From: an uncultured Bacteriovoracaceae bacterium
GTDB lineage: Bacteria; Bdellovibrionota; Bacteriovoracia; Bacteriovoracales; Bacteriovoracaceae
Reading direction: 5' to 3'
NCBI GenBank assembly: GCA_950054155.1
Contig: CATLOT010000018.1
Span: 1 to 64,000, forward strand
DNA: 64,000 bases
Below the pieces are notes generated by a model. That model searched no databases. It was not told the DNA's origin and saw nothing but the letters and a program-made list of their open reading frames with translations. Below are positions 1 to 64,000 of this stretch, one piece after another (the first letter of the stretch is position 1; each line of letters starts with the position of its first letter). Position numbers and translations under genes: made by a program.

Positions 1-71
1 TCGGCAGTTAAGCCCAACATCGGCGAAGGTAGTGCTCGGGAAACTGAGTGTGAGAATAGCAAGATGCTCCA
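1..71 (+). rRNA. rrf: 5S ribosomal RNA, 3' part
   Basis: The window opens inside a 5S rRNA gene. The bases match the second half of bacterial 5S: the loop-B/helix-III stretch ending in AGTTAAGCCC, then CGGCGAAGGTAGTG, a helix-IV hairpin around GGGAAAC, and the GTGAGAATAG segment leading to the closing helix. The 5' half lies before the window, so the end near base 71 is approximate. Two hairpins follow directly, as expected at the end of an rrn operon. Confidence 0.88.
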
Positions 72-80
72 ATTATATAA

Positions 81-110
81 AAAGCCCCGCCTTTCAGGCG
101 GGGCTTTTTT
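81..110 (+). terminator. Intrinsic terminator of the rrn operon
   Basis: A GC-rich stem (AGCCCCGCC at 83-91 against GGCGGGGCT at 97-105) has a short TTTCA loop and runs into six T bases at 105-110. It lies about ten bases after the 5S end. Confidence 0.92.
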
Positions 111-129
111 GTTTGGGCAAGTAAGTGTT

Positions 130-179
130 CCAATTATAAATAAAGCCCTGTCTTTTGGCAGGGCTTTATTTATAATTGG
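130..179. terminator. Long perfect hairpin, second (bidirectional) terminator
   Basis: Bases 130-150 are the exact reverse complement of 159-179: a 21-bp perfect stem with an eight-base loop. The GC core is GCCCTG/CAGGGC; the outer half is A+T only and supplies T-rich stretches on both strands. It probably backs up the rrn terminator and blocks transcription in both directions. Confidence 0.6.
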
Positions 180-239
180 CTTAATCAGCTTTATTTGAGA
201 CCATGGCATTTTTATTCGTCGTGATATTGGGAAGAATTC

Positions 240-1625
240 GTGATCTTAAAACTATCTTTTAGGTGCAGGATGGGTAGATATAAAACCTTCTTTTGGTTGT
301 TTAGCTTAGTCGTTTTGATTTTACTAGTATTTCAGGTGGCGCATGGTGCTAAGAGTGCGCCATTTGTTAGTGTGTGGGATACTCGCTATGGAAATAAAGA
401 GCTAGCTTCTGTAACTTTACCACTCAAAAAAGGGGCTCAATATAACTTTACCGTTGAGTGGGGGGATGGTGAAGTTGGCAAGGTTGAAGGCTATGATGAT
501 TTAAGGAAAAAGCATATTTATCAAAAACATGGACTTTATACTATTAAGATTCAGGGTCGGTTAGATCAGCTTCTTTTTGAAGGACAGGAGGCTCGCTTAC
601 AAATAAGAGAAATTAAACATTGGGGCGATATTAAATGGAAAAGTATGGATCGTGCCTTTTTGGGATGTCAGAAGTTAGTGATTTCTTCAAAAACACCGCC
701 AGATCTAAGTAGGGTTATAAGTCTCAGTAGGATGTTTCAGGATTCAAATGTATCTATAGCGCATGTTAAACAATGGAATACAGAAAATGTAAGGGATATG
801 TCGTTTATGTTTTCTGGCACTAATTTTAACTCAAGCTTAAATGAATGGGATGTTTCAAACGTAGTAAACATAGAGGGAATGTTTGCTTATAATCGGGCTT
901 TCAATAGTAGGTTGGATAAGTGGGACGTTAAAAATGTTACCAACATGAGATATCTTTTTAATAGGGCTACAAGCTTTAATCAGTCTCTTAATGACTGGAA
1001 TACTGAAAGTTTATTATTTCTATTTGGAGCGTTCATTTCTGCAAGGTCTTTTAATCAACCTTTAAATAAATGGAAGGTTGGGAAGGTAAGAGATTTTGGT
1101 TTTCTTTTTTGGGGAGCAAAAAACTTTAATCAGCCACTAGACAAGTGGAATGTTACCAACGCTGAAAACTTTACTGGCTTCTTTGGCAAAACTAATAAGT
1201 TTAACCAAGATTTAAGCACGTGGAATGTAAAAAAGGTTTCTGATATGACATCGATGTTTCGAAGTGCTTATGCTTTCAATGGAGACTTGTCAGGCTGGAA
1301 TGTTAAGTCGTTACGTTTTATGGACTTTATGTTTATGAGGGCTTTGAAGTTTAATTCAAGTATAGAAAGCTGGAAGACAATAAAAGTAGAGTCAATGGAG
1401 TCAACATTCAAAGAGGCTGAAACATTTAATCAGAATATATCAAAATGGAATGTATCCATGGTTAAAAGTATGCAGGAAGCATTTAGGGGTGCGTCCTCTT
1501 TCAATCAAGATCTCTCCAAGTGGAAAGTAGGTGAAGTTAGGGCTTGCCAATTATTTGATGAAGCAGCTTTAAAATGGAAAAGAGAAAGGCCTCAATTTCA
1601 GGATAAAAGTTGCGCTAAGCATTGA
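240..1625 (+). CDS. BspA-type repeat surface protein (DUF285 family)
   Basis: The protein has a signal peptide with a long hydrophobic core (about residues 17-36), a PKD-like N-terminal part with the motif VEWGDGEVG, then eleven repeats of 25 residues, each with a consensus close to MF..A..FN..L..WNV..V. from about residue 160 to the C-terminus. This is the BspA/DUF285 pattern found in secreted and surface-anchored proteins, where it usually means adhesion or surface binding. The GTG start at 240 has GGGAAG six bases upstream; an ATG at 270 would give a shorter, more typical signal peptide. It stands alone between the rrn terminators and the Mo-hydroxylase operon. The ligand is unknown. Confidence 0.82.
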   Translation: MILKLSFRCRMGRYKTFFWLFSLVVLILLVFQVAHGAKSAPFVSVWDTRYGNKELASVTLPLKKGAQYNFTVEWGDGEVGKVEGYDDLRKKHIYQKHGLYTIKIQGRLDQLLFEGQEARLQIREIKHWGDIKWKSMDRAFLGCQKLVISSKTPPDLSRVISLSRMFQDSNVSIAHVKQWNTENVRDMSFMFSGTNFNSSLNEWDVSNVVNIEGMFAYNRAFNSRLDKWDVKNVTNMRYLFNRATSFNQSLNDWNTESLLFLFGAFISARSFNQPLNKWKVGKVRDFGFLFWGAKNFNQPLDKWNVTNAENFTGFFGKTNKFNQDLSTWNVKKVSDMTSMFRSAYAFNGDLSGWNVKSLRFMDFMFMRALKFNSSIESWKTIKVESMESTFKEAETFNQNISKWNVSMVKSMQEAFRGASSFNQDLSKWKVGEVRACQLFDEAALKWKRERPQFQDKSCAKH

Positions 1626-1688
1626 TATGACCTGTGAAGCAACGATTTATTTCAGAGATATTTTACTAAAACTTTCCTCTCCTTTCTT

Positions 1689-1697
1689 TGCTATAAT
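1689..1697 (+). promoter_or_regulatory. Extended -10 promoter of the Mo-hydroxylase operon
   Basis: TGC followed by a perfect TATAAT (1692-1697). No good -35 box is seen, which fits an extended -10 promoter. Transcription would start near 1704, about 60 bases before the chosen ATG at 1766. Confidence 0.45.
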
Positions 1698-1765
1698 TGA
1701 TCATATTGTTACGTAGTACTTACTCGGGCCTTGTAAGAGGCTTTGATGATGTTTATAGGATAAAA

Positions 1766-2236
1766 ATGAAAATATTAAAGAAAAGAATAAACATAAATTC
1801 TAAGGATTATCAGGTTGAAGCCCCGGAAGATATCTCACTCCTTTGGCTGATACGTGATCATATTGGTTTAACCGGTACAAAATTTGGATGTGGAAAAGGA
1901 CTTTGTGGAGCATGTACAATCCATATTGAAGGAAGAGCAAATCGTTCCTGCCTATACAAACTTAAAGATTTAAAAGATGAACAGATTACAACGATAGAAG
2001 GAATCTCGGAAAAAGATCAGCATCCGGTCCAAGTCGTTTGGAACAAATTTCAAGTGGCTCAATGTGGCTACTGCCAAAGTGGACAAATTATGACAGCCAT
2101 TGACCTACTCAAAAGGTTCTCAAAACCAACGAAGGATACTATCAGAAAAGAAATGAAAGGAAACTTATGTCGCTGTGGAACCTATCCAAGAATAGAGAAA
2201 GCCATAGAGGCACTTTTGAAGGAAGATAGGAGTTAA
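1766..2236 (+). CDS. (2Fe-2S) subunit of molybdenum hydroxylase (IorA-like)
   Basis: The 156-residue protein has the two-cluster layout of small subunits of aldehyde and isoquinoline oxidoreductases. The plant-ferredoxin-type cluster uses C42, C47, C50 and C62; the second cluster uses C100, C103, C135 and C137 (CGYC...CRCG). It passes electrons from the Mo active site of the next gene's product to an outside acceptor. The ATG at 1766 is chosen because AGGA lies five bases upstream and homologues start just before the beta-grasp strand; an upstream in-frame ATG at 1697 would add 23 unrelated residues. Its stop overlaps the next start as TAATG. Confidence 0.93.
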   Translation: MKILKKRININSKDYQVEAPEDISLLWLIRDHIGLTGTKFGCGKGLCGACTIHIEGRANRSCLYKLKDLKDEQITTIEGISEKDQHPVQVVWNKFQVAQCGYCQSGQIMTAIDLLKRFSKPTKDTIRKEMKGNLCRCGTYPRIEKAIEALLKEDRS

Positions 2237-4353
2237 TGAAAACTGACAGAAAATTTTTTAGCCGCAGGACTTTCCTCATTACTAGTGGAGCAGTAACTTC
2301 TGGCTTTATAATAGGGTTTTCGAAATTAGGAAAAAACCAAGAAAAAGAAGATGTTGAAGAGTTTGAACCTAATGGATGGTTAAAAATAGACAAAGACGGA
2401 CGAGCAACCATTGTTTTTGCCAGAAGTGAAATGGGTCAAGGAATAAGTACTGCTCTTCCGATGATAGTTGCAGAAGAGCTCTCCATTAACTGGGATGACG
2501 TGGAAGTAAAATATGCTTCTCATGATCCAAGTACGTACGGTAATCAAGGTACATATTCAAATTCAAGTGTAATTTCATCTTGGCATCAACTAAGAATGGC
2601 AGGAGCAGCTGCAAGACATATGTTAATTAGTGCCGCAGCGAGTACTTGGCATGTAAAAAGTGAAGACTGTAGAGCAGAAAATGGTTATATTGTTCATGTA
2701 AAAACTAAAAGAAAGTTATATTACAAAGACTTAATTTTTACAGCTGCCAAACTACCTCTACCCCAAGAAATTAATTTAAAGAAAAATAAGGATTTTAAGC
2801 TGTTAGGTACAAGTCCTAATCGAGTTGACTCAATTATTAAGAGCAATGGAAAAGCGCTTTATGCAATTGATATTGATATACCACAGATGCATTTCGCTAC
2901 GGTTTTACGTCCACCTTTTGGATCAGAAATCTTAAGTTTTGATACTAATGGTGTTAAAGAAAAGTTTAATCTTATAGATGTAATACAATATAAATATGGT
3001 ATTGCCGTTATTGCAAGGGATACATGGAGCGCTCTAGAGGCCCGTAAACTGATCGCACTAAAAACAAAAAAAAATATAAGAGTAAATAGTTCAGAAATAA
3101 AAAAAGAACTTAAAAAAGCAGTTCGAAAAGAAGGGGTTCCCCTTTTTAAAGAAATAAGGGACCAATCAGAAACAAAGAGTATCAAAAAGATAAGCTTGGA
3201 ATATTTTTTCCCTTTTTCTCCCCATCTCACAATGGAGCCTCAAAACTCTACAGCATTAGTAAGCAAAAAATATTGTGAAGTATGGGCGCCTTGTCAGAAA
3301 CCTGAGAAGGTCATCGAAGATATAAGTAAAGAAATAGGTATAGAAAAGAAAAACATTAAACTTAACTTGACTTTGATTGGTGGCGGCTTTGGAAGACGTT
3401 ATGAGAGTGATTATATTTTAGACTCAGTCCTACTCTCTCAGTATTATTCAAAACCTGTAAAAGTCATATGGGATCGTGATGAAGACATTGCTCATGATTG
3501 GTATCGACCTGCAAGTGTCAATAAGATTACGGCTTTGATCAAGGATGAGAAAATACATGAATGGGATCACCATGTTGTTTCTCCTTCAATTAATATACAA
3601 AGGGATAACATCAGTAGAAGCGTCTATCAAGATCAACAGCCAGTAATTGGCTGTCAGCCAAACTATCCAATTAAAAATAGAATTAGTAGATATACACATA
3701 AACAATACCCTATAACTGTTGGATGGTGGTACGGGCCAGATTCAAAAAATAGGTTTGCATGTGAAACATTTATAGATTTTGTTGCAAAAACATTAAAGAA
3801 AGATCCTCTCCATTATCGACAATTTCTCCTTCAAGAAAATAATTGGAGAGAATCAGCTACTCTAAGAGCGGTACTAGAAAAAGTTGCATCAATGGCTAGC
3901 TGGAATAATGGAGAGGGAAAGAAAAAAGGCCACTACCAAGGGGTCGCTTGTGTTTATGAATGCGACTCTTTTGTTGCTCATATTGTAGAAATCTCCATCT
4001 CTCAAGGTAAGCCAATAATCCATGATGTATACTGTGCTGTAGATTGTGGTTTAGCACTTCATCCCGATATTGTCAGGTCTCAAATTGAAGGGGGAATCCT
4101 ATGGGATCTATCTGCTGTACTTTATATGGGAGTAGATTTTCAAAATGGACAGGCCCGTCAGTCAAACTTTCATGATCAGCCCATTTTAAGAATTGATGAA
4201 AGCCCAAGGATCCATGTAGAGATTTTAGAGTCATCTGACACCCCTCGAAATATTGGCGGGGGCTTTGCTGCGGGGGCAGCTCTAGCGAATGCATGGTATA
4301 GAGCAACCGGAAAAATGGTGACTCAATTACCTATGAAGAATAACGTTTTTTAA
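2236..4353 (+). CDS. Molybdopterin-binding subunit of aldehyde/isoquinoline oxidoreductase family (IorB-like), Tat-exported
   Basis: This 705-residue subunit should hold the molybdenum cofactor. A Tat signal (SRRTFLI at residues 9-15, then a hydrophobic run) predicts folded export to the periplasm. Family motifs include EMGQGISTALPMIVAEEL in the N-terminal third and GGGFGRR at 382-388. The C-terminus ends in the usual ANA...ATGK..QLP pattern, but the segment that normally carries the catalytic Glu (VGEP-type) reads IGGGFAAG at about 673-680 with no Glu. The enzyme may therefore be altered or inactive, or the Glu may be displaced. One-base overlap with the 2Fe-2S subunit. The substrate cannot be read from sequence. 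Confidence 0.9.
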   Translation: MKTDRKFFSRRTFLITSGAVTSGFIIGFSKLGKNQEKEDVEEFEPNGWLKIDKDGRATIVFARSEMGQGISTALPMIVAEELSINWDDVEVKYASHDPSTYGNQGTYSNSSVISSWHQLRMAGAAARHMLISAAASTWHVKSEDCRAENGYIVHVKTKRKLYYKDLIFTAAKLPLPQEINLKKNKDFKLLGTSPNRVDSIIKSNGKALYAIDIDIPQMHFATVLRPPFGSEILSFDTNGVKEKFNLIDVIQYKYGIAVIARDTWSALEARKLIALKTKKNIRVNSSEIKKELKKAVRKEGVPLFKEIRDQSETKSIKKISLEYFFPFSPHLTMEPQNSTALVSKKYCEVWAPCQKPEKVIEDISKEIGIEKKNIKLNLTLIGGGFGRRYESDYILDSVLLSQYYSKPVKVIWDRDEDIAHDWYRPASVNKITALIKDEKIHEWDHHVVSPSINIQRDNISRSVYQDQQPVIGCQPNYPIKNRISRYTHKQYPITVGWWYGPDSKNRFACETFIDFVAKTLKKDPLHYRQFLLQENNWRESATLRAVLEKVASMASWNNGEGKKKGHYQGVACVYECDSFVAHIVEISISQGKPIIHDVYCAVDCGLALHPDIVRSQIEGGILWDLSAVLYMGVDFQNGQARQSNFHDQPILRIDESPRIHVEILESSDTPRNIGGGFAAGAALANAWYRATGKMVTQLPMKNNVF

Positions 4354-4406
4354 AATTAAAATAAGACTCTGACCTAAACTTTTATCTATAAGGAATCTCT
4401 TCAAAG

Positions 4407-5240
4407 ATGGACGATATCAAAGAAAAGAAAGAATTTGTTATTTTAAGAAAGGAGGAAGAATTAACCCTGGTAACTGTCACGGGAACAGAGGGTTCCACCT
4501 ATAAAAAAAAGGGAGCCACCAAATTAATAGCGAATGATGGTAGCTCTGTTGGAATTATAAGTGGCGGTTGCCTCGAGAATGAAGTCTTAAATATTGCTAA
4601 AGAGATGAAAAATAAAGAGCTAAACTATTCAATTGATACTAGAGTCATTGAAGATCGGCTCTTGGGATATGCAGTCGGCTGTCAGGGAGTAACTCATCTT
4701 AATTTTAAGAAAGTTATGGGATTTGACCTTTTAGACTCAAAGACCTTAGAAAAAGATCTAGAAAATGAAATATTTGTTTACGTAATTGGCCTAGGGCTCG
4801 ACATAAACCCACTAAAAAATCTGTTAGATTGGACCCAATGGAATACAAAGTATTACTCGAATAAAAGAGATTTAGTTGAGAAGAGAAAGAAAGAGGGGTG
4901 GGAAGGAGTATATATACTTGAACGAAATAAGTTACTTGAAGATTTAAGTATTCCTGAGCAATCAGCGGTTCTTTTAATGAGTCATAATTATCCGACGGAC
5001 TTAGATGCCTTACACATTATTTCAGCCCTCCCCATAAAGTATATTGGTATATTGGGCCCTTCTGAAAAAAAGAAACAAATGCTTTTAGACTTAAGAGATA
5101 TTTACGATATTAGATTGGACCATGAAAAATTAAAACACATTTATGGCCCATTAGGTCTGCCTGGTTTTGGTAAAGGCGAAAGGAATATTGCTCTTTCTGT
5201 GGTTTCGCATATACAGAGGATATTTAATAATGAGCAATGA
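4407..5240 (+). CDS. XdhC/CoxI family molybdenum-cofactor insertion chaperone
   Basis: XdhC-type proteins bind the molybdenum cofactor, help add its terminal sulfido ligand and load it into hydroxylases of the xanthine dehydrogenase family. The N-terminal XdhC/CoxI domain is seen as VTGTEGSTYKKKGATKL and IISGGCLENEV (about residues 24-65). A Rossmann-type C-terminal domain includes YIGILGPSEKKKQML (about 212-226) and ends with GLPGFGKG. The 277-residue length is usual. It directly follows the two enzyme subunits, supporting a dedicated maturation role. AAGGA lies about 12 bases before the ATG, a long spacing. Confidence 0.9.
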   Translation: MDDIKEKKEFVILRKEEELTLVTVTGTEGSTYKKKGATKLIANDGSSVGIISGGCLENEVLNIAKEMKNKELNYSIDTRVIEDRLLGYAVGCQGVTHLNFKKVMGFDLLDSKTLEKDLENEIFVYVIGLGLDINPLKNLLDWTQWNTKYYSNKRDLVEKRKKEGWEGVYILERNKLLEDLSIPEQSAVLLMSHNYPTDLDALHIISALPIKYIGILGPSEKKKQMLLDLRDIYDIRLDHEKLKHIYGPLGLPGFGKGERNIALSVVSHIQRIFNNEQ

Positions 5241-6141
5241 TATTGAGCTAGATATCACTGCTGAATATGCCCTTAACTTATCCTTAATTGAAGTAGGAGT
5301 TGGTAGTCTTGTACATGCCATTAATATACCATTTAGTGGTCATCTATTATCTATCAATCAGGGTCTTCTCCTTACCCATGTATCAAGAATATTACTTAAT
5401 CACTCTTTAGGTGGGGTTAAAGCTTGTGCTAATATATCAACGATTAGTGCTCTTTTTAAATCATTAAGTCCTGCAGGAAAAAAACTAGGCCCAATGCTTT
5501 CTATTAGTGTGCAAGGCTTTTTATTTTCGGTAGGGCTCTTCTTGGGGGGAAGTTCTTTTTTGGGGGTCATTCTCGGAATGTCCTTACTTTGCTGTTGGGC
5601 ATTTATTCAACCATCTATTACTTTATATATTTTTTTCGGTCATAATCTTATAACTGCTGTTGAATTTTATGCCAATAAGGTAGAGGACTCACTTGCGATA
5701 CCTGTCGAAAGTCAATTATCGTTTGTTTTAGCTATTATTGTTACTAAAATGATCTTAGGCTCTTCATTAGCAGTACTCATTTTTAGACAAAATAGAGATG
5801 CTTTTCTTTACCATCCTCCTGCTTGGACAGCAAAGTCTATTATTAAAAGGCATAATGATTCGACTTTAGGGAATATCTTAAAAAGCTCTTTTAAAGACCT
5901 TTTTAATCCATTATTTTTAATGTCATTTTCTTTTATGATGGTGTTTTTTCTTTTTAACCAAAACTCTTCTTCAGAGGTTATCTGGCTAAGCTTTAGGCCA
6001 ATTGCAATAGCCTTTCTTTTTTTCTTTTTATCACGACATCCTTTTATCTATAAATTTTTAAATAATTTAAGAGGAAAAGGAATGTTCAAAAAACAATTTC
6101 TTATTTTCGATAAAGCAAAAGAAAAACTTTATAAAAAATAA
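5230..6141 (+). CDS. Polytopic membrane protein of unknown function in the Mo-hydroxylase cassette
   Basis: About 303 residues with roughly six to eight hydrophobic segments. I do not recognise the family with certainty. Conserved-looking blocks are SLVHAINIPFSGHLLSINQG near the N-terminus and SPAGKKLGPMLSISVQG further on, followed by glycine-rich helices. The small-helix layout is loosely like S components of energy-coupling-factor vitamin transporters, but that is a weak impression. The ATG at 5230 overlaps the xdhC stop by 11 bases, so translation is probably coupled. Its place between xdhC and the MocA-like gene suggests a role in cofactor supply, electron acceptance or substrate transport for the hydroxylase. 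Confidence 0.75.
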   Translation: MSNDIELDITAEYALNLSLIEVGVGSLVHAINIPFSGHLLSINQGLLLTHVSRILLNHSLGGVKACANISTISALFKSLSPAGKKLGPMLSISVQGFLFSVGLFLGGSSFLGVILGMSLLCCWAFIQPSITLYIFFGHNLITAVEFYANKVEDSLAIPVESQLSFVLAIIVTKMILGSSLAVLIFRQNRDAFLYHPPAWTAKSIIKRHNDSTLGNILKSSFKDLFNPLFLMSFSFMMVFFLFNQNSSSEVIWLSFRPIAIAFLFFFLSRHPFIYKFLNNLRGKGMFKKQFLIFDKAKEKLYKK

Positions 6142-6155
6142 AAAAGGGGGCATAA

Positions 6156-6773
6156 ATGCCACAAATAAGTTGTATTCTTCTTGCCGCTGGGAAGTCTACT
6201 CGAATGGGAAAAAAAAACAAACTTCTTCTGGAGTTCAACAATACTCCTCTCGTGAGAAGGGTTTGCGAAAGATTGATGAGTATAAGTGATTGTGAAACGA
6301 TAGTAGTTACTGGGTATCAACATGAAGAAATAAAGTCTTCACTAAAAAATCTAGGGGTTAAAATAGTTTTAAATACGAATTACGAGAAGGGAATGTTGTC
6401 TTCTATTAAACAGGGTATCTTAAGTATAGATCAAGAATCACAGGGCTTTTTTGTTTGTCTTGCCGACTGTCCATTTATTAATCCCACAATAATGCAGCAA
6501 ATGATCAAAAAGATAAAAGAAGAACTAGGAAAAATTATTGTCCCTACACATAAGAATCTGAGAGGTAATCCAGTTTTAATTTCAAAAGATTTTATCCCAG
6601 AAATTTTATCACATCATGATGCAGACCATGGGTGCTACTTTTTATTAAAGAAGTACCCTCAAAAAGTTCATAAGTTGTTGGTGTCCGACAAAAAAGTTTT
6701 TTTCGATATAGATAATATTTCCGACTATGAGAAACTTTCTAAATTACAGGATCTCGAGTCAAAAAATGTATGA
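6156..6773 (+). CDS. MocA-like molybdenum cofactor cytidylyltransferase (NTP transferase)
   Basis: The 205-residue protein has the nucleotidyltransferase fold signature LLAAGKSTRMG at residues 8-18 with a following lysine for nucleotide and phosphate binding, and the metal-binding CLADCPF motif with D104. MocA-type enzymes transfer CMP to molybdopterin to make the MCD cofactor used by xanthine dehydrogenase-family enzymes; MobA makes the GMP form. The operon context (2Fe-2S subunit, Mo subunit, XdhC) points to the CMP-type enzyme. AAAAAGGGGG precedes the start. No other moa or moe genes are in the window, so pterin synthesis must be encoded elsewhere. Confidence 0.85.
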   Translation: MPQISCILLAAGKSTRMGKKNKLLLEFNNTPLVRRVCERLMSISDCETIVVTGYQHEEIKSSLKNLGVKIVLNTNYEKGMLSSIKQGILSIDQESQGFFVCLADCPFINPTIMQQMIKKIKEELGKIIVPTHKNLRGNPVLISKDFIPEILSHHDADHGCYFLLKKYPQKVHKLLVSDKKVFFDIDNISDYEKLSKLQDLESKNV

Positions 6774-6870
6774 ACATTATTTTAAGGTCTTAATCAAATA
6801 AGGAGTATCAAAAAGACTTATTGCCTTTGTTGGGTATTTTAAAGGCCAAGGTGGAAGAGATTTCCTTCGT

Positions 6871-7713
6871 TTAAGACTTCAGTGGAGGTGGCTTTCCCCC
6901 AAAAACTAAGTCCTTTTCCTCATTCATGAGTGGAGCACCAATAAAGAACAAAACTCCAGTTAGCAGTTGAGATTCAAAAAAATTAATATCCATGAAGAGT
7001 AGGGTTAAGAAATGGAAGATGATGATGAGATATCCGAAAATAAGATGATAATTTGATTTAATTATAGGGATAGCCATTAAAAGTTGAAATATTATTACGC
7101 TTATCCACAAAATAGACTTGATGCTTACGTCGAGGGATATAAACCACGAAATGATAGGATTCATATTCCCAATTTGGATTGCTTTTAGTGAGACGTGATT
7201 TGAGAAAATATTCGTAATATATTCTTCAAAATTTTGGTAATCAATTAACTTATGTATGAATTCGACGAGCTTCCAGAAGCCAGCAACTACATACGAAATA
7301 AGATGTAGGTCAAGGGCGATCTTTATTGGGGTTTGGATACGACTTGGCTTAAGAAAACTAAGGGGAAAACTACAGTATAGAAGGGTGAACATCGATGACC
7401 CCATTTCGTAAGCATTGTATAAAAGCCCAAGAAAGAGGACAGAAACGATGGCTTCAATCAGTCTGATCTTAGATGAGTATGGTTTGTAAATTACAAATAA
7501 AAGAACAAATAGATACGAAAGAGAGAACATGATGAAATCGGTATTTGAAACAATGATTTTCTCTAGTAGAGATACGATAATGATGTGTCCAGAGTCTGCT
7601 AATTCATATTGATGAAAGTAATTTTGAAAGTACCAACTGAAGAAACCAAGTTTTAAAAGGTAGAATATTCTTAAAAAGTTATATATCCGTTCTTCTTTTA
7701 TGTTTATAGTCAT
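6871..7713 (-). CDS. Polytopic membrane protein, unknown (possibly HTTM-like)
   Basis: A 280-residue protein with about seven hydrophobic helices and very few charged residues between them. The pattern of long helices, with a central segment HLISYVVAGFWKLVEF, is loosely like HTTM/vitamin-K-carboxylase-like membrane domains, but no catalytic motif is clear. The ATG has AGAAAGG upstream. It overlaps the preceding minus-strand gene by 35 bases and is surely co-transcribed with it. It converges on the Mo cassette across 97 bases with no clear terminator. Confidence 0.7.
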   Translation of the reverse strand: MTINIKEERIYNFLRIFYLLKLGFFSWYFQNYFHQYELADSGHIIIVSLLEKIIVSNTDFIMFSLSYLFVLLFVIYKPYSSKIRLIEAIVSVLFLGLLYNAYEMGSSMFTLLYCSFPLSFLKPSRIQTPIKIALDLHLISYVVAGFWKLVEFIHKLIDYQNFEEYITNIFSNHVSLKAIQIGNMNPIISWFISLDVSIKSILWISVIIFQLLMAIPIIKSNYHLIFGYLIIIFHFLTLLFMDINFFESQLLTGVLFFIGAPLMNEEKDLVFGGKPPPLKS

Positions 7714-8155
7714 AAAGCCTTTCTCTTTTAATAAATATATTTTTAGTGTAAAGCATAGTGGGATTGTAGGTTAGCTCTTCTAAGGTAAAGTGTAGGAGGG
7801 GTTCGTTAAAGAAGTCTCCAATTCTTGCTAGCTTTGCAGTGATTTTGTTATATTTTCCATTTTTATAATAACCTCCTAGTTGCTTACTGATAAAATAGAG
7901 TGCTTTTCTTTGTCTTCGAGTTAACTTGACTGAGTACCGGTTGATATAGTTTCGATCATTAGGGCATTTCGTTTTACAAATGGAGATGAAGTAGTTTGTT
8001 GATCTGTGGAGGTTTCGATCAAAAAGTTTATAGGAGTTTAGTGGAAAGCCTGACCGGTTTGGCATATCGCCAAGGGTAACTAAAGCAATGGCGAATATCG
8101 GTATGATTAGCTTGAGTAGATGGTTCTTTAAGTAATTAATACGTTTTTTATACAA
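7679..8155 (-). CDS. Small membrane-anchored protein, unknown
   Basis: 158 residues with one N-terminal hydrophobic segment (about residues 12-28), then a basic region rich in Lys, Arg, Asn and Tyr with a Cys pair (ICKTKCPND) and a KLTRRQRKALYFISKQ stretch. I do not recognise a family. The start is a TTG with GAGGAG about nine bases upstream. It overlaps the next membrane gene by 35 bases, so the two probably form a complex: a single-pass exported protein with a multi-pass partner. Confidence 0.65.
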   Translation of the reverse strand: MYKKRINYLKNHLLKLIIPIFAIALVTLGDMPNRSGFPLNSYKLFDRNLHRSTNYFISICKTKCPNDRNYINRYSVKLTRRQRKALYFISKQLGGYYKNGKYNKITAKLARIGDFFNEPLLHFTLEELTYNPTMLYTKNIFIKRERLYDYKHKRRTDI

Positions 8156-8404
8156 ATGATTATCTCCTCAGTTACTTTAACCATGACAAAGCATTAATAA
8201 ATTATTTTTAGAGAGCTTTACTTCATAGTGAGCTGCACCCGTCTTTGCTTCCACTCTATTATATACGCCCTAGGACTTCCGTCTTCTCATAACTCGGCAT
8301 TATTTTTTTGCTGGGTAAATTGGGAGTGGATTTTTAGACGTTTATGGGTTCTTAAGCTCGATAAATGATCAGGTTAAATTAGGGTCTTGAGGCTGGGCAC
8401 GTTA

Positions 8405-8437
8405 CGTCAAATTACACTAAAACGCTTGGTTTTGACG
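8405..8437. repeat. Inverted repeat upstream of ftsK
   Basis: CGTCAAA (8405-8411) is the exact reverse complement of TTTGACG (8431-8437). The interval contains a smaller AAAAC/GTTTT pair. It lies just upstream of the proposed ftsK -35 box, so it could be an operator or only a hairpin. No regulator is identified. Confidence 0.35.
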
Positions 8438-8443
8438 CATTCC

Positions 8444-8473
8444 TAGACATGGATTGAGGCATTCTGTTAGAAT
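8444..8473 (+). promoter_or_regulatory. ftsK promoter, predicted leaderless
   Basis: TAGACA (8444-8449), an 18-base spacer and TAGAAT (8468-8473). The -10 box ends six bases before the ftsK ATG, so the transcript would begin at or next to the start codon. There is no Shine-Dalgarno, which fits a leaderless mRNA. Confidence 0.55.
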
Positions 8474-8479
8474 TTCCAT

Positions 8480-10879
8480 ATGGATAGTCTAACTAATAAA
8501 GTTCTTAAAATTGAACTATTTCTTCTCTTCTTTATAACGGTCCTCTCCTTAGCAGCATTTTACTATGGTGAGACTTTACCTGATAATTATCTTAGTATTT
8601 CATCGGATAATAATGAGCTTGGTGTTTTATCCTATGCTTTCAGTTCTGCTGTTGTTGGGATTGGCTATTATTTAGGGCCTTGGACGATAGTTCCATTTAT
8701 AGTGTTTGCTCTATTTTATACACTTCAGTTTTCAAAGAGAAATATACCCTTAGATGCATTAAACTTTTTAAGCTTAGCTGCTGGTTCACTTTTTCTATTT
8801 TATTACTTTGCTCCTGAATTCCTTGGGGAAGGTATTAGTTTTGCAATAAAAGGGTCTTTTTCAGGCTTAGAAACCCTCACTATTGGCTTCGCTTTTATAA
8901 CTGCTTTTTGCGCGGGCTCCTTTCGCTCTAGCTTTAAAGAAGCCTCTGTTAGATTCTTTGTTTTCTTGGGACGATTTCCTGGTACTATTTTTCGTGCAGT
9001 TTCAAATTTTAATCCAGGTCAAAAATATTGCTCTTTTATTTCTTTTCTAAAAAAGTTTAAAGAAAGTGTGTTAGTTCTTATACCGAATTTCTTAAAAGGA
9101 AGTAAAAAGGAGCAGGGGCGTACACATCAGTTAAGCAAAGAGAATAGAAGTTATACCCTTCCAAGCTTTAAGAAAGAAAATAATAAAACAAATGTCGAAA
9201 AAGAGAAGGCCTCCTTTACTCCCATGCTGGATAAACCTAAAAGTGTTAATAATGATTCTTTAGCACCAAAGGATGAAAAAACATCATTAACCGAACCATT
9301 TAAAACAGAGAAAAGTGAAGAAGAATTAGCTAAAGATCGTTATAAAGCAAAGCAAAACTTTCAAACAGAAAAACAATATTACGATATCGTTACCACTATA
9401 GCAGATGCTAGAGAAAAGCGTTCTAAGAGGCATCCAGATGATGATTATTTTGAAAATATAATTACAAAGATAGAGGAAACGCTTGCTGAGTTTAAGATTG
9501 AGGGGCAAATAGTTAATATCCTTAAGGGCCCAGTTGTTGATACCTTCGAGCTTGACCTTGGTTCAGGTGTAAAGGTTTCGAAAGTCAACAATGCTGAAAA
9601 TGAAATCTCAATGGCCCTTTTAGGGGCACCAATTCGAATAGTGTATCCAATGATTGGTCGGCGTACAGTTGGTATTGAAGTTCCAAGAAATCCACGAGAA
9701 ATTATATATCTTGATGAGGTTCTAAGTACTCCTGAGTTTAAAAACTCATCCACTAAGCTTCCCATTTCGATGGGGAAAGATGCCTTTGGTGAGCCCCTTG
9801 TCGTCGACTTGGCATCGATGCCTCACATGCTTGTTGCTGGTGCCACTGGTGCTGGTAAGTCCGTATTTATCAATACACTCCTGGTTTCTCTCTTGGTGAA
9901 AAAGTCCCCAGACCAAATGAAGCTGATTCTGATTGATCCAAAGCAGCTTGAACTGGCGCTCTATGCCCATTTGCCCCATCTTATTCTCCCTGTGGTAACG
10001 GACGCTAAAATGGCTTCCATTTCACTTTTATGGGCTTGCCAAGAAATGGAGCGAAGGTATTCAATCCTTAAAGAGTTTGGCGTGAGAAATATTGAGGGCT
10101 TTAATGACAAGCTTAAAAGGGCAACTCCAGAGATGCTGGCTAAGATTCACCAGCATTATGAAAATGAACCTGAGGAGCACTATGAGCTTCCTTATTTGGT
10201 GATCATTGTTGATGAATTTGCGGACCTTATTTTAACAAAGGCCGGAAAGGACATTGAAAATAACATATGTCGCCTCGCAGCAAAGGCGAGAGCTGCTGGG
10301 ATTCATCTGGTTCTGGCAACTCAACGTCCATCGGTTGATGTTATTACAGGTCTTATTAAGTCCAACTTTCCTACCAGGGTTTCGTTTAGGGTTACCTCAT
10401 CTCAAGACTCAAGAACCATTCTCAACTCCATGGGCGCGGAGAAGCTCCTTGGAAAAGGGGATATGCTCTATAGGCATGGAACGAATAATCAAAGAGTTCA
10501 CTCAGCCTATGTAGATGAAGATGAGATTGAAGCGCTTACAGATAAGCTTGCTAATATGCCGAGAAGCTATCATGAAGGTGCCATGAATTTTATTGAAAAT
10601 GGCGGCGAAGAGTCTCAAGATCCCTATGCTTTCGGATCACATATTTCCGGAGGGTTAAGTGAGCCCTCTAGTGATGAGGAGTACTTTAGGCAAGCGGTTC
10701 AAACTGTTGTTGAGCATCGGACAGCCAGTGCCTCAATGCTGCAGCGCAGGCTGAAGATCGGCTACAACCGTGCGGCCAACCTTATTGAAGAAATGGAAGC
10801 GAAGGGAATCGTTGGGCCAGCTGAAGGCTCAAAGCGTCGGAAAGTCCTCTGGAGCACTGAAGATTTAAATTCAGTGTAA
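8480..10879 (+). CDS. ftsK: DNA translocase FtsK/SpoIIIE
   Basis: FtsK anchors at the division septum and pumps chromosomal DNA to clear the closing septum and align dif sites. Four hydrophobic helices lie in about residues 10-150, then a charged linker (about 200-300). The motor domain has Walker A GATGAGKS at 454-461 and Walker B VDEFADLI with D578. The C-terminal winged-helix gamma domain (from about residue 735) carries the usual RRLKIGYNRAANLIEEME helix that reads polarity sequences. At 799 residues it is of the compact kind. It is a single gene; the start is supported by the N-terminal helix and the promoter position. Confidence 0.96.
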   Translation: MDSLTNKVLKIELFLLFFITVLSLAAFYYGETLPDNYLSISSDNNELGVLSYAFSSAVVGIGYYLGPWTIVPFIVFALFYTLQFSKRNIPLDALNFLSLAAGSLFLFYYFAPEFLGEGISFAIKGSFSGLETLTIGFAFITAFCAGSFRSSFKEASVRFFVFLGRFPGTIFRAVSNFNPGQKYCSFISFLKKFKESVLVLIPNFLKGSKKEQGRTHQLSKENRSYTLPSFKKENNKTNVEKEKASFTPMLDKPKSVNNDSLAPKDEKTSLTEPFKTEKSEEELAKDRYKAKQNFQTEKQYYDIVTTIADAREKRSKRHPDDDYFENIITKIEETLAEFKIEGQIVNILKGPVVDTFELDLGSGVKVSKVNNAENEISMALLGAPIRIVYPMIGRRTVGIEVPRNPREIIYLDEVLSTPEFKNSSTKLPISMGKDAFGEPLVVDLASMPHMLVAGATGAGKSVFINTLLVSLLVKKSPDQMKLILIDPKQLELALYAHLPHLILPVVTDAKMASISLLWACQEMERRYSILKEFGVRNIEGFNDKLKRATPEMLAKIHQHYENEPEEHYELPYLVIIVDEFADLILTKAGKDIENNICRLAAKARAAGIHLVLATQRPSVDVITGLIKSNFPTRVSFRVTSSQDSRTILNSMGAEKLLGKGDMLYRHGTNNQRVHSAYVDEDEIEALTDKLANMPRSYHEGAMNFIENGGEESQDPYAFGSHISGGLSEPSSDEEYFRQAVQTVVEHRTASASMLQRRLKIGYNRAANLIEEMEAKGIVGPAEGSKRRKVLWSTEDLNSV

Positions 10880-10935
10880 ACTTCCTTCTTGCCCCTCTTT
10901 ATCCCCTGTGTTACACACATAACACTGTAAAATTG

Positions 10936-10953
10936 CCCTCTTTAAGAGGGTTT
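10936..10953 (+). terminator. Short hairpin between ftsK and rpsB
   Basis: CCCTCT (10936-10941) pairs with AGAGGG (10945-10950) across a TTA loop, followed by only three T bases. It may be a weak ftsK terminator or the first hairpin of the rpsB leader. Confidence 0.4.
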
Positions 10954-10961
10954 AACGTTCA

Positions 10962-11022
10962 ATCATCTGGTTGATGGTCTGGCGAATTTCGTCGGCTTCA
11001 GATGATAAGAATAACCATCAAC
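10962..11022 (+). promoter_or_regulatory. rpsB leader pseudoknot, probable S2 autoregulatory element
   Basis: Two perfect helices interlock. ATCATCTG (10962-10969) pairs with CAGATGAT (10999-11006), and GTTGATGGT (10970-10978), which lies in the first helix's loop, pairs with ACCATCAAC (11014-11022). This is an H-type pseudoknot ending nine bases before the AAGGAGA ribosome site of rpsB. In E. coli, protein S2 represses its own rpsB-tsf mRNA through a structured leader, so the same role is likely here. Confidence 0.7.
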
Positions 11023-11043
11023 TCATTGTTAAGGAGATACCAA

Positions 11044-11850
11044 ATGTCTAAAGAGTTGCAGTTGAAAGATTTGTTGGAAGCGGGTGCTCACTTTGGTCAC
11101 CAAACTCACAAGTGGAATCCAAAAATGAAGAAATACGTTTTTGGAGAAAGAAACGGGATCTACATTATTGATCTTGGTAAAACAATTCCTCTCGCGAAGA
11201 ATGCATACGACTTCGTAAAGAAGACTTGTAATGATGGAAAGCCAGTTCTTTTCGTAGGAACAAAAAGACAAGCTTCAGATGCTGTTAGAAAAGCTGCTGA
11301 AGAATGTGGAGCTTTCTTTGTAACTCACCGTTGGCTAGGTGGAATGCTTACTAACTACAAAACAATTACTCTTTCTGTAGATAAACTACGTAAAGTAGAA
11401 AAAATGAAAGAGACAGGTGATTTCAACCTTCTTACTAAGAAAGAAAGAATTAAAATCGACAAAGAAGTGATCAAGCTTGAGAGAAACCTTGGTGGTATCA
11501 AAGAGATGAGAAAACTTCCTGGTGCGGTTATTGTTGTTGATCCTAATAACGAAAGAATTGCAGTTCAAGAAGCTAACAAACTTGGAATTCCAGTTGTTGC
11601 TATCACTGATACAAACTGTGATCCTGATGGTGTTGATTACGTTGTTCCTGCAAACGACGATGCGATTAAGTCTGTGACTCTTTTCGCTGAGTACTTTGCT
11701 TCTTCTGTTAATGAAGGAACAAAAGGTAACAAAGCTAAGCTTAAAGCAGGAGCTCAAGATCCAAGTCGTGACGTAAGCCTCGAGAAAGAAATTATCGAGA
11801 AGTTTGAGCACGATGTAGACCTAATGGGTACTGAAGAAGAAACTGAGTAA
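11044..11850 (+). CDS. rpsB: Small ribosomal subunit protein uS2
   Basis: S2 binds late to the 30S subunit near the head-body junction and recruits S1. The family signature is plain: LLEAGAHFGHQTHKWNPKM near the N-terminus, RWLGGMLTNYKT, and the GIPVVAITDTNCDPD block near the C-terminus. Length 268 residues is slightly long because of an acidic and basic C-terminal tail. The ATG at 11044 is chosen because AAGGAGA lies seven bases upstream and the protein begins exactly as homologues do; the in-frame ATG at 11002 falls inside the leader pseudoknot. It is co-transcribed with tsf. Confidence 0.97.
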   Translation: MSKELQLKDLLEAGAHFGHQTHKWNPKMKKYVFGERNGIYIIDLGKTIPLAKNAYDFVKKTCNDGKPVLFVGTKRQASDAVRKAAEECGAFFVTHRWLGGMLTNYKTITLSVDKLRKVEKMKETGDFNLLTKKERIKIDKEVIKLERNLGGIKEMRKLPGAVIVVDPNNERIAVQEANKLGIPVVAITDTNCDPDGVDYVVPANDDAIKSVTLFAEYFASSVNEGTKGNKAKLKAGAQDPSRDVSLEKEIIEKFEHDVDLMGTEEETE

Positions 11851-11884
11851 GAATTAATTAACCTAAAGATAAAAAGGATTAAAA

Positions 11885-12772
11885 ATGTCTTTTTCTGCTA
11901 GTGATGTAAAAAAACTTAGAGAGATGACTGGTGCAGGCATGATGGACTGTAAGAAAGCTCTTTCTGAAAACAATGGTGATATGGATGCGGCTGTAGACTT
12001 TCTAAGAAAGAAAGGTCTTGCAGCGGCTCAAAAAAAGCAGAGCCGTGTTGCTGCTGAGGGTGCTGTTGCAACTCTCGTTGAAGGTAACACAGGTGTTCTT
12101 GTTGAAGTTAACTGCGAAACTGACTTTGTTTCTAAAGGTGATGACTTCAAAGGTTTCGCAAATGAAGTTGCGAACTTCATCCTTAAAGAGAAGCCTGCTG
12201 ACATTGCTGCACTTAAAGCAAGTAAAGAGTCTGAAGTTAATGAACTAACTCTTAAAATTGGTGAGAAAATCGACATCCGTCGTTTTGAAACAATCACAAC
12301 TGAAGGTGCGATTGGTTCATACAACCACGGTGGACGTATCGGTGTTCTTGTTGATGTTAAGGGAGCTGATGCTTCAAACGAAAAAGTACAGGAACTTCTT
12401 AAGGATCTTGCAATGCACGTAGCTGCAGCTGCTCCTAAGTTTCTTTCTGGTGATGATATCGACGAAACCTTTAAGAAAAGAGAAGCTGAAATCTATGCTG
12501 CTCAACTTAAAGAAGAAGGTAAGCCAGAGAATATGATCGATAAGATCGTTGAAGGAAAACTTAAAAAGCTTTCTTCTGAAGTATGTCTTCTTGAGCAAAA
12601 GTTTGTTAAAGATCCTGACACAACAGTTGGGAAGCTTGTCGACAAAGTTGCTAAAGAAGTTGGTGTTGACCTAACTCTTGCTGGCTTCAAAGTTCTTAAC
12701 CTTGGTGAAGGGATTGAGAAAAAAGAGGATAATCTCGCTGAAGAAGTAGCAAAGCTTTCGGGCGGTAACTAA
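11885..12772 (+). CDS. tsf: Elongation factor Ts
   Basis: EF-Ts exchanges GDP for GTP on EF-Tu. The N-terminal UBA-like domain (VKKLREMTGAGMMDCKKAL) and the core signature EVNCETDFVSKGDDFKGFA are present. The 295-residue length matches the two-domain bacterial form. It follows rpsB by 34 bases with AAAAGGA before the ATG, the standard rpsB-tsf pair, and is followed by a strong terminator. Confidence 0.97.
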   Translation: MSFSASDVKKLREMTGAGMMDCKKALSENNGDMDAAVDFLRKKGLAAAQKKQSRVAAEGAVATLVEGNTGVLVEVNCETDFVSKGDDFKGFANEVANFILKEKPADIAALKASKESEVNELTLKIGEKIDIRRFETITTEGAIGSYNHGGRIGVLVDVKGADASNEKVQELLKDLAMHVAAAAPKFLSGDDIDETFKKREAEIYAAQLKEEGKPENMIDKIVEGKLKKLSSEVCLLEQKFVKDPDTTVGKLVDKVAKEVGVDLTLAGFKVLNLGEGIEKKEDNLAEEVAKLSGGN

Positions 12773-12794
12773 GATTACCAAAATCAAAATCAAG

Positions 12795-12821
12795 AGGGGG
12801 CTTTTTGAGCCCCCTTTTTTT
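12795..12821 (+). terminator. Intrinsic terminator after rpsB-tsf
   Basis: AGGGGGCT (12795-12802) pairs with AGCCCCCT (12808-12815) across TTTTG, followed by a seven-T run. It separates the ribosomal pair from pyrH, which starts 20 bases later. Confidence 0.92.
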
Positions 12822-12841
12822 GATAAAGGGAAATTTTCTCC

Positions 12842-13555
12842 ATGAAGTATAAAAGGATTTTATTAAAACTCTCTGGCGAAGCCCTTGCGGGTAAGCAGGG
12901 AACTGGAATTGACCCTGAAGTTCTTCAGGCCCTCTCTGACGAGGTTAAAGCCCTGGTTGAAATGGGTGTAGAGGTAGGCATTGTTATTGGAGGCGGAAAT
13001 ATCCATCGTGGAGTTGCTGGTGCAACAAAGGGAATGGATAGAACAACTTCTGATCATATGGGAATGCTTGCTACAATCATCAACTCAATTGCTCTCCAAG
13101 ACAGTTTGGAGAGAAATAACGTTTACACTAGAGTACTTACAGCAATCGAGATGAAGAAGATTGCTGAGCCTTATATTAGAAGAAGAGCCGTTCGCCATCT
13201 TGAAAAGAAGAGGGTTGTTATCTTCGCAGGTGGAACGGGTAATCCTTACTTCACCACTGACACAGCGGCAGCTCTTAGGGCATCTGAAATCGATGCCGAT
13301 GTGATCTTAAAAGCGACAAAAGTCGATGGGATCTATGACAAGGACCCAATGAAGCATGAAGATGCTAAGAGATTTGAGACACTTAATTATATTGAAGTTC
13401 TCAATAAAGGTCTCAAGGTAATGGATTCGACGGCCATTACATTCTGTATGGATAATAAAATTGATATTATTGTCTTTAATGTTTTTGAAAAAGGTAATAT
13501 TCAAAAAGTTGTTATTGGTGACACCATTGGTACTACCGTTACAACAATAGAATAA
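12842..13555 (+). CDS. pyrH: UMP kinase
   Basis: PyrH phosphorylates UMP to UDP and belongs to the amino-acid kinase fold. The N-terminal [18 protein letters not shown] and IGGGNIHRG motifs, and the [20 protein letters not shown] block, are diagnostic. The 237-residue length is standard for the hexameric bacterial enzyme. It heads the pyrH-frr-uppS-cdsA-rseP-tsaB run; spacing to frr is 15 bases. GGGA lies 11 bases before the ATG. Confidence 0.97.
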
Positions 13556-13570
13556 AAGGATTGGTGATTT

Positions 13571-14128
13571 ATGATTGATGAACTACTTCTTGAGTTAGAA
13601 GAGGGAATGGAAAAATCAATTAACTCTCTTAAGAACAACCTCTCTAAAGTAAGAACGGGTCGTGCAAGTGCGAATGTTCTTGATGGTGTAAATGTAGACT
13701 ACTACGGAGCACCGACTCCTATTGCTCAGGTTGGAAACGTTTCAACTCCTGAAGCAAGACTTCTTCAAATTCAGCCCTTTGATAAAACAATGATTGCTGA
13801 TATCGAAAAAGCCATTCTTGGTGCAAACCTTGGTCTTACTCCTTCAAATGATGGGAACCTTATTAGAATTCCTTTTCCAGCTTTGACGGAAGAGAGAAGA
13901 AAGGACCAGGTAAAAGATATTAAGAAGCTTGGCGAAGACGCTAAGATTGCCATTCGAAATGGGCGTCGTGATAAAAATGATGTTGTTAAGAAATGGGAAA
14001 AAGATAAGGAGATCTCTGAAGATGATCTTAAGAGATTCCAAGACCAAATTCAAAAGGTAACAGATAAGTTTGTTGCTGAAGTTGATACTCTTATGGAGAC
14101 GAAAGAAAAAGAAATTCTTTCGGTCTAG
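13571..14128 (+). CDS. frr: Ribosome recycling factor
   Basis: RRF splits post-termination ribosomes together with EF-G. The 185-residue length, the [21 protein letters not shown] segment region near residues 25-47 and the conserved [12 protein letters not shown] motif in the tip identify it. AAAAGGATTGG precedes the ATG. The next gene begins 11 bases after the stop. Confidence 0.97.
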
Positions 14129-14139
14129 AATCAGACTCA

Positions 14140-14919
14140 ATGAAAGGCGAAATCGACCATAAGATTAAACATGTTGCCATCATTATGGATGGTAATGGGC
14201 GCTGGGCTCAAGGGCGTTGTCGTCCACGTGTTTGGGGACATGTTCGAGGGTCTTCTATTGTTTCAGAAATTGTTGAAGAGGCGGAAGATTTAGGGCTCAA
14301 TGCTTTAACACTTTATGCTTTTTCAACAGAAAACTGGAGTCGTCCGCCTCGCGAGGTGATGACTCTTTTTACTCTTCTTAGAAAGTTTCTCTTAAAAGAG
14401 CGTGCTAGGATCATAAAGAATAAGATTCGCTTTAAGGTGATTGGTGATATCACTTCTCTTCCTAAGGCGACGATTGATCTTATCGAAGACCTTGAGGAAA
14501 CGACTAGGGATCATCAAGGCCTTAAGCTAAGCTTTGCTTTTGGTTATGGTGGCCGCTCCGAAATCATTAACTCTGTAAATAAGCTTCTCAAGTCAGGTAA
14601 AACGGAAATTACAGAAGAGGACTTACAAAGCAATCTCTTCTTCCCAGAGGCAGGTGATGTTGACCTTCTTATTCGCACAGGTGGTGATAAGAGGGTATCT
14701 AACTTTCTGCTGTGGCAAATTGCCTACGCTGAGCTATCCTTTACCTCTACCAAGTGGCCAGACTTCACTCGTGAAGAGTTTCGTGGAATTCTCTATCAAG
14801 TAGCGGGAAGAGAGCGAAGATTTGGGCAAATTCAGTCAGTTGATTCTTTGGCAGAATCTCATAAAATGGCTAGGGTAAATAGAGATTATATAGATAAATG
14901 TCCGCCTCAGGTGCAGTAA
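14140..14919 (+). CDS. uppS: Undecaprenyl diphosphate synthase
   Basis: A cis-prenyltransferase that makes the C55 lipid carrier for peptidoglycan and surface polysaccharides. The active-site motif HVAIIMDGNGRWA with D17, the LYAFSTENWSRP block and the C-terminal DLLIRTGG...SNFLLWQ.AYAEL signature are complete. Length 259 residues is normal. It is followed by cdsA with two bases between stop and the preferred start. Confidence 0.97.
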   Translation: MKGEIDHKIKHVAIIMDGNGRWAQGRCRPRVWGHVRGSSIVSEIVEEAEDLGLNALTLYAFSTENWSRPPREVMTLFTLLRKFLLKERARIIKNKIRFKVIGDITSLPKATIDLIEDLEETTRDHQGLKLSFAFGYGGRSEIINSVNKLLKSGKTEITEEDLQSNLFFPEAGDVDLLIRTGGDKRVSNFLLWQIAYAELSFTSTKWPDFTREEFRGILYQVAGRERRFGQIQSVDSLAESHKMARVNRDYIDKCPPQVQ

Positions 14920-14921
14920 AA

Positions 14922-15743
14922 ATGTCTTCAAATACTTTTCAAAGAATAGCTTCTGCACTCGTACTCCTGGCACTCGTTCTCATCTGCATCTATCTTGGAA
15001 AGAAGGCAACACTTGGCTTCATACTCTTCTTTGGAGCAATCGCAGTTGATGAAATTTTTTGTAACTTCTTTAAAAGGGAGAGAGTAAGTGTAAATTACTT
15101 ATTAGCTCAGGCGCTCTTTATAGTACCTTATGTGTACTTTAATTTTCTCGACTTCACTCCGGATATGCACCTCGCGATCGTGAATGTCGCCTTGGTGATT
15201 AACTTTCTCCTCTTAATTTATCTCTTTTATCTTCCAATAGAGTCAAAGATAGTTGAATACTTTGCTCAGAAGCTACCCTTTGTTTCGGGTCTTTTTATCC
15301 TTCTTCCCATGATCGGTCTTACTTACTCGCTGCATTTTGAGAAGTGGCGCTCGTTATTAGGCGTGTTAATGGTCGTCAATTTTGGTATGGATACGGGAGC
15401 TTGGTTCTTTGGTAAGAACTTTGGAAAGCACAAACTTTGGGAAAAGGTGAGTCCTAAGAAAACCGTAGAAGGTCTTATTGGTGGAATGTTGACGAGTGGG
15501 CTTCTCGGAATTCTGACATGGATTGCTTTATTTAAGTCATCTCAATTCCTCTTGTTTATTCTTTTCTGTCTTCTTGGTGTACTTTCTCAGCTTGGAGACC
15601 TTATCCAATCAAAAATCAAGCGGCAATTTAAGATAAAAGATAGCTCCGCTTTGATTCCTGGGCATGGCGGGGTGTATGATAGAATAGACAGTCTATTATA
15701 TTCGGCACCATTTTTTGCTGCTGTAATTAAGTTTTATTATTAA
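14922..15743 (+). CDS. cdsA: Phosphatidate cytidylyltransferase
   Basis: CdsA makes CDP-diacylglycerol, the precursor used by the pssA product encoded further on. It is a polytopic membrane protein (about 273 residues, seven to eight helices). The family signature lies at the C-terminus: SPKKTVEGLIGG, then LGDLIQSKIKR and KDSSALIPGHGGVYDRIDS. I prefer the ATG at 14922 because AGG lies upstream and the protein then begins as homologues do; an in-frame ATG at 14898 inside uppS would add eight residues. Confidence 0.95.
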   Translation: MSSNTFQRIASALVLLALVLICIYLGKKATLGFILFFGAIAVDEIFCNFFKRERVSVNYLLAQALFIVPYVYFNFLDFTPDMHLAIVNVALVINFLLLIYLFYLPIESKIVEYFAQKLPFVSGLFILLPMIGLTYSLHFEKWRSLLGVLMVVNFGMDTGAWFFGKNFGKHKLWEKVSPKKTVEGLIGGMLTSGLLGILTWIALFKSSQFLLFILFCLLGVLSQLGDLIQSKIKRQFKIKDSSALIPGHGGVYDRIDSLLYSAPFFAAVIKFYY

Positions 15744-15754
15744 GAACTTAGCCT

Positions 15755-17326
15755 ATGTTTTTAGAAAGATTTGGAATTTTTATTCTTTTTTTGGGACCTC
15801 TCGTATTCTTCCACGAGTTGGGTCACTTCCTCTTTGCTCGTCTTTTTGGTGTACGGGTTGAAACTTTTAGTATTGGGTTTGGACCTAAGATCTTAAAGTT
15901 TAAAAAGGGGGATACTGAATATGCGATCAGTCTAATTCCTCTGGGCGGCTACGTTAAAATGTTTGGGGATGACCCTCTTAATAAAGACGCTGTACCTGAG
16001 GATCAACGCCAGTATTCATTTACTCATAAAGGAAAGTGGGCACGCTTTTGGATTGTGATGGGGGGACCACTCGCCAACTTTATTATGGCCTACGTGATCT
16101 TCTTTTCTCTTCTTGCTACCGGCGAGAGGATGCCAGAATTAAAAATTGGTGTCATTCCCAGTGAAAGTACCTTCTATTCTCGTGGACTAAAGAGTGGCGA
16201 TGTCATTAAAAAGGTTAATGGTAAGGATGTCTTTAATCCGACTGATATTATCTTTGAAGGTGAAGATCTCATAAAGACGATGTCTGTAGAGAGACTGGGG
16301 CGTGAGGTAAAAGTTACCCTTAATCTCACCGGAAAAGACTTCTTTGAAGAGTTCACTAAATATCCCCCGACACTTCGCCAGCCAATCGTTGTAAATAAGA
16401 AAGGTGAGCAGTTCGCCTTGAGTAATAAAAAAGGAAGTGTTGATTGGGATTCTTCTTATGACCAGCTAAGACAGACATGGAACCCTCAAGAACCTATTTT
16501 TCTTTATCCTTTAAAAATTGTTCAAGAAGATCAGCTGGACCCTTTCAAGGTAGATTTAACGAAAGAAACGACTCTTACTTTAACGGCTTATGAAGACTTG
16601 AACAAAGCTTTGAGTGAAAACGGTTATAGAACAGCGGACTTAACGATCCACAGTATTCAGGCCCAATCGGCGGCGATGGAAGTGGGTCTTAAGAAAGATG
16701 ATGTGATTACTGCGATTAATGATCAGCCTGTATATAGTTTTGAAGAGCTTAAGAGTAGTCTTCAAGCGACAGAAGAACCATCCGTCAAACTTGATATCTG
16801 GAGAGAAGGTAAGATCACGAACTTTACAGTGACTCCAAAGATTCAAAATCGTGATGGTCAGGCTCGAAAATTAATTGGCGTTAAGAGTGGTGGAATCTTT
16901 CAACCGTTAAAATTTGTGGAAACAAAACCAAAAGGCTTTGTGGATGCCTTTTTAATTTCCTTCTCAAGAACTTGGGATACCGTTGTTAAAACGATTGAAG
17001 GCTTCAAAAAACTTATCATCGGAGAAGTTTCCTTTAAAACGATTGGTGGACCACTCGCTATTGGAAAAGTCGCTTCGGACTCATTTAACACGAGTTTTTC
17101 TTATTTCTTTCAACTGATGGCACTCATTTCAGTGAACCTTGGGGTGATTAATTTATTTCCGATTCCTGTTCTTGATGGTGGTCATATTATGTTCATCATT
17201 CTTGAGATTCTCAATAGAGGACCTGTCTCCAGAAGAAAGATGGAAATCGCGCAACAAGTGGGACTTTCAATTTTATTGATGCTGATGGTTGGAGCGATTT
17301 TTAACGACTTTAATCGATTCTTCTAA
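15755..17326 (+). CDS. rseP: RseP-type site-2 intramembrane zinc metalloprotease
   Basis: RseP cleaves membrane-bound anti-sigma factors and remnant signal peptides within the bilayer. HELGH (H20, E21, H24) in the first helix and LDGGH (473-477) in a C-terminal helix provide the zinc site. Two PDZ domains lie between, about residues 130-185 and 290-365. The protein is 523 residues, longer than the E. coli enzyme; the extra length is an insertion of about 80 residues between the PDZ domains. The gene ends in a TAATG overlap with tsaB. The position after cdsA is conserved in many bacteria. Confidence 0.95.
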   Translation: MFLERFGIFILFLGPLVFFHELGHFLFARLFGVRVETFSIGFGPKILKFKKGDTEYAISLIPLGGYVKMFGDDPLNKDAVPEDQRQYSFTHKGKWARFWIVMGGPLANFIMAYVIFFSLLATGERMPELKIGVIPSESTFYSRGLKSGDVIKKVNGKDVFNPTDIIFEGEDLIKTMSVERLGREVKVTLNLTGKDFFEEFTKYPPTLRQPIVVNKKGEQFALSNKKGSVDWDSSYDQLRQTWNPQEPIFLYPLKIVQEDQLDPFKVDLTKETTLTLTAYEDLNKALSENGYRTADLTIHSIQAQSAAMEVGLKKDDVITAINDQPVYSFEELKSSLQATEEPSVKLDIWREGKITNFTVTPKIQNRDGQARKLIGVKSGGIFQPLKFVETKPKGFVDAFLISFSRTWDTVVKTIEGFKKLIIGEVSFKTIGGPLAIGKVASDSFNTSFSYFFQLMALISVNLGVINLFPIPVLDGGHIMFIILEILNRGPVSRRKMEIAQQVGLSILLMLMVGAIFNDFNRFF

Positions 17327-17925
17327 TGATCCTCTTTGTTGATAGCTCTTCATTTATCCAGGTAGGACTTCTCAATAAAGAGTTTAACTGGGAACACTAC
17401 GAGCTTATTAAAAATAAGAAAGGCTCCCATATTATTCACTCGGCTATTCATGAAGCCCTTTCACTCAAGAATCTAAAGACGCGCGATCTTAAAGGGATTA
17501 TTCTCGCCAACGGTCCTGGTAGCTATACTGGCATACGTGTTGCTGAAGGACTTTGCCAGGTTTTGGAGTTAGAGGGTCTAAAGGTCGCAAGCTTCTATCA
17601 CTTTGAGGCGCCGATGATGTGTGGAGTCGAAAAGTATCATTATGTTTCTCAGGCTTTTAAGGGAGAGGTTTTTCTCTATCAAAGGGATGGGGAGAGTGAG
17701 AGCTTTAACCTTGTAAGCGAAGAAGAGTTTTGTGCCATGGACCTTAATCCTGAAGCCACCTATAGCTTAGAGGGGGAATTGATTGGTCAATCCCATAAGA
17801 AGCTCTATGATCTTTACTCAGAGAGAACACCTGACATTTTTAATAAGGTTTTGTTAAGAGGTCAGCACAATCCGCCTTACTATTATCGCTCTGTTGAAAA
17901 AGAGTTCAAACTACCTCAAAAGTAG
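17326..17925 (+). CDS. tsaB: tRNA t6A synthesis protein TsaB
   Basis: TsaB is the ASKHA-fold scaffold that pairs with TsaD (and TsaE) to put the threonylcarbamoyl group on A37 of ANN-decoding tRNAs. The N-terminal ILFVDSSS strand and the motif LANGPGSYTGIRVAEGL (about residues 61-77) are clear. The C-terminal half is divergent and the 199-residue length is at the short end. It is translationally coupled to rseP by a one-base overlap. tsaD is not in the window. Confidence 0.88.
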   Translation: MILFVDSSSFIQVGLLNKEFNWEHYELIKNKKGSHIIHSAIHEALSLKNLKTRDLKGIILANGPGSYTGIRVAEGLCQVLELEGLKVASFYHFEAPMMCGVEKYHYVSQAFKGEVFLYQRDGESESFNLVSEEEFCAMDLNPEATYSLEGELIGQSHKKLYDLYSERTPDIFNKVLLRGQHNPPYYYRSVEKEFKLPQK

Positions 17926-17964
17926 GGTTCTCCTTAGTTTTAGCAAGATTCCTGTGATCGTTAA

Positions 17965-17973
17965 TGTTATATT
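17965..17973 (+). promoter_or_regulatory. Extended -10 promoter of psd, predicted leaderless
   Basis: TG-T-TATATT, with the hexamer at 17968-17973, ends six bases before the psd ATG. No Shine-Dalgarno and no clear -35 box are present. Confidence 0.4.
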
Positions 17974-17979
17974 GATTGT

Positions 17980-18651
17980 ATGCGTTTTTTCCTGAATACC
18001 TCGATTTCCGTTCTTTTCATTACCTTGATTTTGGTATTCTGGCTTATTGGTTTTTACTGGTTCTCACTGCCTCTTCTTTTGATTTATTTGATCATTCTCC
18101 TCTTCTCTCGCCGACTTTCACCGGCCTTTAAAGAGGATGGTACTTTAAAAAAAGGAATTTTCTACTCACCAGTAAATGGAAGGCTTGTTCAAAAGACGGA
18201 CTCTTTTCAGCATCCAACTTATGGAACAAATTGTACTGAGCTTGTCATTGTTTCTTCTTGGTGGCGGGAGCATGGTATTTATTTTCCAATGAAGTCTGAG
18301 GTTGATAACCTTTCTTATATTGGAAATAAGGGGCACTTTAGATATTGGTACAAAAGTCATTTTATAAAGGGCAAAGAAAGACAGCCTAGCCTTGTTCTTG
18401 GCATGAGTTGTTCCAATGCCGCTTCTTTTGGAATTGAGTTTTATAAGTGCCCATTTGGTTTTTGGCCCAAATTAATAATTATCCCTGGTGATCGTGGCAA
18501 GGCCCAAGTGAATATGGGCTTCTTTGGGATGGGGGGAACAACTGTTGTTTATCTTCCCTCAGAATATGAAGTCACTGCTAAAGAGGGGATGACTGTTATC
18601 GCTGGACAGACTATTCTGGCGAGAACAACCGAGCACGAAAAGGTGGATTAG
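17980..18651 (+). CDS. psd: Phosphatidylserine decarboxylase-like protein
   Basis: Psd turns phosphatidylserine into phosphatidylethanolamine after self-cleavage to a pyruvoyl enzyme. The 223-residue protein has two N-terminal helices (about residues 5-45), the FYSPVNGRL motif, a His-containing REHGIYFPM segment and a C-terminal part matching small-type Psd (VYLPSEYEV...EGMTVIAGQTILAR). The expected Gly-Ser cleavage site before the VYLP strand reads GGTT, so Thr would have to supply the pyruvoyl group or the protein is not a decarboxylase. Direct coupling to pssA (stop and ATG adjacent) supports a phospholipid role. Confidence 0.8.
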   Translation: MRFFLNTSISVLFITLILVFWLIGFYWFSLPLLLIYLIILLFSRRLSPAFKEDGTLKKGIFYSPVNGRLVQKTDSFQHPTYGTNCTELVIVSSWWREHGIYFPMKSEVDNLSYIGNKGHFRYWYKSHFIKGKERQPSLVLGMSCSNAASFGIEFYKCPFGFWPKLIIIPGDRGKAQVNMGFFGMGGTTVVYLPSEYEVTAKEGMTVIAGQTILARTTEHEKVD

Positions 18652-19392
18652 ATGAGTTCAAAGCGTTTAGCTTTCTTTTTACCAAATATTTTTACAGGCC
18701 TTAACATGGCCTGTGGTTTTGCAAGTATGGTGTTGGCCTCAAGAGGACTTCATTACGAAGCGGCAATGATCCTTATTTTAGGGGCTATTTTTGATTCTGT
18801 TGATGGACGAGTGGCCAGATTGACAGGAACATCTTCAAGTTTTGGTGAGCAATTTGACTCTCTTAGTGATGCCGTTTCATTTGGGGTAGCACCAGCCTTT
18901 CTTATTTTTAATAAGTACCTTTCTCAATATGGAAGACTTGGTGCTGTGATCTCTTTTGTTTATTTGCTCTGTGCAGCCTTAAGGTTAGCAAGGTTCAACG
19001 CTAATATTGCTAAGGTTCGCTCTGATTTTTTTCAGGGACTTCCCAGTCCTGGGGCAGCGATGGGAGTTTTAGGCCTTGTCCTTCTTGCTGAAAAATTTCC
19101 AGTTGTTGATGAGTATTCTCTCTATGCCCTCCCATACACCGCTATTTACGGAATTCTCATGATCACGACTATTCCCTTTCATTCCTTTAAAAATAGTGAG
19201 CTTGTGAGAAAGCATAAGAGGGCGATTCTCTTTCTCTTTTTTATTACGGCTGCGCTAACTGTCATTTATTATCAAATTGCTTTTGCATTAGGAATGGCGC
19301 TCTATGTGCTCATTTCCCTCTTCTATTACCTCTATAAAATGAAGGAATTCGGTGATGCATTTGAATGGACTGAAGAAGCTGAAGACTCTTAG
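18652..19392 (+). CDS. pssA: CDP-diacylglycerol-serine O-phosphatidyltransferase
   Basis: PssA joins CDP-diacylglycerol to serine to make phosphatidylserine. The CDP-alcohol phosphotransferase motif D-G-x2-A-R-x8-G-x3-D-x3-D is present as DGRVARLTGTSSSFGEQFD followed by SLSD. About six to eight membrane helices; 246 residues. AAGGTGG precedes the ATG, which begins right after the psd stop. The 3' end overlaps the next gene by 38 bases. Confidence 0.96.
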   Translation: MSSKRLAFFLPNIFTGLNMACGFASMVLASRGLHYEAAMILILGAIFDSVDGRVARLTGTSSSFGEQFDSLSDAVSFGVAPAFLIFNKYLSQYGRLGAVISFVYLLCAALRLARFNANIAKVRSDFFQGLPSPGAAMGVLGLVLLAEKFPVVDEYSLYALPYTAIYGILMITTIPFHSFKNSELVRKHKRAILFLFFITAALTVIYYQIAFALGMALYVLISLFYYLYKMKEFGDAFEWTEEAEDS

Positions 19393-20350
19393 CTTATTTT
19401 TAATTTTCTGTTTCTCCGCCTCTGCTAGCGATTTTGGAATCGCTATGCCCGATCAAATTCAAGAAGGTGATTATAAATTCTCTGAAGATGATAGTGAGAA
19501 CTCTAAAGATAATGGAGTTGATTTCAATTTAGGGGATAGAGGTTTTGATGGTGAAATAAAGTCAGGGCAAGAAGAAAAGCCTTTTGCCATTATGGATGAG
19601 AATATTCCAAAGAAGCCCGATGTCGGCGAAAAAGATAGTCTTCTTCACAGTGGAAATGATGTTCCTTTTACTCACGAGGGAAGGGACTCCGTCATTACAT
19701 TTAAGAATAAAGATATCCATAAAGAGATCTATAACAAGTCTGATACTGCTCTTAGCTTAAGTTACTTCATTGACCAGTATGACGTGAACGGACGAAATGG
19801 TGTCTTTGATCGTACTTATGACTCTAACGGTGGAAAGAGAGGTGGCTCTCTTCACTTGTCTTATGATTACTATCTTACAAATGGATGGTTTAATCTCTTT
19901 TACGGGGGTGCCTTAGGTCTCGGCTTCTCAAGTGGTGAAGGCCAATTTAGTAGCTCCACCTCCGTGAACACGAACACAGAGTTTCAACTCTTCTCTGTTC
20001 CTGCTGATGTGAGATTAGGCTTTGAATTTGTGCCTTCGCGCTATTTTAAGTTAAACGTCAGTGGTGGACCCTCTGTTATGGGCCTTTATCAATCAAGAAA
20101 TGATCTTCCAAGAGGAAGTGAGGATAAGCACCGTCGTCAAATTAGCTATGGCTACTATGGACAAGCTAAACTTCAGCTCAATATGAGTGCCTTCTTTTCA
20201 AGTCTTGCTTTTAGAACCTATAGCAGTAGTGACATGACAAACCTCTTTCTCAATTTGGAAGCAAGGACCCAGAGCTTTGAAAACTTTCAAGATGATATCT
20301 CTATTACGGGCTCATCCTTTGGTTTAGGCTTCACATTTGAATACTTATAA
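19355..20350 (+). CDS. Probable outer-membrane beta-barrel protein with acidic N-terminal region
   Basis: About 331 residues with a signal peptide ending in FCFSASASD, an acidic Asp/Glu-rich stretch of about 100 residues with no predicted barrel character, then alternating amphipathic strands rich in Tyr, Phe, Gly and Ser to the C-terminal FTFEYL. That layout suggests a periplasmic or flexible arm joined to an outer-membrane barrel. I do not recognise the family. The ATG at 19355 has AAGGA eight bases upstream; the start lies 38 bases inside pssA, and the end overlaps truA by 14 bases, so expression is coupled to lipid synthesis genes. Confidence 0.75.
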   Translation: MHLNGLKKLKTLSLFLIFCFSASASDFGIAMPDQIQEGDYKFSEDDSENSKDNGVDFNLGDRGFDGEIKSGQEEKPFAIMDENIPKKPDVGEKDSLLHSGNDVPFTHEGRDSVITFKNKDIHKEIYNKSDTALSLSYFIDQYDVNGRNGVFDRTYDSNGGKRGGSLHLSYDYYLTNGWFNLFYGGALGLGFSSGEGQFSSSTSVNTNTEFQLFSVPADVRLGFEFVPSRYFKLNVSGGPSVMGLYQSRNDLPRGSEDKHRRQISYGYYGQAKLQLNMSAFFSSLAFRTYSSSDMTNLFLNLEARTQSFENFQDDISITGSSFGLGFTFEYL

Positions 20351-21134
20351 AGCAACTCTTAGCTATTGTGGCCAAGGCTATGAAGGATGGCAGATTCAAC
20401 CTGATGGGCATAAGACTATTCAAGGTGAGCTCAATCGTTGCCTTTCTAAGATCGTAAAAAGTGAAAACCTCTCAACACTTGGTTCGGGAAGAACGGATAG
20501 TGGGGTTCATGGTATCGGTCAGGTTGTGCGTATTGAGATACCTCTAAAGATTGCACCTGAAAATCTTAGGCGTGCCCTCAATAGCCACCTGCCTGCCGAG
20601 ATAAGGGTTATTGCCATTGAAGAGTGTCCAGCGAACTTTAATCCCGTCAGGGATGCTAAATGGAAGCAGTATGACTATCTTCTCTTTGAGGGTGAGAGTC
20701 TTCCCCCTCATTACTTTGGGCGATGGACCCACTCCAAATATAAGCTCTCTTTGAAAGAGATGGAAAAGGCAATCAAAGTATTTGAAGGCAGGCATGATTT
20801 TATAAACTTTTCGACGAAGGGAACCCCTGTGTCTTCAACGTGTCGCACTATTTATAGAGCAACAGTTCAGGAAATCCCCCTCGACTCGACCCTTTTTGAA
20901 AGTTGGGATGGCAAGCTTTATAAGTTTTCCTTTTTTGGGGAGGGCTTCTTAAAGCAGATGGTGAGGCTGCTTGTGGGGGCATGCATAAAGTCTGGGCGCG
21001 GGAAACTTCAACCTGTCGAAATTTCATCATTTCTCGGAGAAGAAAAAGAGGATAAGTGCGCAGCAGTTGCACCAAGTGATGGCCTTTATCTGAAACACGT
21101 AGAATACCTTAAAGACTGGTCTCTGAGCGATTGA
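20337..21134 (+). CDS. truA: tRNA pseudouridine(38-40) synthase TruA
   Basis: TruA converts uridines 38, 39 and 40 in the anticodon arm to pseudouridine. The catalytic motif GSGRTDSGVHG contains D54; the YCGQGYEGWQIQP opening and RMVRLLVG-like C-terminal helix (MVRLLVGACIKSG) are typical. The start is a TTG inside the preceding gene (14-base overlap), the only start that keeps the conserved first strand. The stop codon lies within the -35 box of the tig promoter. Confidence 0.95.
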   Translation: MNTYKATLSYCGQGYEGWQIQPDGHKTIQGELNRCLSKIVKSENLSTLGSGRTDSGVHGIGQVVRIEIPLKIAPENLRRALNSHLPAEIRVIAIEECPANFNPVRDAKWKQYDYLLFEGESLPPHYFGRWTHSKYKLSLKEMEKAIKVFEGRHDFINFSTKGTPVSSTCRTIYRATVQEIPLDSTLFESWDGKLYKFSFFGEGFLKQMVRLLVGACIKSGRGKLQPVEISSFLGEEKEDKCAAVAPSDGLYLKHVEYLKDWSLSD

Positions 21135-21159
21135 CAAATAGCCTCCAGCCCGATAATTT
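21131..21159 (+). promoter_or_regulatory. Promoter of tig
   Basis: A perfect TTGACA (21131-21136) overlaps the truA stop; a 17-base spacer leads to TAATTT (21154-21159). The leader would be about 60 bases, with AGAGGA before the ATG. Confidence 0.6.
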
Positions 21160-21225
21160 CCTGTAAATTTAATAGCCTATCGTCATAGACAAATTATTAC
21201 TGCACTGCCACGAAGAGGATGTGAA

Positions 21226-22515
21226 ATGTCTTATCAAGTTCAAGAAGTTAATGGTTGCACCAAAAAAATCGTTTTTAATTTTGAAAGTCTCGATCTAACG
21301 ACTGAAATTAAAAATGCACTCGTAAAAAAGCAAAAAGAAGTAAGCCTTAAGGGTTTCAGAAAAGGGAAAGCTCCTCTTTCTGTTGTTGAAAAAATGTACC
21401 GTCCTCAAGTTGAGAATGATGCTCTTAATAGCTTTATCCAAAATCAAATGTACGAAGCAGTTTCTAAAGAGGATCTTCGTGTTGTTGGTTACCCCGCATT
21501 TGAAAATATGAATTATGAGCCAGGAAAGTCTGTAAGCTTTGATGCTGTTGTAGAGATTTTTCCAGAAGTTGAGCTTAAAGATATGAAAGGTCTATCTTTC
21601 ACAAAAGATAAAGTAGAGTTCGAAGACTCTGACCTTGATGATGCTCGTAAGAACTACCTTAACTCTAAAGCAGAGATGAAAGAGTTTGAAGATGAGTCTG
21701 CAGCCCTCGATAAAGGTCACTTTGCTGTGATGAACTTTGAAGGTGAAAGAGCAAATGGTGAAAAACCAGAGAATATGAAAGGTGAAGAGTTCCTTCTTGA
21801 GATTGGCTCTGGCCAATTTATTCCAGGATTTGAAGATCAAATGATTGGAATGAAAAAAGGTGAGAAGAAGACTCTAGAAGTAACTTTCCCTGAAGACTAC
21901 CAAGCTGCAGATCTTCAAGGTGAGCTCGTTAAGTTTCATGTTGAGCTTCTTGAAATCAAAGAAAAGAACTACCCAGAATTTACTGATGAACTTGCAAAAG
22001 AATTTGGTTTTGATTCGGTAGAAGACTTCAATGAGAAAAATAAGAAAAATATTCTTGAGCAAAGAGATCGTGCGGCTAAGCAAAAGCTTAACCAAGAAAT
22101 CCTAGAGAAGCTCGTTGAGGAAAATTCTTTTGATATTCCTAATGCTCTGGTTGCTCAGCAAGAAGAACACCTTAGAGAAGACGTTAAGAGAACTCTTTCT
22201 CAGCAAGGTTTCAATGAGTCTATGATGGAAGAATATTTCCAAAAATGGGCTGGTGATCTTACAGAGAAAGCTCAGTTTCAAGTTCGTTCAGGACTTATCC
22301 TTGACTCAGTTGCTAAGCAAAACAATGTAGAAGCGACTCAGGAAGACTTTGAAGCTAAGCTTGAAGAAGTGGGAAGAACTTCTGGTCTCGAGCTAGAGCA
22401 AATTAAATCATTCTACACAAATGATGAGAGAATGAAGAATAACCTTATGTTTGCTATCCGTGAGGAAAAGACTTTCGAGAAAATCTACGATCTCGTATCA
22501 GTTAAAGAAGCATAA
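21226..22515 (+). CDS. tig: Trigger factor
   Basis: The ribosome-bound chaperone and peptidyl-prolyl isomerase that meets nascent chains. The ribosome-docking signature GFRKGKAPLSVVEKMY lies near residues 42-57, the FKBP-type domain at about 160-245 (with FIPGFEDQMIGMKKGE and KTLEVTFPEDY) and a helical C-terminal cradle follows. Length 429 residues is standard. It is transcribed alone from its own promoter and ends in tandem terminators. No clpP or clpX follows, unlike many bacteria. Confidence 0.97.
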   Translation: MSYQVQEVNGCTKKIVFNFESLDLTTEIKNALVKKQKEVSLKGFRKGKAPLSVVEKMYRPQVENDALNSFIQNQMYEAVSKEDLRVVGYPAFENMNYEPGKSVSFDAVVEIFPEVELKDMKGLSFTKDKVEFEDSDLDDARKNYLNSKAEMKEFEDESAALDKGHFAVMNFEGERANGEKPENMKGEEFLLEIGSGQFIPGFEDQMIGMKKGEKKTLEVTFPEDYQAADLQGELVKFHVELLEIKEKNYPEFTDELAKEFGFDSVEDFNEKNKKNILEQRDRAAKQKLNQEILEKLVEENSFDIPNALVAQQEEHLREDVKRTLSQQGFNESMMEEYFQKWAGDLTEKAQFQVRSGLILDSVAKQNNVEATQEDFEAKLEEVGRTSGLELEQIKSFYTNDERMKNNLMFAIREEKTFEKIYDLVSVKEA

Positions 22516-22544
22516 GAGAAAGCTAAAGTATTAAAATTAAGAAA

Positions 22545-22571
22545 GGCCCCACCTATGAGTGGGGCTTTTTT
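22545..22571 (+). terminator. Intrinsic terminator of tig, first
   Basis: GCCCCAC (22546-22552) pairs with GTGGGGC (22559-22565) across CTATGA, followed by six T bases. Confidence 0.93.
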
Positions 22572-22574
22572 GTG

Positions 22575-22601
22575 GGCTCATTGTCAATAATGAGCCTTTT
22601 T
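22575..22601 (+). terminator. Intrinsic terminator of tig, second
   Basis: GGCTCATT (22575-22582) pairs with AATGAGCC (22589-22596), then a five-T run. It starts three bases after the first terminator's T-run, giving a tandem pair like the one after the 5S gene. Confidence 0.8.
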
Positions 22602-22626
22602 ATTGCCGAGTTATTTTGTTGAATCG

Positions 22627-23262
22627 ATGAAGCTGATATTATCTTTAGTAACTTTGTTTGCCTGTGTATCTTTGAGCGCAGCGAGTGTGAATTGTCGTAA
22701 TGTTGAAGACTGCTTAACGGAGTACAGTAAGGTTTCTGGGCTCAAGCATGTCACCTATAACAATCTAAAAAAGGCGAGAGAGGATAAGCCATTTAGTTTT
22801 GAAGGAGACCTTAAAGATATTGAGGAGGCCTTCACTTTCTATTTACATCAAAATGGCTACACAAGGGTAAAGGCTCAATCGAAATCATTCTTCATCGTGC
22901 CCAGTAGGGACATTCGCTATATTCCAACGACTCTCTATAGTGGGGAAAGTCCTGCTGAAATACCAAAAAATTATGATTACATCACTGTATCGATTGAGCT
23001 TAAAAATAAGTTACTTGGGACACAGATCACGAGAAACTTACGACCCTTTATGAGTCGCTATGGGAGAATCATTATTAATGAAGGACCTGGTATTATAACT
23101 TTTCAAGAGATTGGCGTGAATGTTCACAGAGTTTTAAAACTTGTTGAAAAAATTGATAAGCCTTTTTCAGAGAAAGAAAAGAAAGAGTTTCTTAAAAAGA
23201 AGAAGCACGATGAGCAAATGCAGATTAAGCGCTTAAAGTATTCTAAACATAAGAAAAGTTAA
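22627..23262 (+). CDS. Stand-alone secretin N-domain protein, secreted
   Basis: A 211-residue exported protein. After the signal peptide (residues 1-18, ending LSLSAAS), residues about 20-85 look like a secretin N0/STN-type fold. Residues about 115-180 match an N1/secretin-N module: TVSIELKNKLLGTQITRNLRPFM...IIINEGPGIITFQE...RVLKLVEKIDKP. No beta-barrel pore follows; the protein ends in a Lys-rich tail. Known proteins with these folds are periplasmic parts of type II/III secretion and type IV pili. The ATG at 22627 is chosen for its signal peptide; there is no good Shine-Dalgarno, and a TTG at 22603 lies just after the tig terminator. Confidence 0.72.
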   Translation: MKLILSLVTLFACVSLSAASVNCRNVEDCLTEYSKVSGLKHVTYNNLKKAREDKPFSFEGDLKDIEEAFTFYLHQNGYTRVKAQSKSFFIVPSRDIRYIPTTLYSGESPAEIPKNYDYITVSIELKNKLLGTQITRNLRPFMSRYGRIIINEGPGIITFQEIGVNVHRVLKLVEKIDKPFSEKEKKEFLKKKKHDEQMQIKRLKYSKHKKS

Positions 23263-23268
23263 AAAAAG

Positions 23269-23287
23269 AGGGGCTTTAGGCCCCTTT
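23269..23287. terminator. Terminator between converging genes
   Basis: AGGGGC (23269-23274) pairs with GCCCCT (23280-23285), flanked by A-rich and T-rich tracts on the two sides, so it can work in both directions for the secretin-domain gene and the minus-strand operon. Confidence 0.75.
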
Positions 23288-23288
23288 C

Positions 23289-23915
23289 TTATTTTTGAAT
23301 TTGCGCTTGCATTAGGCGTTCAAGCTGAATTCGATGATCACATAAAATCCAATCGTTCCCAGCACCTCTACCAACTGGAGCAAACTTTTCAGTGCTGATA
23401 CGACCCTCGTCGAGTAGTTCCTCACTAATATGGACCTTAACGACTTCGCCAGTAATGATTTGGCCTTGTCCAGGTTGATCTCCATAGCTTAGATGATCTC
23501 TATAGACGCATTCAAAATGAATGAGGCTCTCTTTTACTCGACGGGCTTTAACCTTCTCTGAGTCAATCGCTGTGAGACCTGCATGGGTAAATTCATCGGA
23601 TCCATAGGGTAACTCAGCAGAAGTGGCATTAATCTTATCAACAATCCCTTCTGAGACAAAGTTGATGACGAATTCTTTTTCACGAAAAATATTACGAGGG
23701 GTATCCTTCATTTCTCCCGTTGAGCTTCTAATCAGGGGAGAGAAAGCTACAATCATCGGCTTAGCAGATACCGCCGTAAAAAAACTAAAGGGCGCCACAT
23801 TGTTACTGCCATCTTCATTAAGAGTTGAAACAACTGCGATAGGCCTTGGGAGAATACTTCCAATGAGAAATTTATAATTTTCCTTGAAGTCTCCATTAGT
23901 ATCAAAGCTTTTCAT
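23289..23915 (-). CDS. Flavin reductase-like (FMN-binding split-barrel) protein
   Basis: About 208 residues of the DIM6/NTAB flavoprotein group: IGSILPRPIAVVSTLNEDG near the N-terminus, APFSFFTAVSAKPMIVAFS for FMN contact, and RNIFREKEFVINFVSE. Such proteins bind FMN and act as flavin reductases or oxidoreductases; the substrate is unknown. The ATG at 23915 has AAGGACAG upstream and begins one base after the hmgA stop, so it is the last gene of the tyrosine-catabolic operon. An in-frame upstream start at 23972 lies inside hmgA and adds no homologous sequence. Confidence 0.88.
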   Translation of the reverse strand: MKSFDTNGDFKENYKFLIGSILPRPIAVVSTLNEDGSNNVAPFSFFTAVSAKPMIVAFSPLIRSSTGEMKDTPRNIFREKEFVINFVSEGIVDKINATSAELPYGSDEFTHAGLTAIDSEKVKARRVKESLIHFECVYRDHLSYGDQPGQGQIITGEVVKVHISEELLDEGRISTEKFAPVGRGAGNDWILCDHRIQLERLMQAQIQK

Positions 23916-23916
23916 A

Positions 23917-25026
23917 TTACTGTCCTTCGTTTTCTTTAGGAAGCCAACTCTTCCAGTAGCCCTTGTTTTCATTTTCTAGGAACCATGATGTGGGTTCAAG
24001 TGGGTGTCTTGTATCAATCATGACAGCAAACTCATCTGTAAAAAGTTTGTCATCACCTTTTTCAAACGCTTTTGGGTGTGGCCCGTGGTGAATTCCTTGC
24101 GGATGAAAGGTAAAAGCTCCAGCATCAATATTATCGCGGCTAAAGAAATCACCTTGATGGTAAAAGAGGACTTCATCATAATCAATATTACTATGATAGA
24201 AGGGAACTTTGAGAACACCTTCTTTGGAGTCTTCTAAAGGTCGCGCCACGAAACTACAAACAACAAAGTTCTGAGCAACAAAGGTTGTGTGGCCAGATGG
24301 AGGAACGTGATAGCGGTGACTCATAATAGGGCAGATATCGTAAATACTTAGCAGCTTGGGGTATACTGAGCCCTTCCATCCTTTTGCATCGAGAGGGTTA
24401 AAGGGGTAATCAACCTTAGTCATCTTTCCTAGTCTCTTGATTAAGAGCGAGTAACTTTCTTTATCCTGTTCAGTGCCTAAGGCAGCCTCTGGAGTTTGAA
24501 GAGTTGTTTGATCGTAGAGGGCATTTGGTCCAAGTATTCCACGGCTTGGCTCTTCATATTCACTTGAAGACTCGATAAGGAGAAATTTAGTTTCTTCACT
24601 AATGTAGAACTTATAAGTCGTCCCTCGAGGGATATTGATATAATCACCTTTCTTGTAATTAAGATGACCATAAATAGTCTCTAAGCGACCCGTTCCCTCG
24701 TGAATAAAGTAAAGCTCATCAAAGTCAGCATTTCTGTAAAAGTGTTTAAAGTTACTTTTATATCGAGCGATACTGATTTGGCAGTCTTTGTTCTTAAGAA
24801 CGGTTACAAAGGTGTCGTCCTCTAGTCCACGGCTAAAGGAAGGAGGGAGGCAGCGAGGCTTGAGGTCTCCTTCAATATTGCTCCAATTGACAGGAGGGTT
24901 CTCGTGGTAGATTTGAGAGACTCTACCAAAGAAACCTTTTCGACCATGCTCTTCTTCATAGAGCCCTTCTGGAATTTTGACGTGGGCCTGTTTGGTATAA
25001 ACACCACTTGCTTTAAAGCTTTCCAT
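23917..25026 (-). CDS. hmgA: Homogentisate 1,2-dioxygenase
   Basis: HmgA opens the ring of homogentisate to maleylacetoacetate using non-heme iron. The 369-residue protein is the short bacterial form. N-terminal GFFGRVSQIYHENPP and the C-terminal cupin with FYHSNIDYDEV (H278, D284/E285) and FHPQGIHHGPHP (H313-H314) mark the iron site. It overlaps fahA by one base at 25026. Next-step enzyme FahA is encoded just upstream, which supports the assignment. Confidence 0.93.
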   Translation of the reverse strand: MESFKASGVYTKQAHVKIPEGLYEEEHGRKGFFGRVSQIYHENPPVNWSNIEGDLKPRCLPPSFSRGLEDDTFVTVLKNKDCQISIARYKSNFKHFYRNADFDELYFIHEGTGRLETIYGHLNYKKGDYINIPRGTTYKFYISEETKFLLIESSSEYEEPSRGILGPNALYDQTTLQTPEAALGTEQDKESYSLLIKRLGKMTKVDYPFNPLDAKGWKGSVYPKLLSIYDICPIMSHRYHVPPSGHTTFVAQNFVVCSFVARPLEDSKEGVLKVPFYHSNIDYDEVLFYHQGDFFSRDNIDAGAFTFHPQGIHHGPHPKAFEKGDDKLFTDEFAVMIDTRHPLEPTSWFLENENKGYWKSWLPKENEGQ

Positions 25027-26036
25027 TATTTACCTCTTTTATTGCCAATTTTATTTTTCAAAGATCCAATTTTTTCAACATGAAGCTCGATCTCATCTCC
25101 TTCTTGAATCCAACGATCAAGTTCAAGACCACAGCCTGTTCCAACTGTTCCAGAGCCGAGCACATCACCAGCGACGATAAACTCCTCTTTAGAGGCATGT
25201 TCGATCATCTGTGCCCATGTGTAGTGAGAGTCGCCTGTGTAGCCACGAGACCATTCTTCACCATTAATTTTTGCTGTCATAAGAAGATTGGGCTCTTTGC
25301 CTTCAAATTCATCTGCAGTGACAATAACAGGACCTAGTACAGAGCAGAAGTCTTTACCTTTGGCAGGGCCAAGGCGAATAGACATCTCTTTCTTTTGGAT
25401 ATCTCTTGCACTGATATCATTGAGGATCGTATAGCCAAAGATATGATCAAGGGCTTCTTCAGCTTTTATATTTTTTCCGTCTCTGCCCATGACAACCGCA
25501 AACTCTAGTTCATAGTCGAGAACATTTGTATAAGATGGCCAAGGAATAGTTTCTTCTGGACCAATAAAGCCTTCAGTTGCTCCCTTATAGTAAGCAGGGA
25601 TTTCATACCAGGCTTCAGGGATTGGCTCCTTTCTCTTTTCAAATCCTTTTTTGACATGCTTTTCATGTGCATAGAAGTCACGATAAGTGGAAATCTTGTC
25701 AATGGGACAGTGAAATTGAATATTCTTCTCCGTTGAGAGATCAAATGAAATTGGCGTTCCGTTTGCGAGTTCATTAATTCCGACTTTTTGAAAGAAGAGA
25801 AAAAGGGCATAGGCTTCAGTCAGGTCTTCAATAGGATCATCACTCGTTTTAAGTAGTTTGCTAAGAGACGTGGGGATTTTGTGGTTGGCCCGCTCTTCGT
25901 AATTGCTAAAGCCTTCACGCTGATAATCGAGCTGCCAGCAGAGATTGGGATCAATAAGCTGATTATCATCTGTAATGATGCCAATTCTTCTTTGTTCAAT
26001 AAATGGATTCTTATAACTAAAGTTACAAATTTTCAC
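25026..26036 (-). CDS. fahA: Fumarylacetoacetate hydrolase family protein
   Basis: The last enzyme of tyrosine breakdown splits fumarylacetoacetate to fumarate and acetoacetate. Metal and catalytic residues are visible: D120 and H127 in the RDFYAHEKH motif, and E176 and E178 in DYELEFAVVMG, followed by ILNDISARDIQ. Length 336 residues lies between short FAH-domain proteins and the eukaryotic enzyme. Its neighbours hmgA and an aminotransferase support the specific role over other FAH-family reactions. It starts two bases after the aminotransferase stop. Confidence 0.88.
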   Translation of the reverse strand: MKICNFSYKNPFIEQRRIGIITDDNQLIDPNLCWQLDYQREGFSNYEERANHKIPTSLSKLLKTSDDPIEDLTEAYALFLFFQKVGINELANGTPISFDLSTEKNIQFHCPIDKISTYRDFYAHEKHVKKGFEKRKEPIPEAWYEIPAYYKGATEGFIGPEETIPWPSYTNVLDYELEFAVVMGRDGKNIKAEEALDHIFGYTILNDISARDIQKKEMSIRLGPAKGKDFCSVLGPVIVTADEFEGKEPNLLMTAKINGEEWSRGYTGDSHYTWAQMIEHASKEEFIVAGDVLGSGTVGTGCGLELDRWIQEGDEIELHVEKIGSLKNKIGNKRGK

Positions 26037-26038
26037 GA

Positions 26039-27196
26039 CTAAGCCCTCCCATGAAGATCATTATACTTTGGTAAAATCTCTTCCATTGCTTGATAAAAGT
26101 GTGCCATCTCTTCTTCTGTGCCAATTGAGATACGGATAAATTCAGGCATTTCATTCGCTTTAAGAGGACGAATGATAACACCCTTATCGAGCAGCATGTT
26201 AAAGAGGTCATCACTTGCTTGAGGTGTACCCGTTTTTATCGTGACAAAATTGGTAATGGAAGAAATAGGATCGAAGTCTTTTTCCTTGAGAAAAGTCACA
26301 CATTCTTTGAGAAGTTTACTATTTGTTTTAAGTGTTCTCTCTAAGTGAGGTCTGTCGTTGAGAGCACCAACAGCACCTTTCTGTGCGATGAGATTAGGCT
26401 CAAAAGGAAGCTTCACCTTATTAAGGTTTGAGATGAGGTCTTCGTGGGCAAAGCCATATCCAACTCTAATTCCAGAGAGGCCATAGGCCTTAGAGAATGT
26501 TCTTAGAGTTATGACATTATCGTAACGATAGTCCATGGAGTCAGGATAATCATCATACTCATTAGCATATTCAAAATAGGCTTCATCAAGAATAACAAGA
26601 ACATGATCTGGTACATGTTCCATTAATTGATCAAACTCTTGTCTGTTAATATAAGTGCCTGTTGGATTATTGGGGTTGGCGATGTAGATGATTTTTGTAT
26701 TTTCATGAATTGAATTGGCCATGGCCTCAACATCGTAGCGATAGTCTTTTGTAAGAGGGACACAATTGAGGTGGGCACCAACACTTCTTGCAAGAATATA
26801 GAAACCGATAAATGTATTTTCACTGGTGAGTACTTCCGCTCCTGGGCTTAGAAAGGCACGGGCAATATAACCCATTATCCCTTCGGAGCCATTGCCAAGA
26901 GTAATATTCTCTCTTTTAAGGTCATAGAGCTCTGAAAGTGCAGTCTTGAGAGCGTAGGCATGCATATCTGGGTAGCGGTGAATATCCCATAGAGCGTTTG
27001 TCATTTCACGAATGGCGTAAGGACTGGGACCGAGTGGATTCTCATTGGAAGCAAGTTTAGAAATTCGAGTGAGGCCTTTCTCTCTTGCTAGCTCGTCGAT
27101 AGGCTTTCCGGCTTGGTAGACTTTGAGTTCACGAATATATGGAGGGACCAAGCTTTGTGTAATAGACTTTGGGTCGCCAAAGAGTTTTTTATTCAT
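26039..27196 (-). CDS. PLP-dependent aminotransferase (HisC family), probable tyrosine aminotransferase
   Basis: A 385-residue class-I/II aminotransferase of the histidinol-phosphate group: SNENPLGPSP near residue 50, NPNNPTG at 174-180, DEAYFEY, and the PLP lysine K236 in TFSKAYGLSGIRVGY. Sequence alone points to HisC; the operon with hmgA and fahA suggests that it removes the amino group from tyrosine or another aromatic acid. No his genes are nearby. The ATG at 27196 has AAAGGA upstream; the longer frame beginning at 27238 extends into the divergent DUF309 leader. Confidence 0.88.
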   Translation of the reverse strand: MNKKLFGDPKSITQSLVPPYIRELKVYQAGKPIDELAREKGLTRISKLASNENPLGPSPYAIREMTNALWDIHRYPDMHAYALKTALSELYDLKRENITLGNGSEGIMGYIARAFLSPGAEVLTSENTFIGFYILARSVGAHLNCVPLTKDYRYDVEAMANSIHENTKIIYIANPNNPTGTYINRQEFDQLMEHVPDHVLVILDEAYFEYANEYDDYPDSMDYRYDNVITLRTFSKAYGLSGIRVGYGFAHEDLISNLNKVKLPFEPNLIAQKGAVGALNDRPHLERTLKTNSKLLKECVTFLKEKDFDPISSITNFVTIKTGTPQASDDLFNMLLDKGVIIRPLKANEMPEFIRISIGTEEEMAHFYQAMEEILPKYNDLHGRA

Positions 27197-27259
27197 GCGA
27201 ATTCCTTTATGGTAAATATTCCCTAATTGCCTTGGCATTCTAACGTAAAAAGGAGCGAC

Positions 27260-27700
27260 ATGTCTGGTGACACTGGTCAGTTTTCCCTAGAACATCTTCG
27301 AAAAATGAAAGAGGGCGTCAAACTCTTTAACGCCGGTCAATACTGGCTTTGCCACGAGGAGTTAGAGGATCATTGGCTAGAGGATACCCATGACCCAAAT
27401 CGCTATGTGTACTGGGTAGTCATTCAGGTTGCGACCTCACTTTTGCATGCAAGTGATGGAAATTTAGCTGGTGCAAAGGGAATGATTGAGAAAGCGAAAG
27501 AAAAGGTTTTGCAGTGCGAGAAACAGCGACTGGAGTCTGATATAATGATGAAGTTTTTAAGCTGGAAGCGATTTAAGAAACTAGTAAAGGAGGTTCCAAA
27601 GGAGCCCGAGCTAGATGACTTTAAGGCGCTACTCGCTTTTAAATTTTCTCAACCTGAGAAGTGGGAACAGCACCTAAGTAAATGGGAGAGTGAAAAATGA
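27260..27700 (+). CDS. DUF309 domain-containing protein
   Basis: A 146-residue all-helical protein with the DUF309 signature G..LFNAG.YWLCHEELEDHW (residues about 21-40) and a second helix YVYWVVIQVATSLLHAS. The conserved His and Glu residues suggest a metal or small-ligand site, but no function is established. AAGGAG lies five bases before the ATG at 27260. Its stop overlaps the next start as ATGA, and the gene diverges from the tyrosine operon. Confidence 0.88.
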   Translation: MSGDTGQFSLEHLRKMKEGVKLFNAGQYWLCHEELEDHWLEDTHDPNRYVYWVVIQVATSLLHASDGNLAGAKGMIEKAKEKVLQCEKQRLESDIMMKFLSWKRFKKLVKEVPKEPELDDFKALLAFKFSQPEKWEQHLSKWESEK

Positions 27701-28431
27701 ATATCGTTGCAACCCTTGGAGAGTCCCTAGGAGTTTTTAAGAAAGACAAGTGGATCGCGATTTTTTCAATGGCACCAGTCCTTATCGGTGCTTTATTGTA
27801 TTTCTGGTTTGGCTCTTATCTCTATGGAGATCTTCTTGATCAGGGAAGGGCTTTTATTGAGCAGTCTGTTAGTTCTGGGGGATGGAGTTCATTCTTTTAC
27901 TGGCTTCTTGTGGGAATTCTCGTAATTGGATTTTACTTTCTTTTGAGTTGGACCTTTGTTCTTGTAGTCTCTGGAATAGCAAGTCCATTCAATGATATTG
28001 TCTCCAATCGCGTCGAAAGAGTCATTCAAGGAAAGGAAGCGGAAGAGGTGAATAAGTCTTTTGACAGACTTTTTAAAAGGCTTGGAAAAACACTTCTCAA
28101 TGAGGCCAAGAAGATTGGCTTTATTGTTCTTTTGAATATTCTTGCCTTCGCGTTGAGCTTTGTTGGAGTTTTAGCCCCAATTAGTATGTTGATTTCAGCT
28201 CTTCTTCTTGCTGTCGGTTTTCTTGACTACTCATGGTCTAGAAAGAGTTTTACGTTCTCAGAATGTTTGAATGATATTCGTACTTCTTTCTTTTCCTATG
28301 GGATTATGGGCGGAGTTTTCTTAGTCCTTATCACTATCCCTGGTGTTAACTTATTTATCCTTCCTTTTGGTGTCGTTTATTTTACCATTCTTCATGTTAA
28401 GAAATATTCAACGGAAATCGTGAATGCATAA
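27697..28431 (+). CDS. EI24/CysZ-like membrane protein
   Basis: A 244-residue membrane protein with about four to six helices. The EI24/CysZ pattern is seen as the central SGIASPFNDIVSNRVE motif, a basic amphipathic segment and a C-terminal pair of helices ending ILPFGVVYFTILHV. CysZ in E. coli is a sulfate permease; for most members of the family the transported substrate is unknown. It overlaps DUF309 by four bases and the next gene by eight. Confidence 0.8.
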   Translation: MNIVATLGESLGVFKKDKWIAIFSMAPVLIGALLYFWFGSYLYGDLLDQGRAFIEQSVSSGGWSSFFYWLLVGILVIGFYFLLSWTFVLVVSGIASPFNDIVSNRVERVIQGKEAEEVNKSFDRLFKRLGKTLLNEAKKIGFIVLLNILAFALSFVGVLAPISMLISALLLAVGFLDYSWSRKSFTFSECLNDIRTSFFSYGIMGGVFLVLITIPGVNLFILPFGVVYFTILHVKKYSTEIVNA

Positions 28432-29404
28432 GATACTGATTATTCCGAGAAAAGAAGAAAGGAATCTCTATAATTTATTGCCACTTATTAAGGGGATAGA
28501 GATTTACTTTAATGGATTAGAGGAAGATTTTAAGATTCACTTTCTTCATAATAGCGATCTTTCCAAGCAAACTGCATTGCTAAAAGGCCGTCTCAATTTT
28601 CATGTCTTTGAAGAGAAAAAGCTTGGGCCTCTTGGTAGTTTAAAGGTCGCTCAAAAGCAAAATGATCTCTTTAATTTATCTCACTCCTTTTGCTTTAGGG
28701 ATGATGTTGGGGCAGTCACTCTCAATAAGTATCTTAAGGCAAAGAATCGCTATGGTTATGATTCACTCCAAGGGAAGCTTGTAAACACTCACACTCTCTC
28801 TTCGCAGGAGGGAATGAGTGATAAGGACTATTATTACAAGTTAGTGGAGCATTTCCTAAAAGTTCCGAACGAAACTACGGTAGAGACTTTGAAGGGAGAC
28901 CTTAAAAACTACAGTGAGGTTCGTGAGAACTTCTTTAAGGCCCAAGAAATCCCTTCCTTTATTTTCTTAGCTTTTGATAAGATTGAGGCTGAAAGTGAAG
29001 CCCATCTTCTCCTTCAAAATATGGTGAATAATTTTGACCAGAATATTTATCTTTGGGTAGAGGAGATGACGGAAACGGCTCATCATATTTTAACGGACAA
29101 TTCTAAGGTCCTCGATATCTCTGAGGTTGATCCACGTGGCTTTGATGCTTATCTCGAAAAGTGCTTGGGCGTTATTACTAATGAGGAATGGGTAAGTGAA
29201 ATGGCCTCTTATTTTGGTGTCGACTCCCTTCTTTTTGAGTGTGACTCTTTCGTTAAGAGGGATTTTCCTCATCCAAATGTAACGCTTGTCCAAACACGAG
29301 GGGCTGGTATTTACGATCTTTTGATTATTGATGGAGAAGAGCTCATTAAGGAAGTGAATATCGACAAACTCGCCGATCACATTCATGAGGCTTTTAGCCT
29401 GTAA
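28424..29404 (+). CDS. Glycosyltransferase family 9-like protein, divergent
   Basis: 326 residues, no signal peptide or membrane segment. The opening KILIIPRKEERNLYNLLPLIKGI and the later GVITNEEWVSEMASYFGVDSLLF resemble the N-terminal strand and the donor-site region of heptosyltransferases (GT9), whose usual motif is D-x-G-x2-H-x-A-x3-G. Here the key aspartate and histidine are not conserved, so it may be a degenerate or altered transferase. Its neighbours do not settle the function. The gene starts eight bases inside the EI24 gene. Confidence 0.55.
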   Translation: MHKILIIPRKEERNLYNLLPLIKGIEIYFNGLEEDFKIHFLHNSDLSKQTALLKGRLNFHVFEEKKLGPLGSLKVAQKQNDLFNLSHSFCFRDDVGAVTLNKYLKAKNRYGYDSLQGKLVNTHTLSSQEGMSDKDYYYKLVEHFLKVPNETTVETLKGDLKNYSEVRENFFKAQEIPSFIFLAFDKIEAESEAHLLLQNMVNNFDQNIYLWVEEMTETAHHILTDNSKVLDISEVDPRGFDAYLEKCLGVITNEEWVSEMASYFGVDSLLFECDSFVKRDFPHPNVTLVQTRGAGIYDLLIIDGEELIKEVNIDKLADHIHEAFSL

Positions 29405-29412
29405 AAATAAGA

Positions 29413-29437
29413 GAGGCGCAGCCTAGAGCTACGCCTC
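29413..29437. terminator. Hairpin between converging genes
   Basis: GAGGCG (29413-29418) pairs with CGCCTC (29432-29437) around a 13-base interior that can extend by AG/CT. A-rich sequence lies on both sides, so it may act as a bidirectional terminator for the GT9-like gene and valS. Confidence 0.55.
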
Positions 29438-29444
29438 AAATAAA

Positions 29445-32117
29445 CTAGGAACCTTTAAAGTTTTTAAGGCTTTCTTTTAGGGATTTCACCTTTTCATTGA
29501 ATTGCTCAAAGTTCGTTTTAACCTCAGCAATAACGTCATCTTTCGCGTTGGCGAGAAATTTTTTATTGTTGAGTTTCTTTGAGTATTTCTCAAGTTCTTT
29601 TTCTGACTTCTTTAAGTCCTTTTCAAGGCGGGAGATTTGTTCATCGAGATCAATGACGCCTTCTAATGGAATATAGACCTCAGTATGAGTGGTTGCACCC
29701 ATGAGAGCTTTTGCTGGGGCGTCTCCTGACTTGTCTTCAACTGTTAGATCGTTAACACGAGCTAGCTTTAAAAAGTTAGCTTCATTGGCTTTGAAGTATT
29801 CTGCTGCTTCGGTCAGATCTGTCCTAAGGATAGCCTTGATCTCTTCCTTGGGCTTAATGTTAACACTCGCTCTTAGGTTTCTAATCGTGGTGATGACATC
29901 AATGAAACGATTCATCTCATTTTGCTCTTTTTCAAAGACAAGTGATTCTGAAAACTCAGGGTAATCTTGAATGATGAGGAGGTCTTCATCCTCTTCTTTG
30001 AGATAGTCCCATAACTCTTCTGTGATATAGGGAGTGATAGGGTGAAGAAGGGCAACGACCTTTCTAAAGGTATATTTGAGAACAGTTGCCCTCTGTTTAA
30101 TGGCTTCCTTGTCTTCGCCGTTAAATGTCGTTTTAGAGAGCTCGATAAACCATGAGCAAAATTTATCATAAACAAAACTATAGATGGCGCTACAAGAATC
30201 ATCATAGCGGAACTCCTCCATCGACTCATTCATGACTTTTGTAACTGCATTCAGCTCGCCGAGAATCCATTTCTCCTGAGGGTCAAGAGCTTCAGTCTTT
30301 GGCAACTCTATTTGAGCTTCCTCGAGGTAGGGTGAAATAAAACGAAAGGCATTCCAAACTTTGTTAACAAAGTTTCTAAAACCACCAATCCTCTCTGGAT
30401 CAAGGTTAATACCACGGTTGTAACCGGAACCGGAGGCTAGGGTAAAGCGAAAAGCATCAGCTCCATAGAGGCCAACCATTTCTAAGGGGTCAATACCGTT
30501 ACCGAGGGATTTACTCATTTTTCTTCCGAGTTTATCGCGAACGATAGCGTGAATGTAAATCTTGTCGAAGGGTGCCTTGCCTGTGAACTTGAGTGACATC
30601 ATCATCATTCTAGCGACCCAGAAGAAGATAATGTCATAGCCAGTGACGAGAACTGATGTGGGGAAGAAGGTATCAAACTTCTTTTCTTTCATCGCCTCCT
30701 CATTTGGCCAACCAAGTGTACTCATGGGCCATAGAGCCGAAGAAAACCAAGTGTCGAGAACATCAGGATCTTGCTTGAATTCAGTTGATCCACATTTTGG
30801 ACAGTCTTTAACGTCATCACTTTCATTGGCCCACTGATTTTCACAGCTTCCACAGTAATAAACGGGAATTTGGTGTCCCCACCAAAGCTGTCGGGAAATA
30901 CACCAGTTGCGTGGCTCTCTCATCCATGAAAAGTAAGTATTTTCCCATTGGCGTGGGTAGAAAACAGTTTCCTCGTTGTCGATGGCATCGCATGAGCGTT
31001 TCGCCATAGATTGAACATCGAGGAACCATTGTTTTGAAACGAGAGGCTCAATTACCGCACCTGAGCGGTCACCGTGACCAACTTGATGGCGATGGGGTTT
31101 AATCTCTTTTAAGACTTCAAGCTCTTCAAGTTTTTTTACGAAGCTTTTGCGCGCTTTCATCGCTTCTTGGCCTTTCCACTCTAGGCCGTGATCATTAAAA
31201 GTTCCATCTTTGTTGAGGATGGTAATAATGGGAAGATTATGTCGTTTGCCGATTTCAAAGTCATTGAAGTCATGTCCCGGAGTAACTTTGAGGCAGCCAG
31301 TTCCTTTTTCGATGTCAACGTAGTCATCAGCAAGAATAGGAACTTCACGATTACAAAGGGGAACAATAGCTGTTTTGCCGATAAGGTGCTTGAAGCGCTC
31401 ATCCTCAGGGTGTACACAAACGGCTGTATCACCAAGGAGGGTTTCTGGTCTTGTCGTGGCGATTTCTAATAGCTCATCTGAGTCTTTAACTTTGTAAAGA
31501 AGGTGATAGAAGTTTCCATTGATCTCTTTGTGCTCAACTTCAGCATCTGAGATAGCGGATTGAAGAACAGGGTCCCAGTTAACAATATAATCAGATTGGT
31601 AGATGAGACCTTCATTGAAGAGGTCAACGAAAACTTTGTTAACAGCCTGATGGGGCACCTTATCCATAGTGAAAGTTAAGTAATCCCAATCAGGACTTGC
31701 TCCTAGAGAGCGCTGCTGATTAGCGATAATCCCACCATATTCTTCTTTCCAGTCCCAAATCTTTTTAACAAATTCTTCTCTATTATAATCTTGTCGCGTC
31801 TTCTTTTCCTCGGCCCAGATCATCTTCTCAACAACATTTTGAGTTGCAATACCGGCATGGTCCATTCCAGGTAACCACAAGGCTTCATAGCCTTTCATTC
31901 TCTTAAAGCGAATAAGGGCATCCTGTGTTGTGACATCGAGAGCGTGGCCGGCGTGGAGGCGACCTGTGACGTTAGGAGGTGGCATAATGATTGTGAAGGC
32001 CTCACCCGTTTTGCCTGGCCTTGGTTTAAAGTACCCTCCGTCATTCCATTTAGGGTACCACTTTGCTTCTACGTCTTGAGATGAATATGTCTTTGGGATA
32101 TCTTGAAGTTTACTCAT
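29445..32117 (-). CDS. valS: Valyl-tRNA synthetase
   Basis: A class-I synthetase of 890 residues that charges tRNA-Val. The HIGH-type motif reads HAGH (55-58) in PPPNVTGRLHAGHA, and KMSKS lies at 533-537. The editing domain sits between them, and a C-terminal coiled-coil arm starts at about residue 820 (DEQISRLEKDLKKSEKELEK). AAGGAAGAAGT precedes the ATG. It follows hisS by nine bases, so the two synthetases form one operon. Confidence 0.97.
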   Translation of the reverse strand: MSKLQDIPKTYSSQDVEAKWYPKWNDGGYFKPRPGKTGEAFTIIMPPPNVTGRLHAGHALDVTTQDALIRFKRMKGYEALWLPGMDHAGIATQNVVEKMIWAEEKKTRQDYNREEFVKKIWDWKEEYGGIIANQQRSLGASPDWDYLTFTMDKVPHQAVNKVFVDLFNEGLIYQSDYIVNWDPVLQSAISDAEVEHKEINGNFYHLLYKVKDSDELLEIATTRPETLLGDTAVCVHPEDERFKHLIGKTAIVPLCNREVPILADDYVDIEKGTGCLKVTPGHDFNDFEIGKRHNLPIITILNKDGTFNDHGLEWKGQEAMKARKSFVKKLEELEVLKEIKPHRHQVGHGDRSGAVIEPLVSKQWFLDVQSMAKRSCDAIDNEETVFYPRQWENTYFSWMREPRNWCISRQLWWGHQIPVYYCGSCENQWANESDDVKDCPKCGSTEFKQDPDVLDTWFSSALWPMSTLGWPNEEAMKEKKFDTFFPTSVLVTGYDIIFFWVARMMMMSLKFTGKAPFDKIYIHAIVRDKLGRKMSKSLGNGIDPLEMVGLYGADAFRFTLASGSGYNRGINLDPERIGGFRNFVNKVWNAFRFISPYLEEAQIELPKTEALDPQEKWILGELNAVTKVMNESMEEFRYDDSCSAIYSFVYDKFCSWFIELSKTTFNGEDKEAIKQRATVLKYTFRKVVALLHPITPYITEELWDYLKEEDEDLLIIQDYPEFSESLVFEKEQNEMNRFIDVITTIRNLRASVNIKPKEEIKAILRTDLTEAAEYFKANEANFLKLARVNDLTVEDKSGDAPAKALMGATTHTEVYIPLEGVIDLDEQISRLEKDLKKSEKELEKYSKKLNNKKFLANAKDDVIAEVKTNFEQFNEKVKSLKESLKNFKGS

Positions 32118-32126
32118 ACTTCTTCC

Positions 32127-33434
32127 TTATTGGTTGAGGAAAGTGAAAATTGCTTCGCTATCAGAAATTTTAAAATTTTCTTGTTCTTTAGTTTTGAGGT
32201 TTTTGAGACTGACTTCGCCTTTAGCTTTCTCATCATCACCATAGAGGGTAACAAAGGATGCACCTTTCTTGTCTGCGAGGGCAAAAACCTTTTTAAATTT
32301 TAGCTCTTCTAAATTCGTAACTGTTTTAATTCCTTTCTTTCTGAGTTCATTTGCCAATTGGCTTAGGTCCTTAAGACCTTGCTCTGTTTGAAAGGTGATC
32401 AGAAGATCATTATTTGGTTTTGAGAGATCGGGAAGGAGATTGTGACTCGTAAGAAAGTCCTGAAGAGTAACATCTCCTAGGCCAAAGCCAACACCACCAA
32501 GCGGACTTTCGTTAAATATTTGAAGAAGGTTAGCATAGGCTCCACCACCACAAATAGCTCTTCGGTTATCAGGGTGTTTATCGAAAACTTCAAAAACAAT
32601 CCCTGTATAATAGTCTAAGCCTCGCACAATCGTTGGATCATATTGGAGGTAGATCAACTTATCTTGAGGGATCGTTTCAGTCACAAATTGGTGAAAATCT
32701 TCTGCAACTTCCGACTTTCCGATTTTAGTGAGAAGGTTTTTGAGATCATCAAAGCTTGTAAGGTTTAAGTATTCTTGAAATAGTTCAGAACCATTGTCTT
32801 TAAGGGTAAGCTCATTAAGCTCTCTCTCAAGTGCTTCCTTTGGTATTTTCTTTGATTTATCGACGAGCTTATAGAGTTTGTAAGTCGTCTTCTCATCAGG
32901 GCTTATTTCAGCGAAAATCGTATCAACTATTGTTCTGTCATTCACAAGAACTTCAAAGTGATCTTCATTGGCACCAAAGCTTTCGAGAAAGAATATAATA
33001 AGCTGAATGATTTCCGCTTCACCTAAGCGGCCTGGACCTCCGAATACATCACAGTTAAATTGCCAGTGTTCTCTTAGGCGACCTCTTTGTGGTCTCTCAT
33101 AGCGAAGGAGGTTGGGGATGGAATACCAGCGAATAGGCTTTGCAACTTCCTTGTGGATTTTAGCGACCATTCTAGCCACTGTTGGCGTCATCTCAGGGCG
33201 AATGGCAACAAAGCGATCACCGCGATCCTTAAAAGAATAGATTTGATCATTGATAAGCTCTTCACCAGATTTTGCCTTATAGAGTTCGACCTCTTCGAGA
33301 AGGGGGCCATCATAATGTTCATAGCCAAAAAGTTGAGCTGCCTTGTGCATTTTGTCAAAAAGGTAATCTTGAATTCTCTTGTCGTCGGGAAGAAAGTCAC
33401 GCGTGCCTTTATAGGGCTTTTTGCTTAGTGCCAT
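32127..33434 (-). CDS. hisS: Histidyl-tRNA synthetase
   Basis: A class-II synthetase, 435 residues. Motif 1 region (GTRDFLPDD...), motif 2 (RYERPQRGRLREHWQFNCDVFG), the histidine-specific loop GLDYYTGIVFEVF and motif 3 (GGVGFGLGDVTL) are all present in order. The C-terminal anticodon-binding domain begins at about residue 330. AGG precedes the ATG. It is the first gene of the hisS-valS operon. Confidence 0.97.
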   Translation of the reverse strand: MALSKKPYKGTRDFLPDDKRIQDYLFDKMHKAAQLFGYEHYDGPLLEEVELYKAKSGEELINDQIYSFKDRGDRFVAIRPEMTPTVARMVAKIHKEVAKPIRWYSIPNLLRYERPQRGRLREHWQFNCDVFGGPGRLGEAEIIQLIIFFLESFGANEDHFEVLVNDRTIVDTIFAEISPDEKTTYKLYKLVDKSKKIPKEALERELNELTLKDNGSELFQEYLNLTSFDDLKNLLTKIGKSEVAEDFHQFVTETIPQDKLIYLQYDPTIVRGLDYYTGIVFEVFDKHPDNRRAICGGGAYANLLQIFNESPLGGVGFGLGDVTLQDFLTSHNLLPDLSKPNNDLLITFQTEQGLKDLSQLANELRKKGIKTVTNLEELKFKKVFALADKKGASFVTLYGDDEKAKGEVSLKNLKTKEQENFKISDSEAIFTFLNQ

Positions 33435-33562
33435 ATTTAACCTATCCTAGAGGATTGAAAGTGGTCTGAATAACCGCGTTATCTTAACAAAAAAGAGGGC
33501 CTTGGTAAAAATCGGAAAGGCCGAAACTTCATCTTTTTTCCCCTCTTAGCTCTAATTTTGGT

Positions 33563-33568
33563 TAAAAT
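33563..33568 (+). promoter_or_regulatory. -10-like element before the HD-GYP gene, predicted leaderless
   Basis: TAAAAT at 33563-33568 ends six bases before the ATG at 33575. There is no Shine-Dalgarno and no clear -35 box. The same geometry occurs at ftsK, psd and the RDD gene. Confidence 0.35.
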
Positions 33569-33574
33569 CATCCT

Positions 33575-34588
33575 ATGGGAATAGAAACTATAAAAAGTGA
33601 TGATGGACGTGAGTTTGTTCCGGTTCCGGTTGGTAAAATGGAGCCTGGCGTTAAGCTTCTTAGCGATATCTACCTTAGGGTAGATGGAAAGTTCTTAAAA
33701 TATAAAGCAAAGGGTGACTTCTTAGAGGCTGAGAAGCTGGACTTCTTTCTTTTTAAGGATCTTAGAAATATTTATATCGCACTTCCTGAGCTGCAAGCCT
33801 TTATGAATTGGTTAAGGGATTTAAGGACTGGGGTTATAGACGAAGTTGTTGAAGAGATTGGAGAAGAAAATCGCCACCTTGCAGAGAAAAGAGAAGCTAT
33901 AAAAGAGAAGGTCTATGACACATTTAGTGATGTTGAAATGGATAGTGGGGTTGCTGAGACTTTAAAGGAGCAGGTGAATGAATTTATCGAGGAGGTTAAA
34001 GATCTCGATATTTCTAAGGCGGTCCTTGCAAAACTAATCAAGCACAATGATACGATGGCCGACCATGCTCTTAATACTGCCAACGTTGCCCTATTTATGG
34101 GAATGATTTTAGGACATGGAAATAAACAAGTTCTAGAAGATATCTATTTTGGTGCCCTCTTTCATGATTATGCTAAGACCAAAATACCAAGTGAAGTCCT
34201 TCTTAATAAGAATAGTTCTAAATATAATCAAATGATGCAGGATCATCCTAAGAAGGGAGCATCTGCAGTAAAAAGACTTGAAAATATTCGTGGTGAGGTT
34301 ATTAAAATAATCGAGCAGCATCACGAAAACTTTAATGGCAATGGGTACCCACGAAAATTAAAGGGAGATGAAATCTTTGGTCTCGCAATGATCGTTAATA
34401 TGGCGAATATTTTTGATAATACGGTGATGGAAAATCAGCATAAATCAAAGAAAGACCGTTATCGCATGGGTATTAAAGTTTTAGAATATGACAAAGGTAA
34501 GCAGTTCGACCCTGATATGGTTAATCGCGTTTTAACTGGTTTAAAACTTGCTTATGGTGAATTCTATATCCCACCGAGTGATTCTTAG
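33575..34588 (+). CDS. HD-GYP domain protein, probable cyclic-di-GMP phosphodiesterase
   Basis: The 337-residue protein has an N-terminal domain without a known name (residues 1-145) and an HD-GYP domain. The metal ligands are in place: H164, H197-D198 (HDYAK in place of the usual HDIGK), H224, H249-H250 in QHHENFNGNGYP, and D281. The GYP triad is intact (G257-Y258-P259). HD-GYP enzymes hydrolyse cyclic-di-GMP, and one from Bdellovibrio is known for unusual active-site features. It ends on a TTAG tetramer shared with the convergent gene's stop. Confidence 0.85.
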   Translation: MGIETIKSDDGREFVPVPVGKMEPGVKLLSDIYLRVDGKFLKYKAKGDFLEAEKLDFFLFKDLRNIYIALPELQAFMNWLRDLRTGVIDEVVEEIGEENRHLAEKREAIKEKVYDTFSDVEMDSGVAETLKEQVNEFIEEVKDLDISKAVLAKLIKHNDTMADHALNTANVALFMGMILGHGNKQVLEDIYFGALFHDYAKTKIPSEVLLNKNSSKYNQMMQDHPKKGASAVKRLENIRGEVIKIIEQHHENFNGNGYPRKLKGDEIFGLAMIVNMANIFDNTVMENQHKSKKDRYRMGIKVLEYDKGKQFDPDMVNRVLTGLKLAYGEFYIPPSDS

Positions 34589-35490
34589 TCCCAAACCCAG
34601 TCATCAATGGGCTCTGGTAGGCTTTTGGGGGCCTCATAAGAGCCATCTGGCTTAGGATTGTCGATATTGATTTTTTGAAGCTGAGTGAGTTCTCCATCGT
34701 TGTCCGCTGGAGTCCAGCTATCCTCATCGCTAAGAGACCAATCGTCTGTGGGAAGGGGAAGGTTCGCCTTTCTGTGTTTTTCGATAACTTGATCGAGAAT
34801 TGAAAGTGCTTCCTTTTCATTAGGCGCTTCTTTTGGTTTCTGATTGGATAACGAAAAGTAGGTAAGTTTTTGGCTCGGTGACGGAAGATTTTCGTGATTG
34901 AATTGATAGAAAACTTTGAGTTGGGCAATAACGTGATCAAGAATACTGAAGTGAAACTTCATCATACGCAGGTCAACCTGGGTTGCTCCCTCTGAGTGAA
35001 ACAAATAGAGCCATGGTTTAATCAACCTAATTCGGCGATGGATTTTTAGGTTCTGATAGGATTTGTTCTTTTGAGAAATAAGGCGTTGATAACTGCTGTA
35101 CTGAGGATCTTGGATGATGGCGAGGGTATCTGTTCTAAGAGCAGTGAGGAGCCAGCGTGGAAAGGGGGCAAGCTCTTGAGGAGCTGCCTTGGCCTTAAAG
35201 TTAGTTAAAGTAAAACTTTCAGGCACTTTAGTGTTGGGCTTATTCTTTAGGATCCACTTATAGATTGCAGTTTTACTTATGAAGTAGTGATCCTTTTTAG
35301 GGGTGTCCTTAATAATGCTATCAAGGGTTGAGATTTTTTCTTTTAAAGAAGCCTTCTCTTCCTCGGTCATATATTCCATCTTAAAAGATTCAACGAGGGC
35401 CTGAACTTCAAAAGAGGTTTCCTTCATTGTCGTCCAATAACTTGCAAAACTTTGACTCGTTAGTAGTAGGCTTAAGAGAAGTGCTTTCAT
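34585..35490 (-). CDS. Secreted protein of unknown function
   Basis: 301 residues: a signal peptide (MKALLLSLLLTSQSFAS), then a mostly helical region (about 20-235) and an acidic Pro/Asp-rich tail with WSLSDEDSWTP and a final DDWVWD. No domain is recognised. It is the last gene of a four-gene minus-strand operon and follows its neighbour by ten bases. CGGA lies upstream of the ATG. Its stop shares the TTAG tetramer with the HD-GYP stop. Confidence 0.7.
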   Translation of the reverse strand: MKALLLSLLLTSQSFASYWTTMKETSFEVQALVESFKMEYMTEEEKASLKEKISTLDSIIKDTPKKDHYFISKTAIYKWILKNKPNTKVPESFTLTNFKAKAAPQELAPFPRWLLTALRTDTLAIIQDPQYSSYQRLISQKNKSYQNLKIHRRIRLIKPWLYLFHSEGATQVDLRMMKFHFSILDHVIAQLKVFYQFNHENLPSPSQKLTYFSLSNQKPKEAPNEKEALSILDQVIEKHRKANLPLPTDDWSLSDEDSWTPADNDGELTQLQKINIDNPKPDGSYEAPKSLPEPIDDWVWD

Positions 35491-35500
35491 ATCGTTTCCG

Positions 35501-36547
35501 TTAGAGTTGAGGTGTCTTAAGAAGTTGATCTGCTTCAGTGAGAATATTCTCTCCTTTTAATAAGAAAAACTTATTTTGATAGGGAAGGATAAGCATTTCG
35601 TCCATTTTAATGAGGCTTGTGGCAAAATCAATTTGAGAGACGCGAGAGCTCTCTTTGTTATCTTTAAGGGCTACTTTATAGGCATCATAAGTTAATTTCC
35701 CGGCTTCACTTCTGAAGGTTTTTATAAAGAAGAGGTGGTCTTTAAATTCACAGATGAGGGTTCCAATATCATTTTCTTGACTTGAATAGAGTGACTGAGG
35801 AGTAATCTGGTTTTTCTCGATATCGAGAATACGAATCTGACTTCCTTTTTCAAGCGGGTCAAAACCGTAGGTCATGACATAGAGTTTGTCTTTATAGCAA
35901 ATTTCAATGTTTTGATTAGGACTCTTTTCTTTGTGGACAAGTTTAACCTCTGAGGCATTTAGCTTATAGCGTAGAAGACCTGGGATACCGGACTTATTGA
36001 TGTCAGTGTAATAGAAAGTGTCATCATCAACCATCGTTGCTTGAGGGATAAAATAGGGGTTTCGAATATTAGCCATCTTAATCGTATGTTTTAGATTACT
36101 ACTGAGGGTACTTTGAAGTGTGAGGCTATGGTTGAAGGAGTCATAATAGCTTAACCATTTATCCTGAAGGTGTAGGCCAATGGCCTTACCTTGGCCAATT
36201 TCTTGAATTTCTGCTGTTCCATATTTGATGAGATAAACTTTAGCACTTCCTCTCGCGGCAAAATAACTATGGTACTCCTCATAAGCTTCGACGAGGATAT
36301 ATTTCTTCTCGTTACTCACAATTAAATTAAAGTGGGTTTTAGGAGCAAGTTTTATAACAGGAGTTACTTTATAGTTAGTAGAAAACTGAAGAGAGCCGTT
36401 ACTTCTTTGATAGTAGGTGAATTTACCATCACTACTAATAAAGCGAATGTTTTTGATATCCTGCTTTGTCGTAAGTATGGGAAGTTCCCTTGAAAAGGAA
36501 GAGGGAAGCAGACTAAGAAATACGAGTAAACTAGAGAGATAAACCAT
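35501..36547 (-). CDS. Secreted protein, probable beta-propeller-like, unknown
   Basis: 348 residues with a signal peptide (MVYLSSLLVFLSLLPSSFSR) and then repeated beta-rich stretches of the type YYTDINKSGIPGLLRYKL and KDKLYVMTYGF. The regular strands suggest a propeller-like periplasmic or outer-membrane-facing protein. No catalytic motif is seen. It starts 17 bases inside the preceding Cys-rich gene, so the two are probably translationally coupled. Confidence 0.68.
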   Translation of the reverse strand: MVYLSSLLVFLSLLPSSFSRELPILTTKQDIKNIRFISSDGKFTYYQRSNGSLQFSTNYKVTPVIKLAPKTHFNLIVSNEKKYILVEAYEEYHSYFAARGSAKVYLIKYGTAEIQEIGQGKAIGLHLQDKWLSYYDSFNHSLTLQSTLSSNLKHTIKMANIRNPYFIPQATMVDDDTFYYTDINKSGIPGLLRYKLNASEVKLVHKEKSPNQNIEICYKDKLYVMTYGFDPLEKGSQIRILDIEKNQITPQSLYSSQENDIGTLICEFKDHLFFIKTFRSEAGKLTYDAYKVALKDNKESSRVSQIDFATSLIKMDEMLILPYQNKFFLLKGENILTEADQLLKTPQL

Positions 36548-38495
36548 AGAGATTCCATTGGTTTAAGGGGTGATGGTTTTGGTATTTCATTACGCCTGTA
36601 AAGATCCAGTTCCATGGAATAAGGCGCGGGCTGTGAATGTCGTCATAAGCGGTTCTTGTGACAAGTACCTTGTTCTCATTCACAGTAACAATACCATCAA
36701 GAATAAAGGGGATCGGTGTACAAAAATTAAAACTCTTTCTCTTGAAGAACTGCGGAAGGATATCCTCAGCACAGCCAACACCATGGATAATACCGTTGGG
36801 CTTTTGTCGGAGGTATACTTCAAGGTTAGTTAAATTTCGCAGTTGGCGTGGCTTAAGCTTGTAGACCTCTTCAAGGAGCTTGACGGCACTTTTGTTTTGG
36901 TCCATCCAATTATTGGGAAAATAATCGAATGATGTTTTCCCTGTATATTTTAATCCTTTAACCTTTTCTTCATTAACGATGATCTGCCTGGGACAAAAAG
37001 CATCGGAACAGTTTTTCTCATCAAAGACAACAAAGCAGCCATTTTTAAATTCAAGAAGAGCGGGGTTATATTGAAGGGAGCTAATCACCTGACAGGACTG
37101 ATTACTCCTGATTTGATTGGTGCGTCTTAGGATTTGAGTGACAATTCTATCCTCTGAGGAGGGGATTGATGAAAGTGAGCCAGGGATATAGTCGAGACAA
37201 ATCTCTTTTCCTTCAATTTTATCATCATAGCAAATCTTAAGTGGCCATGTTTTAACATTCTTTGATTTGTCTCTTAAAACCTTGAGAGTGTAATTGACTT
37301 CAGCTTTGCAGGTAGAAGGCTTACTGACATACTCCTTCGGAAAAAAGTGGGTGATAATCCGATGAATATTAGTCACACTTCCATTATCAATCTGCCCAGG
37401 GCAATCGTAGTAGTCAGTATAAAGTCTAGTTTCATTTATCGCCTTGCCAATGAGAGAGCAATTTGGCCTTGGAAAAAGACTGGAGTAGCCTTGTGTGGAT
37501 CGCGTTGTACAGAGCATGGGATCATCTTGAAGTCTTTTCGCACATGCCATTCTATTGGTGCGAGTAAGTTCTTTGGTTGTATCTTTTTTGAGGAGCACAC
37601 GACATTTATGATCGAGATAGAAGTTTTCGATTTCACCATTAATTATTCGAGACCACGCATTACTTGTTAAGTAAGGAGAGCAAAAGTTTTCAATGTTTTC
37701 TACACCAGCACATAGATTAGCGAGATAGTTTCTTTGGAAGAAGGGAAGGTCCTCCTCAAGTTGTTTAGCAACAGAGATGTTCTTATTGAGTGATCTTGTT
37801 AAAGCAAGACTGCGGTCTTTTTTGAGGGCTTTAATCTTCTCACTTCTCTTCCCCTTTTGAATTTGATCGGGAATTGCACATAGATAGGGGAGGTAGTCAT
37901 TTGTTTTCCAGTCGTTAAAAATAGCACGACATTGGTCTACCGTTTTAGGGACATTAAATTGAAGATTGGAGACTGTTTTCTTTAATGTACCAAGGGTAAA
38001 GATTTGTGAAATTTGTCCAAGGGTTTGGCATTTGGTTTTATAAGCTTCTTTTAAAAAGGCTTTTGTCTCAATGAGGAATTTTCTCTGTCCATCTCTCATG
38101 AGGAGGTAGTCTGGCTCACCAAGCGAGGTGCGAAAGAGCTTATTTTCTAAAAGAGCATAGAAGTTACAGGGATTGTAGGAAATCATGTCTAAGTAACGTT
38201 GCTGACTGTGAAGAAAAAGGCTTTTTAAGAAGAGAGAATCAAATTGAGCTCTTTTTACAAGCTCTACATTAGGCGCGGCTTCAATTTGATTTGAGGCTCT
38301 TAAGTTTCGATATTCTGTAGTGAGGAGATCTTTAGTTTGGGTGGCAACTTGTTTAAGGCTTCCAATAACACCAGGGGGGAGACCTTCTACTTTTTGGGGA
38401 GTTTGTGAAAATGCTCCTCCTTCAAAAAGAAGGAAGAGCATCAAAGTTAAAATTTTATTCCTCAACCGATTGGGCGAGGATTGAAGCGATGTCAT
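36531..38495 (-). CDS. Large secreted protein with 20 cysteines, unknown function
   Basis: About 654 residues. The signal region is LTLMLFLLFEGGAFSQ; the mature part holds 20 cysteines, an even number that suggests disulfide bonding after export. A C-terminal block from about residue 560 looks most conserved: IIHGVGCAEDILPQFF, CTPIPFILDGIV and TAYDDIHSPRLIPWNW. I do not recognise the family. The ATG at 38495 (GAGGAA upstream) overlaps the Fe-S oxidoreductase end by 41 bases; an open frame up to 38675 exists only because it shadows that gene. It begins a run of three secreted proteins. Confidence 0.7.
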   Translation of the reverse strand: MTSLQSSPNRLRNKILTLMLFLLFEGGAFSQTPQKVEGLPPGVIGSLKQVATQTKDLLTTEYRNLRASNQIEAAPNVELVKRAQFDSLFLKSLFLHSQQRYLDMISYNPCNFYALLENKLFRTSLGEPDYLLMRDGQRKFLIETKAFLKEAYKTKCQTLGQISQIFTLGTLKKTVSNLQFNVPKTVDQCRAIFNDWKTNDYLPYLCAIPDQIQKGKRSEKIKALKKDRSLALTRSLNKNISVAKQLEEDLPFFQRNYLANLCAGVENIENFCSPYLTSNAWSRIINGEIENFYLDHKCRVLLKKDTTKELTRTNRMACAKRLQDDPMLCTTRSTQGYSSLFPRPNCSLIGKAINETRLYTDYYDCPGQIDNGSVTNIHRIITHFFPKEYVSKPSTCKAEVNYTLKVLRDKSKNVKTWPLKICYDDKIEGKEICLDYIPGSLSSIPSSEDRIVTQILRRTNQIRSNQSCQVISSLQYNPALLEFKNGCFVVFDEKNCSDAFCPRQIIVNEEKVKGLKYTGKTSFDYFPNNWMDQNKSAVKLLEEVYKLKPRQLRNLTNLEVYLRQKPNGIIHGVGCAEDILPQFFKRKSFNFCTPIPFILDGIVTVNENKVLVTRTAYDDIHSPRLIPWNWIFTGVMKYQNHHPLNQWNLYGLSL

Positions 38496-40464
38496 CAATT
38501 TCAATTTCCTCAGTTTCAGCAACCTGAGCCTTAGAGCTATTAAAATTGATGAGGCAATATGAACAACTTGTAGCGAGTTTTGGTGCTTTCGTGTCACCAA
38601 TATCCTCGAGCCTTTTTGTGGCCAAGTGAACACCTTCATCAATTTCATACCACATGTTACCACCACCCATGCCACAGCATAGGGCTTTGTCTTTATTATC
38701 TTCCATTTCTTTGATTTTCACACCAGGAATTGAGTTGAGAATATCTCTAGGTGCATCATACTCACCATGATGGCGTCCAAGATAGCAAGGATCGTGATAG
38801 GTAAGTTCTTGCTCGACTGTTTTAGTCGGCTTAATTTTGCCTGAGCGGATAAGCTCTGCCAGAAGTTCAGTATGGTGAACAGTCTCAAAGTCTCCATCAT
38901 CAAACTTGGCATATTCCTTACCGATCGTATGCAGACAGTGTGGACAGTGAGTAACAACTTTGTCGAATTTGTATTGGTTCATATTGGCGATATTTTCAAT
39001 AGCGATTTCATAGAAAGTGTATTCATCACCAAAGCGACGGATGGGGTCACCATTACATTTTTCAGTTTTCCCCATAACCGCAAAGTTAACCCCAGCTTTC
39101 TTAAGAAGCATTACTGTGTCCTTAACGACCTTTTGGTTTGCGGCATCATAAGAGCCTGCACAGCCAACATAGTAGAGGTAGTCGACATGCTTCTCTGGCT
39201 CAATAACGGGAACATCAAGTCCATCAGCCCACTTAAAGCGATCATCTTGAGCAATCCCCCATGGGTTGCCATTCACGCGAACCTTGTTGGCCGCATCGGC
39301 TGCAGCTGGAGGAATTTCTCCAAGAGTAAGAGTTTTGTATCTCTTCGCTTCCATGATGAGATTTACGTGCTCAATGTTAGCCGGGCACTCTTCCATACAG
39401 GCGCCACAGGTTGTACAGCTATCAAGTTCAGTTGCTTGATAAATTGGATTTTCCCAAAGGTCGATGTCTGGTGTTGATTCATTAATTGTTCCAACAGTTA
39501 AGTCACGAGCTTTAGTAATAATTTTCTTTGGGTCTAGAGGTTTTCCGGCCTTATTCGCTGGGCAGACTTGAGTACAGCGACCACACTCAACACAAGTGAG
39601 AAGGTCCCACTTGTTCTTCATTGTCATTTCAGAGAACTTGCCAAGACCAAAGGTCTCCGCCGTTTCATCTTCAAAGTCCATTGGTTCTAATACAGCACCC
39701 CTTCTCTTTGGAGTAATGAGGGCTGCTACTGGAAGAAGCATAATGTGGGAGAACTTAGTCCATCCAATCGCTGCTAAGAACACCATAGTGTTAACCATAT
39801 GGAAGAACCAAAGGCCACGGTAGGTAAGAGCAAGCGAAGAGTCACTCATGCCAAAGTTTCCAAATGTTTTTGCAAGAAACCAACCAACGGGAGCCCAGGT
39901 TGCTTCACCAATGGGCATACCCGTTCCGAGAATTCTAAAGCCTTCAATGAAGTAGCCAACGACTACGAGAAGAACAATAACAACGTACATGAACATTTCT
40001 TGCTTGGGTTTCGTCGCTTCAAGGTAATCTGGTTTTTTAATATAACGTCTGTGATAGGCAAGAGCGATACCAACAAGAATGGCAATACCAGCAATATCTG
40101 CAAGGAAAGAGATGACGATATAGGTGGTGCCTTGAAAGACCTTAAATGGTGTATCGTAATGAATGGCTACGAGATCGGTAGCAATCCAAAGAATGACAAA
40201 ACCATAGAAGATAAGAGAGTGAAAAATACCAACATCTTTGTGACGAGTGACTTTACCCGTAAAGAAGACTGTCTCAAAGAAGGCTTTCCAATTGAGCTCT
40301 TTCGGTAAAAGCCCTTGGTAGCCCTTTCCTTGAGTGACAAATTTGTACTTATCGACAAACCCTTTGATCATTGCGGCGGTGGCAAGAACAAGTAGTCCGT
40401 ACATGAGGTACTTAAATGACGGCGGAATATTCCACATGACTTCACGCGTGGCGTTGGCATTCAT
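38455..40464 (-). CDS. Membrane Fe-S oxidoreductase, NarI/HdrD-type fusion (EMO/FadF-like)
   Basis: 669 residues. The N-terminus (about residues 15-250) has six hydrophobic helices like the cytochrome-b NarI subunit. Two 4Fe-4S sites follow: C291, C294, C297, C301 and C350, C353, C356, C360. The C-terminal half has two CCG-type domains as in heterodisulfide reductase HdrD (HCPHCLHT, CCGMGGGNMW). Such fusions pass electrons from electron-transfer flavoprotein to the quinone pool during fatty-acid oxidation. No ETF genes are adjacent, so the electron donor is inferred. AAGGAG precedes the ATG. It heads the operon with three secreted proteins. Confidence 0.9.
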   Translation of the reverse strand: MNANATREVMWNIPPSFKYLMYGLLVLATAAMIKGFVDKYKFVTQGKGYQGLLPKELNWKAFFETVFFTGKVTRHKDVGIFHSLIFYGFVILWIATDLVAIHYDTPFKVFQGTTYIVISFLADIAGIAILVGIALAYHRRYIKKPDYLEATKPKQEMFMYVVIVLLVVVGYFIEGFRILGTGMPIGEATWAPVGWFLAKTFGNFGMSDSSLALTYRGLWFFHMVNTMVFLAAIGWTKFSHIMLLPVAALITPKRRGAVLEPMDFEDETAETFGLGKFSEMTMKNKWDLLTCVECGRCTQVCPANKAGKPLDPKKIITKARDLTVGTINESTPDIDLWENPIYQATELDSCTTCGACMEECPANIEHVNLIMEAKRYKTLTLGEIPPAAADAANKVRVNGNPWGIAQDDRFKWADGLDVPVIEPEKHVDYLYYVGCAGSYDAANQKVVKDTVMLLKKAGVNFAVMGKTEKCNGDPIRRFGDEYTFYEIAIENIANMNQYKFDKVVTHCPHCLHTIGKEYAKFDDGDFETVHHTELLAELIRSGKIKPTKTVEQELTYHDPCYLGRHHGEYDAPRDILNSIPGVKIKEMEDNKDKALCCGMGGGNMWYEIDEGVHLATKRLEDIGDTKAPKLATSCSYCLINFNSSKAQVAETEEIEIDDIASILAQSVEE

Positions 40465-40497
40465 TGACAGTCTCCTTGGCGACTCAATTTAAAAATT

Positions 40498-40506
40498 TGC
40501 TATAAT
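40498..40506 (+). promoter_or_regulatory. Extended -10 promoter upstream of the 40613 gene
   Basis: TGC and a perfect TATAAT at 40501-40506. Transcription would start near 40513, giving a leader of about 100 bases. Confidence 0.4.
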
Positions 40507-40565
40507 GATGATCCGCTTAATAGGATAGATGATAAGTGGGGATTATTAAACGAGAAATTTATCCC

Positions 40566-40571
40566 TATAAT
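40566..40571 (+). promoter_or_regulatory. Second -10 element upstream of the 40613 gene
   Basis: A perfect TATAAT with a weak TTATTA 17 bases before it. A start near 40578 would give a leader of about 35 bases that includes AAAGGA. Confidence 0.35.
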
Positions 40572-40612
40572 AGTTTTGTTGAGAGGAAAGAGGCTTGTTA
40601 AAGGAAATTCTA

Positions 40613-41176
40613 ATGTGGTCATTCCCTATAGTGTCATTTGTTTTAGGAATTCTTTTTTGGAAAGGTGAATTCACCAAGAAAGAAATCTTGATTCTTTCAG
40701 TTGGGCTTTGTTTGCAAGCGTTATCCTATCGAATTGGTCCTACAGGACCATTTTTAAACAGTGCTCCATGGCTTTCTCTAGGAAAAGGTCTCTTGTTGGG
40801 AGTACTGTGGGCGAACTTTGGCGTAAACGTCAAAAAAATTCCTGCAAAGCAGAGAGAATCCATAAAATATAAAATGATTTTCTTTTCTGGCCTCCTCTTT
40901 ATGACTTTAACAAATCAATTCGGAGTAAAGCTGTCGGATGGAGTTCTGACCTGTTTATTTATTCTCTTGCCTGCTGTTTTTTGGACAGTAAGAGTGGAGA
41001 GAGAATTAAAGGTGACTTTCACTCTATTCGCTATCGCGATTCTGTCTTTTGTTAGTTTTGTTGTGCAATGGACGGGTTTAATTCACGATTGGTACCACGG
41101 TAACCCACTTTTATGGATGCTTGCCTTTGGCTCAAGCTTTTTCTTATCGTTTAGAATGAAGGACTCAATACAATGA
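40613..41176 (+). CDS. Polytopic membrane protein, unknown
   Basis: 187 residues with about six hydrophobic helices and short loops. No family is recognised. The ATG at 40613 has AAAGGA eight bases upstream; an in-frame TTG at 40595 with GAGAGGAAAGAGG upstream would add six residues. The gene overlaps the following lipoprotein by four bases (ATGA), so the two are probably partners. Confidence 0.65.
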   Translation: MWSFPIVSFVLGILFWKGEFTKKEILILSVGLCLQALSYRIGPTGPFLNSAPWLSLGKGLLLGVLWANFGVNVKKIPAKQRESIKYKMIFFSGLLFMTLTNQFGVKLSDGVLTCLFILLPAVFWTVRVERELKVTFTLFAIAILSFVSFVVQWTGLIHDWYHGNPLLWMLAFGSSFFLSFRMKDSIQ

Positions 41177-42171
41177 AATATCTTCTCATAATCCTTTGTT
41201 TCTTTCTTATTGGTTGTTCTGGAAGGCCTACAATTGGCATGAAAGACCAAGTGTTTGGTGAGAAGGCAAAGCATATTGTCTGGATCCAAATCCCAGGACT
41301 TTCCCTAGAGCATCTCGCTTTTTTGAAAATGGACCTTCAGTCTGCAAATGAGAAAGTTTCCTTTGAAAGAATGAATTGTGTTGGGGGAAGTTGGAGCTTT
41401 AATCTAAAGGAATTAAGACCAGACTTTTCAAGTGGTTTTAATTCTCAGATTCTTGGCTCTAAGAATGTAAAGGGAACTTGTGAAGATTTAGACCGTAATT
41501 CTGTCTGGTCCTATTATGAGAGAGCGGGCTATTCTTCAGCTATTTATGAAGCACCAGCAAGAGGTTTAAAGTCATTTACTGAACTTAAATCATGTTCAAC
41601 TAATTTTAATCCTATGAAAAATAGTGTAGTTTGGATTCAAGATAAATTACCCAATGAGAATTATCAAACCTTTCATTTTCAAGAGAATCCTAATCAGAAC
41701 AAGGTTGGAGTTTATTACGATAAAAGCTGCTCCAAGAAAGGGTGTTACTCAAAGCTTAGGGATAATGTCGTGAATTTATGGAAGTCTTTTTCACAAGAGC
41801 TTCCAAAGACTTTCCTCATGGTCAGAGATGCTTCCTTTATAAAGGCGATAAGAAATAAAAAATACCTTGAAGCAAAAGAGACTCTTGTTGAGCTCAATCA
41901 GGTTGTTGACTTCTTCCTTGCTCAATCGGATGTCTCGCTTGTTATCACCTCAAGTGAGGCGATGGGAATTGAGTTCCCAAAGGCGGGACGCTCTTGGGAA
42001 ATGGTTGAAAAGAGAGGGCTCAATGTGAATTACAAGAGAAGCCAGCTCCTTGCCCCTGTTTTTGCCCATGGCCCTGGTGCTGAAAACTTTTGTGGAGTTT
42101 ATGAGGAGTCAGAAATATTTAAAAGATTCCTTTGGAACCCTGAAAAAAATATTCTCGATCTAGTTTTTTAG
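41173..42171 (+). CDS. Lipoprotein with alkaline-phosphatase-superfamily-like traces, unknown
   Basis: 332 residues. The lipobox LIGC places the lipidated cysteine at C15. The C-terminal part (VSLVITSSEAMGIEFP ... LLAPVFAHGPGAENFCG ... IFKRFLW) echoes alkaline phosphatase and sulfatase folds, whose usual TSDHG and H-motif residues are replaced here, so it may be a degenerate, non-catalytic member. The rest is unlike anything I know. It overlaps the preceding membrane gene by four bases and the Hsp33 gene end by 12. Confidence 0.65.
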   Translation: MKYLLIILCFFLIGCSGRPTIGMKDQVFGEKAKHIVWIQIPGLSLEHLAFLKMDLQSANEKVSFERMNCVGGSWSFNLKELRPDFSSGFNSQILGSKNVKGTCEDLDRNSVWSYYERAGYSSAIYEAPARGLKSFTELKSCSTNFNPMKNSVVWIQDKLPNENYQTFHFQENPNQNKVGVYYDKSCSKKGCYSKLRDNVVNLWKSFSQELPKTFLMVRDASFIKAIRNKKYLEAKETLVELNQVVDFFLAQSDVSLVITSSEAMGIEFPKAGRSWEMVEKRGLNVNYKRSQLLAPVFAHGPGAENFCGVYEESEIFKRFLWNPEKNILDLVF

Positions 42172-42999
42172 AAACTGTGACTTTGGAATCTGGTAGTACG
42201 TTTTACAATAGTCGCAACGTGTTTCAATACTTTCCTTACCTTCATAAATATCATCAATATGAGAAGTATTGAGAAGGCTTTGGACACCACTGACCATGCG
42301 CTCATAACTACAATTGCATTTAAAGTCTAAATCCTTACCATTGAGAAAGGTCAGTCCCTGCTCCGTTAGAAAAGTCTTCACTTGCTCTTCTTCATTAAAG
42401 CCTTGCTTAAAGAGTTGGTCGAGTTTGGGAGTAATAGTGGCTTTAAAATTTTCAATGTCAGGTTCTTCCTGAGTCGACTCTTCTTTGTCCCAGTTCTTTC
42501 TCGGTAGCTTCATCAGGAAAGCAGCCTGGTCGGCATCTTCACTGAGAATAATAGTCCCTTCGATTTGATAAGATGTTCTGAGTACCTCATTAACAATTTC
42601 GTGGAAGTTAAGTCCATTGATACCAATAATTGAGGTGTAAGGAGAAGTTTGGCCCTGTCTGATTTTTGAGAGTCTCGCTTCACCTTTTAGTGTCGTTGGG
42701 AACTCATTAAGAGTTTCTGGCAAAAGAAGAGTTCTAAAAAAGCCAGCCTCTGACATTTCAATTTTTAAGAGAAAATAAGGGTCAGTGTTATCGATATAGA
42801 GCCCTAGGTTTTCGCCATATTTAAGGAGAGTAATAAGAGGAATAAAGCTAAGAACCGAATCTCTAAAGTAAGCGAATCCGTTTCCCTTGAGGTTATGAAT
42901 CATCGCAAGATCTTCAACAAGCTTTTGACCTTCAACAAAGTGCAGAGTGAATTCATTATTCTTATCGATAAAACTAAGTAAGCGACTCTTATTTAACAC
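42160..42999 (-). CDS. hslO: Hsp33 redox-regulated chaperone
   Basis: Hsp33 is a cytosolic holdase that is turned on by oxidation of a zinc-bound cysteine cluster. The zinc center is at the C-terminus: C228, C230, C262 and C265 (CNC...CDYC). The N-terminal domain is divergent but has the expected GYE-like fold and the GEARLSKIRQGQTSPYTSI stretch. The 279-residue length is typical. The start is a GTG with AGAGG five bases upstream. It converges on the lipoprotein gene with a 12-base overlap. Confidence 0.85.
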   Translation of the reverse strand: MLNKSRLLSFIDKNNEFTLHFVEGQKLVEDLAMIHNLKGNGFAYFRDSVLSFIPLITLLKYGENLGLYIDNTDPYFLLKIEMSEAGFFRTLLLPETLNEFPTTLKGEARLSKIRQGQTSPYTSIIGINGLNFHEIVNEVLRTSYQIEGTIILSEDADQAAFLMKLPRKNWDKEESTQEEPDIENFKATITPKLDQLFKQGFNEEEQVKTFLTEQGLTFLNGKDLDFKCNCSYERMVSGVQSLLNTSHIDDIYEGKESIETRCDYCKTYYQIPKSQFLKN

Positions 43000-43095
43000 A
43001 TTGACCTCTATTCTTAATGCCTAGCACCCTTTTTACACTCGATGCGGTGGCAACTTCAAGCATTAATGATAAAAAGGTGAAGAGGAGTCTATCTT

Positions 43096-45480
43096 ATGGC
43101 GTTAAGCGTAATTAAACTTGAAAGCACCCTTGATGCTGCGGGGGAGAATTTTAACTGGGACACAAGAAATTCTTGGACCATTGTCTGTCCAAACCCAAAT
43201 GTTGCCGATGCTTTTAGAACAAAAGTTGCTCACCTTGACGGTGTAACAACGACAACGATTGCGAAGTTTTTGAGTGATATTTATAAAGAGAAGTTTCCAG
43301 AAAAGTCGGTTTCTCGAAAAGCCGATCTTGTCCCGGTTCTTGCAACCTTGTGGAAAATTAAAATGGGTGACGCTGACTCTAGTATTTTTCATCAAGCGTT
43401 TGAACTCTTTACCGACCTACGCTCATTCACATTAGATAAAGCTCTGATGAATGAAATATTAGATCACTATCCAGATATTATTAAAGAGGCCGTAACGACC
43501 TTTTGGCTAATTATTGAAAATCAGGGAATAATTGATGAGCATCAGGCCTATAGTGATTTAAATCTTTCCTTGCTTGACCCTGACTCTAATAATTCTTTTG
43601 ATGACGGTCTAATCTTTACGGGATTTTCACATCTTTCTGCTAATCAAATTGAAGTCTTAAAAACCTTAGGGAAGTTTACTGATATTTATATCCCGATTCC
43701 TAAGAAAGTAATTGAAGAGTCTCTAAGCACTGATTGGGTCGACTGGATATTGTCTCAAGCTGACGAGGTTATTGAAGAGGAAGCAGAGGGGAATGTTGAA
43801 GAATTTAACGTGTCCTTTTTTAGTAAGGGGCGGGGAAATTATACTCTCGCTTCTGCAATTGAGGAGAGTGTCGGAGATATTATTCTTCCAAAGAAGAGAA
43901 TTGACTTTAAATCTGCTCTGGAGATCCCGAGCCGTGATTTCTTCTTTAAATCAAGTGTTGATTTCTTTTCTGGAGTCAGTAGAGAGGTGAAATTATTGCT
44001 CTCGAAAAATATTCAAGCTAGCGAGAGAGAGTTTGTTTCCATTGAAGAGGTTAAAGATGCCTTACGGGAGATGGTGAACAAAGTCGTTCCTTCTAAGCAA
44101 GAGGACTTTGTTCGCTTAAAATTCTTATCGCTTCTTTTTAAAAGTGTTGAGTTTTATGAAGGCTTGTCTGAGGTAAATGAAAAGGTCACGGAATTTGACC
44201 TTAGTGTCCTTCTTGATATTACTAAGCTTAATCAGCCAAGAAATTTTAACCTCCCTCTTAAGAAGAATTTCTCATTTAACCTTCTTTGTCTTGCCGACCT
44301 CTATCAGGTTAATCACACTCTAAAGAATTATCTCTTTGTAACCTCTGATCATGACCTCTCAATTGGTGGTGTTCCCGATTACCCAAAAGAAGTTCAGGAA
44401 CTTTTAATTGCTCTAGGGCCAATGAGGCGTCAGGCTTTAGATTTAAGCTTTTTTGTCAATCATATTAGCGATCTTTTGAAAACAGGGAACCTCGAGATTC
44501 TCATGGAGGAAGGACTAGAAGTTCATGATCAAGTGTGGAGTACTCTTTTGAGTGAAAGCGATTATACGCGAATTCATTATACGGCAAAAACTAATGAACA
44601 TAGGGAATATCAAGTTGAAGATAAAGACTTGATAGCTTCCCATAATGTAAAGAAGTTAAGTGCAAGTCGTATGCAGACTTTCTTAGAATGTCCTCGTAAG
44701 TATTATTATTCCTATGTCGATAAATTAGACTTAGAACCCCAGAAAGTTGAAACAATTGATCCTCGTCATCTTGGGGAGGCTCAGCATGCAGTTGTCCAGC
44801 GCTATCTTGAGAATCATTTCGAAATAAAGAGTGAAGTGATTCACCAACTTGTTGATGAGGAATTAATAAATTATCTCCCTGAAGCAATTTTAAATACACC
44901 GCGCTTGTATCAAGAGGCTTATGCTGAAACATTTTTCTATTCATCAAATACGATAGAGCAGTTAATTAAGATCAAAGAAATTGATAAGGATGCGCTTTTT
45001 ACTTTTGAGGTGCCTGTTGAAGTAGACGTTGCTCAAGGGAGAGCAGATGTTGTGATTGAGTCAAAAAAGCTCGGGAAAATGATTTTTGATCTTAAGCGCT
45101 CCGGAGGCTCGATTCCAGATAAGTACAAGTTTCAAGGAATGAAGTCGATTCAATTATGGTTTTACTTAAATTTCTTGGCTAAAGAAGAGGAGCTGACAGC
45201 ATTTGGTTATATTAACCTTTCCGATGCTGCAGGTTCATTAATCTTTGCAAAAGATAAAGATGTTGAGCAGGCCTTAAAATCTGTAGGTTTTCTAAAATTA
45301 AAAAAGATTGAGTCCCTAAAGAATGAATTTGATACCTATAAAATTCAATTTAATGAACTCTTTGAATCAATTTATACAGATATAAATGAAGGGAGTAGCA
45401 TGCCGATTAAGCCCTTAGACGCGAGTGTATGTAAATTCTGCTCTGGTCGCCTTGTTTGCGATAGGGGGGTGATCGGATGA
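43096..45480 (+). CDS. addB: AddB-type nuclease/inactivated helicase subunit
   Basis: AddB works with AddA to resect double-strand breaks for recombination. The 794-residue protein has a UvrD-like N-terminal part in which the usual phosphate-binding GxxGxGK loop is absent. The C-terminal PD-(D/E)xK nuclease is complete: a first iron-sulfur cysteine at C532 (FLECPRKYYYS), acidic D651 (GRADVV), D665 and K667 (FDLKRS), and CxxCx5C at C779, C782 and C788. GAGGAG precedes the ATG. It is coupled to addA by an ATGA overlap. Confidence 0.87.
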   Translation: MALSVIKLESTLDAAGENFNWDTRNSWTIVCPNPNVADAFRTKVAHLDGVTTTTIAKFLSDIYKEKFPEKSVSRKADLVPVLATLWKIKMGDADSSIFHQAFELFTDLRSFTLDKALMNEILDHYPDIIKEAVTTFWLIIENQGIIDEHQAYSDLNLSLLDPDSNNSFDDGLIFTGFSHLSANQIEVLKTLGKFTDIYIPIPKKVIEESLSTDWVDWILSQADEVIEEEAEGNVEEFNVSFFSKGRGNYTLASAIEESVGDIILPKKRIDFKSALEIPSRDFFFKSSVDFFSGVSREVKLLLSKNIQASEREFVSIEEVKDALREMVNKVVPSKQEDFVRLKFLSLLFKSVEFYEGLSEVNEKVTEFDLSVLLDITKLNQPRNFNLPLKKNFSFNLLCLADLYQVNHTLKNYLFVTSDHDLSIGGVPDYPKEVQELLIALGPMRRQALDLSFFVNHISDLLKTGNLEILMEEGLEVHDQVWSTLLSESDYTRIHYTAKTNEHREYQVEDKDLIASHNVKKLSASRMQTFLECPRKYYYSYVDKLDLEPQKVETIDPRHLGEAQHAVVQRYLENHFEIKSEVIHQLVDEELINYLPEAILNTPRLYQEAYAETFFYSSNTIEQLIKIKEIDKDALFTFEVPVEVDVAQGRADVVIESKKLGKMIFDLKRSGGSIPDKYKFQGMKSIQLWFYLNFLAKEEELTAFGYINLSDAAGSLIFAKDKDVEQALKSVGFLKLKKIESLKNEFDTYKIQFNELFESIYTDINEGSSMPIKPLDASVCKFCSGRLVCDRGVIG

Positions 45481-48400
45481 GTAATGATTTAAGCTTAAGA
45501 GAGCCTAATGAAGAACAGAAGCTTGCAATAGAGCACCGTGGAGGAGTTCTCTTAAGTGCTGGTGCAGGTTCTGGAAAAACTTTTGTTCTTGTTGAGCATA
45601 TTATTTATCTTGTTAATGAGTTTTGTCGAGAAAACCAATCACTCGATCAGATTCAGTTTTCAAGAGAACTAAAAGACTATCTCTCTAAGATTGTGCTCAT
45701 GACCTTTACGAAAAAGGCTGCAGGCGAGCTTTTCTTAAGAATGAAAAAAAGGTTTGTTCTAGCAAAAGAGAGGGCCAAAGAGGGAATGGAAGAATTCCCT
45801 CACTGGATGTGGACAGAGGCCGAGTTAGCTTTACCCTACCTCTATATAGGGACTATCCACGGCTTTTGTTATCGACTCATCAATCAAGGTTATATTGAAG
45901 GCTTTAGTGGCAATGAAGAAATGGTTAGCGATGTTGAGTTTAGAAGTAAGATCGATACCTTAGTTGACCAATGGTTAGATGAAAACTTTAACGATTTTAG
46001 GGAAAATGGCCTTGAGCACCTGATTTTAAATAAGAAGGCCTTAAAGAAAAATTTCGCTCAAATATTCTCTGATACTGATATTCGTCTTCTTTGGTCTCAG
46101 ACTTCAGTTGCAGACCTGGAATACGACAATGAGCTTAAGTGGTTTGAAGAGTGTTTAGAGTTAGTTCTCGGGTCTTCTTATAGTGACTTCGAGATTGATG
46201 CGCGTCTCTATGAGCCAGAGAAAAAGAAGCCCAAATGGTTCGACTTCATGGTGAATTTAAATTCGACTGTGAGTGGCAAGCCAGATGTTATGAGTTTTAT
46301 GAAATCGGCTCAGAGTTTCTTTGAATTAAACAATCGCTTTCCCCCTGTAAAAAAGGGAGCTGTCCCTGAAGAAGTTTTTTCTTATTATCAGAAGGCTAAG
46401 GCCCTAAGAGATTTTCTTAAGAATAATTATGAATCGATTGTTAGTTTTGAAAAAAAGTTTGATCTCTTTAGTCTATGGGGCTCTAAGATTTTAGAGCTCT
46501 ATCAATTTATAGAAGACAATTACTTTCAAGAGGGGGGACTTACTTTCACTGATCTCGAGTTTTACGTATGGAGAGCGTTAGAAGGCTCGCAAGATACGGT
46601 TGAGCGAGTTTCAGCGAGTTATAATTATTTTATTATTGATGAATTTCAGGACACGAGTAAGGTTCAGTTTTCTATCGTCTCTAATATTATCAATGGGGAT
46701 ATGGCAAAAGTTTTTTCTGTCGGTGATGTCAAACAGGCCATTTATGGCTTTCGTGGTGGTGAGCTTGGTGTCTTTCAAGAAGCCTCTGAGAAAACTTATC
46801 AAAACCTTTCTCTTAGAAAGAATTATCGCTCTAGTGAAAGGGTCATTGAATTCAATAACATCCTCTTTCGTAAAGTGCTTCCTTTGGGTAAGGAGTATCA
46901 AGGAGAGGACCCCTTTAGTGTTGAGATGATTTCTCAGGAGTTTCCTGAAAATAAGGATCATATTGGTACTTTAGAGAAAAAGTGTATTTTGATTGAGGGG
47001 GGAGAGGAAAAGAAGAAGTCCCTACTGCCTACTGAGTTGAATCTCATCGAATCTGTCTATATTGCAAATTATATTAAAAATTGCGACGAAGAGGTCGCGG
47101 TTCTCTATCGAAAACTTGCACCGACAAAGTATTTGATTCCTGAACTCATGAGTGCCGGTGTCGGTTTCACATGCCAGGTAAAGGTCGAACTTAGTGAGGA
47201 CCCTTTCTTAAGCCTTTTTCTTGAGTTCTCTCGTGCCTGTGCCTTTCGAGAAAACGAAAATGAATTTAAAAGATCATTAGTCGTACTACGGTTTATAACA
47301 GAGAAGATGGGCTCATCCATTGATTTGGATTCTATAAAAGAGATCTTCTTTAAAGAAAGTAAGATCGGGGTTTATAGTGCCTTTAAGGAGTTCCTATGGG
47401 TCACGGGGTTAAGTTCTTCGAACTTAGCGACAACCTTTCCTCTGATAACAGTGTTAAAGGACTTAGCAAAAGATCGAGCTTCTGTCGTATTTGAGTATTG
47501 TAAAACCTTTCTTAATGGTAATTACAGTCTCGATTTTCAATATGGCTTGAATCCGCAAAGAGTAAAAATAATGACTGTTCACGCCTCTAAAGGACTTGAG
47601 TTTGAAACGGTAATTCTAGGAGGTATTCATACTAACGGTAGCACGGGCGGGAGCTCTGATGCCTTTGGTAAGCTTCCCTTGAGTTTGACTTGGTTTGCGG
47701 GCTTAGGTAAGTCCGAGCTTTATAAATCCCCGGCCTACCTCTATGAGGAAGAAGTAAAGCGACTTAAGGAATTTTCAGAATTTAAAAGACTCTTCTACGT
47801 TGCAACAACAAGAGCAGTGGATAAACTTTTGTGGATGGATCTCTCTTATAAAGGAGTACCTGTTAGTTACTCCAAATCCAGTTGGATTAACGGTATTAGA
47901 TTAGTAGAAAACTCAATTGACGAAGAATCTAAAGAGATCCTTAGTATCATAAAAGAGGAAATGAAGAGTGAAGAGTGTCGTTATGAAGATTTAATAGTGA
48001 GAGATAGCCTCTCTCTCGATGCTCCAATGTTTCATAGAGATAATTTAGGCATTTACTATCCACCAGTGAGTAGTGAGGAATACCGGTTAGGTACCGGAGC
48101 AGAACTTAGTGTTACAAGGCTGGCCACTTTGAAAATGTGTCCTCGAAAGTTTTATTTAAAGAATGTTCTCAAGCTTAGCACAGAAGAATGCTCTTTTTTT
48201 GAGGTGTGTCAGGAAAATTCTACCTACGAGGAAAATGATATTGTCGAAGAAGAAGGACAGGGTGTATTTGATATTTTGAGTTCATCGGCTGCACGCGGGT
48301 CACTTGTTCACGAGGAAATCGAGTACGCTATAAAACATAATTTAGTTCGGCCAATGACCACAATTCTAGATGAACAAACATCTAAAGGTGTTGATTGGAT

Positions 48401-48818
48401 TATTGAAGAACTTAAAGCCCTATCAGAAAACTCAAATTTAGTCAGTGAGGAACCTCTCAAGTTTTCACTTTTTGGACAAATGATATCGGGAATTCCAGAT
48501 CTCGTTATTTACAGTAAAGAAGGCATTGTTACTGAGATCTGGGATTTTAAAACGGGACGTTATAATGAAGAGAAGTCTAAACCTTATTGGCTACAGCTTG
48601 AAGCTTATGGCTATGGACTAACTCACTCGGGATTCAAAAATGAGGTAAAACTCGTTCTCGCCTTTATCGATGAAAAAGAACTTGTGGTTAGAAGTCTTGA
48701 TCGAAATGGTCTTGAGGAAAGTTTATTTGAAACTTGGCAGCAGCTCTCTAATCTTGAACGAACTAATCAAGAACATTGCAAACAATGTGAGTATTCACAA
48801 CTTTGCCAATTGAATTAG
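45477..48818 (+). CDS. addA: AddA-type UvrD helicase-nuclease subunit
   Basis: The motor subunit of the AddAB break-resection complex, 1113 residues. Walker A AGAGSGKT lies at about 28-35, the helicase DEFQDTS motif follows at about residue 390, and the later motif VHASKGLEFETV is present. The C-terminal nuclease carries D1008 (GIPDLV), D1023 and K1025 (WDFKTG). Unusually, AddA also has the four-cysteine staple: C888 (MCPRKFYL), C1101, C1104 and C1110 (CxxCx5C), as AddB does. Confidence 0.9.
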   Translation: MSNDLSLREPNEEQKLAIEHRGGVLLSAGAGSGKTFVLVEHIIYLVNEFCRENQSLDQIQFSRELKDYLSKIVLMTFTKKAAGELFLRMKKRFVLAKERAKEGMEEFPHWMWTEAELALPYLYIGTIHGFCYRLINQGYIEGFSGNEEMVSDVEFRSKIDTLVDQWLDENFNDFRENGLEHLILNKKALKKNFAQIFSDTDIRLLWSQTSVADLEYDNELKWFEECLELVLGSSYSDFEIDARLYEPEKKKPKWFDFMVNLNSTVSGKPDVMSFMKSAQSFFELNNRFPPVKKGAVPEEVFSYYQKAKALRDFLKNNYESIVSFEKKFDLFSLWGSKILELYQFIEDNYFQEGGLTFTDLEFYVWRALEGSQDTVERVSASYNYFIIDEFQDTSKVQFSIVSNIINGDMAKVFSVGDVKQAIYGFRGGELGVFQEASEKTYQNLSLRKNYRSSERVIEFNNILFRKVLPLGKEYQGEDPFSVEMISQEFPENKDHIGTLEKKCILIEGGEEKKKSLLPTELNLIESVYIANYIKNCDEEVAVLYRKLAPTKYLIPELMSAGVGFTCQVKVELSEDPFLSLFLEFSRACAFRENENEFKRSLVVLRFITEKMGSSIDLDSIKEIFFKESKIGVYSAFKEFLWVTGLSSSNLATTFPLITVLKDLAKDRASVVFEYCKTFLNGNYSLDFQYGLNPQRVKIMTVHASKGLEFETVILGGIHTNGSTGGSSDAFGKLPLSLTWFAGLGKSELYKSPAYLYEEEVKRLKEFSEFKRLFYVATTRAVDKLLWMDLSYKGVPVSYSKSSWINGIRLVENSIDEESKEILSIIKEEMKSEECRYEDLIVRDSLSLDAPMFHRDNLGIYYPPVSSEEYRLGTGAELSVTRLATLKMCPRKFYLKNVLKLSTEECSFFEVCQENSTYEENDIVEEEGQGVFDILSSSAARGSLVHEEIEYAIKHNLVRPMTTILDEQTSKGVDWIIEELKALSENSNLVSEEPLKFSLFGQMISGIPDLVIYSKEGIVTEIWDFKTGRYNEEKSKPYWLQLEAYGYGLTHSGFKNEVKLVLAFIDEKELVVRSLDRNGLEESLFETWQQLSNLERTNQEHCKQCEYSQLCQLN

Positions 48819-48828
48819 CGAGACTTGA

Positions 48829-48856
48829 TTGCGCAAAAACTGAGTCATGCTAAAAT
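48829..48856 (+). promoter_or_regulatory. Promoter of the Glt operon
   Basis: TTGCGC (48829-48834), a 16-base spacer and TAAAAT (48851-48856). Transcription would start near 48863, about 65 bases before the first gene. Confidence 0.45.
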
Positions 48857-48878
48857 AAGTGTGTAATATTGTTAAAAA

Positions 48879-48904
48879 GGATGGGACCACGGAGGGTCCT
48901 ATCC
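48879..48904 (+). promoter_or_regulatory. Leader hairpin of the Glt operon
   Basis: GGATGGGACC (48879-48888) pairs with GGTCCTATCC (48895-48904): ten pairs with one G-T, loop ACGGAG. No T-run follows, so it is not a plain terminator. It could be an mRNA-stability or regulatory element before the ribosome site AGGA at 48915. Confidence 0.5.
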
Positions 48905-48926
48905 CTTCTCAAGCAGGAAGCTTATC

Positions 48927-49646
48927 ATGAAAAAGAACTGGTCTACCTTCTTTTTATCCCTCTTAATAACGATGATCTCACTCTCGAATACGGACGCGGC
49001 AGAGGGGGATACTTATAGTTTTACTTGGCTCGATCAAGATAAAGAAGTCTACGTTCTCCAAAATAGAAAATTTCGAAAAGATGGAAAGTTTCATCTCAAT
49101 ATAGGAGCTGGGATTACGACATCAGGTGCCTTCGTTGACGCTACAACCTTCCAAGGTCGCGCAGGTTACTTCTTTAAGGAAGAGTGGGGTGTGGAGCTTG
49201 TCTACGCCATTAATAACGGTGAAGAAAATGCGACTGCTGCGAGTGTAAGGAATCCTGGGGGATCAGGATCAGTGCCTTTTCGAAGAATCGTTGATGGATA
49301 TGTCGGCGGTATGGTTATGTGGTCGCCATTTTACTCTAAGATTAATACCTTCAACACAATTATTTATATGGACTGGATGATCGGTTTAGGGGTGGCCAGT
49401 TTAGAAGAGACAAATAATTTTGTGGAAGTTGATAGTCGGGGAGTAAGAAATACGGAGACGACCCTTTCTCATACCGGTCTTATGTGGGACACAGCTTTAA
49501 AGTTTTACTTAAATGAAAACTTTGAAGTTAGGGCTGACCTTACCGTTATCCATTACAAGGCTGATAAGCCTGTGGCCACAAGTACAGCAGAGTCTGATTA
49601 CTATTCAAATTGGGACTTCGCTCTTTCTCTTGGTTATTCGTTCTAA
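48927..49646 (+). CDS. Outer-membrane beta-barrel protein of the Glt (gliding) locus
   Basis: 239 residues: a signal peptide (MKKNWSTFFLSLLITMISLSN), then beta-hairpin-rich sequence ending LSLGYSF, with the terminal aromatic residue expected of an outer-membrane barrel. It resembles the myxobacterial-type outer-membrane barrel group that includes GltA, GltB and GltH; which one cannot be told by eye. AGGA lies eight bases before the ATG. It starts the plus-strand Glt operon. Confidence 0.72.
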   Translation: MKKNWSTFFLSLLITMISLSNTDAAEGDTYSFTWLDQDKEVYVLQNRKFRKDGKFHLNIGAGITTSGAFVDATTFQGRAGYFFKEEWGVELVYAINNGEENATAASVRNPGGSGSVPFRRIVDGYVGGMVMWSPFYSKINTFNTIIYMDWMIGLGVASLEETNNFVEVDSRGVRNTETTLSHTGLMWDTALKFYLNENFEVRADLTVIHYKADKPVATSTAESDYYSNWDFALSLGYSF

Positions 49647-49661
49647 TAAAAGGAGCATAAA

Positions 49662-51083
49662 ATGATTAAAAAAATAGCTCCCCTAATATTACTCGCTCTG
49701 CTGACGTTTCAGGCAAAAGCATCTGCAGATGGTGCATGGGAAACGCTAGTGCGCTCAAAGGGAAATTACAAGTATTACCCTAAAGTAGCTGCTGGACTTA
49801 TAAATGAAGGCCTCTATTTCACATCAATACCTTATATAAAAGAATTTCTTTCTCGAGGAGGAGCAAGAAATAATAAAGACGTTGATCTCTTGATCGATCA
49901 GGTTATTACTCAGGTTGGAGTGAGGCAGTTTGAGGTTCTTCCAAATGCTGTCCTTAATAGATCTAACGCTCCCACTATCAAATACATTCTTGCTAAAAAG
50001 AGCTTCAGAAAAGGGGATTATCAAAAGGCATTGAATTACCTCAATGGAACTATCCCAAGAGAGCATCCTTCTAAGCCATTCGCACTTTTGTTAGAGGGAA
50101 CGATTTTCTCAATTCTTAAAAAGCCAAAGTCATCTGTTGCTGCCTTTAAAGACTGTATTAGTGAATCGAAGACCCAGATGAATCGTGCCTCTAGTGACAA
50201 CCGTTTAAGACAACTTGCTATTAACCGCGACTATTGCACTGTCGGCATTGCTCGCGCAGAATTTGCGGGTAAAGATTTTGAAAGTGCCAATTCTTCTTAT
50301 CTCGATCTGCCGAAGGATAGTTATGTTTGGCCTGAGATTCTTTTTGAGGAGGCATGGAATTCATTTTATTTGAGAGATTACAATAGAACGCTAGGCAAAC
50401 TCGTTACCTATAATGCTCCGATTTTAAACTTTATTTTTAATCCCGAAACGGAAGTTCTTAAGTCTTTGACCTATATGGAGCTTTGCCTCTTTGATGATGC
50501 AAAGAAGGTTGTTGATGATTTTTATAACAAGTATCAAGAGGATACTTTATCCGTTAAAAAGTTTCTGGGGAAGTATGGCAAGGACTACAAGTACTATTAT
50601 TTGTTGGCCAAATCGACCTTGAACGGAAAGAGGTCTGGCAATCGTCTCCTTAATACGCTTATGGATAATGTTTTAAGAGATGCTGCTTATCGTGAGTTAG
50701 TAGATAGCTTTAATCTTGGTCGAGATGAAATTCAAAAGGTGAAATCAATGAGATCAGCGAAGATGAGAAAAGTGTTCTCCGCTAATCTTAGAGAATCTCT
50801 TCTTCTACAACGAGATATGATTGGTGCCTACGTCAGAAAGACACTTCATTTAAATATGGATCATCTTGATAAATCGTTTGAAGGAATGACCTATATTAAA
50901 CTCGAAGTTTTAGGGCGACGAAAGAAACAATTGTATTACTCAGAACAACCCTTTAATCGTGCCAGAGGAGATGTGAAATATCTTAAGCGTAGTGACAAGC
51001 AATACTTTTGGACTTTTAACGGTGAGTTTTGGGCTGATGAATTAGGTGATTATGTTTTCTCTTTAAGATCCGAGTGTGAGTAA
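49662..51083 (+). CDS. gltC: GltC-like periplasmic TPR protein
   Basis: 473 residues with a signal peptide (MIKKIAPLILLALLTFQAKAS) and TPR-like helical pairs through about residue 330. The C-terminal YFWTFNGEFWADELGDYVF segment resembles the ending I recall for GltC-family proteins in gliding myxobacteria. In Myxococcus, GltC is a periplasmic part of the Agl-Glt machine that links inner- and outer-membrane components. It follows the barrel gene by 15 bases and precedes the long TPR gene by three. The identity rests partly on context. Confidence 0.62.
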   Translation: MIKKIAPLILLALLTFQAKASADGAWETLVRSKGNYKYYPKVAAGLINEGLYFTSIPYIKEFLSRGGARNNKDVDLLIDQVITQVGVRQFEVLPNAVLNRSNAPTIKYILAKKSFRKGDYQKALNYLNGTIPREHPSKPFALLLEGTIFSILKKPKSSVAAFKDCISESKTQMNRASSDNRLRQLAINRDYCTVGIARAEFAGKDFESANSSYLDLPKDSYVWPEILFEEAWNSFYLRDYNRTLGKLVTYNAPILNFIFNPETEVLKSLTYMELCLFDDAKKVVDDFYNKYQEDTLSVKKFLGKYGKDYKYYYLLAKSTLNGKRSGNRLLNTLMDNVLRDAAYRELVDSFNLGRDEIQKVKSMRSAKMRKVFSANLRESLLLQRDMIGAYVRKTLHLNMDHLDKSFEGMTYIKLEVLGRRKKQLYYSEQPFNRARGDVKYLKRSDKQYFWTFNGEFWADELGDYVFSLRSECE

Positions 51084-51086
51084 AAG

Positions 51087-53969
51087 ATGAAAAAAATGAA
51101 AATATTTTTAACAATTCTGCTCTTATCGTTTTGTGCTAGTGGTGTAAGGGCTGATGTAGAACAAAGGCGAGAGCAACTTATCAGAATTATTGATGAGGAG
51201 TTAAAAGAGGTCGTACGCCTTAATCGACAACTCGGGGCAAAGAACCCTGATCTCTTGTTAAGAATGGCAGAACTTTATTTGGAAAAAGCACGTCTTGTTA
51301 ATGAGAAAGAAAACAAAAAATGGCTGACACTTAGTCCAGAAGAGACTTCACGAATGGATCAGGCAAGATTTTTTTCGGAAAGTCGTAAGTACTTCAAAAT
51401 GGCCCAGAAAACCTGCTTCTTTATCCTCAAAAAGTTTAAGCGATTTAAAGGCCGTGCTGATGTTTACTACATACTTGCTTATAACGCTAAAGAATTTCAA
51501 GACGAGAAAAAGGCGAAGACCTTTTTTCAAAGAGCTGTAAAGTACTCCAAAGCGGGAAGTTATACAGCGATAAAGTCGAAGCTCGCTCTTGGTGAGATGT
51601 ATTACAACGAAAAAAAGTATAGTAAGGCCATACCACTTTACGAAAAAGCCCTGAGAAAGAAGGATCAAAAGTGGTGGACCAAAGATGCTTATAATTTAGC
51701 GTGGTGTTATTTTAGAGTTGGTAGTCAAAATAAGGCCATTAGGTTAATGACGGAAGTCCATAAGCTTAGTGGAAATTCATCCTATGTTGATCTTAGTGAT
51801 CAAGTTGAGAGGGATCTTGCTTATTTCTACTCTGAGTCTGGTCGCACAAGAGAGGCCCATCAATTTTTCAAAAAAATTGGAAAGGATGTTGGTCTTAACT
51901 TTTTTAAAGTTGGTAAATATCTAAAAGGGCAGGGGAAATATGCTGCCGCTGAGAAGTCTTTCAGTGAAGCTCTTAAGAATGCAAATGATGACGAGTTAAA
52001 GAAAGATATTTATGTTGAACTTCTTTCTTTATATGAGCGCTTTGGAAAAACGAAAGAACATCTCGTAGCGACGAAAGCCCTTTATGAAATGCATAAAAGA
52101 GGAGAATTAAATCCTGATCAAGTCGAAAGCCTGAAGTATCATGCGGGCAGAATGTCAGCAATGTTGCAAAAGCAAGTTGTCTCGAAAACGAGTAGGAGAC
52201 GGAAGAATATTAAAAGGATGAGGGCTGCCTATGCAACCCAGTATTTTCAAATCTTGTCAGGGCTGTCTGGAAAAGTTGACCACAAAGCAATTTTCCATGC
52301 AGCTGAAACTCAATATGCTGTAAACGAGTTTGATAAGTCTGCTGGACTGTATGATCAGGCCTATGAGTTAGCTCTCTCATCGGGTGATACGAAAATAGCT
52401 AATTTAGCCTTAGATGGACTAATGGCCAGCTTAAATGGAAAGGGAGTGAGTAAGGCAACAACATCTAAGTTCATGGGAAAAGCTTACTCAATCTTCTTAA
52501 AGAAGAATCCACGCTCAAAGGAAAGCTTTAAAGTTTATCAACGTTTATTCAATGAGAGGTTTAGTAAAGGTGATATTGCGGGAGCAGAAAGAACTCTTCT
52601 TGAATTCAAAAAGTATTTTCCAAAAAGTGAGAAGAAGCAAGAGGTGATGCTTGCAAAGATCATCGACCACTATAGGGAAAAGAATAATAGAGCGGCCATT
52701 GCGAAATGGGTTGAGAAAATCAATCAAGGTGAATTTAAGGTTAGCGCTAAGGTGGCAAAAAGATTACGGCTTATTCTTCTCTCCATTCAATTTGATAAAG
52801 TTGAAAATCTTAACACCAAGGGGCAGAAAGTCGCTGCACTTAAGGGATACTTAGAGATTTATAAAGATGCAGAATCCAGTGCGGAAGCAAGGAAGAATGC
52901 AGCTTATAATATTAGTATTCTCTTTCATGAATTAGGTAATAAGGATAAAACCTATGATTGGGCCATGCGTGCCCTTTCCTTGATGAGTTCTAGTGATGTA
53001 TTGGAATATGAGGATACTTTTCTATTAATAGCCTCAGGACTTTTTAATTTTAGAGAGTTTAGAAAGTCGGCTGAGATTTATGAGATTTCCCTTGAGAAAA
53101 TTTGTAAGAAGAAATCAAAGAATAAGGAAACATTCTATAAGAATGCTAATATAATTTACCTCGCAGAGAAAAACTTACCCAAGGCCGTAGAAGTTCTGGA
53201 GTTAGGAAAGAAGTGTGGAATCAAAAGATCGACTCGCCAAGATGCTAATCTCGATACCTTGAGAGAAATCGGCGAGCAAGAGCGCTGGCAGTCTTTTGAG
53301 AACTTAATTAAAAGGCTTGATAACGACAGAAATTATATTCCAGATCTCATTTATCCGCTTGCGCAGTTAAGGGACACATATCTATCACGTGGGCGAACGG
53401 ATGAAGCCAATCAAGCGAATAGAAAACTGATGAGCTTTTATCGGGCTGCACGGTCACGCAAACAAAAAATTCCACTAGAAGCTCTTGATGTGGTTGCTGA
53501 AAACTACCTTATAGAGCTGAGAAGAGCAGCTGGGAATTTAAGTGACCTTAAACTGAGTTTCCCCGAGGCAGAATACAATAAGAAATTAAAAAGAAAGTTT
53601 TCATTATTAGATGCGGTAACAACTAAATCTCTAGAAGTTTTCAAGGTCGGAAGTGGTCATGGGATCGTTGAAGGCTACAGGATTCTTGTGGAAAGTTATC
53701 GCAAGCTCGCTCAGGAAATTTCAAGTTTTAGACCTGATAAGAAGAGTGAGGAATATGTCACATCCTTTCAAAAAAGTATGAGAGAGATTAGTCGTCCCAT
53801 TGCTTTGAAGGCTGAGGAATTTGAGAATGAAGCAAAGAGGCAAATTCTCTCGTCAAAAATTCTTTCTAAATCAAATTTTTACTTTTTAGGTAACTCTAAA
53901 TTACCTCTAGTTCCAGAGTTTTATCCTGTTAAAGCAGGTATCTTAATGGATAGGGGAGGAAAGCAATGA
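51087..53969 (+). CDS. gltD: Large TPR-rich periplasmic protein, GltD-like
   Basis: 960 residues with a signal peptide (cleavage near GVRAD) and many TPR and TPR-like helix pairs throughout, for example ALGEMYYNEKKYSKAIPLYEKAL. No lipobox is present: the residue before the cysteine in the signal is Phe. Long TPR proteins serve as scaffolds; in the Glt complex of myxobacteria GltD is one. It overlaps the next lipoprotein gene by four bases, matching a GltD-GltE order. Confidence 0.6.
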   Translation: MKKMKIFLTILLLSFCASGVRADVEQRREQLIRIIDEELKEVVRLNRQLGAKNPDLLLRMAELYLEKARLVNEKENKKWLTLSPEETSRMDQARFFSESRKYFKMAQKTCFFILKKFKRFKGRADVYYILAYNAKEFQDEKKAKTFFQRAVKYSKAGSYTAIKSKLALGEMYYNEKKYSKAIPLYEKALRKKDQKWWTKDAYNLAWCYFRVGSQNKAIRLMTEVHKLSGNSSYVDLSDQVERDLAYFYSESGRTREAHQFFKKIGKDVGLNFFKVGKYLKGQGKYAAAEKSFSEALKNANDDELKKDIYVELLSLYERFGKTKEHLVATKALYEMHKRGELNPDQVESLKYHAGRMSAMLQKQVVSKTSRRRKNIKRMRAAYATQYFQILSGLSGKVDHKAIFHAAETQYAVNEFDKSAGLYDQAYELALSSGDTKIANLALDGLMASLNGKGVSKATTSKFMGKAYSIFLKKNPRSKESFKVYQRLFNERFSKGDIAGAERTLLEFKKYFPKSEKKQEVMLAKIIDHYREKNNRAAIAKWVEKINQGEFKVSAKVAKRLRLILLSIQFDKVENLNTKGQKVAALKGYLEIYKDAESSAEARKNAAYNISILFHELGNKDKTYDWAMRALSLMSSSDVLEYEDTFLLIASGLFNFREFRKSAEIYEISLEKICKKKSKNKETFYKNANIIYLAEKNLPKAVEVLELGKKCGIKRSTRQDANLDTLREIGEQERWQSFENLIKRLDNDRNYIPDLIYPLAQLRDTYLSRGRTDEANQANRKLMSFYRAARSRKQKIPLEALDVVAENYLIELRRAAGNLSDLKLSFPEAEYNKKLKRKFSLLDAVTTKSLEVFKVGSGHGIVEGYRILVESYRKLAQEISSFRPDKKSEEYVTSFQKSMREISRPIALKAEEFENEAKRQILSSKILSKSNFYFLGNSKLPLVPEFYPVKAGILMDRGGKQ

Positions 53970-54874
53970 GATTAATAAATGTTCTTCTATTGAGCCTGAT
54001 TCTTACTGCTTGTGGCACTACAAGTAAGAAAAGTACCCCTAAGAGCGATATTGATACTGAGCTTGAAGGGTTAACGAATGAGAGCTTCGAGTGGCCCCAA
54101 GAGAAGGGATATAATACTGTCGATGACTTTTTAGATTCTTCTGTCACGAATGAGCCCAATGTTCTAGTGGGAGAATCCGTGGCCAAGGTTTCTAAAGAGG
54201 AGCTAGAGAGCCCAATGGATGTTCCAAGAGATATCGATAAAGCGATGCTTGCATGTTATCGAGGGAATTTTAATCTAGCGGATCAGATTTTTGACCGCAT
54301 TATGCGCGAATATAGAAAAAATCCTATCTATTGGAATCAGGTCGGAAATTGTTTCATGATGAAGGGAAGCATGAGAAAAGCTCTTTTATATTTCAATAAG
54401 GCGCGAGACCTGAAGTCCTCCTATACTCCTCCTGTTAATAATATTGGTGTTATTTTCGAGAAAAATGGTTTTTATCAAAAAGCCCTCAAAAGTTATGAAG
54501 AAGCAAAAAAACAGTCGTCTTTTAGTCTTACGCCTATTTTTAATCTAGCGCAGGTCTATGCGCGCTTTGGATTTATTAATGAAGGAAAGAAGCTATTTGA
54601 ATCGCTTGTTAGAATCAATGCGAAAGACGATGACGCTCTCTTTGGATTAGCCTTCTTTGAACTTGCTTCTGGGGATAGTGCTCGCTCGTTACAGATTTTT
54701 GAAGCGTTAAGTCGTGATTACAGAGGGTATCCTGAGGTTGCCGTAAATCTCGCCTATGCACTTTATTTGAAGGGTGATGCGTCTCAGGCTAGAGATATTC
54801 TTTCTGATCTCAAGGTCACTCGTAATCCAGAATTAAATGACTATATTGGAAGAATTAAAAGGTTGGTGAACTAA
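53966..54874 (+). CDS. gltE: TPR lipoprotein, GltE-like
   Basis: 302 residues. The lipobox LTAC puts the lipidated cysteine at C16. An acidic linker follows, then about five TPR units from residue 90 (CYRGNFNLADQIFDRIM, ALLYFNKARDLKSSYTPPVNN, and so on). Lipoproteins of this type in the Glt system (GltE, also AglT) sit at the outer membrane and contact periplasmic partners. It overlaps the preceding gene by four bases and the next by one (TAATG). Confidence 0.65.
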   Translation: MRLINVLLLSLILTACGTTSKKSTPKSDIDTELEGLTNESFEWPQEKGYNTVDDFLDSSVTNEPNVLVGESVAKVSKEELESPMDVPRDIDKAMLACYRGNFNLADQIFDRIMREYRKNPIYWNQVGNCFMMKGSMRKALLYFNKARDLKSSYTPPVNNIGVIFEKNGFYQKALKSYEEAKKQSSFSLTPIFNLAQVYARFGFINEGKKLFESLVRINAKDDDALFGLAFFELASGDSARSLQIFEALSRDYRGYPEVAVNLAYALYLKGDASQARDILSDLKVTRNPELNDYIGRIKRLVN

Positions 54875-55137
54875 TGAAAAGCCTAGCATTCATCTTAGTC
54901 CTCATTTTCTGCATAAGTAGCTTTGCTCAAGAGGCGGGTGTTCAAGCCCCAAAGATTATTTATAAATATAAAAAATATCAGAAATTTGATTTTGAAGATC
55001 TTGTTATCGAAGGGGAAACAGGGAGCCCTGGGGACCTTTCGATTATTCCTCGCTATCAAAGGAAGTTTAAAAATGTTCTTCCCTATAGGAAGAACTTCAA
55101 CGCAGAAATGAGAAAAAGTATCGAGCGTATTCGCTAA
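54874..55137 (+). CDS. Small secreted Glt-locus protein (CglF-like)
   Basis: 87 residues with a signal peptide ending SSFAQ. The mature part has a short motif IIYKYKKYQKFDFEDLVIEG and a charged end with YRKNFNAEMRKSIE. It resembles the CglF family of adventurous-gliding proteins as I remember it. It starts on the gltE stop (TAATG). If the match is right it is a small periplasmic or outer-membrane-associated part of the machine. Confidence 0.58.
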   Translation: MKSLAFILVLIFCISSFAQEAGVQAPKIIYKYKKYQKFDFEDLVIEGETGSPGDLSIIPRYQRKFKNVLPYRKNFNAEMRKSIERIR

Positions 55138-55150
55138 ATAGGGATAGATT

Positions 55151-57097
55151 ATGGATACGGAAGTCCAGAGAGAAAAAATTCATTTTGAAGTAAAGGCAGA
55201 GGGCCCTAATGGAAGTAGGGTCGTATTTCCTCTTGTGAAAAGGAGATCGCTGATTGGTCGAGGCCAAGCCTGTGACATTGTTCTTCCTTTTCCTGATATT
55301 AGCTCAATACACGCAGTGATTGAGGTAACCAGTAAGAATGAAATTAAAGTCTACGACCTTAATTCGAAGAATGGGACCAAGGTTTCTGGTGAGCGTGTTG
55401 TCGTTGCTCAGGTCAAATTAGATCAAGAGCTATTTCTTGGGGACAATAGGATCGTCGTCACTAACTTTAAGGTGGCTGATCTTCCGGCTGCTCCCCTTGA
55501 GGCTATTACCCCTAATTTACCACCACGAGCACCAGAAGAAGTTGTAGGAAATGAAGTTGTTATTCCTTTTGTTAAGTATCCCTTAGAAAAAGATAAGAAG
55601 GCTGAATTCAGTAGTTATATTTTTGAGGATTCGGACCATCTCTATCCCATTTTTAAGTATGATGTTAGCCGCTCGGCAGTTGAAATTATCATTGTCTTTA
55701 ATGATCGAATTCAAAGTGTTGATTATATTCCCGATATCGATGGAACTTATTCTCTCGTTGGAAACACACCCAAAAATAACCAGCTAAGTTATCCCTATCT
55801 GGGAAGTGGTGAGGTCGTCCCTTTTATCAATATCAAAAATAAGAGCACTGAAGTTATGCCTATACCAGGCTATGAACTTCAGAGCCTTACAGATAAAAAG
55901 TTGGAGGGAAATTCAAGCTTCTATCTCAACGATGATGAAATTATTCAATTCAGTAAGCAACATATTCAAATTTTTGTCAGAAGGACAGAAGCACCACCGA
56001 AGGTAGCGGCAGCACCTGTCCTGAGAAGAGATCCAGAGCTTAAGAAATATATGTTTCTGATGCTCTTTCTTGTGCTAAGTTTCCTTGTTCCTTTTTCTCT
56101 CTTTGAAGTTAATGAAGAGGTGGAGGAAGAAAAAGCTCCGGAGCGAATTGCGACAATCCTCTATAAAAGAAAGCTTACTCTTTCTAAGAGTAAGGCAATC
56201 GATAAAACTAAGGATGCACCAAAGAAAGTACAAAAGAGTCCAAAGCTAACGAAGTCGAAGCCTAAGGATAAGCCTAAAGAGAAGAAAATAACCAAAAAGG
56301 TCGAAAAGCCTAAAGCGGTTAAAAATAAGGGTGTTAAAACGGCGAAAAAGAGCGGCAAAGTCAGAAAGGCCAGTCCAAATAAGGGACCTAAGAATGTTAA
56401 AGTTGATAAGGTTTCAGCGACAAGACCTAAGACTGCCCGAGCAGCGCGAGGAGCGGGAAGACCGACTCGAGCGGCTAAAGCTTCGGCAAGCTCAAAAGGA
56501 ACCGTTGACACTTATAAAAGTGTGGACTTTAAATCAACAGTATCTAGCCTTCTCACAAAAGGCGGGTCTACTCGTGCTGCCAAGGTTGCAGCAGATAGTT
56601 CAAGTGGAATTCGCGGGTCTTCTGTAAGTCAGGCAACGAATGGTGCAACCATTAAGACTGCCCAAGTGACAAATAATACAGGAAGCCTTTCAGGTGTTAC
56701 CGAGGGGACTCTTGATCAAAGTCGAGGAGTTGAGGGCTTAGTGAATAAGAAGAGCATTTATACTGCTGGTCTTCCTTTTAAAACCGTTATCCTTGGTGGC
56801 CTAGATCCCGATGTTATTAGAAGAATTCTCGTAGAAAATATTCCACTCTTTAGGCACTGTTACCAGCAAGAACTTGATGCTTCTAAAAGAGCCTTCAATG
56901 GAATTGTGAAACTTAATTTTATTATTGGGGCCTCAGGCCATGTGACGAAGGCTGGTGTATCAGGTAATAATAATCTCCCGAGTAAAGTTAAGGGCTGTGT
57001 TGTGAATGTTTTAAGGAGAATTACTTTCCCAGAGCCGATGGGCGGGGGCGTTGTTGAAGTTGGTCAGCCAATGAACTTTTATCCTAAAATGAAATGA
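55151..57097 (+). CDS. gltG: GltG-like FHA and TonB-type C-terminal domain protein
   Basis: 648 residues in three parts. A cytoplasmic FHA domain (G36-R37, S51-S52, H54, N74-G75) reads phospho-threonine signals. One membrane helix lies at about 301-319. A long Lys/Pro/Ala-rich periplasmic spacer (about 330-470) leads to an AgmX/PglI-type C-terminal domain (about 550-648) with two conserved cysteines in FRHCYQQEL and KGCVVNVL. This is the GltG layout: it spans the inner membrane and reaches outer partners. It overlaps the next gene by four bases. Confidence 0.75.
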   Translation: MDTEVQREKIHFEVKAEGPNGSRVVFPLVKRRSLIGRGQACDIVLPFPDISSIHAVIEVTSKNEIKVYDLNSKNGTKVSGERVVVAQVKLDQELFLGDNRIVVTNFKVADLPAAPLEAITPNLPPRAPEEVVGNEVVIPFVKYPLEKDKKAEFSSYIFEDSDHLYPIFKYDVSRSAVEIIIVFNDRIQSVDYIPDIDGTYSLVGNTPKNNQLSYPYLGSGEVVPFINIKNKSTEVMPIPGYELQSLTDKKLEGNSSFYLNDDEIIQFSKQHIQIFVRRTEAPPKVAAAPVLRRDPELKKYMFLMLFLVLSFLVPFSLFEVNEEVEEEKAPERIATILYKRKLTLSKSKAIDKTKDAPKKVQKSPKLTKSKPKDKPKEKKITKKVEKPKAVKNKGVKTAKKSGKVRKASPNKGPKNVKVDKVSATRPKTARAARGAGRPTRAAKASASSKGTVDTYKSVDFKSTVSSLLTKGGSTRAAKVAADSSSGIRGSSVSQATNGATIKTAQVTNNTGSLSGVTEGTLDQSRGVEGLVNKKSIYTAGLPFKTVILGGLDPDVIRRILVENIPLFRHCYQQELDASKRAFNGIVKLNFIIGASGHVTKAGVSGNNNLPSKVKGCVVNVLRRITFPEPMGGGVVEVGQPMNFYPKMK

Positions 57098-57570
57098 TTA
57101 ATTGGTTTAAGAAAGTTACAGACACGCTGGCCTTAGGTTGTGTTCTTGTAACTTTCTATCTTTCTTATAAAGGGTTAAAAGAAGAATTAGTTTTAACAAG
57201 ATCAAGTTTAAGTCGTCTAAAAGAGCTTTCAGTTCAGGACCTACCAAAGATTATTCAGATAGAAGATGCTTTTTTTGATTATAAGCGAGAATACTGCGCA
57301 GAAAGTGAACACCTCTCTTTGAAATTAAACTTCAGTGCAAATGGTAATGTTGCTTTTGAAGTTGATGTTAAAAAAGCCATCGAGAATAGTGCTATTCCAG
57401 TAAAAGGTTATCACTGGACAGAGAATTCCATTTTTATGGAGATTTGGTTTAAGTCCGAATCCTCTGAAGTGATGAAGTTAACTAAGGTACTACTTGATGA
57501 AAATAATCTTATTCTTGAATTTTATTTGGATGATGTTCCATTCAATCTTGTAAACTGTAAAAAGCCTTAG
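57094..57570 (+). CDS. Small membrane-anchored protein at the end of the Glt operon, unknown
   Basis: 158 residues: one N-terminal helix (about 11-28), a short coiled coil (about 30-50) and a periplasmic domain with two cysteines (DYKREYC and the terminal NCKKP). The ATGA overlap with gltG makes it part of the Glt operon. The family is unknown. Its layout matches the convergent 57567 gene's product: anchor, coiled coil and a domain with one Cys near the start and one near the end. Its stop shares TTAG with that gene. Confidence 0.65.
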   Translation: MINWFKKVTDTLALGCVLVTFYLSYKGLKEELVLTRSSLSRLKELSVQDLPKIIQIEDAFFDYKREYCAESEHLSLKLNFSANGNVAFEVDVKKAIENSAIPVKGYHWTENSIFMEIWFKSESSEVMKLTKVLLDENNLILEFYLDDVPFNLVNCKKP

Positions 57571-58142
57571 AAGGAGTCCCTAACTCTTTGCGGACAAAAA
57601 CTATTAGTGAAGGCAGTTTCTCCAAGTGAAAATTGCCTAATATAACCCCTAGAGTCTACGTTAAGTATGGTAAATCTGCGGTTTATAGGAATTCCGTCTT
57701 CGATTAGTGTAAAATAGATATAGGGACTATATAACAGATGAGTACCTGTCACATCAGGCCTATTTCTATTCGTGATATTTGGCTTATCATCTGTACTGAG
57801 CTCGAAGATAAAAAGCCGATTGTCACTTCTGAATTCCAAAGCAGCAAAGTCTGTATTCTCTCGTTCAGTCTTGTTACAATAGAATCCCTCTATAAATTTG
57901 AGCTTTGAATTTTCGCTATTGGACTTAAAGATGTGAGCAGGAAGCTCATTTTTTCCTAAGGTTTGCCCCACCTCATTAACGAGCTTTATTATTTGGGACT
58001 GATTGTGAAGCTTAAGATGAACATCACTCATTTTTTCTTCCAGAGTCTTAACTTGGGTTAAGAGCTGAAAGCCAAAATAGACCGCAGCAGATGATACTAA
58101 GATTAGAAAAGAAACTACTAATAATTGAAAATTCTTACTCAT
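57567..58142 (-). CDS. Small membrane-anchored protein between Glt and Agl genes, unknown
   Basis: 191 residues: an N-terminal helix (about 6-27), a coiled-coil stretch (VKTLEEKMSDVHLKLHNQ) and a soluble domain with two cysteines (GFYCNK, SFCPQ). No family is recognised. The ATG at 58142 has AGAGGA upstream; a longer frame to 58175 exists. It converges on 57094 with a shared TTAG stop and may be a distant relative of it. Confidence 0.6.
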   Translation of the reverse strand: MSKNFQLLVVSFLILVSSAAVYFGFQLLTQVKTLEEKMSDVHLKLHNQSQIIKLVNEVGQTLGKNELPAHIFKSNSENSKLKFIEGFYCNKTERENTDFAALEFRSDNRLFIFELSTDDKPNITNRNRPDVTGTHLLYSPYIYFTLIEDGIPINRRFTILNVDSRGYIRQFSLGETAFTNSFCPQRVRDSF

Positions 58143-58310
58143 AGATCCTCTGATCTCACAATTTAACGTCCACATAATTTTAGCATCTTATAGTTTCATG
58201 GCAAGGAATTGATGCAAAGAGGAGGCGAGGTCTTATTGTTGGGGCTGTCTTAAGTATTTGATTTTTAATGAGAGTGAGAACCATGAGAGTATAACTGTGT
58301 AGACCTCTAT

Positions 58311-58778
58311 ATGAGCGAGATGACCGTGGTTCAAAGAATATCTCTTTTACTTAAATTGATCCTTTCAAGCCTTTTTGGATTACTTTTAATCTTCGAGTAC
58401 TTTGATGGTGTTCATGATCTCTCCGACTGGGCAGTCTTCTTCTTCTTCATCCTTATGGTGAATGATTGTTACATTCACTACAGAGTGGCAAAGGGGAGGT
58501 CTTTTAAAGAATGGGTCCTAAGTCCAAGAGATGACGGGAAAAAGCTCTTAATGAATGGGATCTTCTTTGCTGTTCTACTCATCTCAATTCTGAGTGAATT
58601 TATTTTTGTCATGGATGTCGGGACTCGAGATATCTTTTACAAGAGCCTTTTTATTATTTGGTCTGGTATTTTCTTGGGAGTCAATATCTACAAGCTAAAG
58701 GAAACCTTCAATTTAAAGCGCTTAATGGTAACAAATGTTGCCCTCATGATCTTGATTGGCAGTGTTGTGATGTTCTAA
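58311..58778 (+). CDS. Small polytopic membrane protein, unknown
   Basis: 155 residues with four hydrophobic helices (about 12-30, 38-55, 80-100, 110-125, with a last segment near the end) and a basic cytoplasmic loop. No known family. The start is uncertain: no Shine-Dalgarno precedes 58311; ATG 58320 is an alternative. It converges on the Agl stator operon and shares a CTAA stop tetramer with it. Confidence 0.55.
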   Translation: MSEMTVVQRISLLLKLILSSLFGLLLIFEYFDGVHDLSDWAVFFFFILMVNDCYIHYRVAKGRSFKEWVLSPRDDGKKLLMNGIFFAVLLISILSEFIFVMDVGTRDIFYKSLFIIWSGIFLGVNIYKLKETFNLKRLMVTNVALMILIGSVVMF

Positions 58779-59290
58779 TTTCCTTCGCCTAGAACAACAA
58801 ACTTATAGGATCGATAACCAGCCTCAGCTGCAGTATAAAGAATCTTTTTTACCTCAGAGTATTTGATCGTCTTATCAACGATGAGATTTATAATACCTGA
58901 GAATTTTTGCGCCTCTGGAGAAGACTTCTCGACTTGTTTAATGATTCTCTTCTTTTTCACGAGTTCATTATAAAGCGGGATTATTCTTCTTTTTCCCTGG
59001 TCATAGGGATTCCCTTTAGGATCCTCTTTATCAAGGATAACCTGGTCATCTACCCAAATTGTGCTGGGGGAGACCTGAACCACCACTCCTGATGTATTAA
59101 CGTCGCTTGAATTTGAAGTTGGTAGTGTAATGTCTTTTGGGACGTTGAGGATGACACCTGTTGTATTGTAGCTCTTTAAAAGAAAAACAAGCATGATGAC
59201 CAGAATATCGAGTAGGGATGTGATATCGATATCAACAGGGCCTTTCTTATTTCTTCTTCCTCTATTTCGAATCGAGCGATTAAGTCTCAT
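58775..59290 (-). CDS. TolR/ExbD-type stator protein (AglQ/AglS-like)
   Basis: 171 residues with one membrane helix carrying the proton-binding aspartate D28 (ITSLLDILVIMLV), the hallmark of TolR, ExbD and AglQ/AglS. A periplasmic domain follows. In Myxococcus AglR, AglQ and AglS form the proton channel that drives gliding; this is the third gene of the matching operon here. AAGGA precedes the ATG. Which of the two paralogues it matches cannot be told by eye. Confidence 0.85.
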   Translation of the reverse strand: MRLNRSIRNRGRRNKKGPVDIDITSLLDILVIMLVFLLKSYNTTGVILNVPKDITLPTSNSSDVNTSGVVVQVSPSTIWVDDQVILDKEDPKGNPYDQGKRRIIPLYNELVKKKRIIKQVEKSSPEAQKFSGIINLIVDKTIKYSEVKKILYTAAEAGYRSYKFVVLGEGN

Positions 59291-59299
59291 TTCTAATCC

Positions 59300-59824
59300 T
59301 TAACTTCTTATGTTGCCAAAGACAATCTTATCAAAGAGGTACTTGGCAGGGTTGTCCATGCCATCCTTATCTTTGATGTAGATCGCATCGTCCGTCTTTC
59401 TAAGGAGCCTCACGGCATCCATGATTTTAACGATAATATCGTACTCAATGTCGACGATAGGTTCGAGTACCACAGATCTCTCCGTCTTATAAGTTTTCTT
59501 AAGATCAATCATATAAGTATGAAGGCTTTCAAAGTCGTATTCACCCTCACTATTCTTAGGGATCTTCTTGATGAGACGAGAGGGCACACCTTTATAAACA
59601 TTAAGTCCTGAGTTATAGACCTTAACAGTTAATGCCAATGGCTTCTTATTGGAAGGGGGAGTAGAAGAAACAATTGGCACATCAGACTGAACTTCAAAGA
59701 TTTTAATAAAATTCGCTGACATGAGAAGAAAGAAAATAAAGATAAAAACAGCGTCCAAAATAGGAATAAGATTGAGACGCTGTGCTGGCTCTTTTCTCTT
59801 TCTTCTACTAGGTGTTCTTAACAC
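59300..59824 (-). CDS. TolR/ExbD-type stator protein (AglQ/AglS-like)
   Basis: 174 residues; the single helix carries D24 (LIPILDAVFIFIFFLL). A basic N-terminus and a periplasmic domain complete the usual TolR form. The start is a GTG with GAGG upstream. It is the second gene after aglR, with 14 bases between, giving one TolQ-like plus two TolR-like subunits, the same set as AglRQS. Confidence 0.85.
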   Translation of the reverse strand: MLRTPSRRKRKEPAQRLNLIPILDAVFIFIFFLLMSANFIKIFEVQSDVPIVSSTPPSNKKPLALTVKVYNSGLNVYKGVPSRLIKKIPKNSEGEYDFESLHTYMIDLKKTYKTERSVVLEPIVDIEYDIIVKIMDAVRLLRKTDDAIYIKDKDGMDNPAKYLFDKIVFGNIRS

Positions 59825-59838
59825 AATAACCTCGTCGA

Positions 59839-60507
59839 TTAAGCTTTAGTGTTCTTTGTTCCAAGAAGATCAAGTAACTTTACTGAAAACTCATCAATCT
59901 CATTGATGATCTTTTCAGACTTTGAACTTAAGAAAGTGTGAATCATCATAATGGAAATCGCAGCGAGAAGACCTAAGAAAGTAGTGTTCATGGCTTTAGA
60001 AATACCCGTCGCCAGAAGCTCTGCTTTTTGAGCAGGGTCAGCAGCAGCAACAGCTGCAAATGATTCAATAAGACCAGAGATTGTACCAAGAAGTCCAAAT
60101 AGGGTTGAAACGTTAGCAATCATTTGTAAATAATTAAGTCTTAGCTCAACTTTTGGAATGACTTCTAAGGCAGTGGCATCAATCGCATTTTGAATTTGTT
60201 CTGTGGATTCTGAAGCTCTCTTGAGTCCTGACTTAAGAACGCGAGGAAGAGCAGCAACTGAACCGGAGCAAACGCGAATAGCTCCTTGAATATCATTACT
60301 GAGAACGTAACGTTGAAGCTCGTTCATAAATGATGATCCATCAACGTCGAGCTTAAAGCTTAGTTTCATAAATCTTTCTAAACTAATCCCAATGCCAACG
60401 GCCCAAATGAGAAAAATCACTCCCATAAAGATACCGCCGCTTTGAATGAAATCGGCTAGAGAATTAACACTTGTTAGTACGGCTGAGCCCTCAACTGATC
60501 CTTCCAT
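59839..60507 (-). CDS. aglR: TolQ/MotA-type stator protein AglR
   Basis: 222 residues with three membrane helices (about 18-40, 125-150, 160-185) and the conserved channel segment LGLLGTISGLIESF near the second helix, followed by ATGISKAMNTTFLGLLAAI. It forms the proton channel with the two ExbD-type proteins encoded just downstream. The trio plus the Glt operon nearby points to the AglR rather than the TolQ or ExbB role. AGGAG lies ten bases before the ATG. Confidence 0.82.
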   Translation of the reverse strand: MEGSVEGSAVLTSVNSLADFIQSGGIFMGVIFLIWAVGIGISLERFMKLSFKLDVDGSSFMNELQRYVLSNDIQGAIRVCSGSVAALPRVLKSGLKRASESTEQIQNAIDATALEVIPKVELRLNYLQMIANVSTLFGLLGTISGLIESFAAVAAADPAQKAELLATGISKAMNTTFLGLLAAISIMMIHTFLSSKSEKIINEIDEFSVKLLDLLGTKNTKA

Positions 60508-60582
60508 GATCTCTCAACTCCTGTTCTTGAGGTTTAAACTTATGACTTATCTAATCATTTTAAGGGATGTTGTAACTAAGTG

Positions 60583-60619
60583 GGGGAATTTATTAGAGCG
60601 GAAAAGTATTCCCCTTTTT
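60583..60619 (+). terminator. Terminator-like hairpin upstream of the deacetylase gene
   Basis: GGGGAAT (60583-60589) pairs with ATTCCCC (60608-60614), with an 18-base loop, followed by five T bases. No plus-strand gene lies just upstream, so it may stop antisense transcripts from the Agl genes. Confidence 0.35.
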
Positions 60620-60639
60620 ACAGGGTTTTAAATTAGTTA

Positions 60640-60668
60640 ATGACAATGCGCTTCCAGAAATTCTAAAT
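60640..60668 (+). promoter_or_regulatory. Weak promoter candidate of the deacetylase operon
   Basis: ATGACA (60640-60645), a 17-base spacer and CTAAAT (60663-60668). Both boxes are poor matches, but the spacing and place (about 25 bases of leader) fit. Confidence 0.25.
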
Positions 60669-60701
60669 CTAGAGAAAACCAATTTAACCAAAAGGCCCAA
60701 A

Positions 60702-61484
60702 ATGAAAAAAACCTTCTTATTTCTTGTTCTTCTTCTCTCTGCTTCTGCTTGGTCTATTCAAAAAGACTTCTCAAGAAGCATGACCTTTCCCTTTTCTAGC
60801 GGGTATAAGATTGATGGTGTTGCTAGGAATGTAATTTATTTAACGATTGATGATGGGCCAACTCCTGCAGGTACACCAGCAATGCTTGATGTTCTCTTAA
60901 AGCATGGAGTAAAAGGAACATTCTTTGTTCACGGTGATCAGGCAGTAAGGAGACCTTACCTTCTTGAAAGAATGTATCTTGAAGGTCATCTCGTTGCGAA
61001 TCATAGCTATTCTCATCAGACGGACTTTCCCTCTAAGAGCTCTTTTGAAAGTTCTCTCATGAGAACTCATGACATTATTGCTCCTTATATTGCTCCAGAA
61101 AATATCATGCTCTATAGAGCACCAGGTGGAGTATGGAATACTTGGAGAAGCTCAATAGGAAACAATCATCGTGTACTTAGTGAATATGTTGGCCCACTTT
61201 TTTGGAATGTGGGAGGTGGAAAACCTGGAAGCCAAGACGATGCGGACTGGAAGTGTTGGAGACGTGGAAATGGCGTGACAGTAAGCAGTTGCGCAAACTC
61301 TTATTACAGACAAATCCTATCAAACTACTCAAGAAACCAGGCGTCACTTGTTCTTCTTCATGATGTAAAAAGTCTTTCTGCACGTCTTGTAGATGAACTT
61401 CTTACTAAACTAAAGAGAGATAGAGTTGACTGGGAATTCCGTTTGGCTGACGATATGCCTATCGTTAGACAAATGGCTAGGTAA
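60702..61484 (+). CDS. Secreted polysaccharide deacetylase (NodB-type)
   Basis: 260 residues with a signal peptide (ends SAWSIQ). The carbohydrate esterase 4 motif set is present: TIDDGP with D50 and D51, and metal ligands H101 and H105 in HSYSH. Later LYRAPGG and LLHDV motifs complete the family. Such enzymes remove N-acetyl groups from peptidoglycan or chitin-like polymers. In predatory relatives deacetylases modify the prey wall, but this target is not shown here. AAGG lies upstream; it overlaps the next gene as TAATG. Confidence 0.88.
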   Translation: MKKTFLFLVLLLSASAWSIQKDFSRSMTFPFSSGYKIDGVARNVIYLTIDDGPTPAGTPAMLDVLLKHGVKGTFFVHGDQAVRRPYLLERMYLEGHLVANHSYSHQTDFPSKSSFESSLMRTHDIIAPYIAPENIMLYRAPGGVWNTWRSSIGNNHRVLSEYVGPLFWNVGGGKPGSQDDADWKCWRRGNGVTVSSCANSYYRQILSNYSRNQASLVLLHDVKSLSARLVDELLTKLKRDRVDWEFRLADDMPIVRQMAR

Positions 61485-61942
61485 TGCTTAATCCGAGAAA
61501 ACTCAGTTTAAAAAATGTTGCAAGAATTCTTAACCTTTATCCACCCTATCTTGGGGCTAGGGTAAAGGTTAAGCTCATAGATGAAGAGGAAATGATCTTT
61601 AAAGCGGTCATGCCTCTTACTCCTTTAAATAGAAATTATGTAGGCACCCACTTTGGAGGAAGCCTCTACTCAATGATTGATCCCTTCTTTATGCTGATTC
61701 TCATGAATAAATTGGGAAAAGGTTATATTGTTTGGGATAAGAAGGCTGAAATTCAATTTAAAAGACCTGGTAAGGGAACTGTTGAAGCAACATTTGAAAT
61801 ACCTCAAAATAGAGTGGATGAGATTATTAAAGATGTAGAAGAGCATGGTAAGATTGAACCTGTCTTTGAAGTTGATATAATTGACAAGAATAAGAAAGTA
61901 ATTGCAACAGCAATCAAAACCCTTTGGGTTTCTAAGAAGTAA
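61484..61942 (+). CDS. DUF4442 hotdog-fold thioesterase-like protein
   Basis: 152 residues. The hotdog fold is suggested by NYVGTHFGGSLYSMIDPFFM (central helix) and beta strands after it. DUF4442 proteins are thought to act as acyl-CoA or acyl-ACP thioesterases; the catalytic residue is not obvious. It starts on the deacetylase stop (TAATG). Confidence 0.78.
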   Translation: MLNPRKLSLKNVARILNLYPPYLGARVKVKLIDEEEMIFKAVMPLTPLNRNYVGTHFGGSLYSMIDPFFMLILMNKLGKGYIVWDKKAEIQFKRPGKGTVEATFEIPQNRVDEIIKDVEEHGKIEPVFEVDIIDKNKKVIATAIKTLWVSKK

Positions 61943-61954
61943 ACGGAGCTTACT

Positions 61955-62383
61955 TTGAAATTAATAGCAATCACGATGATGATTTCTCTCCTCAGTGCAT
62001 GCGGGGGAGGCCTTAAAGATGAGAAGGGTGAGTTCAACTTTTTCACTGTGGAGGAGGCGACGATCAAGAGATACGTCAACGATAAGCCACTGCCTTCAGA
62101 CCCGGACTTTACTCAAGATAAAACGGTTCTCAATAGAGATTATCCCATAGAAATTGCTCTCTATAATGATGGCAAGTGGTCTTATGATCTCCCTAACCTT
62201 GGAAAAGGTCAGGGTACATATGAATATAAGAATGGCCGTTTTCAGCTTTTTGCTGAGAGAAGCCTCTTTGATATGTATATCGATATTGTCGCCACAGATC
62301 AGAATGCTGAAAAAGTAGTCCTCAAATTTAGTGACCGCTTTGGCCCTAGAATTCTCAAAACAGAAAAAATCAATTTCGATTAG
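61955..62383 (+). CDS. Small lipoprotein, unknown
   Basis: 142 residues with lipobox LSAC (C16). The mature part has alternating charged and aromatic strands and looks like a small beta-rich domain of no known family. The start is a TTG with GGAG seven bases upstream. Its stop shares the TTAG tetramer with the convergent gmhA gene. Confidence 0.65.
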   Translation: MKLIAITMMISLLSACGGGLKDEKGEFNFFTVEEATIKRYVNDKPLPSDPDFTQDKTVLNRDYPIEIALYNDGKWSYDLPNLGKGQGTYEYKNGRFQLFAERSLFDMYIDIVATDQNAEKVVLKFSDRFGPRILKTEKINFD

Positions 62384-62961
62384 GCGTAATTTTCAGGAAA
62401 GAGAGACCGCTCTACACCTTCAATTAAGATGTGAATGCACTTGATATGAATCTCTTGGATTCTATCTGTGATATTACTAGGAACCACAAGAGGAATATCA
62501 ACCATATCTTTAAGTTTTCCACCTGTCTTTCCAAGAAGACCGATAACTTTCATGCCTCTTTGGTGAGCAGATTCGACGGCCTTAATAACATTCTCCGAGT
62601 TTCCTGAAGTTGAGATCGCAAGGAGAGTGTCACCTTTTCGCCCCCAGCCCTCAACGAAGCGAGAAAAAACATGATCATAGCCAAAGTCATTTGCAACACA
62701 GCTCATGTGAGAAGGGTCCATGATGGAGGTTGCCCCAAGTGGGCGGCGATCCTTGCGGTAGCGACCAGTAAGTTCTTCAGCAAAGTGCATTGAATCACAA
62801 AGTGATCCACCATTACCACAGCTGATAACACGTCCGTCATTTTGATAAGTCGTTACAAGAAGATTAACGGCGCTTTCAAGGTCTTTGAGAAAGTTTTCGT
62901 CATTGAAAACTTTTTCAACGAGGGAGTGGGCTTCACTAAAAGATGATTTTATGAATTCCAT
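62380..62961 (-). CDS. gmhA: Sedoheptulose 7-phosphate isomerase
   Basis: GmhA converts sedoheptulose 7-phosphate to D-glycero-D-manno-heptose 7-phosphate, the first step to the ADP-heptose of LPS core. The SIS-domain signature SCGNGGSLCDSMHFAEEL, STSGNSENVI and the ending IHIKCIHILIEGVE are plain. About 193 residues, as expected. Its start lies just after the trxA terminator's T-run: ATG at 62961 has no near Shine-Dalgarno, while a TTG at 62967 has GGGAG from the terminator stem eight bases upstream. Confidence 0.9.
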   Translation of the reverse strand: MEFIKSSFSEAHSLVEKVFNDENFLKDLESAVNLLVTTYQNDGRVISCGNGGSLCDSMHFAEELTGRYRKDRRPLGATSIMDPSHMSCVANDFGYDHVFSRFVEGWGRKGDTLLAISTSGNSENVIKAVESAHQRGMKVIGLLGKTGGKLKDMVDIPLVVPSNITDRIQEIHIKCIHILIEGVERSLFPENYA

Positions 62962-62965
62962 AGGC

Positions 62966-62993
62966 AAAAAAAAGGCTCCCTACTTGGAGCCTT
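62966..62993 (-). terminator. Terminator of trxA overlapping the gmhA start region
   Basis: On the minus strand AAGGCTCC (62993-62986) pairs with GGAGCCTT (62979-62972), followed by eight T bases (62973-62966). The gmhA start codons follow within one to five bases. Confidence 0.85.
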
Positions 62994-63004
62994 GTCCTTT
63001 TTTA

Positions 63005-63328
63005 TTAAGAGAGCTCTTCGAATTGTTTTTTGATCTCTTCTTTGGTTTGAAGACCAACTAAAGTTTTAGCGGCTTCTCCTCCTTTGAAGAAAATCATTGT
63101 TGGGATTCCGCGAATTCCAAACTGTTGAGCAAGCTCACCGTTCTCATCAACATTACATTTTACGATAGTGGCCTTTTCGCCCATCTCTGTTGAGACTTCA
63201 TCAAGGATAGGTGCGAGTGAACGACATGGTCCACACCATTCAGCCCAGAAGTCTACAAGAACAGGACCATCTGCGTTAAGGACGAGTTCATCAAATGAAC
63301 CTTTATCAACTTTTCCAACATTACTCAT
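63005..63328 (-). CDS. trxA: Thioredoxin
   Basis: 107 residues with the active site WCGPC (C32, C35), the cis-proline motif GIRGIPTMIFF and the GLQTKEEI end. It reduces protein disulfides in the cytoplasm. AAAGG lies before the ATG. A strong terminator follows. Confidence 0.97.
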   Translation of the reverse strand: MSNVGKVDKGSFDELVLNADGPVLVDFWAEWCGPCRSLAPILDEVSTEMGEKATIVKCNVDENGELAQQFGIRGIPTMIFFKGGEAAKTLVGLQTKEEIKKQFEELS

Positions 63329-63466
63329 AATTCAACCTTTGTGTGTGTTTCCTACAAACAAGTCTCTAGACTATAATAAAGTATACAGTTTCAAAAGAGT
63401 CTGGAGGAGGACAATTCTATGATATCTAGCAAAAAATTCCTCACTATTCACGAAAAATCAATGAGA

Positions 63467-63472
63467 TAGAAT
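63467..63472 (+). promoter_or_regulatory. -10-like element before the RDD gene, predicted leaderless
   Basis: TAGAAT at 63467-63472 ends six bases before the ATG at 63479. No Shine-Dalgarno and no clear -35 box. Confidence 0.35.
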
Positions 63473-63478
63473 GGAACT

Positions 63479-63982
63479 ATGAAAAGACGGTATTTTTTAA
63501 GAAAAGCAATAAATAGGGCGAGACTTAGCAGGATGATTGCTAAGGCGATCGATCTCTTTATCGTTTTAGTTCTCAGCGTCTTTTTCTATCCCATCGGACT
63601 CATTCTCTCGGCAATTTATGTCGGAATTTCAGATAGCCTTCAAAATGGCCAATCCGTAGGAAAGAAGTTCATGGGATTTCAGGTAATTAGCCTAGAAGAT
63701 GGCAGTCCCTGCTCAATGAAGCAGTCTGTCATCCGTAATATTCCTCTTCTTGTTCCCCTCGTTCTCGGGGTCTTTCCTTTGATTGGACCAATTCTAGCTT
63801 TCGTTTCGGGAGTCTTCTTCCTTGTTCTTGAAATCTTCTTTCTCTTTAAGCTCGACTCAGGCCATCGTCTTGGAGACGTTATGGCCGATACATCGGTCAT
63901 GGGCCACGACGGCAATCAGCTGGTCACAAAGAAGAAAAAAGAGACGAGTTGGTTTCCTGAAAACGGTGCACCAACAACCTAA
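63479..63982 (+). CDS. RDD family membrane protein
   Basis: 167 residues with an RDD-type pattern: an Arg/Asp pair in an early helix (AKAIDLFIVLV), then GQSVGKKFMGFQVIS and a later pair of helices ending GHRLGDVMADT. RDD proteins are small membrane proteins of mostly unknown role, some linked to ion or solute transport. No upstream Shine-Dalgarno is seen. The window ends 18 bases after the stop. Confidence 0.85.
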   Translation: MKRRYFLRKAINRARLSRMIAKAIDLFIVLVLSVFFYPIGLILSAIYVGISDSLQNGQSVGKKFMGFQVISLEDGSPCSMKQSVIRNIPLLVPLVLGVFPLIGPILAFVSGVFFLVLEIFFLFKLDSGHRLGDVMADTSVMGHDGNQLVTKKKKETSWFPENGAPTT

Positions 63983-64000
63983 TTCCTCTCATTAACGTCA

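Follow-up and report, generated by a model that had tools for sequence, protein, structure and literature searches.

Gene content of the locus

The window, a stretch of 64,000 nucleotides, lies on contig C18 of a Bacteriovoracaceae genome (G000) of 3.52 Mb in 61 contigs, 99.9% complete, and contains two convergent operons with three small genes between them (Table 1). The envelope operon comprises barrel, gltC, gltD, gltE, gltF/cglF and gltG genes, all of them long and intact, with intergenic gaps of 15, 3, -4, -1, 13 and -4 nt. The motor operon comprises aglR, aglQ and aglS with gaps of 14 and 9 nt. All the genes named in a first-pass annotation of this DNA were found at the coordinates of Table 1, as intact ORFs in tight operons with Pfam or NCBIfam support and a recurrent order, including the CglF-like gene that it listed. 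Its description of the operons as opposed is correct in that they converge, but it did not mention the three small genes; since these separate the operons, "opposed" is to be read as convergent with a small-gene slot. A promoter and terminator scan of the locus gave signals at or below chance.

Table 1. Features identified at the locus, with coordinates in the window and main matches.
Feature	Coordinates	Strand	Evidence
Envelope operon, barrel-gltC-gltD-gltE-gltF/cglF-gltG	48927..57097	+	
Outer-membrane beta-barrel, GltA/GltB-like, 239 aa	48927..49646	+	TIGR04565, 95 bits (cut-off of 60 passed); OMP_b-brl
GltC, secreted TPR protein, 473 aa	49662..51083	+	NF033756, E 8.7e-36, 124 bits (equivalog cut-off of 450 not reached)
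GltD-like periplasmic TPR protein, 960 aa	51087..53969	+	TPR profiles; position; paralogue
GltE-like TPR lipoprotein, lipobox LTAC, 302 aa	53966..54874	+	TPR profiles; position; paralogue
GltF/CglF, signal peptide, 87 aa	54874..55137	+	NF033764 CglF, E 8e-7, 29 bits (cut-off of 90 not reached)
GltG, 648 aa	55151..57097	+	FHA 9.6e-14; NF033760 9e-31; AgmX/PglI tail NF033768 1e-16
Small protein, one membrane helix, 158 aa	57094..57570	+	Overlaps gltG stop; no profile matches
Small protein, one membrane helix, 202 aa	57567..58175	-	No meaningful profile matches
Small multi-pass membrane protein, 155 aa	58311..58778	+	No Pfam match
Motor operon, aglR-aglQ-aglS	58775..60507	-	
AglS, TolR/ExbD-type, membrane Asp in SLLD, 171 aa	58775..59290	-	ExbD 2.3e-12
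AglQ, TolR/ExbD-type, membrane Asp in PILD, 174 aa	59300..59824	-	ExbD 3e-12
AglR, TolQ/ExbB/MotA-type proton channel, 222 aa	59839..60507	-	MotA_ExbB 9.3e-26; AglR clade 100/99

The barrel is 40% identical to that of a second Glt set on contig C27. GltC and CglF fall under their equivalog cut-offs, as do GltE (just 18 bits against NF033758, cut-off 225) and GltG (107 bits against NF033760, cut-off 650), with the NF033768 tail match of GltG passing its own. On this sequence evidence the locus is a deep homologue of the Glt/Agl machines. The names GltD and GltE rest mainly on position and on paralogues in the second set or weak similarity, the GltD-like protein being 25% identical over its length to GltD of set C27. 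The order D-E-F-G is also that of the Myxococcus G1 cluster (PMC3169522).

GltG is formed by a cytoplasmic FHA domain, a single membrane helix at about residue 301, a basic and proline-rich periplasmic stretch and a TonB-C-like C-terminal tail, in which a Cys pair is invariant across 28 aligned tails. The predicted fold of the tail is TonB-C-like (pLDDT 80) and the top PDB matches are TonB C-terminal domains, with modest support (Foldseek, best E 0.012). GltG of Myxococcus has been described as a TolA/TonB-like protein (PMC5349195).

The motor is composed of one TolQ-type and two TolR-type proteins, the membrane Asp being kept in both of the latter. In the AglR tree, the sequence of the window, those of the C27 and C25 sets of the same genome and those of the four sets of genome G130, which we take to be Bdellovibrio bacteriovorus HD100, form one clade (support 100/99) apart from TolQ and Exb-type proteins, which is the outcome of the Bdellovibrio comparison proposed in the first-pass annotation. 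The four Agl sets of G130 agree in number, and approximately in position, with the published Bd0412-0420, Bd0828-0838, Bd1473-1483 and Bd2368-2377. Within the clade, the AglR of the window and that of C27 are a family-specific pair; one-to-one orthology of either with any single Bdellovibrio set is therefore not supported and was dropped.

Glt sets in the genome and in the family

Genome G000 carries three Glt sets: the window locus, a close paralogue on C27 and a diverged set on C25. The C27 set is a single co-directional operon whose first gene encodes a vWA lipoprotein distantly resembling the MIDAS adhesin family of Bdellovibrio; no vWA (CglB-like) adhesin gene was identified among the genes examined at the window locus. 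In the C25 set GltG lacks FHA and AglR groups with Bd0412-0420 and Bd2368-2377. Apart from these sets, a TolQ-TolR-TolA-like set lies on C26 and there are further Exb-like pairs. One particular Exb-type Q, with a single copy in G000 (C41), is also present in Halobacteriovorax marinus, and its site is conserved and has no GltG.

GltJ and MglA had been reported as missing from the window, which is correct, and the genome-wide search suggested for mglA located it on C7. This MglA comprises 196 aa, has Gly21 and matches solved MglA chains with an E of 1e-85. The site presents the usual ybaB-recR-(mglB-like)-mglA arrangement, and the assignment of MglB is tentative because the adjacent protein, of 165 aa, gives a weak Roadblock match. 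An mglA beside recR and a Roadblock-type gene was likewise reported for B. marinus (PMC3983030). Full-length GltJ was not found in G000, where NF033761 gave partial matches only and the tail matches belong to GltGs; GltI, GltH and GltK are absent from the window locus.

The whole order in the genome set is one family, Bacteriovoracaceae, with 129 genomes from 48 genera; the named relatives include Halobacteriovorax marinus (genome G042 being presumably strain SJ) and Bacteriovorax sp. BSW11_IV. The affiliation to a predatory relative made in the first-pass annotation is thus right at the family level. Loci in relatives were annotated by best BLAST match to G000 proteins, with seven proteins of genus g4 added in later comparisons, so very diverged genes may escape this annotation. 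GltC was found in 122 of the 129 genomes and in 72 of the 73 good ones, with the exception of G064 (by its table row), of just 1.6 Mb. The gene order barrel-C-D-E-F-G, with AglS-Q-R convergent to it, is found repeatedly in the family, which argues against a chance grouping of these genes. Convergent operons downstream of addAB are the usual family layout, and the split is not special to G000. Among 80 named loci, GltG with convergent Agl was identified in 40, GltG with Agl not adjacent in 6 and neither in 10, the other 24 being too short to judge. The 155-aa gene is fairly widely kept at the same place, even in loci without motor genes; the 158-aa protein is found at genus level only and is poorly conserved even there.

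The motor genes of genus g4

Genus g4 comprises 14 genomes (G004-G017). Its C18-type locus keeps barrel-GltC-D-E-F and the 155-aa gene. No remnant of GltG or AglRQS was detected by tblastn in eight C18-type loci (seven from g4 and that of G060, of genus g22), intact loci giving E<1e-47, and decayed copies in the g4 loci were ruled out on this basis. The loss forms one clade of 13 rows with 100/100 support, including L161; it is seen also in G060, whose place in the tree is unsure. An AglR search (E<=1e-25) gave none in eight of the nine g4 genomes that are at least 90% complete and one match, of 40% identity, in the ninth; the AglR-type matches in G009 and G016, obtained with the C25 query, are of C25 type. 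Besides tblastn, the absences were checked in five g4 genomes, each searched as a whole for MotA_ExbB and tail domains. Several genomes of g4 and its relatives are metagenome assemblies; the pattern rests on many, including G004 (6 contigs, 99% complete). The remaining genes are intact. Their dN/dS is 0.03-0.07 for the closest pair and 0.00-0.09 across the three pairs compared, with saturation of many dS values; by these ratios the barrel to GltF genes are under strong purifying selection despite having no linked motor.

In the C27-type locus of g4, the place of AglRQS is taken by a 203-aa TolQ/ExbB-type Q, one ExbD protein (141 aa) and a short GltG with a length of about 360 aa. The module also occurs in a second, unlinked copy, whose GltG tail is C18-type. 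The Q protein is present in 1 or 2 copies in each of the 14 genomes; the second was identified in 11, the other three being incomplete or fragmented. The g4 Q proteins group with the Exb-type Q of C41 and Halobacteriovorax (100/99). A location of the g4 motor at the old C41 site was rejected: only Q and R match well, with no clear shared neighbours, whereas C41 and the Halobacteriovorax site share their whole neighbourhood.

The g4 GltGs lack the FHA domain (two were tested by profile and the others begin just before the helix). Their membrane helix contains an S-x3-H motif in all 11 proteins, a motif known from TonB and TolA that is present in none of the checked Bacteriovoracaceae GltGs adjoining AglRQS. 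The tails follow the locus types: those in cis reach 206-208 bits against the C27 model and 130-137 against the C18 model, and nest in the C27 tail clade (100/99), while the unlinked ones score 130-152 bits with the C18 model and 88-99 with the C27 model and fall outside the C27 clade, among the C18 rows, without firm nesting in the C18 group.

It is therefore probable that both g4 Glt machines had AglRQS exchanged for a two-protein ExbB/ExbD-type motor via recombination of GltG into a chimera. Since this GltG would carry its own tail type on a TonB-type S-x3-H helix that took the place of its FHA domain and helix, the Glt machine would be motor-agnostic, GltG deciding which motor is paired with which machine. 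No earlier report of such an exchange was found in the literature searched, mostly without subscription papers.

Function, rival readings and known systems

The reading that we favour, and hold to be very probable, is that the locus encodes a Glt/Agl-type trans-envelope machine driven by the proton motive force, with GltG as a two-part adaptor, its helix serving the motor and its tail the machine. AglR, AglQ and AglS would form the inner-membrane motor and act on GltG through its membrane helix, and the TonB-like tail would pass the force to GltC, GltD, GltE, GltF and the outer-membrane barrel; both proton coupling and force transfer are inferred here. The adaptor is suggested by g4, because its GltGs have lost FHA and gained a TonB/TolA-like helix while keeping their tail types. 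The helix would be matched to the motor and the tail to one particular Glt machine, and in the simplest account evolution re-cut GltG between them. Judging by the similarity of its tail, the unlinked g4 module may power the C18-type machine. In Myxococcus, two-hybrid assays show AglR binding to both GltG and NfsG, so that one motor serves two machines (PMC3169522, PMC3858216), and the adaptor reading agrees with this sharing. No experiment on any member of the family was found in the literature searched.

That the genes are instead a Tol-Pal or Ton/Exb system with no relation to Glt/Agl, serving the upkeep of the outer membrane or uptake, is highly improbable. AglR does match the TolQ model (65 bits) and the ExbB model (34 bits), AglQ and AglS match TolR/ExbD models, TolQ and ExbB are the closest among solved structures, and the tail of GltG is TonB-like. 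However, all these TolQ, ExbB, TolR and ExbD scores are far under the model cut-offs, AglR belongs to the Agl clade, and two TolR per TolQ, FHA-GltG, GltC, GltF and the TIGR04565 barrel are not Tol-Pal parts; neither TolB nor Pal was identified among the locus genes with Pfam profiles, and the C26 set and other Exb-like pairs of G000 are separate. On the AglR tree and the gene set this identity was rejected as largely refuted, and the Glt/Agl identity proposed from the first is upheld by profile scores, gene order and the AglR clade. A different objection concerns the C18-type machine of g4, which could be a passive, static envelope scaffold, the unlinked ExbB/D-short GltG module serving another purpose. 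The lack of a motor or GltG within that locus and the unlinked position of the module are in line with it, but the unlinked GltG tail is C18-type by 42-58 bits, the second Q copy is missing only from incomplete or fragmented genomes and the same exchange is seen in cis at the C27-type locus, all of which make the scaffold unlikely.

With the machine taken as Glt/Agl, its biological role is less certain. Surface gliding is one leading guess, with somewhat less than an even chance. Close to an even bet is a true Glt/Agl machine with another job, Nfs-like or Bd0412-0420-like, for example the movement or anchoring of a surface polymer, or a step of prey attachment or entry. Such a use is favoured by the presence of three Glt sets in one genome, by the Nfs spore coat that Myxococcus drives with the same motor (PMC3858216) and by the different expression timing of the HD100 Agl sets, of which Bd0412-0420 is upregulated 4-7 fold 30 min into predation and the other three in host-independent growth (PMC2797640). 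The window locus has no linked vWA adhesin and set C27 has one, which points the same way; however, this proves little because CglB is likewise outside the gene list of the Myxococcus G1, G2 and M1 clusters (PMC3169522). Against a non-gliding use, the GltE, GltF and FHA-GltG content is that of Bd0828-0838, the Bdellovibrio set favoured for gliding by Luciano et al.

An exchange in g4 of the motor and its matching membrane anchor, with the rest kept, would amount to a natural experiment on force transmission through the cell envelope. Comparison of the conserved locus with the relatives whose motor was exchanged offers a built-in test of which portion of GltG recognizes the motor and which one the machine. 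It also bears on the need for two TolR-types and FHA, and on whether a single envelope machine can work with more than one kind of motor.

Among known systems, the AglRQS-Glt machine of Myxococcus xanthus (G1, G2 and M1; PMC3169522), compared through NCBIfam models only, has in common AglR, AglQ and AglS, GltC, the D-E-F-G order with FHA-GltG and an outer-membrane barrel. The match to this gliding machine claimed in the first-pass annotation holds for the conserved core, one barrel and GltF, but stays under the equivalog cut-offs. With these components, the genome would hold a complete proton-driven machine of the Myxococcus-gliding kind. Differences are the single barrel of the window against GltA/B/H, the lack of GltJ in G000 and of GltI and GltK near the window locus, and the encoding in one locus instead of three. 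Bd0828-Bd0838 of Bdellovibrio bacteriovorus has the same content, including GltE, GltF (CglF 46 bits), FHA-GltG and AglRQS, although it is one co-directional cluster whereas the window presents convergent operons, and the two are not grouped in the AglR or GltG-tail trees. The Nfs sporulation machine of M. xanthus is Glt-like and borrows a motor encoded elsewhere, which is the parallel to g4; Nfs shares AglRQS, whereas g4 would have exchanged the motor itself. The TonB-ExbB-ExbD and Tol-Pal systems share with the locus the motor families and the TonB-like GltG tail, to which g4 adds the S-x3-H helix and a single ExbD. They differ from it in that the output machine here is Glt, the window motor has two TolR-types and the helix of the window GltG has no His.

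Layout of the locus in relatives

The G060 genome (genus g22; loci L103, L117, L118 and L122) lacks GltG and AglRQS in its counterpart of the window locus and carries, unlinked to it, an Exb-type module with a tail like that of the window type, AglRQS being retained in its C27-type set. The combination resembles an intermediate stage in the putative motor exchange of genus g4. In locus L172 and contig G023:C91 the separate gltC, gltD and gltE are replaced by a 1443-aa open frame continuing from GltC, possibly a gene fusion. The slot between the convergent operons is occupied by unrelated genes in three relatives (see table). G064 (1.6 Mb, same family) is the sole genome, among the 73 good ones of the order, with zero GltC matches, and AglR was likewise not found at E<=1e-25; its lifestyle is possibly reduced.

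GltG tails

The tail of the window GltG (56765-57094) contains two cysteines that stay invariant in an alignment of 28 tails, drawn from Bdellovibrio and the window's own family, which suggests a disulphide. GltG-like tails were also identified in additional small proteins of about 117-139 aa, close to Glt loci or motor modules (L106, L173, L196 and L205).

Further elements of the window's own genome

The lipoprotein of the C27 operon bears long TGGS-type repeats, and its gene is kept at the head of C27-type operons in several genera, including g4. The C25 set includes a 679-aa Ig-like protein and a GltG without FHA; its AglR grouped in the tree with the Bdellovibrio bacteriovorus sets Bd0412-0420 and Bd2368-2377. 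The placement of the gene for the weak Roadblock protein between recR and mglA has also been published for B. marinus (PMC3983030).

Coordinates of features in the window's own genome (G000) and in relatives
Feature	Locus	Genome or contig	Position
Small protein with GltG-like tail	L106:5954-6349		
vWA/MIDAS-like lipoprotein	L021:4039-5505	G000:C27	First gene of paralogous Glt operon
Third, diverged Agl/Glt set	L022	G000:C25:8001-28000	
165-aa protein, weak Roadblock (MglB-like)	L213:2514-3011	G000:C7	Between recR and mglA
FeoB	L073:11220-13187	G042	Inter-operon slot
LolA-like protein and 418-aa protein	L102:10841-12861	G050	Inter-operon slot
Subtilase	L072:3802-5957	G073	Inter-operon slot
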